Source of the DNA: Lethocerus indicus
Taxonomy: Eukaryota > Arthropoda > Insecta > Hemiptera > Belostomatidae
Direction of reading: 5' to 3'
Assembly (NCBI GenBank): GCA_019843655.1
Contig: JACDQD010000004.1
Span: forward strand, 1,302,001-1,366,000
DNA: 64,000 bases
Shown piece by piece: positions 1-64,000 of the stretch. The notes beneath the pieces were generated by a model. That model was not told the origin of the DNA, made no database searches, and saw only the letters and a list, made by a program, of their open reading frames with translations. Every line of letters starts with the position of its first letter. Position 1 is the first letter of the stretch. The position numbers were made by a program, and so were the translations under genes.

Positions 1-660
1 TTGGAAAGAAAAATGGACAAAATAGGCTGGAGGCTCTGAGGCTGAAAATCGAGTGAACAGATTACCGATTTACTTAAAGATACGACGATTTTGAAAGCAC
101 CTTTATTTCAATATATGTTTCTAATAAAAATAGTATATTACATATTTTCCTTCCTTTTTCTGAAGAACGATTTTATTCCCTCGTTAGACTGAAAACTCGA
201 TCCATGAACTTCCGATTTCTAAATTTTTTCCTGCACCGCATCTCTCTAAGATACGGATGCCGCTATATTTACTGAAGTGACGTGCAATTTATCTTGAAAT
301 CATTTCTAAACGCTGTACTTAACGTCTATTTGCAGTGTACGTTTTGGAACGTTTTCAATTTCGGAGCGATTCGAACCGTGGCCCGGTCCTTAGGGCAGCG
401 GCGATGAAAATTTACAGCGTTTAAGATTTAAGACGGCGGCACTTGATCCCATTAAGCCCAGATGTTTCCCGGCCCCGGAAGCCCGTGTGTCCATCCGGCA
501 CGATGACAATTATTAATGTCGAAAGATGAGACTGTACCAGCGGTACAGTTTGCGCCCTTACGACCTTGCGAGAACATTGATTTATTTACGGTGTCACGGG
601 TTGTAAAATTTTAATTAAATTAATTTGTACAAATAGTCGTTGTCGTAGCTCTCCACCGGC
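1..660. other. intergenic, no gene seen
   Basis: Unique-looking mixed AT/GC sequence. No coding frame, RNA gene or repeat is recognised up to the short hammerhead-like fragment that follows. Confidence 0.5.
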
Positions 661-714
661 TCATTGGAAGTTACGCTATCCTGGTTTCGGTTTCTCGCCA
701 TTTTCAGTAGCATC
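661..714 (-). repeat. degenerate hammerhead-family fragment (copy A)
   Basis: On the minus strand this 54-base piece reads GCTA, CTGAAAA, TGGC, a short loop, ACC, GAAACC and then ATAGC. That is the order of the hammerhead core found in the better copies, at 28860-29068 for example. The core carries substitutions, such as G8 to A in CTGAAGA, so it should be inactive. An 8-base direct repeat CCACCGGC flanks it at 653-660 and 715-722, which may be a target-site duplication. This is the most eroded member of the family. Assignment rests on about 36 bases of similarity. Confidence 0.55.
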
Positions 715-722
715 CCACCGGC

Positions 723-3700
723 AAATTAGTGTGCCTCTCAGAATTTGGATTTGATGAGTTTCGAAATTGAAACTTTACTCGTTTCAGTTGTGCACGCGCA
801 TTCGAGGAACAAACAGCAAATTGAGTCCCGCCGCTGTCGGACTGTCTTCGGATGCAATTTACGTTAGAAATTAATAACATTTTACAGGTACAAGCCAGTT
901 TCAGCGTTTAAATTTCGAGATTGCTTTGAAAAATCGTACCCAACCCGGTGCAAGTGTAATACGTCGGCAAATTCCGACATAAACCCCGGATGTAAGAGGG
1001 CGGGAATGATTTATTTGGGGGAGGATTTGAGCTTAGGTGGAAGTAGGAGTTAGGGGTGGGACTTGTTAGGGGGCCAAGTTTGATTCCTTCTGGCTGGCCC
1101 GGAGAACACCGCCGTTTGGCCGGCTGCCCGAAGCCCCTTGTCCGCTTCATTTTTAAGCCGGAAAACCTTTCATTAAGCCCCCGCCGAACCCTCGCCCGCT
1201 CTTAGTTCCTAAGGAGCCAAAGCGCTTTGACGAACACTGAAGGTCAGTGCTGGCCAGGCACAGGTTAAGAAACAACATGTAATTTTATAGGCAATATATA
1301 CTATACGGTTAGGGGCACAATCCCAGTTATGGAATATACTATTTGATTGATTATACGGCACTGTTGACGGAATGTTGATCGTTGGCAAACAGGTGTTTCC
1401 ATTTGACGGTTATTTCGGGTGAAAGCTCCTTTGGGAGACCTTGCCCCGTTGCATTAGGCCGAAGATTGGTTTAACTGAGTTTATTAATACATAGTCGAGG
1501 GCCAAAGCAGATTATTAAGGAAACGTTAGCACATCACGTAGATTCCAGCATTCATTATGTTTATTATACTTTTTAATCGAGGTTTCGAATTGGCCGTATG
1601 ATAAGATGCATCTATCCGCATGCTCTTGCGGTTCGTACATTTCCTAACATGTTATAGAAATACAAATGGACATGCCCGTAGTGAATCCAATCGCCGATAT
1701 AATTAATTTAACTACATCACCTTTGTAAACGGTAAAGGGTAATGCTATATTTCATGTAAACTCCTAGCGTCTAGATTTCGTCGTGTCCGAATCCGGACCC
1801 GGCAAGTAGATTGCTTCTTTAAGGTTGGGCATTTAAATAAACGCGCCCGGTTGCCAAAAACGTCTTTTAAAAATATCCGCGGGGTTACTCGAAATTGCAA
1901 TACTCATTCGATATATTATTCCGTCGATTATTCGTGCCCGAATTTAATGTTTATTCGGAGAAATAGTGAAATGGGTGTGAAATACATTTAAATGCGTTAA
2001 ACGGGCGTTAACCGAGCGTATCGGCCAACCTTGACGTACGGCGTAATACTAAGGCCACTGCATCGGGTGATTTCCCTGTTGAGTTCTTAAAAAAACGAAA
2101 AAAAAGAACAACCGCTTTACTCTTCGACCCAATTAAACGTGAGACTAGAATGAGATCTATTTATAAGAAGAGGGTCGGGCAGGTGCGCGCCCGCTTATAG
2201 ATCAAACGGGAATGGGTAATGCGCACGGCCAGTTTCGCAAAGGCGCAGTTTCGCACTGTTCGCATTGTACTAATCTAGCCGCCCAAACGGAATATATTCC
2301 CAATCCTTAGGCTCCTGAATATTCCGTACAAATTCGCCGAAGGATATCGCGATGCAATTTAGATAAAGGCATTATCCGGACATTCGGCACGATCGAAACC
2401 TCGCGTATCTGGGGTATCGGATTTTTACGACCGAGGCGAATTTCAACGGCAAAGTACTCTTTCACCTACTGGACCGCGATTTCCATTTAAAAATACTTTA
2501 ATTTCGATAATATACGATAATGATAAATTATCGCTATTCTTTATCGTTTTAGGAAATTGATCGAATTTCTCTTCCTGTCACATACGCTACCTCAGCATTG
2601 ACCTATAATAAAATCTCAAAGACTTTACGGTTACTGTATAAGATGTTTTTGAAAAAAATGAGAATATATGTTTTAAGAAAATACCTGTATTCACGCCGTA
2701 CTCTCGACAACAAAATGTCTAGTGAAATGCTACATTTTTAATTAGCGCCTTCGCTTCAATTCCGTTTTATTCAAATTCGACGTTTTATTTGTCTTCAATT
2801 TTTGCGTGTTAAAAAAATTTCACAGGACCGGGGGCTTTGGCGGTTTTAAAGTCCCGTCGCAATTCCAGCGCGGCCAAGAACGCGTATTTCATTCACTCGG
2901 CCATTGTGCCCAGCGGAGCGAATAATTCCAATATCGTAGCATCGGCTGGGTTCCAACAACGCCGGGAACGGGTCACACGTTATATCCAGCGGAAAATAGG
3001 CAGTGTACAGGTCGGTGCCCCGAGGTACACCGGGTACACTGGTACCCTGGGCCGCCCGAGAACGCCGGTCCCAGTGGGGTTTCTTCGTCCCGTAACGAAC
3101 GTCCCCGGCGAATGGAGTTGGCACGGGGACAGCGGAAGTGGCCGCTGTTGGAAGAAAATCCAACCAACTTCTCGACTTCTCCAGCCGCCGGTTAACGACT
3201 TTCTGTGCTCGTCGTCGTGGTGCCCCCGCCCTCCTTTCAATTGTAGAAAAAGCCCACTAATTTTACACCAATATCAGGAAATATATCGGGCGCCTCAATA
3301 GCAGTTAGTTCTTCCTATTTCACTGTTCAAAAACTCGCCAAATCTAGTCGGTAAACCGAATCTCGACTTCTAGTTATCCTCAATTGCATTGTGTTAAAAA
3401 TGTTGCGCTCTGCCCTTTACCTACCAGAACGGATCCTACGAAATCGTTAATCCCGATAATAATGTTCATAACGTGTGATGAAACCTCCCTCTAATAATGT
3501 ACAACGATCATTTACCGTACACAATTCATTCAAATATGTGAGTCAAGAAGAATATTTAAACAAATAATAAACAATTTTGAAATAACATATATTTATAGTA
3601 CAATGGATATAAAATATGTGATATTTTAATTTTTTTTAAATTAATAAGTTTTCATACTGCCATAATCGATTATGTTCGAGGAATTAAAATATTTTAATAT

Positions 3701-4523
3701 AATATTCCGTGATGTAATACAATAGCGTACCGCATAAAACATTCAATATAAAACAGTGTCCTTATTTCAGAGTCTCAACAGTGGGAAAGATGTAAAATCC
3801 CGTTGATAATAACGCGACCCTTTGATCTGCAAGAAAATAATGTTCTGCGGGTAAGCAGAAGGCATAATAAAGGGATAGAGGGCGGTTATTGCAATATCGG
3901 AGGGGATGGAGCGTCTGTGGAGGGTTGGGGGATCGGTTGACAATATAGGAATTGACCCGTTCAAAATTGAACGGGTACAGAATTGGAGGGGCGTCGCGAC
4001 GCCGACATCCACGATCGCCGACTGAATCGTAAAGCCCGTTATAATAAACTGACGTCAAAATAAAGCCGTAAAAAGTAAGTGCCGCCAGCCGCGGTCGCTT
4101 AATAATGGCGGAAAAACTGGGACGCGGCGGAGCGAAACGCCGGCCGAAATAAGTCGGCAGACGTATGAATAATTCAGAATTTTGATATATCTCCGTTGCC
4201 GCATTCGAGCCGGTAAAAGAGAACTGTGAAATTTGTTTGTCCCGAGAAAAAGTGCATAAAAGGTAAAGGGAAGAAAAAACAAATAATTGAAGAAATAGGG
4301 CGATAATTTCATTTGTATTGTAAAACGTGAAGGACGCATACATCATTTTAAAATTCTCGACGAGGTTAACCGTCCGCTAACTGGCCGTATTAAACCTATA
4401 AATTCAGTGGAAAGATAAATGGCGGACATTTACAGAAGTGTATAATTTTTAAACATCTAGCAGTGACTTAAAATAGGAACGGGCAAAAAATTACAGAACT
4501 AGTTACTGTTTCCAGTCTGTAGA
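723..4523. other. intergenic, no gene seen
   Basis: AT-rich and GC-rich patches alternate. A perfect small hairpin CGATAAT/ATTATCG lies near 2516-2534. The 2840-3300 block is GC-rich with frames open on both strands, and a 194-codon minus frame spans 3762-4346. None resembles a known protein. An isolated CRE-like palindrome TGACGTCA lies at about 4051-4058. Confidence 0.45.
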
Positions 4524-5100
4524 GTTTTTTTTTTAACCTTTGTTATTTTGTACGATCAACATGAATGTTATAAGTACAAGTGCTGATTTTCGCGATAAAA
4601 GGAACCACCCAAAGATGGCACTTTTCAAACAAGAGCAATTGTAATCTAAGGGCTAAGAAGATCTCTAGGACAGAGGCGTTTAAGCCGTCGCGGGGGGGGG
4701 CGATAATGGATGTGTAAGGGAGGAAAGGGACTGAACGAGTGGATTAGGATGAGGAGAAAGGCGGGAGTGGAACTTCAGGAACCGGGATTTTGTTACTTCG
4801 TCTACTGTCGGGGTATGTTGAGGTCATGGTGGATTGTCTGGTTAGAAACATACCGGGGAGCATTAAGCCCCCGAAGAAGGACTTTTGACTGAAATCTCTG
4901 GATGTCTTTGTGGAACCCCATAGCTCTATAGCGTATGTCCGTGTCGGTTTAATTATCGCTTTGTAAATTGTCAGTTTGTTACTTAAGGTCAATTTTGATG
5001 TCCGTTTTAGTGATGGCCCTGAGAGTCCAAATTTTCTGTTTAAGTCGATTCTTTTGAGTCGGGTATGGGGATTCCAAGTCTGTAGATTAAGAATCATTTT
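4524..5100 (-). mobile_element. Jockey-like LINE, 5'-truncated 3' end (copy 1)
   Basis: Read on the minus strand, this is the end of a reverse transcriptase ORF, then a 3' UTR, then an A-rich tail (the T run at 4524-4534). It shares long stretches with the copies at 32526, 44460 and 47915. Examples are the words for GGAATCCCCATACCC, CATACCGGGGAG and the GAGATC segment of the UTR. The 5' side stops near 5075-5100, so the element is truncated, as is usual for target-primed LINEs. No target-site duplication was identified. It is the longest of the four copies and the only one that keeps the region between TWNPHTRLKR and the IIKP motif. Confidence 0.85.
4744..5097 (-). pseudogene. Jockey-like reverse transcriptase, C-terminal remnant
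   Basis: The 117-codon frame contains TWNPHTRLKR near residue 8 and NKLTIYKAIIKP near residue 42, followed by TYAIELWGSTK. This order is typical of the region just after the catalytic palm of Jockey-clade LINE reverse transcriptases, where an 'LYK-ILKP-W-YGIQLWG' motif is the hallmark. In the functional element this protein reverse-transcribes LINE RNA at a nicked target. Here the catalytic domain and the endonuclease are missing. After ELWGSTK the frame slips: the stretch matching the FQSKVLRTILN motif of the copy at 44460 appears in a shifted frame. The open frame therefore marks a dead fragment. Family assignment is firm, the exact clade less so. Confidence 0.8.
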
Positions 5101-8100
5101 GACGAAAAAATTCTATATAGATGTATAGTTTTTACTTCCCTTAAATGTATAAATAGCAGAATTTCTGGGTACATTGCTGTAAACTCGAGAAGTGTGAACT
5201 CAAAATACTCTCCTGCGTCAATTTCCTTACCAAAAAATAGTAACGACGTTTCGGTATTTAAAGCTCTAAATATAGTTCTATTCGGCGAATATACAGGCAT
5301 GCGGAAATGTATTCAGCCGCGAAGAATGTAATGTATTCGCCGGCGGTGTAAGAGCGAAGCGCAAAATTAGCAACGGATAAACGGTCTGTAGCAACCGAAG
5401 CCGTGACCGAACGTTTCCTTTCAAGTTTCGCCGCGTACAGACCGTTTTCCGAACACTCGGAAATATGCATAAAATCACTGAATCCGTCATGACCAAGTAA
5501 CGAAAGCCACGTGGGGGGTCGTTTACATAATGCCACTCACCGATGGCCCATCGTTTCTACCATTGGGATGCTAACGCACATAAACCGTAATAAAAGTGCG
5601 TGCCGCTTATTCAGAATGTTTTGCTATTTAAAATTCACGTTTATGTTTGATTTTCGTCCGATTGAAGACATTGATGCGCGCCAGATTTGGTTCGACACGA
5701 TATAAATTTGCCCGGGCCTCGTATCTTAAAATAACAATTTTTATAAACGCAAGCGCGCTAAATACAAACTTTCGGACAGTCGGAACTTCCTCAGTTCCCA
5801 TCATTTTCGAATTTGTGAATTCTACGTGTAATTAATTAGTTCTTACTCAATGAAACACAAAATGTAAGAAGGGGGGTTCGAAAATTCATCTTAAAAAAGT
5901 TCCAAAAGATTGGGTTATTATTATACAACTGATTCACTGAAGGTGACGTTCCAAAAATACTTTTTAAAAATATTCGTTTGATTCTTCCATCAATTTTTTT
6001 CTCTTTATTTTAGGCGCAACTATTCCATAAAATCTATTTATCAAGGAATTTTAGAATCTCTTTTGTGATTTTAATGTAAATTAGGGTTCAGGGAATTTTC
6101 TGTACACTTTCAACTTTACCGGTTACCTGTTGCAAAGACAACTGAATATGTTAAAATTTGTTTGGAAAATCCCGGATTTAGGATTGGCTCCTTTAATAAG
6201 GGCCCCCTCAGCTAACTAATTGCCCTTTATATTTGTTCTAGTCGATAAACATCTACCTGGAATTAAATTACCGACTGGGTGGCCCCGTTGGGAGAGAGAA
6301 CCCCACGCCCAGCCCCACCCCCCCCCCACTCCCGGGGGCCATAAGACGTTTGAAAGCCCAATTAAGAGAGAGGACATTGTTTTTAAAGAGAATAGGGGCC
6401 CCTCCGCCCTCCCCCACCCTGTGCCAACAGTTAGTTTTAATTTTACGCCAAGAAAGGGAAAAAAGAGGAAGAAGGGCAAAGGGACGAGGTAGGAACACAG
6501 CTGAAATTGAAAATCGAGCCATTGCAAAAGCCTTTGCTGGGCGGGACCCGTTTCTTCGTATAGATCCTTATTAACAGACGTTTCAGTACGTGCAAGATTT
6601 TACCGAATTCACGAATACGTGTGTAGAATACACCTATTTTTTTTATATATTAAAACAATTTTTGCTCAATTGTTTACTTCCCAACTTTTTTATTACCTAA
6701 CATGCATTCATGGTAGAATATGTCAGCAATAACAGAGTGTATTACAATACCGTCTAATATACAGTTATAAATTAAAACTTTTTTCAATTTATATTTGCTT
6801 AATACAATGTATTTGCTTTAAAATATTGTATTATCGCGCTGAAATAATGGCAAGTAAATAAAATTATTTGAAAAAATCTATTATACAAAATCGACGTTAC
6901 TATTGAAAGATGTTACTGGGCGGTGTGAAGGTCTGAAAAGTACGATACAAGTTACTTTGTTGTAGCTTTGCGACGGTCACGTTAGATCTGTCACCTACAT
7001 TGTCCTTGGCATGCGTTGTTAAGTGTTACGGCTCGGGAATGCGGCCACGATTGGCGCTGAATCGTCATACGTTTAAATCGTTTTTTTTTTTGACCGATAA
7101 GAGGTAGGAGGTTGAAACGCATAAATCCGTATCTGCGAATGCGAACTGGAAGGTTTTCATTTTCAAAACTTAATTTCCCTCGGACGATCTCCAGAGACTT
7201 TTTACGTGGACTATCCCCGGGTACATATATATCGGTACATATATATTTCCTACACATTTATTCTACCGGATAAACATTTTAATTGAGAGTAGGCGTGAGA
7301 AGTGCGGTAAAGAAGTTCGGGTCGCGCCAAAACGACTGGGCTCTTGGAGTTAAAGAACCGTGAAAATTGACCTATTAATCACCAAGAAAATCCTGTTGTA
7401 CCGCGAAGAGAGAGAGAGAGAGAGAGTAATATTGGACCGGGGACGAGTTTATTTTCGTAAGAAGTGTCTACGCTTGACCTTTGTCTCCTCGACCCCGGTC
7501 GTTTTAGTAATATATTCCCGGGTTGATAATTCGGCTCTCGACATCCCAGTCGAGTAGGAGGGTAGTGGGACGGTTGTGGTGGTGGTTGGTGGCCGCCCCA
7601 TACAATACATAAATCTCAACCGTTTGTCCTACCCTTGCCAAATGGCTACAGGTATGATCTCCTCGGCGTTGTTTTATAGTCGACAGCTGTTTCTGTTTAT
7701 ATCGGCCTTTTGACGATTCCGTTGGGTGGGATTTAGGGTGTTGTTTTACTGTTTCGATTGTTAGGATCCCGGCGACCGGTTACCGGGTTCGGTATTGGGC
7801 TAGCGGAGGAAATTTCGAGTGAATGGGACCGACAGCGGCCTGCTGAATGGGCGGCTGTGATGGTTTCTTCTCCCGGTGTCAATTTCATTCTCGAAATATT
7901 ATCCTGACGTCGGGCGACATTATCCTTTCCGCTGGGCCGGCCGCTCACCTCCGGCCCCATCAACAAAGACCGGGATTCATGCTTCCACTGATAGGACTGT
8001 ACTCGGCACCGGTTTAGTCTTCCGTTAACGGGAGAAAACTGCAAAATCCGCCCTAAAATTTACGTGAGTAACCTAAATGTCTCTGCCTTCAATGACTGCA

Positions 8101-9990
8101 GTGTTCAAGGAACGCTGCTTCCTAATTATTTGTCATAAAAATAACGTCTGATAGACTATTTCAATCCGAATTGTGTTACAGTCATGTTTGTTCAGCGGAG
8201 TACAGCTCGCGGTATAACTCGAGAACGAAAATCGGACTATCCGCATAATGCCACGTGACTCACGGACGTGACGATTTTCTTCTAATTAACATACGACGAC
8301 GTATTGGAGCAATTCCTATAAAGGAAGTCCCCCGAGGCGCGAAACCAGTTTGACGCGTTGAACGCTATTTGGCGCTAATTTGGATTCGTGTTTCCCAATT
8401 TCCGTTTACGACGAACGTAAAGGAGGACGGCGTTTGACAATATTTGGAATAAAAATAATTTTCTACATGATAAGTATCAAGAAAACAAGTACAATTTAAG
8501 GTTTTTTTTTTTAATTCAATATTTCATGAAATTGATCCAAACAAAAAGCAAATGAAACAGTTGAAATATCCCATTGTGGGTGGGGGCGGAACCCCCCGCC
8601 CCCATCAAGTACAAATGAGTACCCTCCTTCTGGAGTGTTACACACTCCGAATAACCCCTCATTCATCCGTGTGCCGAAGAAACAAAGCGTTGAAAACGGT
8701 TTCTAAAAAAGTGCGGACCTGTTCTATCTCAGATCGTTACATCCAGGTCAGTGGGCCATACCACTGCCGCGGCTGGTAACGGCAACAATATTTCTCAACC
8801 TAAATTCGAGTCGTGGAAGATAAGCTGTCTATTCGGTTATTCTCCGACGGCGGAACAAATGTTTACATGTTTCAGTTGGACGGGGCATGTATTTATGCTT
8901 CGCTTGTTATCGATTTATTACGAAGCTCAGTCCCACCCGACACCGTGAGTCGAACCGTGAGGAAAGAGCAGAAGACAGAGCTGTTCAATGTTTCCGAAAA
9001 TTCTGAGATATACACTCTTTCTATTTATACACATGTATATTTAAACAATAGGTCGTTGAAGGAAAAGTTCCAAAAAAGCAGATTTTTGTACGTTGAATTT
9101 AGACCTGATCACTTACGATACCACTATTGCGTGCGTAGGTAATATGCGAAAGGCAGAGGTGCATAATAATTCCAAAAATAGTGCGATTCTCATTATCTTT
9201 CTAAAAAAAAGAACTATAAAAACTTTGCAAGTATCCCACGAGAGAAACGCAGCCGGCACCACATAACGAGATTCAAATTTGTAAAAATTGCAACTATAAC
9301 TGCCTTAAAGAGTACTCCAGATATTACGGCAGTAATTGTACAACAGGGACGGTTGTATTTACCTGTATATTGAACGCACAGGAGGAAGGACGAGGTGCGG
9401 CGAAAGAATGAGATACGCAGAACGGAATGAATTACCAAAAAAAAGGACTCCTTATCCTCATAGAACAATTACGGGGCGACATTTTAACAGTGGTAAACAA
9501 CCCGTACACTAGTTGTGATTCAGTGTCGCGTTCCCATTCTGGCGGGTGGGGAAATTTCGGTACTGCAAAAAAAAAAAACTGAACCATAAGTCCGCACTCA
9601 GAGACCGCGTACTTTCCACCACTGTCTATATCATATTCAGTCTATAACTCAAACTGTGGGGAATAACGTGTACGTGTGTGTTCCATATGCGCGTCGGCAA
9701 ACCGGGGGATAATTCTAGTTTTATTTCAGTTGAAAATTAAAACGGAAATTTGTGCAGTGTATTTCATATGTATAAGGTATTACGCGATTTGCACCGGCGA
9801 CTTGTTCATTTCGGTGGAAAATATTTTCCCATTTCGATAAGCGATACCGCCGGTAAAACGCTCTTTCGCGTAGACCGACGACGAAATGCGGCGCGAAATC
9901 GCGTCCGGATTGTTTTTTGCGGCAGCTGGAGGGGTTTTTTTGTTAATTGAAATTTTAATTGACCGTCGGCTCTCGCCGGGGCCGGAGTGT
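5101..9990. other. intergenic, no gene seen
   Basis: No recognisable gene. The stretch holds an (AG)n microsatellite at 7407-7426, C-rich runs around 6309-6327 and a T-rich tract near 7081. TATAAAGG at about 8317, with ACCAGTTTG roughly 30 bases downstream, resembles a TATA plus initiator pair, but no coding frame follows it. The 75-109 codon frames at 8552-9142 have no known domain. Confidence 0.45.
7407..7426 (+). repeat. (AG)n microsatellite
   Basis: Ten consecutive AG units with no interruption. Confidence 0.95.
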
Positions 9991-10345
9991 GGGGAGAGCG
10001 AGAGAGATGGGAGAGAGAGGGAGAGAGAGAGAGAGAGCGAGCCTTGAAAGTGGTGGGACGACAGTGGACCGCGTATTGGGCCGTGTCCCAAAGCCGCCCA
10101 GTCCCGCGCTATCCGCATTCAGGCCGGTACTTCGCCAGACCGATTTCGCCTTCTCAGTGGAACATTATCAGTGGATCGCGAGTTTCTCTGTCTATGCCGT
10201 ATACAAGTTTTACGAGGACAAGTGCGCCGTGCAAGTGCCCATCGTCGCTATCTCCGTCCGTCTGTGTCTCTCTGCGGCCGCCCCGTTTCCTCCCGTCTCT
10301 CTCTCTCTCTATCTCTCTCTGAAACTCTCTCTTCTCTCCGCCTCA
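9991..10345. repeat. GA-rich and CT-rich tracts in inverted arrangement
   Basis: A GA-rich purine tract at about 9992-10040 is followed roughly 250 bases later by a CT-rich tract at 10294-10345. The two are complementary and could pair as a loose hairpin. They also keep long frames open on several strands, including the longest frame of the window (9959-10594), which I do not accept as a gene. Confidence 0.8.
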
Positions 10346-11507
10346 ACCGTCTACGGCTGTTCCCAAGTAAGTTTTTATACTTTCATGGGCCCCCCCCCGG
10401 TAGTGTTGTCGGTTGGTCCCACTTCAAAAAAAAACCCGGGGCGACTACTCGTGCTAAAAGCTTTTTTTTTCGCCCTCCGTCTGTCCCGTCCCCACCCCCG
10501 CTTTTACCCCAGTTCGTCGGACGAATTCTCGGACCGGCTCTTGCGCCGATACACATATCGACCGGTTGTCATAAATCTTCCTTCGGGCGCATAACGAAGT
10601 CATTCATTTTCCCGCCGCCCTGACACTAATTAACCGCCTTCGGTCTTGCATTTGAATTGCGTCTCCGTCGATTGAAATATGATTGATGGAATAATAAAAT
10701 GATTTATATATTACATCTTTATTACCCGATATCGTAATCTCAGCCAGCTAAGAAAGCCTGTCCTATAACGTTCATTGTTTAAACTCTTACGAACTCTTCA
10801 TTCCTAGGTCTCATGTTCCTAGATCAGTCCAAAACTGTGGTCCATTTATGCGCCACAGTGGTACAAAAATAAATAATTTCATTTTTAGACATCGAACGTA
10901 TAATTAAGGGTTGGGGTTCATAAAAAAGCGTTTATCTATGAAACCACCCGTCTGACCAATCACTAAACACAAATGAACTGCAGAAATTTAATTTTGATTA
11001 GTTAAATGAAATTCCTGTACTTCCCCCTGTACCCCGCTAATGCCGCGTCCGAATTAATACTCCAATCCGTACGAACATGCATTTTTCCACTGTGCCAATA
11101 AGTACGCACTGGTTGGACAACTCTTGAAAAAAAAAAGAAAATGAAACCGCCGTAATTGAACCGCTTAACAACATAATTCAGGCGGATATTTTTTGAAAAG
11201 AAACAATCCTCGTCCCAAGGTTTATGTTTTTATTAAGGTGTCCTTTTTTACTCCAAAGTCCATTACTACAAAGTCATGGAGGTCAGTACAATCGCTCGGT
11301 AATTTTTCACTATCGGTACGGTACAGGATTCGAAAACGTGACACGGTACAAATCAGAATGTTTAAATTAAAGAACGATATTTCGTCAGTATACCGAATAT
11401 AACGTTTTAGTTAATATGACTGGATGAATAATTTCGTATCGGTTTCGGATAAATAATTAGAGTTAATGTACCAGCTTATGATTGTAGGTACGAATGTTAT
11501 GAAAAAA

Positions 11508-11544
<37 letters not shown>

Positions 11545-14500
11545 TTGATGTTAACTATTTTACAATAATACATTTAGATAGGTCCTTCTGAGTAACAGTT
11601 GACACGTGTATGTAATTATTTACAGGCGTTTAATAGATGTACAATGGTGGTGTCCGGAGAGCGCGGTTTATGCCAGCTCCGGCTTTGAATTTTACGAGCG
11701 GCCGTAAATAGTCGGTCACCTGTCATTTCAATTGTGAAATACACAATATACTGGAGAAGCTGCATTCAAGCTGGTTTCAGGTGTAACTACTGCGAAGGAA
11801 ACATTTAATTGTTGTGTACGAACATACAATATAAAACAAATTAGTCCGCAACAATTAAATTGCGTAGCTTAGCGTACATCAGTGCTTAGAAATTTACAAA
11901 TTAGATAAGCAAATTTCTGAATAATTATATGTGTTGAAAACAATATTGTAGGGAACATCGATTTAGGAGAGATAAGTTGTGTAGAACCCTAGAGTTAAGC
12001 TCAGAACTTGAAAAGCGTTATTTCCCAGTCTTCTCATTTCACTAATTAATCTTGCTTCTTTTTTAATACAATATATATTTTTATATCTTAGCCATGGCGA
12101 CTTGGCAAAATAAATCATTTAACAATGTCCTATTTATTTCATTTTATTTCTCCTGTATGAGACTGGATACGCCACGGCGATAAAAGAAATTTTTCTGGTT
12201 TCAAAATTGTTTCGGATTTGTAGTAGGAATTTACTCAAAGTACTAACCGGCATGCTTGAGTCCCGTTAATAAGGGACTTAACTGAGATTTCGGTAAAGTT
12301 CAGAATTAATGTCTGAAATTATTGCATTCCATTGATTTATACGTTGTCAGAAGTTCACCTTTTATCGGTGAGAAATAAGCGGATAAATCAAAGTGAGTAT
12401 TAATGGTCCCCCCCCCCGCCACGATACCTAGCTATCTCCATCTTGCTATTGTATTGTAATTTATGAAATTATAACGAAATAAAGGAGGAGGCAGTATTAT
12501 TCGGTGAATAATTAATTCTTATGAGACCTTATGGTGGTATGTGTGTGTCAGGGGGGGTTCGAAACTCGAACCGGAGGTTTCGTAGGGCGTGAAACCCGAA
12601 CGCGCCTACTCGACCGGCCTTTATTGTAGAGTAGTGAAGGTGTAAATCAGCTAGGGACATGGCCCAGGTAGGGAGATGGCCCAGTCGTAGATCAAATTGG
12701 CCCCGGCACCCCATTGTTCGCCCCCGCTAATAATTAACCGAGCGTCTGGTCGCCGCCCGCCCAGGACCACTTTCTATAGCACAATCGGCCTATTCGCTCC
12801 GCCTCCGGCGAACAATTAATAACCGCCGTCTTCAAATCGGATCGATCCTGGAGGCATTAACTTTGCACGCGCTTCTATTTCGGTCTATTCGGGACATTTT
12901 GCAATCGATCCTGTCTCGGACTCGACTCGGAAGGGAAGAAATCGAGTTGGGTCGCCGCTGTGAAATTGATACCGCGCAGAATATTGAAAGCGTTTATATC
13001 GCCGGTAATACGACGTATAACACCGAAGTAATGTCCACCCTCCCCACTGTATATCCTCCCGGGAAAAGCGGCGACGCCAATGTAAAAATTCATCTTTCGA
13101 TGTGTCACCTTTCAGACGCTGAAAGGATTTGATGAGCGGCGAAAGGACACAAAACGGAATGGAACTTATAAAAATGCCATTCTGTCATTTATACCTATGC
13201 CGGACAGACCTATGCACGTCTAGCGTAGGACCAAATAGCGCGTAGAATCTGAATAGTGCTTATTCATTACACCCTCTCAGATTAAAGTGCTGAACATTTA
13301 TTTAAAAGTAACTCAACAGTAGCTCAACAGCAACCGATACGCGTAGTAATTCACACACCTAATGCTACTGACGATAGTGATCAACCGAAAGATACCGTGA
13401 GCAAGAGTGACGATATTCCAAACCAGAATACGCAAACAATACATTAATATTCACTTTGTACTGCATATTCTATTTCCGTCAGCATACTGCATCGAATTAA
13501 GATTACGAAATCGCACGCAAGAAGATCTTGCATTGGGACAGATATTTCCCATATGCCATTACCGCCGCCATATTTATTTACTCTGCGGTGCCTTCAATAA
13601 ATAAAATTAGCTATTGCACTTAATCCCACTATTTATGAACGGAAATTTTCCTTCAATTTACTCATTGAATTTTAACTCATTGAATTTGTTTATCTGCAAT
13701 ATTTAATACCCAACCTTGTGACCCCGCTTCGAAATAGGAATAAATATTGGCGAGGATTCAATTTTTTATTCCGCCAATATTGTAGAAATCTTAAAGTTTT
13801 TCAATGCTAATATTGGATCGGATGGAATTAGTATATATAACAATTTTCGATCGGATCCGGCCTGCCTCCATTAGACATATTATTCCTGTTCAAACAGGAA
13901 GGAAAATTTACAAACGGTAAGAGGCAAGTTAAATTAATGGAAGTTTTCAGCCTCGTACCGCCGTTGTCGTAATTAGCACAGAGTAATGGCCGGCGTTCAA
14001 TTATTTATGTCTACGCCATCGCTCTAAGATTTATGGGGCCTTAACGCGTCAGCCGGGCCGGAGAAAAAAAAATCCAATCCCCGATTGAATTTTTTTACCT
14101 GAATCTGTTACTACCGGAAGCGCAGTACACCGCTATAAATTATTTATAGCAATATTATTTTTCGCTTCGAGTATTTTCGTCTAAATAATAACGCGTTTTC
14201 GCTCTTGTAATACATACGTACGATACTTCGCCGAAACGTCAAACTAGGCAATAATATGCTATCATAAAGCCATATACACCGCTTTTATGGCAGTACGCTC
14301 AATCTGCAATCAACACACGCAAGTATGACTTCACCCAAGATACTTATAGAATACTATACTTGAGAGCAACCGAAACAGGTTTATTTATTGATAAAACGCG
14401 AGCGGAAATCAAACTAAAGCGCGTGGTGTTGACTATAACTATTTTATTATCTACGGTACGAAATCGATGTCTAGGATGTATGGGAATTCTAAACGAAGCT

Positions 14501-16428
14501 TTAGATGGATTTAGCAGCACGTCGTCATTCTTACAGACAGTTTTCGGTACCGCATTACGTCTGTCGATTACTGAGGCAGTAATTTTGTCGGAATACAATT
14601 TTTATATTATACTAACTACAATTTGATAAAATCTCTGTGCACTCTTGCAAAGAATATTGGACGGTAGTTTTCGGACAGCATTTTTTAATAAATCAAAGAA
14701 TTATTAGGGGCGGCAAGATAAATTACATTCTCTTCGTATGTAACATTTCCGAGACTGTATGCGAAATGCGAAGTGCCTCATCGCCGGCATCCTCCCTTCC
14801 TATATTGAATACGAGATGGGCTCATCTATCATACATGACAGCCGGCTCAGCGTTTCTATTGCAGAAAAAAATCTGCACAATAGTTTTTGCCGTTTGCCAC
14901 AAAACGGAATCGCGAAAGGGGCGGGTTTTGAAAAATAATCTAGGTGGGGTTTGGTATCCATACGTCATTTTGTCTGTACATCGCTTATACAGCAACTGGT
15001 GCCTTTATGCGCTCTTATACACAATAGGCCTAATCGACAGACATTGAACGCATCAATTATTGCACTAACAAACTATGTAAAAATATATTCAAAGGGGCGA
15101 TAAAAGATTTGCCCGCCGCACGGGGGATTCGGGGAAATTGATTTTCAACGATTGTTCACCGCTCGAAAGATGAGCGGAAAAGCGCCGGCCGCCCCTTTTA
15201 AACTATGTTTTATTCACAACGGGCGAGATTATATTTAAATGAAAGAGGCGTTTTTCATACGTCGTGGAAATACACGGGCCCAATCGGACTTGAGCTACAT
15301 TTTAATTCGCCCTTTTGAAAGTCATTCCACGTTCTGGTAATACGTCAGACTACCAACCTGTCAGTCGATCTTCTGCCAAAACCTTTACCCGAACAAATCA
15401 TTCAGCATTATTCCAAATACACGATTTTATGGCTTTGCCGTCACATCTTTACATATTATTTCTGTATATTGGAATGCAAAACTTTTTCCAACATTAATAT
15501 TTTACAAGAAAAATATATTTAAACACTAGTAAATACACTACTTGGACGCGTTCCTGCTGATCAATTAAGCGATTTCAATATTATTGCTAATTTAATTGCT
15601 TAAAAAAACCACCTGGGACATGATATTAAATATAAACTAAATCTACACAAGGTATGCAACCAATAATAACATGCAATTTTTTAAAGGTATAATTACACAA
15701 ATTCGAAATTTCTACTTGAGACAATATCTTTAGTGATTAGAAAAATGAAACGAGAGTAGAATATATTCGGATACCTTCACTATTCGATTGATATTTAATT
15801 GTGTGTTGTAAGCCTAAACTGAAAAATAAAATTGAAATACCTTGCTTAAGCTTAATAAATAGAGCCTGTCTATATTTATTAAATAAGGAAATACGGCAGC
15901 GTCACTAGGAAATGGACATTTTCCTCTCATCTGTTTTTCTTATTCTACATACATATTCCTCCAGCATAATGTATATGACCTTGGCTCGTAAAACACCGAG
16001 GGTGGGGGAGGAAAAACTATTCCGGTTTACGTTTACGTACGACTGGAGATATTAGAGCGTGGGAGTTGTACGAATACATATCATTGTATATGTGAAATAT
16101 CTATGAATAATTGGAGTATCACGTTGACAGGGCCTGGTTGGGGAGCCGGTGTGATGCATAATTTATGTCCCGCGGTGTCCACGGCCTGCCTCCGGCCAGA
16201 CTTCACTCTATTTTCCCTTTTCATAATACAATTCATAAATTGTAACATGATAACCCCCCGGTGACAGTCTTATTATCCCCGGTTATAAACGACGCCGGGC
16301 CATCTCGTCAGCATCTCCCTACGCTTGTCCCAATATTGATACTGTCCCAGTGTCACCGGTTTCGCTCCGTAAATTTGTAAATATAAATTAACAATTGAAG
16401 GACAACATCGGCTTGATGAAAAACAGTA
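10346..16428. other. intergenic, no gene seen
   Basis: This long stretch holds an (AT)n array at 11513-11543, a run of ten C at 12408-12417 and a two-unit tandem repeat of about 16 bases near 13660-13690. A perfect 8-bp hairpin TTCCTGTT/AACAGGAA lies at 13883-13900. Blocks of unique sequence with homeodomain-type words occur, for example 13930-14060. Frames of 60-136 codons are scattered on both strands and show no recognisable domain. Confidence 0.45.
11513..11543 (+). repeat. (AT)n microsatellite
   Basis: About fifteen uninterrupted AT units in AT-rich surroundings. Confidence 0.95.
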
Positions 16429-16430
16429 TA

Positions 16431-17148
16431 CGAGGTTTGTTCAAAAAGTTAGATTTCCGCGAAATATTCTATCTACGGTTTTTTTTTGTAGCCTCATGTT
16501 TGTACACGTGTATCTCACTTATGCCGACAATTTCAGCCGTCGTGAATGTTCAGTTAATCTTTTATAGCCGCTTTTCTTGCACGTTTTCACGGTTCGTCTT
16601 CGATTTTTACCAATTCCGAAAAATGGATCGGAGAATCCGTGTCGAATTTTGTGCGAAAAACAAAATTAAGTGGGCCTGAAGCGTATCGACTGTTGACTGT
16701 GGCGTATGGTGAAGCTACCTTAGACCGAAGCGACGTTTATAGGCGGTACAAAATGTTTTCAGCCGGGCCGAGAAGATGCGAACGACGAAGGGCGTGCCGG
16801 ACGCCGGAGCACGTCAAAAACGGACAAAAATATCGATGAAGTTAGTAAATTAGTATTAGCCAATCGTCGAATCACCGAAGTTGCGCGAAGCAATCCGCCA
16901 GAAACGCCCAGATTTGTGGAAGAACGAAAATTGTCTCTTGCACCACGATAACGCCCCTGCTCACGCATCGCTTCTTGTGCGCGAATTTTATAATAACGGC
17001 ATCGAAGTACTTTGAGGATTGGAAAAACGTTGGTACAAGTGTACATCTGGTGGGGATTACTTTGAAGGGGACAAAATAGATATTCGTAAATAAATAAATA
17101 ATTTTGGGGAGAAACCCAAAATTCGCGATACTTTTTGAACAGACCTCG
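16431..17148 (+). mobile_element. mariner transposon, internally deleted
   Basis: The left terminus CGAGGTTTGTTCAAAAAGTT at 16431-16450 is repeated inverted at the right end (17123-17148, ...ACTTTTTGAACAGACCTCG) with one mismatch over the first 19 bases. TA dinucleotides sit directly outside both ends (16429-16430 and 17149-17150), as expected for a Tc1/mariner insertion. At 718 bp it is just over half the roughly 1.3 kb usual for mariner. The middle of the transposase gene is missing and frameshifts break the rest. It could move only if a relative supplied transposase. Confidence 0.93.
16623..17093 (+). pseudogene. mariner transposase, broken
   Basis: The remnant starts MDRRIRVEFCAKNKIK. 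After a frameshift near 16665 it continues GPEAYRLLTVAYGEATLDRS and YKMFSAG, the N-terminal helix-turn-helix region that binds the terminal repeats. After a second frameshift near 16768 it reads NIDEVSKLVLANRRIT. The gene then jumps to the catalytic C-terminal part, PDLWKN followed by LLHHDNAPAH with its catalytic aspartate (codon near 16947). A second deletion leads to GDYFEGDKIDI and a stop at 17091-17093. Intact mariner transposases are about 340-350 residues with a DD34D catalytic triad. At least two frameshifts and two deletions are visible here, so it is non-functional. Family identity is clear from the motifs; the subfamily is not settled. Confidence 0.9.
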
Positions 17149-17150
17149 TA

Positions 17151-20100
17151 TATTTAAGAAGTTTCTTTTCAATATTGCGCCCCCAACAGATTTCTATAGA
17201 TTACTGTCTCCCCGATTGTCCGAGCTTAATTAAATATTTTCCTGGCAAAATTAGGATAGGCTTAGGGGTCAACAAAAACCGTTCATCCAGCGATTCATCC
17301 GGTAAACGTATATATAATAACGGGGCGGTGAAATCTAAATCAGGCCCCGGGGCGGGATAATAGCGGGGCGTCAGAACAGTGCGGCCATTGTGTCCTCCCG
17401 CCTTGTCTTAACGAGGCCCCTTTAGGGGCGCCAACGGGGGCAGATTAGCTCCGCGGGGGGTTAACGACACGTGAAATACATAATAAATAGTTCCCCCCCC
17501 AACCCCACCCCCACCAAATAGCTTAGCCCTTTGCCCCGGCCTATTTTATGATCCACTAAACGTAATTTCCAATGAAAACGACGTGTTCTGTACACGTTGA
17601 CGGGGGCCCATTAAAATACACTCGCGGTAATTTATTGTATCGCATTCGCTTTGAAATAAATCGATAAAACGGACCCACTTTTATGTAAACTTTTAAATGT
17701 AAGGGGGAACGTTTCAAGGGGGGAGAAAGGAAGCAATTTTCCCTAGTACCCGAGCGGGGAAGAAAATCACTCGCTACACTCGCGAATATCTACCGTTTCT
17801 AATACGATAGCAAAAGTTAAGATACAAGTCCTTTATTCATTTTTATAGCATTTTTTTAATTTCAGCTCCTGCTTCCCTCGTAGCCTGCGGCCCCAGTTCC
17901 TTTATTATTACTCTGCTTACGATCATATCATTAATACGTTAATGTTTTTAAATTACCTGTATTTTTTAAATTCTCATCAATGCATTTTAATAACATTCCC
18001 AATTCGTTCAAGACGGGAAAATTATATTGAAATTGTTGGCCCAATGTTATCATTCGGGTATAATTGAACTCCTCCGAAGCAGGAAATTCCAACTGATGTC
18101 GCTCTGTATTTCTAGAAAGACATACCGGATATAGACCGGAGTGTACAGTGAAATTCCGCATACTTCACCGCGGGACTTCGCGACAGGAAACCGGTGGGCG
18201 AATTCAAGGATTTTACTTGTTTCCATTTGTGTCGCAATGCTGTTCGATGTGAAAATAATATAGATTTCGGTGGTAAATATTGATAGCGAGTCAAAATTAT
18301 TGATATTTTTTCGTGTCTTTGATTCATCATTGATTTAGATCCGATGCCGCATGTTTTTCGGTGTTTTCTCGGTGTCCTGAAAAGCCCGTCGTTTGCATTA
18401 TTTGCTTCGAGGCGTCCATTGGATGTTATAATAAAATAAATACATACCGTACACACCACGGGACATCAACACGGTAATAACTCGTTATACGAGAATAGCT
18501 CATGACCGCTTATTAACAGGCGCAGAGCCACCGCAACGGAATATTTGCAAAACAACGGTGACAGTGAAATAGATACTGACCGAATGCCCGACAAAGTAAC
18601 ATATATGCTAAACCACAGCCAAAAAAAAAACCACACAGAAGGAATGCATAAATTAACGAAATACCTTGAGGAAAGAAAACTAATAAAAAAAAAAACACTA
18701 GGTAACTTAGCAGCGCATAAAGTATCACTGATGCATTGAGCTTCTCAACAGGGGGAAAATGCATAATGCTGCCAATTAAATATATATAATTGTCGCAAAC
18801 AAAATTTAAGGTCTGCATAGCTTTCTCTACCAATGTAGCTCAAAAATATTATTCCGAATTCAGTTTAGTTGCAATAACACCTAAGTGGGGGGGTCTCACT
18901 TGAGGTCCGGATTTATCGCCCCCACCCCCGGCACTCACTCCGGTTCCCTTTTCCGTTTCTTTTTCTCTGTCCCACTCCGGTTGAATTATGTTTCATCCGG
19001 ACAAAAGGTGTCGCGTGTGTTGTGTATCCGGGGCCCGGCAACGCGGCGTGACGTCCTGGAACCAGCCCGCCGGCAGAATAAGACGTAATGGAATAACGCC
19101 GCCTCGGACGTGTCCCCGAAAGGGCCGCTCGAAATACTCTCCACCGGACGCGAATCAATATATAATTCGAAGCGGTCGAACTGTTTGCGGACGTGCAGGT
19201 TTCGAGGGCGCAAAATTAAATCCAAGGGAAGAGGGGAAAAGTGTACGGGGGGACCACCAACACAGCCGTCCGCGGGGGTACAGCTGTCGGCCCGAACTAG
19301 GACATCCGGTTCCTAATAGCGATACACGGGGCGGAAGTTTAATAGACACTATATTTGGACTTCGAAGCGGCCGTAGGTTATTTAATGTCATATTTATAAT
19401 CGACATATACACCTATGCAATCAGATCATGGAAACAAGGATTCAATTGAAACCTGTTGTATAAGGTGCGAATTGGAAGGAAAACTGACGTAAAGGCGTCA
19501 TTGTTATCCGCTTTTAATATTTGAAACCTACCAACGTTAGATTTTTTTTTTTATCGCGGGCCCCGAATCTTCTTTAGGGATACTTTCTTTGCCTACGGTG
19601 GGAGATAACTCGCAGTAGGTAAACTTCAACCCACTTACCCGGCGATAGTGGATAGTTGGGAAAATTTCTCACTATATCGCCCATCATTTCTCCGGAATTA
19701 TAATCGGAATTATAGGAGACGCTATCTTCTACTGGTCAGTTAGACCAGTTAGATTATTAAAAATAAATTTCATGTACGAGACCTGAAAATTTGCATTCCA
19801 ATGACCGGAGGAATTTGACGATGCCACACAGTGCGTTAAGTATCAAAAAATAAAATATAGTGTAAGTTTAATCCCGCCGTTTTCTTTAATGCCTTCGGAT
19901 TGTTATAATAGATCTGGTTTGAAATGTCGATAATTGGCGGGAAATCCAAGGATTAGAGCCGATAAGAGTTGAAAAGGCCGGTTGACGCATTCCGAGCTTG
20001 AAACTCCGAAAGTAAATTTCCGGGAAAATGCAATTAATTAGTCTGTTTAATGGGAAAAGAGGGGCCGCCCCCGCCCGCCCCTTCGACCGAAAAACCCCTT

Positions 20101-23100
20101 TTCCCGGAGACGATATGATTTGTCGGATTTTTTCTCCACTCTTTTTTCCCCCCCCTAGAGGAGGGGATATTTTTCTTGTAATTTTCCTTGTTTTTTAAAT
20201 TTGGCCCATCGCCGACGAAGAAATAGGCCCCGGGTCTCTTTGTGCCGGCCCTCTGCCCGCTCGTAACGAGCTTCCCGGTTCTCCTCCTCGTTTTTCTATC
20301 CCTTTCCCCACCCCCCCCCTCGCAACCGTTTTCTTATCCCTTTATTTTCTTTCGGCGTTTCTCGGAATATCCGTTTAAAGTACTGGGGATAATTTGCTTG
20401 CGATCCGCTTGTCGCAATTTACGGTTCGGTTCACTCCGAACCCGTTTTTTCGTGACTGCGTTTTGATTTTCAATGTTCGCGTTGAAAAACACAATCATTT
20501 TGTGGCTTTCGTTTGACTTGGATAGTGCGGTCTCGAACATCTCCTCTCCTATATTTTTTAAAATTAAACTTAATTTGTCTATATTCTAATTATTTATTGT
20601 CAGGCTTCTTTATTTATTGTTTTAATCGGATTTTGAATTAATTTCAACTTCATCATTTAATGTTGTTATATCCAACGTAAGTTATAGCCAATAGATTTAA
20701 CTCAATTAATAATAGAAATTTTTCTCTACTGAAATTGAAGTTTTTCTCTACTACAAACTGAACACTCGGTATACTTTAATTAGTATCTTTTAAGTTGATA
20801 TTGTCAATTTTCCTTTACGCAGTTTTTCTTTAGAAAGGGGCATTATTTTTGACCGGCTCTCTGGCTGTTGCCGGGTGGTTGGTTGGGGCGTGTATTATAG
20901 AATCCGGTGTTTGCTCGCTGCCGGAAGTACAGGATACGGGGAAGGTGGAGTACGTGACACGATGTCATGGAGCCAGGGAGGTCTGTCCGAGGGATTATCT
21001 TTGAGGGCGAGGTTTATCTGGGAGCACGTGGCCGGGCCCAGACCTATAAAAACTGGGCTGGAGGGCGGCCCGGCCGGCTATTTCTTTCGCCGTTCCGCCT
21101 GCATAAATCCTTCCAATGCACTCCCCGGCGAGAATTTCCGCCCGACTCAAATCCCGACATTACCGTTATTTATTAGCCCAACGGCCAGATACCAGGTTTT
21201 TGCCGGCCGCTAAGTGGTCCGCGTTGGGAACGGGTCCGGTTCGTAAACACCGGTGTAATTGCGCGACGGCGACTTTCACTGAGACCGCTTAATTACCGAA
21301 CGCTTCGAATTTTTAATTAGCACGCGAGGTTTTTGTTAACTACGTGGTTGGAAAGGACGAAAAAATATGTTCTCAAATTATTCCGAATTTTGCATTTACC
21401 TCGAATTTGGTTCGATCATCGTCTCCCTGATTACAATGTTTTTCGCGGTTCCACCTCTTGGAGTTGGCGGGTTTGGGGGGGGAGGGAGGGGCGAATCCCC
21501 AAACTTTGAGGTGAAAACTAAGTTTCGGTAGAAGTTGCCCTATAGAATCCGAAGTCAAAGGAATCGATTAATCATGCGTCACGGTCTCCTCGCCTTTGAC
21601 GTAATAAAGCTAACTTCGCGGCGAATGCTGACTCGTCATCCTGCGGCGGGGTAATTCGATTGTTTAGAAATTCGAGGGTTATTTTATTTTCACCCTTCCA
21701 CCAGGGTCTATCACTGTGTGTTCCCCCACACCCTTCGGCTTTATAACGCAATATCGAGGCGTCGACGAAATTAATTTTCCTACTGTTGTAACTGCCTCGA
21801 CTCGTCATAGAGTAACAACAATTGTGATCAATTTAAGCGGTGTCGGTTTGAGCGAGAAGACGTGCGTTCCAACTGTGTTCCAGTACCTGGAACTTCGTGA
21901 CTTCGGATAACAGATTATCGGAGGCCGAAGAACAATGGCGGAGGAACACAAAACTGATATGACATATTACATTATTGGCCTCCCTACACAAACACCAAGG
22001 GATTATGTGTTCTTATCAGGGGTTTGAGGATAAAGAAATTATCAACTCGCGTTGACAAAAGAATGTGAGCTTAGCGTGCCGACAAGTGTAGGTAATAAAA
22101 TTGAACGAGATATAAAATCAAACGTAATTTAAGAGAGTGCCATTAATTTCTTACGAACTAGGGGGAGTTGACACGGAACCCGGCTGGAACTGATTTGAAG
22201 ATGATATTTTTCTGTATCAAACATTGCCAGCGGACTCTTATTACTGTTACTGTGATAATTAATAGAGGTCCCGAACTTTGATATTTTGATGGAAAACAAA
22301 GACATAAAGCTCCGGTATTTTCATTCACTCGGCCCCTTCGACTATAATGTGGACGATAAGTCATAATACTTTAACGCTGCTGTGTAATGTCTGTAGAGTG
22401 GTGGTGGTGGTGGTGGTGGTGGTTTTGGCGTGTATCCAGACCTAAATAAATACGGTCTGTAGTGACGAGTGGGCGTTTTGTGCCGGGCGCAATGCATCAC
22501 TCTTCAACTTCACCTCCGCAAATGAGCCCCCGACGACTAATGTAAACGTTTAAAATGGATGAAATAACCGCCCCCGCCCCCCATGCTCGGCATATACCCG
22601 CTGATAAATAGTCCCTTCCTCCTCCCTTCGCCGGCCACCAGATAAAACACCTCTCCCCGGTATAAAAGCCCCATATCCCCGGGCTATTTGTAATTTGTTT
22701 TTTCGCTCTGGTTTCGGCCCCGGCACTTATCCTTTCTCTTATCTCCCGGGTTGTTGTTTCCAAAATTTTTGACTTGGCAAGAAAATTGAAGAGAGAAAAT
22801 TGACGAGTATCTCGGTACTAATAAGATACAGCGGTGTTGTATAATAAATTTATTTTGTTTATATTTTGCCTTACAATTTGTACTAATGTATTGTTCCGAT
22901 TATGTGTTTTTTATTGGTTTACTGAGACTTGTTTAATTTGCAACTAGTTGATTTGGCAATGAATCCAGAAAATATAGACGGGATTCGAATCCCTGTGAGT
23001 TTTTTTTCAAAATCTTTAACTTTATTTGTACGTTATACTGTTGAAATAGGTTCTACTTAGGGTAGTTTCAAGAATGGAATTCATAAATATTTTAAGTTTG

Positions 23101-23819
23101 TCTGGAGGGCTATACCACGCGCACCCATAACAGGTATTTTAATCTAAAACAAGTTATCTTTTACGGTTTAATAGCAATTTTGTAGGGAGACGTTAATTTT
23201 TTCAGAAGGCAGAAATAATATAATAATAACCTAATAAATGAACAGTAGACGGAGTTTGCAAGGTTTGTAATGCAAAAACGATAAGTAGATACGCCGGGAT
23301 CATCCCGTTCCCGTTAAATTGGCCAGGGCGTATTTGTATAATCCGTATTTTAAATAAGGCTAATTAATATAATCCCGGCAATATCCTGTTCCCCGGGGAA
23401 GCGATTAAACATTAATTAATTTGCAGGGCATTATTTGAGTTTATACGCCCTCGAATATCTCAATAATCTACCAACGAAAACGGTGTAGTCCGCTAATAGT
23501 TGCAATAAATTAAATGGACCGGTTTATCGGCTGTAAACACGGTGTCTGTTGACTGTTTAATTAATTTGAATTTGAAATTAAAACACGAAATAGACATTAC
23601 GGCCCCCCCATTTGTAGTGGGGTTGGGGGATTAGCCCGCAGACAACCAACACGAAAGCGAAGGGGTTTCTGCGCGCAGAATTCGAATTATTGCTATCTAT
23701 CTTCAGGTGAGATGGCGTAATAATGCGGGGAGAACCTCGGGCAGCAGGTGTTGAAGCCCCAACACATTTATGTAACCGGGAAGAATCCCGGATAGATGAG
23801 GGGGGGGGTTCATCGGGGG
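17151..23819. other. intergenic, no gene seen
   Basis: No gene recognised. A (GTG)n array lies at 22398-22424 and a T run at about 19541-19552. GC-rich blocks at 18880-19330 and 20870-21200 hold overlapping frames on several strands. A T-arm-like word lies at 22980-23000 without a cloverleaf. TATAAAAG at about 22661 stands alone. Nine G occur in a row at 23800-23808. Confidence 0.45.
22398..22424 (+). repeat. (GTG)n microsatellite
   Basis: About nine GTG/TGG units in a row. Confidence 0.95.
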
Positions 23820-23881
23820 TGTTACGCGATCTTACCGGTTAGATTGTAACAATCTAGTGTTACATTTTATTGTTACGCGAT
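23820..23881. repeat. 11-bp direct repeat with internal palindrome
   Basis: TGTTACGCGAT occurs at 23820-23830 and again at 23871-23881. The 40 bases between contain the near-perfect palindrome AGATTGTAACAATCT. The arrangement could be a small duplication or the scar of an insertion. It lies just left of a hammerhead-family copy. Confidence 0.7.
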
Positions 23882-23898
23882 TTATTATTAGTTTAGAA

Positions 23899-24012
23899 CA
23901 CCTGTTTTGTCGTCTGCGACAGGTTGAAATAGCGCAGATTTCGTGTGTTTCAGCCTCGTCTAGCGTGAAGATGGCGAACGGCCGAAACCGGTCCAGCAAC
24001 GTACGAAATCTA
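23899..24012 (+). repeat. hammerhead-family element (copy B)
   Basis: The left end, CACCTGTTTTG then TCGTCTGCGACAGGTTG, matches the shared terminus of the copies at 28860, 57145 and 62525. A plus-strand hammerhead-like core follows at 23961-23998: GTGAAGA, T, GGC, loop, GCC, GAAACCGG, TC, CAGC. The first core base is G instead of C, so cleavage should be impaired. The region after the core is shortened compared with the hairpin copy at 56953-57145 and ends CGAAATCTAC. No perfect target-site duplication was found. Confidence 0.75.
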
Positions 24013-27000
24013 CAAAAATTATCATTAACACGTCAAGCCTGTTTTTAATGTAATTGCCTTCATATAATAATTAACTGATTATTTATATTGTTATTTTGTC
24101 ACTTTGTGCGAAACCGCTCGAAGTGTGTATCAAAGGCGTTTGTGTTACACGTAAAAGTGCAGACTCGAGCATCGTGCACGGTGCCAGACAAGTGGCAATA
24201 TATGGGCTTTTGAAAGACAATATTCAAACTTCACTTGATGAAACTTCACGCTTTATAGATTATACAAGAGGAAAAATAAATATATACACAAATTATATAT
24301 ATAAGAACTCAGAAAGGCCCGTTTAACGAAATAAATATTATTGGAAATTTTTAAATTTGTCTATTAAATCAACGGAAATGTTCCTTCCGTTGAGTACGTA
24401 AATCACACAGTTGGATTGTCACACCGGCTATTAAAATAGCCTTGTAATGTGAGGTCAAGTTTAAGCTCAAACAATTGGCTGAGAACTTTCCAAATTGCAA
24501 CAGAACTTTTTGGGCTTGATTTACAATATCTAATTCTTTTTTCAATGAAATGTCGCAACCACGATCGTATTATTATCGGCCAAATAAACTTAGGGCGACG
24601 TTGTATTAACATTTTTCATTCAAGTCTGAATTGATGAGTCATTCGGTACGTGCAATACGCGTTGAAGGCGTCCCATTTCAGAGATGGCCATAGGCGGAAT
24701 CTTATAGGTTCTTTGTGTGCTAATGGACTGGATTCTTCTCAGCATCTATTTATAATCGGTGCAAACTCATCGCATTGTTTAATAGATGAAACGTAGGTAC
24801 GTTTTTATCTCAGAGCCGTATATATTTCCAGCCCGCTTTATTGCGAACAATTACGCCTTAATAATAATTGCCGGCATTGTGCAAAACGCAGGGTATACGC
24901 CAGGGAAACGATGTCTTCGGCTGAAATGAACGTCAAATTGCCACCGTCGAGAAACACCAATTTATTACAGAGTCGGTTTGCCCGGGATTTATATTTTCGT
25001 TTCCAGTCGGGGTAATTTCATTTATCTTTTTCACCGGTCTCGAAATCAAATCAAGGATCAATTTAAGATATACGTCGGAGCGTTTGCAATTGGACGACTG
25101 CGTGGGACGAATGTGGGCTTCGGGGCGTACAAAAATTGACGCCGAAAAACATTTTCGGCGTGGGCCGTTTTGATTTTCTCCCGGCTGTAATTCTTTTTTT
25201 TTTGCAATTGAAGCCGGTCGCAAGCCCAAGTTTTCATTACTCGTTATCAACTCGATGCTTCGTTTCAGTTGTGGATAAGTATTCTTTTTGGGCAAAACAG
25301 TCGCAAATACCGATTTTTATAAATTAAATTTATTATATACCGAGAGATATCTTTGTTTTCTGTTAAAACATTATACCGTTTTACCTTATGAACTAGTGAA
25401 ATGTGAAACCCTCACATTTTGTTTTGGTGGAACTTGAGCATCCAATCAACATTTTAATGCCGTCGGTGTAGAAACAAGTTAGGGGAAACCACGGAGGCAT
25501 ACGATGCAAACAAACCAGACGAAATAGTGGAGTTGCACACATGAAATTAGATTAAGAATAAAGTATTTATGCAATTTGTGCATTTTCTACGCGTAGACAC
25601 GCCGTTGTTGTACGATTAATGTGGTCAATTGTTTCGTTAAATAGAAATTTTTTGACTGCATAAGCGAGCAATTGTTGTTAAATACTGTGCCTTATTTAAT
25701 TAACTCCTGCGGTTTGCCCTAATCCAAGCGCCTGGGGTTGTATTTAATTGGTCGCAGGAAAAAGTGAACCAATTATACTCTAAACATATATTTCTCGTAT
25801 AATTAAATAATCGACTACATAAAAGCGCGTATTGCAAAGTTCAATTTGCAAGAAATGTTTTATATTTAATCATTAATATATGACGGATTGAATTGCTTTT
25901 TATTTTAGTATTTTAAATTGTGCTGTAATTTTTAATTAAAATTTGTATTCTCGAACAAGATTGTTCGAATCGAAAACGGGTTATCAATACATATTGGGGA
26001 TTCGTTCTCCCAATTTAATAGTTCGTTTTCGTTATTCTGAGCGAAAGTAATATAATTTCTATTTGGAAATTGTGATAATCAATTTTCTGTTATAAATTGA
26101 TAGTTTGTATATAATTCACTAAAGGGGGCGACTTGAAAAACGCAAATTCTTGCTGAAATATGTTTCATTTCCCTCGGCCAAAGGTAGTAAACCGACGGCT
26201 TTAGGATCGCACGTGGCCGTGACCACATCGAAATTACAAGATTAATTTTTAAGCGTTACAAATTGTGTCTTAAAAAGCACGAATTCCAATTTGGATATTT
26301 TACAGCTTCCAGCTTCTTTACGCGCGTCCTCGATTAATAATTCATGCTCCATTAAATTAAATTATTAAAACTAATACAACTGCTTCAACTAGTTATTCAA
26401 TAGTTATTGGAACTTTATTAGTGTCAGGTTTATTTAATAGAATGAAGAACATTTATTGTAATTTTGTAGGACATTTAATCGCATCGTAATCACAAAAACA
26501 AACAGTTCCCCTATTCAGATGCAAAATCTTGTTCCTGTTAAAACATGTTCCGTAAAAACTTGTTAAAATAGACAATATTAGTTTTACTTTTCGCTCTATT
26601 AATGTATCGATTTTAATTGCCTACTCACGAGTTTTCGGTACACCTCAAAGGTGAATAATACGCGAAGTGCCTTCGTGGGTAAAATTCACCAGATTTTCAC
26701 CAGATTAAATGTGCGGATTTTCGCATATGGAACAGAGGGGAAGTGAGAGAGAACCCCGATTATTTCGACACGCTGAATTAATAAAGGGAGAGAACCGGTC
26801 CCAATTATTCCCGATTAAGGGACAAAAGTTATAAGCGCGACTTTTACTGCCACATTTACCCCAATTACACCGGCCTCTCTAAAGCTGAGTATAAATCACT
26901 TTCAAAGCCCGAAACCTATAATCTTACGGCGCCAAATAAATGCCAATTTATTTACATCCGAACAATCGGTTTGGCGAATGTTTATTTTTTTTTTTTTTAG

Positions 27001-28846
27001 AGAAATATTTCAATAGACATTCAATAGATAATCAGCTTCAAAGAATTACACAGTCCAGTAATTTTGAATAGAAAACGTTCCATCGCCAGCGTGAAATTAG
27101 ACAGCTATTACTAAAATTACTACAACAATATGATCGTCATAAGATGAGTATACGAGCAAATGAGTGAATGACTAATGGCAAATTAATGAATTGCTGTAAT
27201 ACGTGACTCGGCGTTATGCGTACTCAATCCAATTAGATATTGTACGGAATTGCGTTAATGTAACTGCACATATCAGTGATTATAGCATCAAATCGATATT
27301 GGAGTGACACACAGTCTAATTAATTGATTGTATATATATTTTTTTTTTTTACGGATATTTGATTTGACCTATAAATAGACTATTGGTTGTAGTTTTTTCT
27401 CGAGCCGTCGAAAGTATCTTTTATAAAGTACACCATCTTAGTCCTTTACGACGGTCTCCACAACATTGAATTCTGTAAAAACATTCCCTCAGAATTGTAT
27501 CTATTGAGAATTTTGTGACTTTATTCTCGTCGATTCCCAAGGGAAATATAAAAAGATATTCCTGCTATGCACTCAGGTAGCTTTTGAACGTCGACCCCTT
27601 TGTAGAAAATATTATAAGCCTATTTGGCTTTCTGCCGAGTTTTCGATTGTCTCTATTGACTAGACCATACTAGACGCCGAGACGCTTCTTGTAATCTTCT
27701 CTTGGCGTGTATTATATATTGGCAGTTTTTCTTGTCTTATGTCGAGTTTAACGCTCAAAATAAAATCAATAATATATTTTTCAGACTGCGGTCTGCTGTC
27801 AGAACAGAACAGAAGTAAACGAATGGCACATGGTAAAGCGGTTGTCCGTTTTTTCCGATATTTATGCAGATCTACTCGACTAAATCTTTATTTTCAATAA
27901 ATTTTGTCCGTTCGTTCGCCCAGTATTTCTTATATTGTCGGTGGTTTATTTCCGCCACATCTTTCTATAAGTATAATATACATTCAACATTATTCGGGGT
28001 TACGCAGAACGGGTCGTGATCGCGACGTAAGCTTTACAAAAATTACATAATATCGCGACCCCGACTGCCTTAAATTGTTCTGTATTTTCAACGATTTTAC
28101 AATCGGAATGTAAAAATGATAAAATCCACCCGTACATCGTCCCGCCGAACGACCGTACCGACTGTAAATTAAGTCTGGAATCGCGTACACGCCGCCGTGT
28201 TCGACATTTCCGCTGACTCCGTGTCCGATCCACTCTGGGAAATTAAATTCGGCCGCCGTAGAAAAGGGGAAAAAGCGCTGGAAAAAAGAAACTCGAAGGT
28301 CCCCCTGTTGGGGAGAATATCAATATACGGTAATGATGTCGGGGGACAGCCGGTCTGAATTAGGGCGCCGAATTTATTCGGTTTTATAAATGAGTGGGGC
28401 GGCCTTATTGAGGAAATATTGGGGATACGCGATAGGGAAGAAACTAAATTCGCATAAGTTATATAAAGTAACTTTTATTAACTTTATTTTCAATTTAGAC
28501 GTATTCGTATTTGAGCGTTAAGTGGTTCCAAATATGCAATGAGACGTAATTTCAGTATTCATGAAATACGACCATTTTTATTTTGTTTAATTTTAAAGAA
28601 TATCGAGTAGCACGTTATATAATTATATCGTAGTTATGACACCACGATCTGAGAACTGAGCTTAACCCATTTTCTTTCCCGAATTGCCATTAATATAACT
28701 CCAATTTCTACGAACCCAAGTGCAGCACGTAGATTGAAAAAATTGTCTCAGTCCAACACGTCCTTCTCAGGTACAGTAACTGTGAGGTATCTAATAGTAG
28801 TTTTGAGAAATGTGTGTTTGAAACACAATCCGCTTCTATATTTAAA
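24013..28846. other. intergenic, no gene seen
   Basis: AT-rich and largely unique. Small perfect hairpins lie at 24369-24393 (TCAACGGAA/TTCCGTTGA), 24426-24441 (GGCTATT/AATAGCC) and 25951-25968 (TCGAACAA/TTGTTCGA). TTCACCAGATT is present twice in tandem at 26684-26706. No known domain appears in any frame. Confidence 0.45.
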
Positions 28847-28859
28847 TATCAATATTTTA
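28847..28859 (+). repeat. target-site duplication, left copy
   Basis: TATCAATATTTTA here is repeated exactly at 29069-29081 and bounds the hammerhead-family element between them. Confidence 0.85.
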
Positions 28860-29068
28860 GTTAACTCGCCTGTTTTGTGGTCTGCGAGGGGTTGGAATGC
28901 CGTAGGTTTGTGGTGTTTCTGTCTCCTCTCGCCGGTTCGGTCTTTTTCGCTAGACCGGTTTCGGCCGCTCGCCATCTTCAGCAGCGGCGTTAGTCACTCT
29001 TGAGTATGCCCGAAAAACATCCAAAGTGCCGACAGTGACTAACAGTGAAGACGGCGACAGACCTACGG
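28860..29068 (-). mobile_element. hammerhead-bearing short retroelement, hairpin copy (copy C)
   Basis: This 209-bp insertion sits between perfect 13-bp direct repeats. The plus-strand left end, CCTGTTTTGTGGTCTGCGAG, is the terminus shared by copies B, E, F and G. An intact-looking hammerhead core lies on the minus strand at 28948-28986. The two ends are inverted copies of each other (CCGTAGGTTTGTGG near 28909, ACAGACCTACGG at 29057-29068). A second inverted pair, TTAGTCACT/AGTGACTAA, sits further in, so the whole insert folds into a hairpin. Variable-length target duplications point to target-primed insertion, not a cut-and-paste transposase. Hammerheads with a tiny stem III are known from Penelope-like elements; no reverse transcriptase is present here. 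Confidence 0.8.
28948..28986 (-). ncRNA. hammerhead ribozyme, best-preserved copy
   Basis: Read on the minus strand the order is CGCUG (stem I, 5' side), CUGAAGA, an extra U, GGC-GAGCG-GCC (stem II, 3 bp, 5-base loop), GAAA, CCGG (stem III), U, C, then UAGCG (stem I, 3' side). Stem I pairs over 5 bp including one G-U. All invariant core residues are present: C3, U4, G5, A6, G8, A9, G12, A13, A14, the A15.1-U16.1 pair and C17. Predicted cleavage falls between minus-strand bases 28953 and 28952. CCGG leaves no loop for a single molecule but is self-complementary, so cleavage would be expected from a dimer. The extra U beside stem II is the main departure from the textbook fold. Self-cleavage is inferred. 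Confidence 0.75.
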
Positions 29069-29081
29069 TATCAATATTTTA
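29069..29081 (+). repeat. target-site duplication, right copy
   Basis: Exact repeat of the 13 bases at 28847-28859. Confidence 0.85.
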
Positions 29082-32000
29082 CGTTTAAAACGCGTAACAA
29101 GGAAATCGAGGATACTGGTCTAAGCGGGTTGATAAAGAAATACGAGAGAGTCATGAGTCGGGCGAGGGGTGGAAGCGCGAAACTCTTCTCATTTAATAAG
29201 GAGAGTTTCAACTGAGTGAGTTCTTAATTGGCTTAATGCGGGGCACAGATAAATTTTCCCGAAAGTGGCACTTGAGCGAATGTCCCCCCCCACCCCACCA
29301 CCACCTCCTGCCATCCGGCTTTAGGGGCACTTTTTAAAGCTAATTATTTCGGTCCACCCACCCCGCCCCCCCCACCCATCACAACCCCTCGATCACTTTT
29401 GTTGCACCCGCACGAACAGAACAAATAATCGTAGACAATTGAATCGTAGACAATTCAATTTGGTCTGATTAACACTGCAGTGCTGTTGAAACGTACACCT
29501 GTCTACCTTATTGTCTCCAATTCGGTTGATTAGACGGCTGCTCGGTTATGGGCGCCAATTAAGTGTATTTAAATCGAGACACGATTCCCGATATAACGCT
29601 ATCCGAATTACAGCTCATTAAGAGGATAACTGTCTCTCGAATCATTGCGCTGGGACCATATTCTGCCCCTTCGATAAATTAAATCGTAGGGCGTCAGAGC
29701 TCATTCAGTAATACGGTGGGTCGTCTTAATCGGCATAGATATTTATTTCTTTAAAACGTAGCGTACTACACTGGAATCCAGATATCTGGATTTGCCTACT
29801 TCAAATCGCAAATACTGTAGAGTCTAATATTCAGTTCCAGTTCTATATTTTACAGATTTTGTATCGCTACAATAAGGTGAACAAATGTCAAAATATGTCT
29901 CGCGCTGAAAGTCATTTTTTCTAGGAGTTTGCCTTGTATAGAGACATAAATAAATAGAGGAAATTACAGCGTAAATCCGCGTTCTTCCCCCCTCCCCCCC
30001 CCCTGTTACTTTTAATGTAGTGTAATGTAATAGCTTTTAGGGCGACGGGTGGACCGAAGAGGGCCCTGTGGCCCTTCGAGGGGCATCTTTTCAAGGGAGT
30101 GATTTGTCGACTGGGCCCAATAAATGTTTGTGGCCTCTCCCTCCGAGTTTAGGGGTGTGCGGGGGACCGGCTTTATACGACGGACGATGGCGTCTGTACG
30201 GCGGTACTTCGCCTGCTTTCAAGCCCCCGTTCCCGTAACCCGCCACGCTTATCTTTCCCCGTCACACCCTCCGCCTCGTCTCCCAATTATTTATTGACTC
30301 TGTGTCAACCCCCCCAGAGCCCCACTAGTGGCTTTTGCGCGGGCCTAATCGTCCCTTAATACGTTCGACGCTCCGCCACATCGGAAACCGGGATTTACGG
30401 TAGTCCACGAGACCGGTTATCTCTCGCCCCCTTGGAAAACATTGTTTCTAATCGAATAGGCCCTGTATATCCCGTTATAAGGTGTAAGCTGTAATTTAAA
30501 TGTAAATGGCCTACATAAATCAAGGCCCTTACCTGGCACCGACCTACTTATTTCCCTCCAGAGGTAGGAGCAGAGGGATTTTGCTCCGTCATTGGAGAAA
30601 AAATAAAAAATCGGGCAGTAACTAATTTTTACAATTGTAAAAATCTACAATCAATTGTTGACTTCTTCAGTAGGAGAAACACTATAGGATTTTAAAACCT
30701 TTGACCCAAACAGTAGAACAATATATTTTAAGCATTTTGTTACTTTATGCATGATTAAATTCACGTGGAAATAACAATCTTCTGGAAATTAATTTAACGT
30801 GAAAAATATTTTCTATTACGCATTTATATTTTTAACGCGCTTATACTATTCGGTCTGAATGAAATAATTTAATTTGTTATTCTAAACTCACTAACCGGAT
30901 TTACCTCCTCCCTGTGCAAATTCAATATTACAGGACCGCTACTGCGTTCCTGAAGTTAATTTATTTTGTCGTCCAGTTTAAATTACCGTCCACCACTGTG
31001 TTTGACGTTTATATTAAAAAGAATATATATTTTCATATCCAATAGATGTCGTTTGCAGCTTAATAACCGTCACTATAAGCTGGTTCTTTTTTTTCGCTTT
31101 GGATCGCGATTGCGAATCAATCTCAAATCAAAATAGTTGTAATGCGCGCAAGAATAGAGAAATATGTTTAGATGTTCAATTTCATGTTCGCTGTTTTCCC
31201 ACTGTCCTAGTTTCAGGTTTATGGAAGGGCGATTGGCCGACGTAACGTTTAGATACAGATCCACCCCTCAGCTACAATCAAGGGACACGTGTCAGGCAAT
31301 TTGAGGGGGTGGGCAGAGGGCACTTGAGGGTGGTCGCAGACAGCCCCCCCCCCCACACCCCCGGCCGGGTCATAACCGGCTTCCTCGCTTCCCATTAAGT
31401 TTTATCGTCCCTCCCATTGCTAGCCCCCCACCCCGGGGACCTTACTCAATGCAAAAGGCTGCCCCGAAATCGAATAAATTCGAAAGTCATTCTCGAGATT
31501 ATGCCGAGAAAAATGAAGGAAAAAACGTTGAGCGCCCTCGAGGGAACAAATTTTCCCAGATTCGCATAATAATTAATGTACGTCGCTTTAATTCATAAAA
31601 CATATTTATTCAGTTTTTAATTATACCGACTTAGATTTTAATTTACTCTTCAGCGTAATAAGATCCAAAGTTACCGGCGATTTTCTGGTCGATAATAATT
31701 TTCTTGTAAAAACGAAAAGCAGGCCACCTGCTAGGTCGACTAATTACGCAAAAATTATCTAACGACATCTTCAATTGGTAAAAGTGGTCTGTAGTTGGAA
31801 TCAATCAATCACTTTTAACGATAGTTAAAAGCACGTCAGAAATATTCCAAATAACACGTTGTACGCTTCAATTTAGTTGGCGGGCGTAAGGTTCATTACC
31901 ACCAAGTAATAAACCGCTATTACTGGAATTGTAAGCGAAATATATCGATTTATTTAGGATAAATTAAATAATTCGTATCAAACTGAATGTAATTAGTTTA

Positions 32001-32525
32001 GCGGATAATTGAATATTAGGGGCGGGTCAAGTTTTCGTCAATTGTTGTAACTCTAAAGTCGAGCCTACATTTGAATAGCTGATTAATATCGGTGGGCGCT
32101 AAATGTTTATCGGCTGTTTAAGATTTGACGGTAGGCAGTGTATAGGGGTTGATCTTGGGGGTGGATTGGCCGTAAACAGAGGGCGGGGTGGTTTCCGAGA
32201 GCGCAATAATCGGTCGCGGTCCCTCTCAATTTATTGCTTCCACCGCATTGCTCCCGCTGGGAGACCGAAATCAATAATGACCGACGATATTCAATCACGG
32301 CCCATTACACCCCGCCCCCGCCCCCGCCCACCGCGCGTCAATAACCCGGAGGTGTTCGTTTCCGGCCCTTCAAAGGCAGCCACCGCCCCCACCCCTTCAA
32401 CCCAATTCTGACCGGTTGCACTTTCGCTGACGGGACTCCACCAATTTGGATTTCTAAATTTACGCAAATTAACCCCTCCCGTTGTCCCTTTCCCGCACTC
32501 TCACAATTTTCGCATTTTTCGATTA
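29082..32525. other. intergenic, no gene seen
   Basis: C-rich runs occur at about 29285-29400, 29994-30003 (ten C) and 31344-31354 (eleven C). A perfect palindrome TTTTTACAATTGTAAAAA lies at 30626-30643. Unique blocks rich in ATTA words lie around 29520-29660 and 30410-30560. No coding region is recognised. Confidence 0.45.
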
Positions 32526-32787
32526 TTTTTTTTTTGTATTTAATTATAAGTACAATCGATACGTGTATATTTTTCACGCGTTCGTCTCGATAAAGAAACC
32601 ACCCGATTATGCCGCTTTTTGACACGATTTAACTACTGTCCGAGGTGATCTCTCTGGGCCGGTGGCGTTTAAGCCGTCCTGGTGGGGATAATGGGGATGA
32701 TGGGTAAGAGAGGAAAGGGACTGGACGAGTGGATTAGGACGAGGAGGTCATGGTGGATTGTGTGGTTAGAAATATACCGTGGAGCAT
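32526..32787 (-). mobile_element. Jockey-like LINE, 3' UTR fragment (copy 4)
   Basis: On the minus strand this runs from a short piece of coding DNA (GGTATATTTCTAACC, then CACAATCCACCATGACCTC) straight into the 3' UTR shared with copy 3: GACAGTAGTTAAATCGTG, then AAAAAGCG, GGGTGGT and GTGAAAAATATACA. It ends in an A-rich tail (T run at 32526-32536). The coding part lost a segment that copies 1-3 retain, so this is both truncated and internally deleted. Its UTR is closer to the copy at 47915-48331 than to the one at 4524. Confidence 0.8.
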
Positions 32788-35598
32788 TATTAATTAGCGG
32801 TATACGCCGCGTCCGACACTAAATATTGGACGAAAATTATTTCGGCACTACAAAATATATAAAAATAATCTAGGACTAATTTTCTCAATGAATGTTGTAT
32901 GAATAAAATATTTCCCATATTGCGAGCTGTGGGAAAAATTAAGTGTTTCTAATTCGTATATGTTGGAGTGTCGTGGCATAACGAAATGGATAGTGGAAAG
33001 TTGAATTTTCCGTCGAGTTCAAATTTCAATCATTTCAAACAGAAAATACCACTATTTCAGTCCATTCTTTAGAGTTCAGTTGAGCTTCGAGTCAATGATA
33101 ATTGGAAGGAAACTGCCATCTTTCAGAGAGCGAAAATAAATACCTTTTTTTTCATTTTCATTTCTTGCGCGTACATTGTGTTCGCATGTACTTTAAATTG
33201 CCATTAAGTGATCGTACAGTAAGATACGAATTGCTGCTTGGTTTAAACGAGTCAATTAATTCTCACATGGACGATGATTTAGCGCGCACATGCGAGCTTT
33301 ATTGTGTCCAACAACATGAAGTGGAGCGCGAAATCGAAGCCACCTGACTATCTCTTTCTGGGCGTCTGTAACCCGAGACGTTGATACGCAATTGGGGTGG
33401 GGGGGGAGCTCCTAACGGGGAGGTTGTGGGGGAAATGTCGTCGAAGCTGACACAACCCGATATCGCCTCCGCAAATCTCCCCCTATTGGATATCCGTAAA
33501 GAATTGCTTGCAGTTTGCTTTCTAGGATACGTCGACGGGGTAGCGGGGGATGGGGGGTGGGGGAGCCGGTGGCTCTTCTTATATACACACAGTGTTCGAG
33601 GCTATTCGCGTGCAACACATGCCCCGCCGATTTATTTATGGTTTTCAGTGTATAATAATACGGCCTTTTAATATGAATTATCCGCGTGTCTGAACACCGA
33701 TAGAATAAGGCGCAACAAAGCAGCGATATTTACAGAAGAGATTAATGCCCCTCGGCGCAGGCTTTGGGGCAAATAAATAACCGGGCCGAGGGTAAACCTG
33801 CAACTAATTTAACGTAGTGGATATAATATGCGCTGTATTCGGGTAAAAATCTGAACGGAATTTCTGAGAATTATAAATTAATTGACAAAAGGACAAGGAA
33901 TTAATTATTAATTAAGGAAAATTATATGCGTTACATATTTCCACATTTAAATATTGCTTTTTGGAATCTAATTCTACACATGAAACTGACCGTGTTCCTA
34001 CAATGTTCGGGTTGAATATTTTCAGTATGTAACTGTTCCTCTACACCGGATTTCCTTCATTCGTTGGAGAATTGGAGACCAACTAGTCTCGTATTTTCAA
34101 CAAACAGGGTTCTAGACAAGCAGTAGTCAAGAGCAGGGCTCGTAGGTGGAAGATTTCATTTTTCCTCCTGTTATTTTTAACCGTAAAAACTCACCCTGTT
34201 TTCTAGGCATTTTTTGAACTCTTCCAGTATAAAAAATTATTTTCCTAAATAACCTTCGCCAAAAGAAATATGTAGTTTCCATTTCAGCCTTCACCCTGGA
34301 TTTGGGTGTCAGGAATATCGCGCATTATTTAAATCCCCGTACCCCGCTGATCTAACACATCGGCGGCGTTTATATTTGACTTCGCCGTTGTCCGACAGAA
34401 GCAATTGATGATCTCCGCGGTGGACGCGTCTGAGGTCGGCCTTCGAGATTCGGCGCCGGCTATGCGGAGTCACGTCCCTCCCACATTTCATTCGGCGGGA
34501 CACGTCTTTCTGCGCCCACCGGGCGCTCAATTATCAACCGAAAATTGGTCATTTGTCTCAGGCACGTCGGGGCGCGTAAAAGTACCCGGTGCGCGCGATC
34601 CCAAGTAGGGGAATTACGATTATTCTGAATTCCATTAGCGGGACGGCCAGGGGGGGGGGGGTTGGCTTCTAAATGCTTTGAACCTGAGGAGAACAGTATT
34701 TCTCCAACGTAAACGGCTTGGTCGATCCCCACGACTCGACTTCGTAGGCCCAATTCGGTTTGAAAATACGTTCCCTCAATACTGAAAAATACTGTCATCC
34801 CCGAGTCGAAAAATAGACCAACTGTTGTTTCTTTCAAAAATACTGGTCAAACAACAATATTAGCAAGTTTTCAATGGAATCCAAGAGGACCACGGACAGC
34901 CAGACACGCTACAAAACTTAATATATACGGAAGATATGTTAACAGTGTGATGTTATAGACTATGAAAGAGTTTGCAATTATTCTTTATTTATCCGATAGG
35001 AAATTTACAATTTGGACACGCGTATTCCTTACCTACTGTATAACAGAGAAATTTCGATGGGACGACATATATTTCCTCGACATATATTCGGACCTGCGGT
35101 TTATCGTGTCGGTGGGTCATGAGTTCGGCCCGTTTGTTTGATGTCACACTGAACACTTGGTTTATTTCCGGTCGGCAAACAACCGAGACCCCCCTCCCTC
35201 CTCCCCCGCCCCCAACTTCCGCCGTTTCCCCGGATCGTGTTTTTACTCTCCGTAAAAAAAAAAAAAAAAAAACAGCCCCGATCAAAAACAGGCGGCTCAG
35301 AATTGGTACGTTTTACGGTGCCGATCCGCCTAAACAACACTGTACGCCGGGCCTCACCTCGCCAAACAGGAGATTGTTTACTGCATTCAACAGTCGAAAG
35401 GATAAAATCCGTTAAAACCCGGTTTCGCTTATATTCGGTCCACAAGTGTACAAAAGCGAGTTACACTTGCCCCTGAAAGGGGAGAGTTGAAAATCCGTTT
35501 TATTGTCTCGTGAAATAATACATGAGCACGTGACTCGTCCTTGTTTCAGAGAGTAGCGCAGTCGTATAAATTAGGCATTGCCAACATAATGTAATAAT
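32788..35598. other. intergenic, no gene seen
   Basis: Holds an A19 run at 35254-35272, a G12 run at 34650-34661 and C-rich tracts near 35190-35215. Overlapping frames at 34309-34837 and 34989-35445 lie on opposite strands of GC-rich sequence and show no domain. Confidence 0.45.
35254..35272 (+). repeat. A19 homopolymer
   Basis: Nineteen consecutive A. Neither a LINE nor a SINE is recognised beside it. Confidence 0.9.
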
Positions 35599-35720
35599 AT
35601 TACCGTGGATTTTTTGTGTTTCGGCCGCTCGCCATCTTCAGTAGCGGTGTTAGTCACTGTCGGCACTTTGGATGTTTTTCGGGCATCCTCACTGCACCGT
35701 CACTCGTACTGTCAATCATT
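35599..35720 (-). repeat. hammerhead-family fragment, cut inside stem III (copy D)
   Basis: The minus strand shows AGTGACTAACACCGCTA, then CTGAAGATGGCGAGCGGCC and GAAAC, and then leaves the family consensus at 35617. The CCGGTC cleavage site and everything after it are absent. On the other side it shares the segment GTTAGTCACT, GTCGGCACTTTGGATG, TTTTTCGGGCAT with copy C. TGTAATAAT flanks it at 35590-35598 and 35721-35729. That is a possible 9-bp target duplication, but weak because it is AT-rich. Confidence 0.7.
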
Positions 35721-35729
35721 TGTAATAAT

Positions 35730-38700
35730 AATGTTACTTTTATTTTTAAAAACTCGTTTTTTATATACCATTAATATTATATCGACTATTGCAGTTCTTG
35801 TGAAGCCTAAGCCAGTATAAATTGAAGTGATTTAAAAGGAGTTACTGGCGGAATCCCCCGTGGACATATGTCGATTCCTCCTTGGATTTTTCTCGGACGT
35901 ACTTCCGTATTATTGTGGCTGAAATTTATGAATGCAGAGTGTTAAATCCTCGCCCCGACAATGGATATGAATACTAATTTCGGTCACTTTAATAAAGTCA
36001 ACTCTGCCCACGTTATATTATAAGCCTAATCCGCCTCTATTCACGCTAACAGAAACTGTAACCGGGTGGCGGCCTTTCATTATTATATTCGTGACGCTGA
36101 CGACTCATTTAAGCTCTTCTTTTCATTAATTTTGTAATTCATCCCACAAAATTATGGAAATGCAGCCATTCAACCCTAAGGAAATGGGTTACTCTCGTCA
36201 GAATAATCATTGTATAATGTAACATAATAGGTCGTTTTTTAATGTTAAATATCCACTGTGATTGTAATAAGCCATTGAATTGAGTAGAAAACGTTTCATA
36301 ATATTATTGTTTATCGATGATAATTATTCTATAGGATTTCAGAGAAGTAGGCTGATGGCAGAAAAAATTAATTAATGGAGAAAATTCAAAGTTTATAAAT
36401 TAAAAAATCGAAATAATTTATCTTGTATCATAGAATAGATAACATCAAAGAGATATTTTTTTTATATAAAAGGACGATCATTCCATACAAAATGAACATT
36501 TTTAAGAGCGCGTGCGACCTTTAATGTGTAAAATGAAAATCGGTGAAAAAAATATTAAAAGCAAAAAGAAATATGAGAAAAATCATCCCTAAGAATCAAA
36601 TATTACACATTATATTGTCGAATTATGTCTTTGAAGTTTAATTATAATAATAACAATATAAGATCAATAGCATTATCGTTTGCGCGCACGAGTAATAAAA
36701 TTAAATGAACAGTGATACGAATAATAGGTAGAGTAGAGAAATTAATTCAGATAGAGCCATCAGTACCTTTTTTCTGTATTTATTTTAAGATGGCTCCAAC
36801 CCGTTGTTCATTAATAATTTCCAACACAAATGGTTTAGTGGTTCTCTAAAGATTTAGTAGTTGAATTCGTTACAGAGGGAATTCAAATGGGAGGGACAAG
36901 AGCCCCAGTTTAAGGGGAGTAGTTTAACTGAGACATCGGAGCTACCCCTCTTCCGAGTACTTAAAAGTACGCCGTTTTAAGCGTACCGGAATCTGGCCAT
37001 TTGGCCCGACTTGAAATAATGATTTATGGCGCTGGACCGAACTCAGCCAGTAGATCTGTTCTACTGAACAGATGCCAATAATAACCCGTCTTCTTTTATC
37101 GACCCGGGCATCTATTTCCGGCACTAACTGCCCAACCACTAGACCACCGTACGTCAATTTCTTTTCCATACCGATATCGTAGAAGGATTCGAAATTGAAC
37201 CGTCTATCCATTTCAACTTTTTCGACTTCAGTCGAACAATCAATCGGTCGTTGAGGCGCCATTCAACCTCAGTTGGTACAATTTTACCGCCAGTAAAGAT
37301 ACCGGTCTAGAATTAAATGGAGCAGAAAGTGAAGCACAGTTCCGTGGATAACTTCCGACTGAAACGCGACTGACGACACATAATCGTATATTCCGTGAAT
37401 ATATTCATTACATTATGAACTGTCATTTATAGTCACCTTTCTGCAAAACTGTATGTACGGAATTTTTCCCTATCCAAAAAATTTAGAATCACCCACTAGA
37501 GAAACGATTTACTGCAATCGTATGTACATACACACGTATTTAGTCGAAACAATTATTTTATATCAATGACAGAGGTGCACATAATCGCTTAGTCAGAATA
37601 ATATAATTACACAGCACCAACAAAATAGTATAATCGTCGTGCATAAATTTTGTAATCGCTTTGAAAATTGAACGTTTTCAGCGTGGATAAATGTTTAGGG
37701 TCAAACATTCAATACTATGTTTAGATAATTAATGGGGCAGTTAATTAATTTTGGGCAGGATAATTGAAATGTACGGTATATAACAATTAATTTATTAATC
37801 GTCGAGATAGAAAAAACGAAAAAATCCTGCGAATAATAACGGTTATTTGCCAGAGGCTCGGGGTCCTGTCGTTCAGACACGAGTGAAGGACGCCGAAGAG
37901 GGAGGTCGTTGGGAGTTGTCCGGAAGCTGTTTCCGGATGTTTCCACGCTCCGAATTTATATTTTATATTTCACCGCGGATATTATATCAATGGAAACGCT
38001 GTCCACTATCCCTCTCGCCCACCTGGAACCAACTTCCAGTTGGGTACCTACGCGGCAGCGGATTATCGTCAGACGTAAACGAAATATTAACCGGTAACAA
38101 TCCCGGTGAATTTGTGCAATCGGTCTATACTGTTGGAACGGGGGCGTGAAATTGAAATTAGATTACCTAAGTGGATTTTGAACGGATAAATTATGATATT
38201 CCGAATCGGGCCTGTTAATGCTCCGAACTCGACTTCCATTAGGGAGGGATAAGAGAGGCTTATTTGTATGAATTTCCGACGGGGTTGGCGTGATTACAAA
38301 ATTCAGCCAGTAGTTCAACGTTAGTATGAATTTCGAAATGCTTATCTTGAGTAACAAATGTCCATATTTTATATATGTAATTAAACAATTTTCAATGAAT
38401 TCCCCCGTCTCTCGGGCATACCAATGCGGAATTGTCGGTGAAAATAATTCAACCGTCATAATTACATTATCCGGCTATATTTAATCAGTCCATTCAATTG
38501 GAATTCATTAATAGTTCCGTCCCAGTTCTGTACGCTGACGGCGAGAGGTTGTGATTAGTATGTCCCAGCTATATTATTCATTCGAATTCGGCTCCAATTT
38601 CCCGCCCAAATTCTCGGCCATTCCCGGTGTTGTTCACAATAATTCCATTAAAACTTATAACTGAAGCCGGCGTACACCGGCGGCGACTTATTTCTAACTC

Positions 38701-41700
38701 GGTTATCGAAGTTTAATTCCGTCCTTTTGTCACTCCTAGGTGGAATCCGCGAGCGATTCTTTCAGACCTTAACCGACTCCTTAATTGGGACCGTCCGCTA
38801 AAGTGCATTATTATTAGAGGCGAGAAAAAGCCGAAGGGAGGTGACAACAGTTGCAACTGAGAACTGAGAAAATTAAACAATTGTTCGCCCCTCGGAGAGT
38901 AGGATTTATTGAATGAGCAAATTTTTACTAGAGAGCCTTTGTTTTAGTGAATGGGTTCAGTTAGTACGAAGCGCGGCCGAACAATAAGAAATAATTAATA
39001 TTTTTTCTGTCTTATTTCTACAGCAATATCACTGACCTGAATCCGAACCAATAAAGCCACATCAGAGGAAATTCCGCCCCTAGTATATACAACACGGGCC
39101 ACGAATCCGAAGCTTAGGCTCGAGATACGGTGGATAGGAAATTCGTTCTAAAAATTTCATATTAAAATTCCTCCCAATATTATAACGCCGCCTTTTATTT
39201 CGGTACTTCGCCCTTCGGTCGGCGACCGGTAATATCGCCCCGGAAAACCTCAAGCCGTTCACCGTGATATTATATTTCGTAACGAAAATTAAAAAGCTCA
39301 ATCTCAATCTCTTTTCTAACGCCCTATTCGAGCCGTCCTTACAAGCGGCGCTTTTATAAATTCAATTCATTGTGAGAAAATGTTTATTTTTGTTTAGTAG
39401 CGACTTGATTCGCACTTGATTAAGTTGGGAAGTGAGGGACGCTCCGACGTCATAAATATTATTGAGAAATATTTGCGTTCAGATTACGCCAGTAATATTG
39501 AGCAAGATAATTAATTCATCGAATCCTGGCCCTGGTCTGCTAGGGCAACTATTTCTCTCAGTTTCCTCAAATATATAGAGAATATTTTTTGCACAAAATA
39601 GCTCTTTAATGGCAGGTCACTTGAGAACACTGAATTGAAACGAACTGGAAGCAATTGGCTCCAAAGTCTTATTCTTTACGAGTGACTTTGATCTGCATTG
39701 TTAAAGGAAAGTATTATAGAACTGAAATGTAAATTAACTCAAATTTACAATTATTATATGTATTCTTTGATGGGAGGGAAGTAGGGGATGATGGAGCTGT
39801 AGTAGACAGTTTGAGGCCGGTGCCTGGCTAATGCCTGCTCGCCTCTGTCCACTAGCAAAGTGCTGGCTGGTGGCCCTTAGAAGGGCCACCGATCGGACGC
39901 CCCCGCCCCGCAGGCTCAATTTCATTATACGTTTATTAAGGTCAAAAGCGAGCCCGGCCCTACAGTTCCGCCGCCCAACGACGTTAACGCCGGGACAAAG
40001 AGTAAAGGGCCAAACGGGCCCTTCAACGTGGGAGGCGGCCGTCACCGACAGTGCCGGAGTATGCAAATAAAAAACCCCGTCTCTCGTACCCAAATTTCGC
40101 CACATTCATCCAACTTATCAATATGACAATTTTTATGCTATTTTTTCGTATCTCTGTCGATAGTATATATAATAAAAGGAAATGAAGACAATTTCTGCGA
40201 TAATATAATCGCAGGTAGAACAATAGGACGGGAAGGAGATATCGGTCCTAAAATGCGACACTGGGCCGTTAGGTCTCCGGTCGGGTCGGATTGGCCCTAT
40301 TGTTTACCGATCAATTCCCGGTTGGTGGGGCCCATTGTCCCATTCAATCCTTCGTTAATTAACGCTTAAATTGTCCACAGTCCGACGACGTTTTATTACT
40401 TCAGCGCCCGGTCGATATTTAAACGGCTACTGTGCTGCGCAGCGCCCCTTTTAACTCAATGGCAAATAACGGGTGATTATTGATAAGGTGGTCCTCTCAC
40501 CTCCGCCTCTCGATTATTTACAGTTTATAAAGAGAAATATATTCGCGTGTCTGGGACCTATAAAGCATACTGTCAGCACTATCGCCAACATTGGCGATGG
40601 ACTTGTTAAAGTTCGCGGTACAATATTTCAATGTTTAATTCTGCGAAACTGAAAGAACATACATTTGAAGAGCTGTCAAGAACAATACGCTAAGATAAAT
40701 TACTAAATGTTACACAAATGGATTGTCCATCGTCACATCAGATGACTATACCGTTGATATCCATTTCGAGTAGGTGGAAAATACGCTTTTCGAGACGCTA
40801 AAAATTCACCCTCCAAATTCTGAACCCTGCGACGCAATTATTAATAGCGGATGGACGGGAGTTGTCCTCAATTTATCAATGCTACAGACGGAAGCTTTTC
40901 AGCATCCGGTGGAAAATTATTTCACCGACTGGAAATAAAATATTTCAATTTCAGAGGAAAATTACTCACTCGTCGTGAGGTCAGACCGACGACGATCGTT
41001 CATTTTTCTATTTTTTTATTTACTGACGTCCGAAATGTATCCTTCGCGCGAATTCCGAATAATTTACTAAGAATACTGGGAGACATTTTATTTGTTCATT
41101 TTAAATTTTACTGGAAATAACACTTTGCGGATATCGATAATTCAATAGTTGTAAACCGCCCGGTTGGACTGTAATAGCTTGGAACTGTAATAGCGGCTGT
41201 ACCGGGGAGTTTCTTTATAATTAAGTGAAAATATTCATACGCTAAAGTAATTAAAGGAGATCTAATGGAATATATTTCTTATTGATATCTACCAAAATGA
41301 ACTATATAAAGTATAAAAAAATGGTGTGGTGTCAATAAAGATACAATTGTACAACATTGTGATTTAAAGTTCACCTCGTCCAGCGACCGCGACACTTTCG
41401 GAAATTTAGGATTGGCCAAAAGTGGCGCCGGTTATATCGGCCATAGTTTTAAACCGCGCCCTAAATAGATAATGCAATTTGGAGCCGGATTGAGGATTAG
41501 GTCGAAACTGGTGGGGGGGGCATCGATGTGAAGCCCATTAGTTGGGGGCGTATGTGGATGAGGCCGTGACCGCAATCGAAATGCTCCCATTATCGCGCTC
41601 TGCCCACTAAACCCATTTCTGGCGGCGAACTTTTCAGCCGCCAACAATGGGGGGAACGGAAACCGGCATTAGAGGAACAAAATAAAATAAAAAAATGTGT

Positions 41701-44459
41701 AACATAACTCGACGGTACGAATCGTGCGGTGCCGCAGCGAACCGGTGAAATTTTACGACTCGGTTTTTATTACACCGGTAAACTCGCCGCCATTTACGGT
41801 ACGGACTTTCGAAGAGGGGCATATTTAAAGCTGTTGAAATATTTCCGGAGGATTTCAAAGACCGCACCGGTGCGGGACGAGTTAACGCGTAATAATATAT
41901 CGCCGGGAAACTTGTGCGGCCGGTTAAGGTCACTACCATAAAAAGACGGCGGAAAAGTATCGCGACGTTCGTTTCAAAGTTAGTCAAAACTTCGAAAAAT
42001 TACTGCACAAGTCGTTACTGTCTTTTACGCCGCGTTTTTAAACCTGCCCGTATTACGGCTCATCCGTCGGCCCACGAATATATTCCAGAAATAGAATACG
42101 TGTCCACTTTACTGGAGGAATGATGTCGAGAAGCCAATATATATCTAGCAGTGAAATAAGTTTTGTGTAAAGATTTTGATCAAACTTTTGGTTCGATTTT
42201 GGTTTTTTAAATAATTGCCAACCGAGATGTTTAACATATTTCGTAATTTCGTTTTTCATAACTCCGGTCAGGGGCCGAGCTTTGTACAGGGTTCGATTCG
42301 GGGATTTTCAAAGAGAGTGGCTCAATTTCAGGGCGGGAATCGAAGGAAAGCCGTTTGGGAAAAGCCGCGGAGAGTCCCGGGTAAGTCCCGGATTAAATCT
42401 GCAATATCGGATTTGCGCCCGATAGATTCCTGGGAGAAGATAAGGAGGAAGGAGAGAGAGAGAGGTGAGGGGGTGGAATAATTGTAGGAAAGTAACCCCT
42501 CTCTAAAGTGCTACGGGTTTAGCTTTATGCGGGGGGAAACGATCCCCCGTTTTGAATCCACTCTATGCGGCTCTCTTCCCGGCTGGACATTCCGACGGCA
42601 AATTTCAATTTGAGCCCAACATAATAATTTTAAATTTTAGAATCCTTTCCGACAACGCAATTTCTCACTTATCCGAATGCTTTCACGAGAGCAGTACATT
42701 GAAATTTGTGTGCGTCTAAATGAAACGTGCAATGTCACATTGTTTCCTTTGAAATTAATGAATACCATAGGGCATTTGTGCGAATTTTAAGCATTTAATA
42801 ACATTCCTAAGAATGTCAGTTACCGAAGTTTCTGGCTGGTCAACAATTTACTGACTATTTACGTCTATTTAATAACGATGGCGAGAAGCCGAAAGGGTTC
42901 TAGAACCTGAGCGGAGACAGATTATCGAGAGTTATGGATTTTATTCTACACCTTCTATAATAACCCCGCGTTATAAAAATATCGCAAATTAATTTTACGA
43001 ACTTATTATATTATTTCAACCCCTTCTTCGCTATTGTACGCTTTAATGTACGCGCCGCCTACGTGCATTCCCCGGTTCAATTCTTCTTGAGGCCCGGAGG
43101 AGGAACTCGCCGTGCAGAACAAACTGGAAGTTGCCGGACGACTGTCGTAGGCGAAACTGGGTACCCCTGGGTTGGGGTTGGGGGGGTTGAGAAGCTCCGG
43201 AAACTATTCCAATTTCGTGAAATGGAAATTTCAAAACTGTTGGGGCTAGTTGGTGGTGGGTCGAGTTCGGTTTTAATGCGGCTGGCGACCGGGCAAATAA
43301 AGAATGTGTTTACCCTCTCACCGCCGATATTACCCACCCCCCCACCCGGAGTCCCGTGCCCTCTCTCATATGAGACTGAGCTTTGAAAACGATCGCCCCC
43401 CACCCACGAGGGTAGAACTCCCGAAGCGAAACCCGAGCAATTTGTGTTAATATTGGTCATAATTCAAATTTACACGGACGACAGACCGCTGAAATTCCTT
43501 AAAACACTTCGACTGTATCGAATCTGGTTTATTTCAAACAGAAATTGTTTCAGAAACGGTCTTCACAAATATACCGTATAATATTTCACGGAATAAAACG
43601 GTTTCTGTTATCCTACACTAACCATAACATTCACCCTATACGATAATAAGGAAATTCCTGAAATTTCCCGAATAATAAGGAAAATTGTTACAACCTGTTG
43701 AGCAATAAATTGTTATCTAAAAATACTGAATCATTAAACTCGAAAATTAAGATATTACTGCAATATTCCTGTTTTCGCTCCCGTTGAACAAAAAGCGATA
43801 ACTTCTAGGACTTTATACCATGAGAAACTTTGACTGAAATCATACAGTGTTAATTGGTATATCGAGAATACAATTTGGTCCGCTCGACGTGCTGTTTTTT
43901 TTTTCTATTTTATGACAGATTGAAAAAAAAAACGGTAAGAACTGGTTTTCCTTTTAACCGGGTTCTGAGGCAGTGGAGGATTTGTGCATTGGGTTTGTGG
44001 CGATTCGGGGGCCGACGGTGGGGGGCTCGTTAGAGGCCGTGAGTTTTTGGGGGACCGATTCCTTTTGACGGCGCCGCCCCGCCCCCCCCCACAGCCCGAC
44101 AAATGGCCGGCCCATTGTTTCGACACGTAACGGGGCGAAAAATCGTTCCTAGCAATCCGCCCGGAAAGGAGTGCTCACTTAGGCTTTGTTCACTCCGATG
44201 AATCTGTAGACCCCAATGAACAATTCACTCAATTATCGCCCAAACGATACCGTCCCCGGGACGTACGGAGGGGGCGCTCGAAGATATATAACTTATTATT
44301 AAAAGAAACTATTACTCCATTAGCCAGTAACCAATAACCAGAAAAATGTGGTGACGAGGATCAAGTAAAATATATGGTCGACTGACCGCGACGGTTTGGG
44401 AATATATCATCACTTTTGCTAAAGTTGAGACCACTTTTGAAAAGGATATCAAAACTTAC
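35730..44459. other. intergenic, no gene seen
   Basis: The longest featureless stretch. It includes AT-rich sequence at 36100-36850, a perfect hairpin ATCGCCAA/TTGGCGAT at 40581-40598, eight G at 41513-41520 and nine C at 44082-44090. GC-rich blocks at 42200-42480 and 43040-43460 have frames open on both strands. The frames of 100-127 codons (37847, 39734, 41634, 43077) show no recognisable protein family. Confidence 0.45.
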
Positions 44460-44930
44460 AATAGACAACAAACTGACAATAGACAAATCCGATATTAAAA
44501 CCGATATGGACTTACGGAATAGAGCTATGTGGTTCCGCTAAGAAATCCAACATCGCCAGGATCCAGAGATTCCAGTCAAAAGTCCTTCGTACCATCCTTA
44601 ATGTTCCCCCCGGTATGTTTCTAACCAGACAATCCACGATGACCTCAACATACCGACAGTCGACGAAGTCGCATAATCCCGGTTCCTGAATTTCCACTCC
44701 CGCCTTTCTCCTCATCCTAATCCACTCCTCCAGTCCCTTTCCTCTCTTACGTCGGCTTAAACGCCGCTGGCCTAGAGATCTTCTTAGCCCGTAGAATTGC
44801 TCTACGTAGCCCTTCAACTATTTCATGCATTGTTTTCTTCTATCAAGTCATTCGAGCGAGAAACATACACTCAACACTTGTACGCATAATTATGCTATAA
44901 TTGATTGTACAAATAAAAATAAAAGGTGAA
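44460..44930 (+). mobile_element. Jockey-like LINE, 5'-truncated 3' end (copy 2)
   Basis: Plus-strand fragment running from the ACAAACTGACAAT word (reverse transcriptase C-terminal region) through a 3' UTR with CTTCTTAGCCCGTAGAATTG to an A-rich tail near 44913-44930. It shares the AGAGATCTTCTTAGCCC UTR word with copy 1 and the GTCCTTCGTACCATCC coding word with copies 1 and 3. A target-site duplication was not identified. Confidence 0.85.
44467..44715 (+). pseudogene. Jockey-like reverse transcriptase, C-terminal remnant
   Basis: In the frame with the best match, the fragment reads ILKPIWTYGIELCGSAKKS, then RIQRFQSKVLRTILNVPP. This is the classic signature downstream of the polymerase palm in Jockey-clade LINEs, in the same order as copy 1 but here in one uninterrupted frame. 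Upstream of ILKP a stop codon breaks the frame, and downstream the frame slips after NVPPGMFLTRQSTM. The catalytic core and endonuclease are absent. It is a dead fragment, useful mainly as the best-preserved version of this motif in the window. Confidence 0.82.
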
Positions 44931-46612
44931 GAAAAACTTTTGCTATGTACGGCCTCTTGGCCGTAAAATGCAAATTGTAATGTTGCCAATTACAAATTTT
45001 CGATCCAAAAAAAAAAATGAAGGAAAAATTAGATGGCGGTAGATAGAGGTAATTAAAATTTGTCAATCGATCCGCCACATGAAAGCTACACCGAACCGTG
45101 GGGTTCCCAACGAACCCGAGGAATCCCGTTCTCGGGGCAATTGAGCGCCGGCACTAGTGTGGAATCAACAGCGGTATTATTCGGTACGACTTCAATCGAT
45201 GCAAACGGAATGGCGAAGGGGCATTTGCGGCCACGTCGGCCTGAATAATTCAATGGGACATTATTAGCCGGCCCCCGTTCATAATTATACCGCCCGTTCG
45301 GCATTCGGCCCCCATTCAATAATAACCTAAATTGTGAGTTAATTTCATACTTGATATTGTTTGTGGGAAAATTCACCGCTCGAGGACCGATCATCACTAT
45401 GTTTGATGCCCGGTGAAATTGCCGTTCGCATACAATATTCGGGCGAAATTTCAATTTTTGAATGAATGGGGTAGAAAATTGGTCCTCTATTTATTGGAGG
45501 ATCATGATATATCCGGACGTCGTATCAGAGATCGCGGTCGCAATTATAGCCTCAATTTAGTTTCTATAGATTGTATCCCGCAATAGATATATCGATTTTT
45601 CAAAAACAATAATACACGAATTACCAGTTATTTAAGGATTTTTTTCCAAACGGGATATCTGGCCAATAGAACTGGAATGAAATTTATGCAGGATACAAGA
45701 CTAATAGAAATGATTTTGGTACGAAATGGGAAAAACATGCGATTACTCTTTAGGAATACAAGTAGGAGAGTATTCATTTTCTGTATTTATATTCTGAACT
45801 ACATGTTTGCTTTCGATTGGGTTATCGTTTCCGAAGGATATGTTTGGCGAAGAAGCGGCTCACCGGAATCCCGTCTGAAACCGGGAATAAAATAAGTTAA
45901 TGTGACTGACAGTTAATTTCAATGCAGAGGACGACCTTCTCTCCCTTATTTGTTTTTTTTTTATTTGTATTTCCGTCCGCCTTCCATCAGAAAGGGAAAT
46001 AAATCCAGTGGGTCACGGCCGTATCGCCAACGGGAAATAGAATTGATATTCTACATTTTATTATAACTACAATTTTATCGTTTGTCAAACTTTTATACAG
46101 TAACGAATAACTTGCTATTTCACATTTACGATATTTTCAGGAGTATCCAAGAGGAGTTGTCGAGACTTTTGTCTCCATTCTGGGTCCCGAAGTTAAAAGC
46201 AATTTCGTCTCGCAGCAACGAAATGCAGTGAAGTACATTCTTCTTTCTGGTAATACAAATACTTTATTTCCCTTCCAATATACGTAGTGATACACAAGAT
46301 GCACAAATTTTGTTTTATACATGAAAATATACTTGCGTCACATAATTGGGACATAAATTTTCTTTCTACTAATGCAGCGAACTGCATTAATTTCAAGTGC
46401 TTTCATATACTGGCGAGAATTGCACGCACTACTAAAACAAAATTGATCTGGCATTTTAAGATCATCACTAATGTTGAGATGTATGCTTCTTGAAAATTTG
46501 TATCGCATGTTTCGTTAGTTGATTATCGGACCAGGAAAATTATTATTTATCACCGATTAGAATTATAACCTTATTTCAGCATATTGAGGAAGGATGACAG
46601 TGTTATTGTCGC
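44931..46612. other. intergenic, no gene seen
   Basis: AT-rich with GC-rich patches at 45080-45240 and short frames only. Nothing recognised. Confidence 0.45.
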
Positions 46613-46756
46613 TGCTGATTTCGTGTTATTCTGTCTCCTCTCACTGGTTTGGTCTTTTGCTAGACCGGTTTCGGTTGTTCGACATCTTCAGTAGAAGAGA
46701 CAGATAAACACGATATCTACTGTAGTCCAACCCATCGCAGACTACGTAACAGGTAT
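46613..46756 (-). mobile_element. hammerhead-family element, hairpin copy (copy E)
   Basis: The left arm holds GATTTCGTGTTATTCTGTC, CTCTCACTGG, then GGTCTTTTGCTAGACCGG. The right arm returns inverted: GAAGAGACAGATAAACACGA, TATCTACTGTAGTCCAACCC, then the family terminus CGCAGACTACGTAACAGGT. A minus-strand hammerhead core lies at 46659-46694 with CTGAAGA, GAAA, CCGG, TC and TAGC all kept. Stem II has changed to GTC/ACC and can no longer pair well. No clean target-site duplication was found. Confidence 0.78.
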
Positions 46757-47914
46757 TCCAAAACGTACTAAATACCGTCGCTTCCATACGGAAATCGAAA
46801 CTGTTCTGAAAGGGGTGGCTGGATCGATTTTTGAACTAGGCGAAATGAACGGGGCTTTTTCTCCAGGCGGTTGGTTTAGTTACGACCCCGCGGTCCACCC
46901 CCCCGACTCTTTGCAATATCCCGAAGATCTCGAACAGGTGCTCCGCCCATTCATAAACAGCCCTCTGTATCTGAATGCCCGTCTTCACCCCGCCAACCCT
47001 CATCTCCCCCACGGGACCCTCGAGGGAGGCCTGATTTGAACCGCCCCCACCGGGCCCCAAACCCTGCCTTAATTAAAACGCCAACTTGCATTATGACCCG
47101 CCCGAGTATACAAACGGAGAAACTTTCAAATTATTGCTGGAACTGTTTCTGTATATTTCTTTTAAGATTTTATATCATTCCGCTTTATCGATAAACAAAT
47201 ATTCGGCATGTAATTTTTTATACGACCATTGCTAGTTTCTGTGTTTTTCAGGCAAACTTTTCGTACGCATTTTTTTTGTTTAATTTATTAAAATACGTTT
47301 CACCAATCGTTCGCGTACAGGTAAGGTGTGTAAAGGAGTTGTAACTATAATTTCAGTACATACCCTTGCCTCGATTCGGTATGGAATCGTCTATATCTAC
47401 TACGTAGTCTAGACATATATTTTAACGGTATTAATATATTTACGTTAAATTCCTACAATAATGACGAGAGCGTATTTAAATCGATACGCCCATCGGACTG
47501 CCCACCGCCTAAATATAGGGCAGGAGGAGACCACTTCGGGTCGGATATGGCGGGAATGCGAAGAGAAAATCCGGTAGAGGGTTGAGGGCAGAGGGAAGAT
47601 TGTAGAGAGGGTGGAGTGGGCCCGTCGAGCTCCGGCTCATTAGGGGTTGCACATCTCTCTCATTAACCGGGACCCCTCCCACACACCCCCTCGTTATACA
47701 TGCCCCACCCTACAATCAATTAGCCCAGTCGACTGCTACGTATACATTATTGAAATATGATTGACGTAAGTGTTGTAAAATAGTCTGGTAAAAGATACGC
47801 CTGCGAAGGTTCCAGGCAAATATTTCGACAATACGACATATATTCCTCTCAACTTCCAATAAATATTTCAGCCGCAAGAGACAAAATAAACTTTTTTTAT
47901 TACAAATTGATGTT
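46757..47914. other. intergenic, no gene seen
   Basis: GC-rich at 46810-47090 and 47500-47720, AT-rich between. The 74-codon frames on opposite strands at 46815-47060 overlap each other and carry no domain. Confidence 0.45.
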
Positions 47915-48331
47915 CACGTGGAATCCCCATACCCGACTCAAAAGTATCACGGACATACGGTATAGAACTATGGGGTTCCACCGAGACATCCAACATCCAG
48001 AGAATCCAGTCAAAAGTCCTTCTTACCATCCTTTATTCTCCCCGGTATGTTTCTAATCACACAATCCACCACGACCTCGACATACCGACAGTCGAAGAAG
48101 TCACAAAAATCCCGGTTCCTGAAGTTCCTTTATCCTCGTCCTAATCCACTCGTTCAGTCCCTTTCCTCTCTTACCCATCCATTAAACGCCCCCGGCCCAG
48201 AGATCACCTCGGACAGTAGTTAAATCGTGCCAAAAAGCGCCATCATCGGGTGGTAGAGACAAACACGTGAAAAATATACATGTATCAATTGTAAAGTTGA
48301 TTGTGCAAAATAAAAAAGTTTAAAAAAAAAA
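47915..48331 (+). mobile_element. Jockey-like LINE, 5'-truncated 3' end (copy 3)
   Basis: Starts at the same GGAATCCCCATACCCGACTC word where copy 1 begins. It lacks roughly 130 bp present in copy 1 between CTCAAAAG and CGGACATACG, then continues through TAGAACTATGGGGTTCC, CAGTCAAAAGTCCTTC and the 3' UTR. It ends in A-rich sequence at 48307-48331. The remaining reverse transcriptase coding part (47915-48140) is too short and too interrupted to work. Its UTR matches the fragment at 32526-32787. Confidence 0.83.
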
Positions 48332-50509
48332 GCAAATTAATGCCTATTATTTTTAAGCGATCGTACAAGCAGCATACCACCAAAAAAAAATACAATCGGG
48401 GAAAGCTTTGGGAAATTAATTAATTAAAGGTCCAAAGAGAGCGTCGGTATCTGAACGGTAGGGGAGGGGCTGGTCTGGTTAAGTTCTATGTGGGCAACAT
48501 TTTGAAATGAGATGGAGCGATAAGTGGTCTCCCCGGTTGTGGTGGGCTCGGCGTTCAAAGGGCCCCTCCCCCCCCGCCCCACGGCTTAATGTTATCGCCG
48601 GAGCCGGCTCACTTTATCGCTAATGAATGCCCTATCGGTCGGGGACCCCCACCCCCTGAAACCCCTTGCCAACCCCCGTTTCCGTGTGTCGCTACCCCTC
48701 CTCAGACAAATTATACGGCCATTATATACGGCTCCAACTTAAATCATAAATACCCCGCTCGCTAATCACTGCCCACCCCGTCCCCTTCCCTTCACCGCTG
48801 GTTTCGCCCCCTACAACTTCCAGATTAAATATCGCCCTGGCCCCAATCGGTTATTTGTACCGGCCCGTAGTTAATTGATAACCATTTCCCGCTAGTAATA
48901 CAGCGTATATTTGTCCCATTAGTTATTTATTACAACTCGTATCGTAGTTCCGGCCCATTAACAGATGAAAGGGCATCTGTTTCTTTTACTATTATTAAGT
49001 GGACTGCAATAAATTTGTCTCGCCAGGCACAAAGCCTAAAGACAGTACAATTCATCTCATTGAACTATATAAACTGAAAAAAAAGTTATTTATTGTACAC
49101 GTGGAATGCTCAATAAATTAGTCACCTGAAATAAGTGAAGGGAAATTATTATCTTTCAGGTTTTTCTGATGGATAATAATAAATTTCCTTTTGAACGCAG
49201 GAATGACTTTTTATCGAACGGTCCATTTGTGTAGCTTTCGCCCCCGATTTCGGTACTGATTTCAGGGGTGGGCCGTGAGAAAAATTGGGGTTTTGAGGGA
49301 GAAGGAATTTGGCGCTGTTTGGGGAGTGCAGCATCAAGTAATTGCATCTGCAATGCTTGAACACTGCGGTCCGCCTCAGCCGAAACGACACCCCCTGCAA
49401 ACTGCCGGCATTATCCTATTACCCGGGCTTTTCGGCCGGATACCGCCCCTGTTTTCTCCCGCGATAGGTTAAACAAATATATACTGGCGACGTTTTTATA
49501 AGAATATATAAATTTTTCACTCGATGCAGTATAAACTATAAATGTTTATTAACTGCATGCGTGAATTCTAATATTCACTGAGTGCTTCAATACTGCCAAA
49601 TATTCCATAACTTGTGTGTGCCGAGGCTAAGGGACTTAATTTTGGCATCGCGTTTTCGAACATTTTTTACAATTTCATTATTAATCGTTATTAACTGCAG
49701 ATTAGTCCTGATATTATTCGTGATAATATTCATTCTCGTAAAAATTCGTAGGTGGATAACTAAAATATTTGGTCGGTATTGCGCTAATCGACCCTTTTTT
49801 GAATGGCCGTTTTGTTAATTAAAATCAATTTTCCGAACGGACAATAAAAGTGGTAAATCGGTTCCGGTTCGGTTCGGTCGAGCGGTGAGTGGCCCTCGGG
49901 TCCGGTAGGAGTGGCGCTAAATAACTCCGGCACTTTTGGCCCTTATCTAAATGTGGCACGGGTCGTTAGCCATTGTAAATATTATTCAATTTAAAACCGC
50001 TAATGCGTGTAACGCTGTCAGGTGTATGAATTTATTCGGGGGGGGGTAGGGTTTAACGACGCCCCATTCAAACGGCGGCTCCTTTTCACGGTTCACCCCC
50101 GCCCCTCCAATTGTGATGTATAATTATGGAAGGGACTAATTTTGAACGGCGGAATTACTGTCGACGCCTTTCATTCCCTGTACCGAATTAACGGCTACGA
50201 ATATTTGGCGGCGAAATATATCGATTTGTAAATTTTTTTTATCAAAAAATATAGAGTAATATATCGTCCATCAAATTCCCAGGTACCTTCCAGACACCTT
50301 TCCAGCCCAATCCTCTCTCTCTGTCGGCCTTTAATCGGTTCCATCATCTTCGTCTTCCTTCCGGATTGGACTTCGTCAACTCCTTCAGTCGAGCCTCTCC
50401 TATTCACGGGTACATGTCCGGCTTGTAGACGTCCCCGATCTCTCCATTATATTTCCCACCAGTCTAGATTAGGTGTAGATTGGGATAAAATAATTTCAAT
50501 ATATATATA
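48332..50509. other. intergenic, no gene seen; possible conserved non-coding block
   Basis: GC-rich C-run sequence at 48540-48700 passes into a unique block at about 48700-48965 with several TTAATTG/TTAGTTA and CGCTAATCAC words. Nine G lie at 50038-50046. No gene is recognised. Confidence 0.4.
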
Positions 50510-50734
50510 GGGTGTCCCAAAATTAACGCAAGATTTGAATTTGCCTCCATTCTTGCAGTAAATTTGGCAACCCTATTAAAAAAAACCATTTGACAGCCGA
50601 TAGTTTAGGGTCAGTACAAACGGAGCTTTAGACGGTAGAACAACGTGTTTTCGTTGTTCGACAATATTTAAAAAAATAATGACAGTTTGGCAGCCACAGT
50701 TCGATTCGAATCTTGCGTTAATTTTGGGACACCC
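50510..50734 (+). mobile_element. mariner-derived MITE (225 bp)
   Basis: Perfect terminal inverted repeats of 26 bases begin GGGTGTCCCAAAATTAACGC at the left and are mirrored at the right end. TA precedes the left end; TG follows the right, so one target dinucleotide may have mutated. The left 200 bases are the same sequence as the left end of the element at 57739-58651 (shared words TTTGACAGCCGATAGTTTAG, CGTGTTTTC and TTTGGCAGCCACAGTTCGA). It is therefore an internal-deletion derivative of that family. The deletion joins at TTCGA and removes nearly the whole transposase gene. Confidence 0.92.
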
Positions 50735-52558
50735 TGCAGAAAGTGCACATTTTCTCGGCTAATTTGTAGCAGATGATTTCCGCAAATATTCGGGAACAAT
50801 CGTGAGCATTGATCGGGGTATATCCGCGTTTGAGGAAAGTTCGCGGTAGAGTAAAGGGATGGAAGATGGAGCCCTAAAGGGACGGGAGTTGGTGGGGCCG
50901 GCGCTTTTGTCGACGGTTAAATCGTAAATAATTGTCGTCCGGCGGCCGTAAGCCCGGTGCCAACTATTTCCTGTTGTTGGGCGCGGCCACAACTCTCGAC
51001 AACGACCTAACCCGCCCGCCCTTTTCTCCGTCCGACATTCAAGATCTCCCCCGTCGGACACGGAGAGTATACGCGAACCTGATCGATTTACAGCTTATAA
51101 ACGACGTATAGAACTGATTACAGCGCGACAACTTACTCGTTACAACAATGCTGAAATTCTTTTATAAATATGCGATAATATGACAGTGACGTGCAGACGA
51201 GTTACGTTAGTCTAAAGCGCGGGGCAAGCCAAACGGAATATAATTAAAAATATATTTAATATGAGAAAAAGGGTTTTTTTGCTACATTTATTATAGTTAT
51301 ATTCTTAGTATGTCTGTTCTTTTTTTTTATAAGGTCTAGTACTTTTTTTCGTTATTTTGGTCATTGTTTAATAATGTTTTATCCATTCTTGTTTCACCTC
51401 CCGAAAATCATCTCCCTTACGGCCTTCTTCGGAAGACCTAATTATATATCTGCCCAGTTGTTGGCGAAACGCCAAATTGAAAATGTCTTATACTATCCGA
51501 GTATTAAATAATTTTCGACGTTCGTCTCAGTGACGGCGTTTCCGAAAAATTAGTTTCGCTTCGGTTCGCCGAATCCGGGGACGAGGTTCCAGTCAAAATA
51601 TGATTCTAATTAAGTGTCGTTTACGCGAGAACCTTGTGACGGAAACCCCGTGTTGCGTTCCTGTAAGAGACGATTAATAACTTACGGTTAATAACTCGGA
51701 TGTCATTGCCCAGGAGGGTACTGCAATTTACAGTTTGTTCTAAATACGTAGTAAATATATTGGATGTAAATAATATAGCTCACCCTCACAGAACTTCATT
51801 ACTAACAAAATGTATTGTATTATTATTCATATTACGCATATTTGTTTATTATTACTAATTCAATAAACAAATGATGACAGTCTTCGCATTTTCATTGTTA
51901 TATTAAATTTCATTTACATTACATATTACATTTTTAATGTATTTCAGTATTAGATCAGTTCAATAATAGTATAAAAGTAGTTAAAATAAATATTGCCAAA
52001 TATACATATTCAATACGGCGCTGAAGATAGGCAAACCAACAAGGTCGGAGTGTTTGGCGGGTTTAGTATCACATGTCCCCGTGTTCATCTTATAAAATCA
52101 TTTAATATTTATCATTTATTTTTATTTCTCGTACATTTTTTATTTCCTAAATTTGTTCTTTCTGTTTCATATTATCTGCATTCATTATTCATTATGTCAT
52201 TACACCATACGAGCTTCCTATTATTATTGTTTTCGCGTTTTGCTTATAGGTCGCCATTTGCGATCGAATATTCCGCTGGTAGTTTGTAGATTAATTTCAA
52301 AGCCGGTATTTAAAATAGACACTGAAAGGAAATTACTCCGCTCTATTCAGTGCGAATAACGGTGTGCCGCACCAAATTTCCACGTCGGCTTCAGTACGCG
52401 ACCGGATTTGTAATATTTCACATAACCCGATTCCCGAAAGCCTTTCTGTCGACCACGGTAGGTCTGTTGTTTCAATTTGAATTTGCTGGATGTATCGCGA
52501 TGCGGGAAATTAAGTTATGTCACGAGACTGAAACGAATGCGACGGGAAATATAATTTG

Positions 52559-52577
52559 ATATATATATATATATATA
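52559..52577 (+). repeat. (AT)n microsatellite
   Basis: About nine uninterrupted AT units. Confidence 0.92.
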
Positions 52578-53406
52578 ACGGAATAAATTTTCCGTCCCGG
52601 TACTGGAGAACGCGTCGTTTCGGGGCGTGGAGTGGTCGCGAGAGGTTTATTAGGGCGGGTGCCGGGAGGATTAACTGAATTCTAGGTTGAAGGGAGAAGG
52701 AGCCGGGGTTTAGCGTTATTAGCCGGAGGGTGAGCGGGGCTCGGTCAATGCAAATTTTATTTTAACGTGCGGTGGAGGACAACCGACAACCCTAATGGAA
52801 CTCCGGGCCCGGCCTCTACCCCCATATTAATTCAAAACCCGAATAACACTTGACTACGTCCACCGCTTTTGTTCCCTCCTTTTGTTCTCCAGTCCCAGAC
52901 AGAATGCTTATTCGCAATTAGTTCTTCGTCGGTATGCGTTGAATTAACGCAAAGGTAAATTCGCTTTTTAGAAAATACTGCATTCGTCGTCCGACTACAG
53001 TGGCACTGGAAATAATAATAATCCCCCACTTCTACGTCTTGTTCTGACCCGTGTTCCTAATCAATCCCCACCACCCGAATCCTCCACTAAAAAGCATAAA
53101 GCTATATAAAATATGGCTATCGTTCACTCCCCTTCGACATGCCATAATTCCGGGTCAGTAACACCCGAGAGTGCTTATGGTTGAATAGATGAAAGGCTGG
53201 AATAAAGGAGACGGCCGGATTTTTAATTTACTTTCTGCAGGTCGCGGGGGGTTGTTGCCGGGAGCAGGTAGAGTGGAGTTCGCACCTCCGCTTTACGACT
53301 GCAGCAGCCCCTTCAGGGACTGTTGCAAAAAGGGGAAAAAAAAGCCGTGAACGTAATTGACGGTGGAGGCGTTTAAAGGGAGTCCGGTCCCAACCTTGAG
53401 TTACTG

Positions 53407-53428
53407 CCTCCTCCTCCTCCTCCTCCTC
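53407..53428 (+). repeat. (CCT)n microsatellite
   Basis: Seven CTC/CCT units, followed by an imperfect CT-rich stretch to about 53460. Confidence 0.92.
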
Positions 53429-55033
53429 ATCCTATTCCCCTCGCTCCTATTCCTCCTGTTGAGCCTAATGCCTGCACCTCCCCCCCGGCCACAAACGGTG
53501 TTTATATGTCGCCCGTGGAGGGGCCGGAATGCCGCAAGTTTACTGCCGGTAAAAACTACCTAAAAGCCCGGATATTTCTCTACCCTCAGTTGAAGTTATT
53601 CCTAACTTCGGCACGAAATTTAGCCTCCCTATATAAAAGCCTCGGCACCAATGCCGTACTTCAAACATTGTAACAGTAATTCTTCAACTTAGCAGTACAA
53701 ATTGCGCTCTGTGTAAACTGTCTGAAAATAATAGTGCCGACACGATGCTTCATCGTCAATACAACAACTGCGCAATTCAATTGTCCCACATTCCTGCGTG
53801 TATCGAATGCGGTGTATACTTAAAATCATTAGGCGGAATCAATACGTTATAATGCAATTTAAAATATTCGTTTAATACGATCGCCTATATTTTTTACGAT
53901 GAACGGCACTTGGGAATTAATACGGGATTGATTCATTTGAATTTGGTTAATCGCGGTATCAATAAACAGTTTTCCTCAAAAACTGAAAATTTCCTGAAAA
54001 TATATTTCCGCGCTTTTCTTTAGGGATATTTTAATATAGGCGTTACCGTTTAGCGACAGGTACAGCGCGGAAATATGTACCCGGGGGTCAGTATTTAAGG
54101 GGTTGTCCGCTTTTAAATTGAGCGAACCCCTCGACAAAGTGGTTTTCGCTTTCCGTCTAATGAAAAGTGCGTATTTGCAATTATGTTAAGTGTGTCCGAC
54201 GACGCCCCACCGGACACCTACACCTACTCCTTGTATCGAATCCTCCAGTTTAATCTATATTAAAAGGCCCCTTTTTTGTATTACAGGGCCATTGGAATAT
54301 TACTGAATGTAATGTTCGCTTGTCATCGCTTTCAATGAACATGACCGACAGCAAATAACTCGTTTATATTTAATTTCTGCTTTGGGAGAGTTTAAGAGAG
54401 AAGGGGAAGTTGTAAGTTCGTGCAAGAAAAAAAATACATTCTTTTAAATATTATATTATGAACTTGGTCGAACGGAATTAAATTGCTGAAACATTTTGAT
54501 AATGATTGCCGAACGTATATTATTCTCTGCTATATGTTCGCTCTAATTCTGAAAATGTTAAAATTTTATGGCTGAAATTTCCTGGGGACAGCGTGAAAAT
54601 TATACATATTTATATAGCCAAAATAGGAAGGCAATAAGTATGTAAATTATATTGGCCCGAACATTTGAATTTTAAATTGGGTACCAGAGAGGACCTGCTA
54701 ATGAATCATAGGTCAGAAAATGGTCTCAAAAGTGCATTTCTTCCCATGTTTAGTCGGGGTACTCCGCCGACAATATCTATTTGTATTTTTAAAATCTTTG
54801 TTTAAACCATTATTAAATTCACTCTTCTTTTCTAGTTTGTACTGGGGCACTGGATTTAAGAAGGGGGAGTTTAGGGGGTTGGTTTAAATATTTCGAATTA
54901 AAATGCCTTAGGGGAAAGAAAGGGGGAGGAAGAACAAAAATAGTTACTCCACCCGTGGTAAAAATGGGCGGTCATAATTCTAGACCAAGGTCGGTCTGTG
55001 CTAACAGGTTGCACAATGTGATTTCCCGACGGG

Positions 55034-55034
55034 C

Positions 55035-55065
<31 letters not shown>

Positions 55066-55108
55066 TCACCCTCCCTCGCTCTCTCTCTCTCTCCCTCCCT
55101 CCCTCCGT
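55034..55108 (+). repeat. (CT)n and (CCCT)n tract
   Basis: Twelve or more uninterrupted CT units at 55035-55060, then mixed CT and CCCT units. It is the longest pyrimidine tract in the window. Confidence 0.95.
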
Positions 55109-56937
55109 CCTAGACGCCGCTCTGATTCACCGTCCTGCCGTCCCATAATAAGTCCACTGGCTCGGTCTAATTCGAATTCAGAGCCTGTACCCTTCGGGTT
55201 AATTCCAGAAATTGCCACCCTTCCGATCCGGTAGTTTTCAAAATACTTCCCCAAAGTGCGGGAATGTTTGATTTCGTTTTCCCTTCCTACCCCTATAATA
55301 CAAAACCGAGACCGGATTTCTATTTGAATTAACTTTCCGGATGGATAGCAAAGGTGGAATTTTTCATTCTAGTCGAAAATTAAACAACCTTTAAATGTCT
55401 TGCGGAAAACAAAATGAAGTTAGCTTTAAAAAAAAAAAAAAGAAAGCAATTCGGAACACACTGAAATACTTTGCATAATGCAAGTATTGTACTGTAATAT
55501 CTGAACATCAAAGTATTATTCCATACTATTGAGTATTACTCAATTTAATTGCGATCAAACGACTACCAATATTATTATTCCCCTATAAACTTCATTAAGA
55601 CCGATTGACAATAACCGAATACATCCAACGTTTATACATAGAGATATCAGTGTCGGCTTATCAATTCGATATGATACGATATATCGGACCACATTATTGG
55701 AATATCCGCTTGGACGTAATAATATACGTTGAACCCAATTTGCGGAAGTTCAAATTTCCATTTAGGCGAATAAACTCCGATTCATTTAGAAGCGCTCAAC
55801 AAGGATCCGATTTTCAATATTAGGGTAACATATTTAGCTCCGCGTTTTATACATTAATAACCAATATTTAATTTCTATGTATGGGATAATCTAGGAACAT
55901 GTTTTTATATTTAATAATATTAAAGTATATTTCTGTCATCACACGATGATGGATTTACATTTTTTTCTTTTCTTATAGAGCGCTATGAGGTTCGTTGAAT
56001 TTGTTTCTCTACTTAACTTTCAAAGTTTCTTAAGTTGGCCTTAAGCTCGCATTAAATTCATCCCATCTACAGAACACTCGGACATATTTTACACTAAACA
56101 ATACACAGAAAGGTGGTTGAAAATCGTTCCGCCTTGAAACGCGTCGTCTAGAGATTCATAGTGATCAGGATTAACGGGCGAACACGCGCCAAACCGAACG
56201 TTACGAGTACAAAAATATAATTGGTCTGTTGGCTCTAAAAAAGTCTTTTCCTGGCGGCGTATTATTTGCTATTTGCGGACCGTTTCATTAACCGTTCCAA
56301 GAAACTGATAGCTGTCTCGACCGCGGGGAAATCTGTTGTGTCTGGGACTAGATCTGTTCCGTTCTCTAAACTAAAGCCTGGACCGTTCAACAGTTATAGA
56401 TTCTAGACTGCCCCCCCACTCAACGGTCTTACCGCTCTTTTATCTGTAAACAGTTTCTTCGTTGATGTTATTCACGCAATACAGTACTGTTAATAGTACC
56501 GGCGCCCCGTTGCCATTACAAATTGGAATCGCGACCATCAATATTGTTTCGCGGAATTCGTGTGATACGTACAGTTGGGTATTTAAAGGTCAAAGTTCGC
56601 CGACAATATGTGAGAGGGATAGCACATATATATATTCGACGGTAGTGTAACAACTGGTCTTGTTATTTTAGGCTGATTAGCACAATATTCCCTGGCCGGG
56701 GGCGCTTCCGCCCGCCCACCACCCATCAACCTTAGTTTCTCTTAACTTCCCCATCATTTATCTTCAGACTACCTCGACGAATAATATCCTAATTTATATT
56801 AGTATAATTAATCGGAAATTCTGTCTGGTTTCAAAAGAAATTTATTTCTTAACGTATACACTACTATCATCCCCTAGTTAATTAGGATATGTCAAATTTA
56901 TTGCAATAGCATTACTCAATGCAGAGCTGATGAATTT

Positions 56938-56952
56938 ACTAATTATAACATA
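56938..56952 (+). repeat. target-site duplication, left copy
   Basis: ACTAATTATAACATA is repeated exactly at 57146-57160. Confidence 0.9.
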
Positions 56953-57145
56953 CAGTAGATTTCGCGTGTTTCTGCCTCATCTCGCTGGTTTGGTCTTTTG
57001 CTAGACCGGTTTCGGCCGCTCGCCATCCTCCAGTAGAGAAGTGCCGAAACCGGTCTAGCAAAAGACCGAACCAGCGAGAGGAGACAGAAACACGCGAAAT
57101 CTACTGTATTACAACCCCTCGCAGACTACAAAACAGGTATGTTGA
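56953..57145 (-). mobile_element. hammerhead-family element, near-perfect hairpin (copy F)
   Basis: This 193-bp insert sits between perfect 15-bp direct repeats. Arms of 65 bases at 56952-57016 and 57043-57107 are inverted copies with very few mismatches, separated by a 26-base loop. The right side continues with 38 unpaired bases ending in the family terminus CGCAGACTACAAAACAGGT. Each arm holds the GGTCTTTTGCTAGACCGG segment. On the minus strand the core reads CTGGAGGAT instead of CTGAAGAT, so the ribozyme should be dead. With copy C it gives the clearest boundaries for the family. Confidence 0.85.
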
Positions 57146-57160
57146 ACTAATTATAACATA
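57146..57160 (+). repeat. target-site duplication, right copy
   Basis: Exact repeat of the 15 bases at 56938-56952. Confidence 0.9.
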
Positions 57161-57738
57161 GTTTTGTTACAGGGACGAATTTCTTACGACAGTACAATAC
57201 ATTTTATTATATATACAATGTATATATAGTATCGATAGAGCCGGTAAAGGAATAAAGGGACAAAGGAACGACTAGGGTCGAGTCAATGGGGACGGTTGGG
57301 GAGGAAGGAGTGCGTTAATGTAATAATGGGCAAAGAGGAATTTCCTTATTGTCGGCCTATATAAAACAGTTTTCCACAATTGTACCGCGCTAATTAACCG
57401 GCTATCCCTTGTAGCTTATTATAATTGAATTTGCTCATTAAGCGGAATAGTCAGCTGGGGGAATACAGACTGTGGGTGTTGTGAAGGGGTGGGGCGCTTG
57501 TTCCGCGGCTTAATTAAATCTGATGTTTACCGGCGTTCGGCCCAGACATGTCACGGGCCCCAACCCCCCGCCCCCCCCCTCCCCATGCGGGGGCGTCGTC
57601 CTCCGGCTTGGAAACTGTTTTCCTTTAAACCGGCCGTCGAGCTATCGATGCGATCCGACCGTAAAATGTCCCAGGTCGACGCCCCCTTTACGTCCTGGGA
57701 ACAAAACCAATAAGTGAACTTCCTGCTAGCTTTACATA
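57161..57738. other. intergenic, no gene seen
   Basis: Includes TATATACAATGTATATATAG near 57210 and nine C at 57571-57579. Overlapping frames at 57489-57717 are GC-rich and show no domain. Confidence 0.45.
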
Positions 57739-58651
57739 GGGTGTTCCAAAATTGACGCCAGATTTGAATTTGCCACCATTCTCGCAGTAAAGTCGGCAAC
57801 CCTATTAAAAAAAAAACCATTTGACAGCCGATAGTTTAGGGTCAGTATACAAATGGAGCGTTACACGATAGAACAACGTGTTTTCATTGTTGAACAATAT
57901 TTCAAAAATAATGAAACTGTTTGGCAGCCACAGTTCGAAAATTTCGTACAAAATATGGTCGGAATAGTGGCTTTGTTAATCGTCGAAATTGCCGCGTTTC
58001 GGGTTCAGAGAATCCACACGTGATTAACGCATCCTCAACGTGTCACTGTTCGGTGCGGATTTCGGGCCGGAGGAGCTCATTTCGAAAATGAAACTGGTCG
58101 AGCGGTGAATGTTACCGGTGCTCGATATCGCGACACGATACACATAAGTTCTTTCTGCCTAAACTGGACGATATCGATGTGGATGACACGTGTGGTTTCA
58201 ACAAGACGGTGCCGCATGCCCCGTACAGCCCGTAAAACAATTCAATTACAGCACGAGACATTTCCTGGCCGTGTACTATCTCGTTTCGGTGATAAGAATT
58301 GGCCCCCCCTAGATCGTTTGATTTGATAACGTCTTTTTTGATAACGATTTCTTTTTATGGGGTTATTCGAAGTCAAAGGTCTACGTCATCGAGCCCGCAA
58401 CCGCGCGTGCATCGAAGGAGAAAATTCAACGCCGCATCAACGAAATTCAGCCACATTTATGCAAAATGGTCGTGGAAAATTTCGACAAAAGAGTGTTTAC
58501 GCGCCAGCAAAAATGTGGAAGCCATTTGCCCGATGTGTTATTCCATACATAACCCCATCCTGTACTTTACGATTTAATAAAAAAAATAACAATTTAGGAA
58601 AAAAATGCGTTTTTTATTTAATTCAAATCTCGCGTTAATTTTGGAACACCC
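57739..58651 (+). mobile_element. mariner-like transposon, degenerate (913 bp)
   Basis: Terminal inverted repeats GGGTGTTCCAAAATTGACGC (left) and the mirror of GGGTGTTCCAAAATTAACGC (right) are flanked by TA on both sides (57737-57738 and 58652-58653). The element carries a decayed transposase gene and is the larger relative of the 225-bp MITE at 50510. It is shorter than a complete mariner-type element, so internal sequence has been lost. Confidence 0.92.
57853..58552 (+). pseudogene. Tc1/mariner-type transposase, broken
   Basis: The remnant begins MERYTIEQRVFIVEQYFKNN, then TVWQPQF. This matches the N-terminal helix-turn-helix of a widespread insect Tc1/mariner-type transposase group that binds the terminal repeats. 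After deletions and frameshifts the C-terminal part is recognisable: TIQLQHETFPGRVLSRFGD then NWPPRSFDL, and later VENFDKRV and HLPDVLFHT with a stop at 58550-58552. The pieces lie in at least three frames and the middle of the catalytic domain is missing. No active enzyme can be made. Family recognition is strong because the fragments keep the expected order. Confidence 0.88.
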
Positions 58652-60251
58652 TATACTTAGGGTATCTTCGACTCACAAAGATGAACTTTGTATTTTTGTA
58701 AACTTTCCGTCACGAATGTACAGTCTATTACAGTGAGGAAGATCGTGAATATGAGAATTATTCGAATAAAGGCAAACAACTTTTGAAATTGGTTGTAATT
58801 CGGGCCCAACTGACGTCGGTCAGGGCTCGAGTTGTAGAATTTAAATAGGTCGGTAGCCCAATTTCGCGTTAACGAGTTTCCCACAGTAAACAGGCGGGTA
58901 GAACGTTCCATTTAAACCTGCGGGGGCGTGTTGAGGGAGGGGGATGAGGGGCGATCCCTTCCAGGGACCGGCAAACAAACGTTATCTGAAAAGTCGGGAA
59001 AGTTTCGACCCGACCGACTGTCGTGTAAAATGCGTCCAATTCAAATTTAAGTCGCTTCCTGTTATTCTCGGCGTTCGAGCCGTCTTCCGTGTATAGTCCG
59101 TTTAAAATAAATCCTAATTATCTCGGGTTTAACGGTGAAAAGAGTTTGCGAAACATTTTCATTTTCCGATACTATTGAGAAGATCTTAACCGGGAAACAT
59201 GCAGAATTATGTGATAGTTTTAGTTAGATTGTGTTGTTTTAGACTGATATGCTATAAAACTATAAAATTGTTTATCTATTTAAACAGTCTTTGTATTCGC
59301 CTTTTTAAAAAATGAATACGGTATTATTCCCCAGTAAAATCTGATAGAAAGATTAGCGATATTGAAATCGACTCTACCTCTTAATCGGAAACGGTATTAA
59401 TTTAAAATTTATTTTTCTAATCATCGAAAAAAATTTGGGGTGTTTGGTTTCAATTTGAGAAAGGCGGATTAATTTCACACTTTCATTTCACTCACGGGGT
59501 ATTTTTCCCGTACGCTTCGGGAACCTCCGAACGGACCGCTTGTTCAATTTAAGCCGGCCACTTTGAAGTGGCTCGGCCACTTCGGAGGAATTTCCCCCGG
59601 CCCAATCGGAGAGATATAACTTCGATATAACTTGGAAGCCGGTGTCAACACCGCCCCCGGCCGCCCCATATACGCCAATTTATTCGCCGTATCTGAGTGG
59701 GGTCTGGCCGGCGGCTGTGTGGGCCGAGTTGAGGGAAGGGGCTGGCGGCGGGGGGAGGGTTGATGAAGGATCGCCCGGATCGGAACCCTTTGCAAGTCAG
59801 TGGGGGGTGAAGCAGGGTGGGATGGGGGAGTCGGTTCAGCGCTTTGGTGGATATTTTTATTTCTCTTGGCTCCTCGCCAATCTCTGCTAAAACATCCTGA
59901 ACGCATTACGATAGCCTAGGTCAGGGTTTGTTTGCGTTGGCGGTGTTATGTAAATTTAAAATTGTTTACTGTTATTACTCATTGAGAGGATGTTAATTTA
60001 ACTGCATATTTTATTTATGTACGCTTAATGTATTCCCATTATTTAGTCGCTAATTCTGTGACAGTACCGACGACCGATGATATTATTAAAGGTTTGGGAG
60101 AAACCGGAACATGTATAACCATACTAAAGGTTGTAATATATTGTATTAGTTATTCTAACACAAAATCAAATGATAAATTATTATTTACCTACAATTTTTG
60201 TAAATGCAGAGTATACCTCTGAGAGCTTTTTTAAAACTTTATATAAATATA
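58652..60251. other. intergenic, no gene seen
   Basis: A GC-rich block at 59540-59890 has opposed frames without domains; the rest is AT-rich. Nothing recognised. Confidence 0.45.
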
Positions 60252-60793
60252 TGGGGTTGACAACTAAGTAATTGCGGAATTCACCGACAAGTGGCGTTGT
60301 ACATATTTTTAAGTACGTCAACATCTTTGGCACAGATAAGATTCTTCGATACGTTATTATTTGATCCTTTCTGAAACATTCGGTATCAAAATTACATTGA
60401 CCAGTCGAATTGTGTGTGTGTGTATAAAAGCTAAAACACGGTGAACCGAAGTGAGCATTTCCGTTACATTTTGCTTTTTTATTTTCGCAAAGGTGTTAAT
60501 GCCTCGCGGGCTCATACAAAATTGCCTTAAAAAAAAATTCCGGTCGGGGGATTTTTCGTTAAAAGACGAGGAGCGCTCTGGACGTCCGGTGGAGGTCGAT
60601 GATGACCAAATAAAGGCCGTTATTGATTCGGATCGCCATAGTTCGACGAGGGACATTGCAGAGAAACCGAATGTATCTTATACGTGCATTGGAAACCGTC
60701 TGCGGCTTATCTGTGCAAAGATGTTGACGTACTTAAAAATATGTACAACGCCACTTGTCGGTGAATTCCGCAATTACTTAGTTGTCAACCCAA
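60252..60793 (+). mobile_element. mariner transposon, internally deleted, with long inverted ends
   Basis: The ends begin TGGGGTTGACAACTAAGTAA (left) and TTGGGTTGACAACTAAGTAA (right, inverted), with TA outside each (60250-60251 and 60794-60795). The ends resemble those of mariners that start with a GGTTG word and carry AAGTAATTGCGG. The two ends stay inverted copies for 89 and 88 bases (60252-60340 and 60706-60793), differing by one substitution and one indel. That is far longer than the roughly 30-bp repeats usual for mariner. Only the N-terminal part of the transposase lies between. The true right half seems to have been replaced by an inverted copy of the left end. Confidence 0.92.
60484..60705 (+). 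pseudogene. mariner transposase, N-terminal remnant
   Basis: The frame reads KKKFRSGDFSLKDEERSGRP, then VEVDDDQIKAVIDSDRHSST and RDIAEKPNVSYTCIGNRL. This is the DNA-binding half of a mariner transposase: the linker with GRP, followed by the second helix-turn-helix. The stretch resembles the mariner groups related to the cecropia and mellifera subfamilies; the subfamily call is tentative. The first helix-turn-helix is missing upstream and the whole DD34D catalytic domain is missing downstream. The frame runs directly into the inverted terminal repeat at 60706. It cannot catalyse transposition. Confidence 0.9.
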
Positions 60794-62525
60794 TACAAAT
60801 AAATATAAATTTGGTCTATTCACCAGTGCAGACAATGCTTGTACAATAAAACTTGTAAATGAATCACAATCGTAGAATACATCCAGGAAGGGAAAATGGT
60901 TCGTTCTAATTTCAGTGTAAACTACAATAATCCACGAGTCTATGTGTATATTTAAAAAATGTTCTGCACATGACCGGATCAATGTGGCGCTGTGGCGACT
61001 GAAGAGGGCCGTTGCTCCTCTCGTGTCGAGTGTTCTCAACAAATGGCATTTAAAATATAATTCTGCCCGCGACCAACTTCAAGAGACGTGGAGGTTTCCG
61101 CGCCATTTGCACGAAAAGGGCCGTAGCGCAGAAACAACACCGCGCCCCAGTTTCCATCCCCCGGTTAAAACCCCGGGCGACATTTCACAATGTTTTCAGT
61201 CCAAACGTTTACCTTCCGTAATATATTCGGAGGTCTGTAGAATATGTTCAGTTAGTGACGCAAAAACAATTTTATTTAACGGCTCCCTTTGCATTGAAAA
61301 CATGTCCGCGTATTATTTCAGAGCGGCTGTGGAACGGCGTCGGTAATTTTATTTTAAAATTATTTCTCATCATTTGAATATCTGGCCGGAGCATAGTTGT
61401 TTTCCGGTAGAGGTGGAATTTTTTCTATCCTACAACAGTGAAATAATCAAGTCTCGAAGGCCCACAGTACATTGAGGGAAAAACGTCTTGTAAGGAAAAA
61501 TGAAGTAACATTTTGATATGCAGCAGCGATGGATTTCTATCTTATATATAAAGATGAGACAGTATGTATGTTTGTCAGGGGTAAATACCGGAATAGTGCT
61601 TCGTGGCGGACTGGAGAAAGTGACTTAGACTTTAAAAAGTACTCACGGCTGAGAAAACAACCGGTGACAATTCAACGATGTTCCGCTCAACAATGTCCGT
61701 ATCGAGCCCCACATTGTTGGACAGATGTTTGGACCTGTTGTTGCGGTGAAAACCCGATTTTTAGTTGAAATTTAGCGGTTAAAAAGAAATGTTATTCAAA
61801 TTACCTTTATGGGGCAAGAGTATCTCACCCGGATATGACTGAGATTTCAGAATTCCGCGAATTTTTCGAACGCAAAATTATCGATTCTCGATTTTTCAGC
61901 GAACTTAAAGATTACTGTTTTTAAAGGCATATTTACATTCTGACGTAGCTTTTTTTTTGGAAAAATGAGAAGATTTAATTAGCGTGAAACAGTCTAAAAC
62001 CTAAATTTAATTAACCGTTTGTTTCGCGCCCTGATTTTGTATTGAAAAAAAAAAAAAGAAAAGCCCGAAAGTATCAAAGTAGTGGGCGCAGGGGGGGGGG
62101 TGGTATTAAGGCGCTACTTTAAAAACAAATTTGATTATTCCTTTGTGGGGGATGTTTAATTTGCGGCCAAATAAGAAAGGCGAAACTTTTTTTTTATACC
62201 GAGTTTTTTTCCGGTCTATTATTCGAATAACGACATTACACTGAGGCCGTGGCCGGCGCTCCTTCCTTAATTAAGTTTACTGACGGCGAACGTTTTTAGA
62301 GTATACACCAGACGTGTTCTCCATTTTTTCACCCCCCTCCAAGAACGGTCCTTCTCGAGGTCCGTGCGGTCGGCCGAAAAATATCCTCGATTGTTTTAAA
62401 TTTCAACGTCAACGGTAATGAATTTCGTTTCGAGCCAAAGCTCTGTGTTCTGCGCTGTATCGGCCGTGAATTATTTACGGTATCCAACGCTACTTTTTGA
62501 ATAAAACCTTCTTCAGTAATCAGTT
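60794..62525. other. intergenic, no gene seen
   Basis: Includes an A13 run near 62045 and ten G at 62091-62100. The frames at 60942-61346 and 61529-61768 show no recognisable domain. Confidence 0.45.
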
Positions 62526-62663
62526 TAACATACCTGTTTTGTGGTCCGCGAGGGTTGGAATACCGCACTGCGGTCCGCCAGTACGAGTCACACCGCTACT
62601 GAAGACGGCGAACAGGCGAAACCGGTCTAGCAAAAGACCAAACCAGCCGCAAACCGACGGTTT
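62526..62663 (+). repeat. hammerhead-family element (copy G)
   Basis: Starts with the full family terminus AACATACCTGTTTTGTGGTC and CGCGAGGGTTGGAATACC. It then passes into a plus-strand hammerhead core at 62595-62631: GCTA, CTGAAGA, C, GGC, GAACA, GGC, GAAA, CCGG, TC, TAGC. Stem I pairs GCTA with TAGC perfectly. Stem II has a G-G mismatch (GGC facing GGC). The core is followed by AAAAGACCAAACCAGC as in copy F. The right boundary is uncertain and no target duplication was found. Confidence 0.8.
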
Positions 62664-63263
62664 TGTGCAATCGCCCATTAAGCCTCCAAATCGTACCGGA
62701 TCAGCCTTGTCGTCACACCACCTCTTAGTGAATTCCAGCAGAATCGCCATTTTTAAGTATATTGAATATTGAATAAAAGGAATTCCACAAGGAATTATAA
62801 AATGTGTTGACTCGTTCAAAAACAAGATAATTTTTGTAAGTAATGTCTACGGAAATACAAAACGCTTTGTAATTTTGTTGTTATATTCTCATTCAGTTCG
62901 TTTCATAGAGCTGTTCATCTACGCATGGCGGCTACCTACGTAGTCCCAATTAGTACTCATTTCTTTTGTAAATCTGTATATTAGGATAGTATAGCGCTGC
63001 GGGTATAACGATAGAAATTGATTGAATTATTGGGAGATCCTTCGGGGGTTTTACACTATCCCTATTTTCCCGTTTTCAATTCGAGCGTACCGCTAGAAAT
63101 CTTGGAAAGATACTTTTTCTGTCAATACTTTTTTTTTTGCCTCCTGTATTGTTTTTTGCCCCCTTTTAGTTAACAGAACATTAGAGGGAGTGGGAAAGAA
63201 GCGGGGCTTCCTAATTGTTGTTCTCGGCCAAGTGGAATGAGGGGACGCGGATGAGGCTGAGGT

Positions 63264-63306
63264 GGAGGAGGAGGAGGAGGAGGAGGAGGAGGAGGAGGAG
63301 GAGGAG
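63264..63306 (+). repeat. (GGA)n microsatellite
   Basis: About fourteen uninterrupted GGA units. Confidence 0.95.
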
Positions 63307-63314
63307 GGACGGTC

Positions 63315-63349
63315 TGACGTCATAGCCCCCTCCGAGCCCCATTACGTCA
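63315..63349 (+). promoter_or_regulatory. CRE-like site pair
   Basis: TGACGTCA at 63315-63322 is the exact cAMP-response palindrome, and TACGTCA follows at 63343-63349. Two such words within 35 bases, next to the GGA array, could bind bZIP factors. There is no adjacent gene to regulate in this window, so function is speculative. Confidence 0.3.
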
Positions 63350-64000
63350 GAGATTGATCTCCTGGCGGGCCCCGGCCGCTAAGTGAAATCCTTATCGCGG
63401 CATAGTCCTCAGCCCCATTGCGTCCAGGATGGCCGCCTTACCTACTATCCACAAGCCCAGCACAATCCACAGTATCGATTGGCCCATTTTCTTTTTTCAT
63501 CCAAAACTTTTTGACTCTTTTGTTTGACGCTTCTGACGACTCTGGTCATGAAATGCTCGTTACTCGTAGGAATTGTCAGAAATCGCAGTGAAATACATTC
63601 ACTGAAACGTCGGTCGAGAACTGTTACAGCGCAAGCGGCGATTACACCGTACCGAGTGGATCTAAAAAGCTCTATTTGTACCGCCGCCCTGACCTTTCAT
63701 AGAAGGCGTTCGGAGAACAGCCGTGTGGATGCAAATTATATTGGAATCAATTAGTTCGTATTAAATTGTCTATAAGAGGAATGTAAATAAACCGGCAATT
63801 AATTGAGCCAACCTACCGAACTTGTATAGGGAACATTCAAAAGTTTGAGTCGTTCCCAAGTTATTTGACTTCGAGTTGGAACTAGATGTTTCCAAGTTCA
63901 AACTACTCGCATGCGATATTCCGAAGTTAAATTGAAATAGCCGAGGTATAAATTGACGTCGGAATATTCAAATTGAAGGTGCAAATAAGTATTCTTCACT

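Follow-up and report, generated by a model that had tools for sequence, protein, structure and literature searches.

The minus strand of a 64-kb window of the Lethocerus indicus genome (the window being the whole stretch of DNA analyzed) carries, at positions 28948 to 28986, every position of a hammerhead ribozyme core in the correct order. An earlier note had read this site as an intact-looking hammerhead in a short dispersed element, hammerheads with a minimal stem III being known from Penelope-like elements and retrozymes. The locus raises the questions of whether the motif is a hammerhead, what kind of element carries it, and what that element might use it for. Minimal hammerheads of Penelope-like elements (PLEs), and their cleavage as dimers, were reportedly described by Cervera and de la Pena in 2014 and by Lunse et al. 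in 2017. We consider it very probable that the motif is a minimal type I hammerhead of a PLE, situated in the pseudo-LTR (pLTR) at the start of the reading frame, and that the insertion around it is a dead head-to-head product; any cutting, the role of that cutting, and the joining of cDNAs are what we infer from this arrangement. The reading as a minimal hammerhead of the Penelope type is essentially right, and the kind is already known.

The motif and its conservation within a dispersed family

The motif was read from the letters and from a core-pattern scan. Along the minus strand, stem I is formed by CGCUG (28986-28982) and UAGCG (28952-28948). Between these lie CUGAAGA (28981-28975), an extra U (28974), stem II (GGC at 28973-28971 and GCC at 28965-28963, with GAGCG between the strands), GAAA (28962-28959), CCGG (28958-28955), and UC (28954-28953), and the predicted cut falls between 28953 and 28952. 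The core letters C3 U4 G5 A6 N G8 A9, G12 A13 A14, and U16.1 H17 are all present in sequence order. Stem I reaches the 5 bp first ascribed to it only if the G·U pair of G28982 and U28952 is counted.

The core order alone is weak evidence, because the core-order pattern by itself returned 21 rows (11 distinct sites) in the 64 kb, where shuffled sequence averaged 6.06 rows. When a 4-bp stem I and a 3-bp stem II were added, limits chosen once the motif had been seen, one site was found in the window and none in 300 dinucleotide shuffles. The letters and this count confirmed the core order, the 3-bp stem II, GAAA, CCGG, and UC on the minus strand as originally described. Scans of the window for tRNAs, long ORFs, and tandem repeats found nothing that accounts for the motif, and the exact motif pattern had no occurrence in viral contigs.

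We searched the 427-Mb genome with 121 nt of the element, which gave 2016 first-look candidates, of which 40 were scored, and 48 listed matches. Together with the window, 39 loci (40 places were fetched, one of which overlapped another and was dropped), picked by likeness to the window copy, yielded 106 aligned copies, which we refer to as the similarity set. A near-arbitrary set comprised twenty 10-kb segments placed at round coordinates along contigs C1 to C6 plus the window, or 264 kb, and held 38 element fragments. Both the genome-wide candidates and these fragments bear out the description of the element as dispersed. By rough extrapolation there are tens of thousands of fragments genome-wide, a figure that is rough because the fragments cluster.

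Among the motif-spanning copies of the similarity set, the core letters stand at exact spacing in 61 of 89, and in 45 of 89 they are accompanied by a 4-bp stem I and a 3-bp stem II. The CCGG loop is found in 56 of the 61 exact-spacing copies. The base after A9 is U in 58 of these 61 and C in 3, which upholds, for loci chosen by similarity, the claim that the extra U is a family trait shared by most other copies; judged by alignment columns alone, in which insertions are hidden, the position is U in 79, C in 10, and G in 1 of 90 copies. For the near-arbitrary set, the core stood at exact spacing in 11 of 23 motif-spanning copies, and 3 of 23 kept the core and both stems (the window copy, one in L049, and one in L050). 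This family of copies already refutes a chance match in unrelated sequence. Such a match would agree with the 11 sites that carry the core pattern alone and with the lack of support from Rfam, but it is at odds with the absence of both stems from all 300 shuffles and with the recurrence of the core at exact spacing in both sets of copies, and we regard it as vanishingly improbable.

We then compared agreement with the consensus across columns of the near-arbitrary set. The match was 0.955 in core columns versus 0.843 in other non-CpG columns, and random column sets equaled the core value in 0.0002 of 20,000 draws. Elsewhere, the match was 0.878 in non-core columns within the motif, 0.866 in the 40 columns upstream, and 0.839 in the 40 downstream. 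Random substitution of the core, which the earlier note had named as an outcome that would speak against its reading, was not seen, although the gap between 0.955 and 0.84 to 0.88 is modest. We take this conservation as modest support because the columns hide insertions, and coding constraint or subfamily history could explain part of it. Covariation was sought in the stem pairs within the family and none was found, the paired counts being equal or close to the expectation from independent columns.

Two loci contain short series of direct copies about 80 to 125 nt apart in a retrozyme-like layout, with four copies of the motif at 457-790 of L026 and three at 755-1023 of L037. The L037 copies have the core at exact spacing and a stem I that fails to pair over 4 bp, and the L026 copies have ACG instead of AUG and two extra C residues ahead of GAAA.

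The insertion and the element that carries it

The motif lies within an insertion of 209 nt (E1; 28860-29068, minus strand) composed of an inverted arm and a direct arm of the PLE pLTR. The inverted arm (29006-29068, plus strand) is a 63-nt inverted family copy with an internal deletion, which stops at the no-tail end of the family (CCTACGG, read outward), and the remainder of the insertion is a direct copy. At the opposite end of E1 is a "tail" segment (28860-28899, minus strand), which spans the interval from one alternative 3' end of the family to the other. The insertion is flanked by a 13-nt target-site duplication (TSD), with the copies at 28847-28859 and 29069-29081 identical at 13 of 13 positions. 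Directly after the motif, E1 exceeds the 184-nt family consensus by 2 nt. E1 is a short, dead insertion, as judged from its shortness, from a length that is off the consensus frame after the motif, and from the predicted trapping of its hammerhead in a hairpin.

A second complete insertion in the window (E2; 56953-57145, plus strand) likewise has an inverted arm and a direct arm with tail, flanked by a 15-nt TSD (56938-56952 and 57146-57160). Its arms are 67 nt long and 96% complementary, and its core on the minus strand, CTGGAGGA, is broken and not intact. There are three older copies: the copy at 46601-46780 (minus strand) keeps the core with stems I and II broken; that at 62521-62680 (plus strand) keeps the core and stem I, with a mismatch in stem II and C where the extra U would be; and in that at 23891-24030 (plus strand) the core begins GTGAAGA, so that C3 is lost. 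A further copy (35618-35703, minus strand) ends after GAAAC, and a decayed fragment (664-711, minus strand) reads CTGAAAA. By eye, the window also contains a frame that resembles the N terminus of a mariner-type transposase (60445-60846, plus strand) and a frame akin to the end of a LINE reverse transcriptase (4747-5112, minus strand).

Copies of the family end in two ways, either after CCTACGG or about 40 nt further on, after GTTAAAC, the added segment corresponding to the PLE "tail"; the alignment ends fall mostly at 145 to 149 and at 183 of the 184-nt consensus. Neighboring copies within 400 nt of each other formed 33 head-to-head, 5 tail-to-tail, and 17 tandem pairs. Flank and upstream sequence shared exact repeats of 12 nt or more at 22 of 81 ends versus 0.68 expected, a count in which 6 of the 22 ends (in L014, L025, and L037) are internal repeats and a single insertion can count with both of its ends. 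The TSDs vary in length from 9 to 17 nt.

A genome search with a PLE query gave 120 matches, the best of which was L069. Positions 2567-3706 of this locus are an open piece of a reverse transcriptase (RT)-endonuclease frame in which YVDD and GIYKITC..GVYIGQTGR were seen by eye, and the coding region before 2567 is broken into pieces. The pLTR lies on both sides of the RT-endonuclease frame, at 1122-1308 and 3811-3950. Of the 8 loci fetched from the 120 matches, 7 contained the pLTR (L069 to L073, L075, and L076), and L074 did not. Pfam placed RVT_1 on the L069 frame at an E value of 7e-4, which is under its cut-off, and returned no GIY-YIG row. At an E value of 0.001 or less, the L069 protein had 317 relatives, 120 of which were listed; most of those listed have PF00078 (RVT_1) and PF26215, some have PF01541 (GIY-YIG), and the top relative among the matches listed is from the water bug Ranatra chinensis (45%). 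A search of the genome for PF01541 gave 0 matches and 3 candidates, a zero that we do not read as absence because Pfam puts even the PLE query below the GIY-YIG cut-off.

Two of the PLE loci are arranged as repeats. In L073 (C1:10497500-10502100), PLE units follow one another head to tail every 1.68 kb or so and are 99% identical within the retrieved portion; three units were seen, each of which keeps the core, and CAGG, which is no palindrome, replaces CCGG in the stem III loop. The PLE matches around this locus run from C1:10485217 to C1:10508928. In L072, part of the PLE forms a 0.93-kb inverted repeat (860-1790 and 2125-3056; 96% identical) with the motif in both copies.

The element is a PLE pLTR and not a retrozyme. 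The marks of a PLE are all seen in this family: a single frame joining a telomerase-like RT to a GIY-YIG endonuclease, pseudo-LTRs on both sides of it, a tail of 30 to 40 nt at one end, and variable TSDs with head-to-head inverted copies. Of the two carriers named in the earlier note, the PLE stood, since the pLTR flanks the RT-endonuclease frame, and the retrozyme did not, since the pairs of copies are mostly head to head. A retrozyme would be a non-autonomous element that moves via small circular RNAs cut by the hammerhead, and the short length, dispersal, and very high copy number of the family, as well as the series of direct copies in L037 and L026, would suit it. It is nevertheless an unlikely explanation, given that the TSD-bounded insertions are inverted-direct pairs with a PLE tail, that the consensus frame crosses the motif, and that helix III is a single pair here whereas it is stable in most invertebrate retrozymes according to the excerpted text of a review (PMC7761336). 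Even the direct series fit it poorly, given the two C residues before GAAA in L026 and the unpaired stem I of L037. The features by which animal non-LTR retrozymes are recognized (tandem units of 170 to 400 nt, a canonical type I hammerhead, and no frame) do not describe this family.

The likeness of some insertions to long inverted repeats, as in the arms of E2, could instead point to a DNA transposon of the MITE or fold-back type in which the motif is coincidental. We rejected the MITE reading, and consider any such transposon very unlikely, in view of the variable TSDs, ends that differ by the tail of about 40 nt, arms that are unequal and internally deleted, and the RT-endonuclease frame between copies.

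Start codon overlap, folding, and predicted cleavage

The extra U has a place in the coding sequence of the PLE. Together with A9 and G10.1 it forms an AUG (28973-28975, minus strand), the start codon of the PLE frame, which in the 184-nt family consensus is open from this AUG across both 3' ends for 38 codons. Counted from the start of the frame, the two 3' ends fall near +74 and +115, and the predicted cut would lie 23 nt past the A of the AUG.

The same overlap is found in a second PLE lineage, represented by two loci (L050 and L074), which shares the core and A9-U-G and differs in its stem letters. Its hammerhead-like form reads CUGAUGA...GAAACGUC, and the A9-U-G is a possible start codon. 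The L074 motif, at 2523 (plus strand), reads CUGAUGA-U-GGAACC...GUUC-GGAAACGUC; a PLE endonuclease match lies 165 nt upstream of it, and 60 codons are open from A9-U-G. The L050 motif, at 2034 (minus strand), reads CUGAUGA-U-GGAGAACC...GUUCC-GAAA-CG-UC, and its frame is shut after four codons. By eye, the third pair of stem II, C-G in the window family, could be A-U in L050 and L074. Neither locus was matched by an Rfam hammerhead model.

Rfam at its gathering threshold reported no hammerhead in the whole window, and at an E value of up to 10 it reported none in positions 28800-29300, in ten loci of the family, in five PLE loci, or in one stretch of the second lineage. The earlier note had counted the lack of a match even at relaxed score among the results that would overturn its reading, and in the stretches tested that result was obtained; it counts against a canonical hammerhead. 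Minimal PLE hammerheads, as described in excerpts of two papers (PMC7761336 and PMC6155905), are type I motifs in pseudo-LTRs, with helix III minimal or missing and without obvious tertiary contacts, and are thought to act as dimers. In these descriptions we found nothing that sets the Lethocerus motif apart in kind.

Within a single molecule, helix III would consist of one A-U pair capped by CCGG. The proposal that two transcripts could share a 4-bp stem III through the self-complementary CCGG was correct as to the palindrome and too short in its length: ACCGGU is a perfect 6-nt palindrome, through which two molecules could form a common stem III of 6 bp. Stems I (4 to 5 bp) and II (3 bp) can form, yet the hammerhead is not the predicted fold. 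The penalty for imposing it is 1.8 kcal/mol for the 39-nt motif, rises to 4.6 for the 184-nt consensus, and reaches 10.0 for E1, where the inverted arm is predicted to pair with the direct arm. A competing hairpin (GGUCU/AGACC) has a probability of 0.89 to 0.95 in the consensus. The predicted energy of a double hammerhead was -23.3, less favorable than that of two monomers (-24.4) and that of the best dimer (-32.4).

A similar design is that of the axolotl HHR_Amex1 (PMC7229834, excerpted text), which is also a type I hammerhead with a single-pair helix III and a palindromic tetraloop; its 331-nt monomer is a poor cutter, and the amphibian motifs are efficient as dimers. In contrast to the Lethocerus family, it occurs as tandem repeats of about 330 nt, has contacts between loops I and II, and is called non-autonomous.

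A parallel in layout is Poseidon of Anolis carolinensis (PAc), a member of the Penelope/Poseidon clade, for which we draw throughout on excerpts of a single report (PMC11167929). The PAc frame starts at stem II, C3 and G8 lie ahead of the start codon, and cleavage takes place 26 bp past it, comparable to the 23 nt into the frame predicted here. The two also agree in the start codon layout, the tandem pLTR-ORF-pLTR organization, and two neighboring sites within the frame that delimit the tail (ends at about +74 and +115 here; the commonest RT start at 111 to 118 bp in PAc). The sequence and the host are different, the CCGG palindrome loop is particular to the Lethocerus motif, and our case is known from sequence. 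The PAc hammerhead cut only with protein present (PMC11167929), and for that reason a poor fold taken by itself is no proof of inactivity.

The overlap with the start codon also allows that the ribozyme is a fossil, the core letters being kept only because they serve as start context and opening codons for the PLE protein (AAG-AUG-GCG-AGC...) and the hammerhead likeness being inherited and no longer in use. We consider this a real possibility, if somewhat short of an even chance. The open consensus frame over the motif, the absence of covariation in the family, the unfavorable fold, and the small share of near-arbitrary copies with both stems are all in line with it, as is the report that PAc hammerhead mutants were unchanged for insertion in vitro, so that Anolis insertion in vitro did without the hammerhead (PMC11167929, in part). 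On the other hand, the columns of C3-U4-G5-A6 and G8, which lie ahead of the AUG, are also 0.92 to 1.00 conserved, and the second lineage carries the core with other stem letters.

One-tail insertions and a proposed mechanism

Beyond the motif itself, the insertions of this PLE follow a regular pattern. In 60 sequences, all 14 TSD-bounded inverted-direct insertions had one tail end and one no-tail end; among the other pairings, some of which depend on one another, the figure was 24 of 43 (one-sided Fisher test, p = 0.0013). The 14 insertions come from 13 sequences (L010, L013, L015, L021, L022, L031, L041, L044, L046, L049, L050, L057 [twice], and the window). E1 also has one tail, as determined by hand, and is outside the 14 because its short inverted arm failed the end criterion. 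Two more insertions with one tail each, in L019 (TSD of 10 nt) and L039 (9 nt), fell outside the 14 owing to the tighter TSD search range, and one L014 "TSD" that is internal element sequence was left out. In L044 and one of the L057 insertions, the first four TSD letters, AAAC, may be the element end.

The form with one tail is already known, because in the Adineta vaga Penelope a 31-bp tail is optional on one inverted pLTR (PMC3846280, excerpted text). That element resembles the Lethocerus PLE in having inverted and direct pLTRs head to head and its first codons in the pLTR. It is unlike it in TSD length, 8 to 10 bp there versus 9 to 17 nt here, and the main text of the report never uses the word "hammerhead" (PMC3846280).

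The strict one-tail pattern suggests that the reverse transcription on each strand uses a different start. PAc cuts and extends both target strands, and its tail is bounded by two adjacent in-frame RT start sites, of which the commonest is 111 to 118 bp into the frame (PMC11167929). A fixed assignment of starts to strands is not favored, because the PAc start sites showed no strand difference in vitro; a coupling of start sites within one insertion is compatible with that result (PMC11167929, as excerpted).

From this layout, we suggest the following course of events. An intact tandem transcript (pLTR-ORF-pLTR) would carry a hammerhead in each pLTR, and cleavage would take place 23 nt inside the frame, possibly aided by the pairing of two copies via ACCGGU or by the protein of the element. 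The RNA downstream of the cut would lose the start codon and the first seven codons and would retain both RT start sites, so that the cut, by parting the RNA from its start codon, may turn a message into a unit-length template. For E1, reverse transcription would have begun at two internal sites past the motif (near +74 and +115 in frame coordinates), with one cDNA per target strand and the two cDNAs joined head to head. Generalized, a complete PLE insertion would be the product of two reverse transcriptions from different internal sites, one giving the tail and one the no-tail end, one per cut strand and strictly asymmetric, with the upstream ribozyme cut freeing the start codon from the template RNA. 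We put this general scheme forward tentatively, as one that may hold but that we would not wager on.

The role of the hammerhead in PLEs was called unknown in the excerpted text of a review (PMC7761336). The one-tail rule, at 14 of 14 insertions, is a figure for which any model of PLE insertion has to account. The genome of L. indicus is a useful test bed in this respect, with its many fragments, a tandem array whose period is close to 1.68 kb and whose three units seen retain the core, and another lineage that shows the A9-U-G overlap with the start codon.
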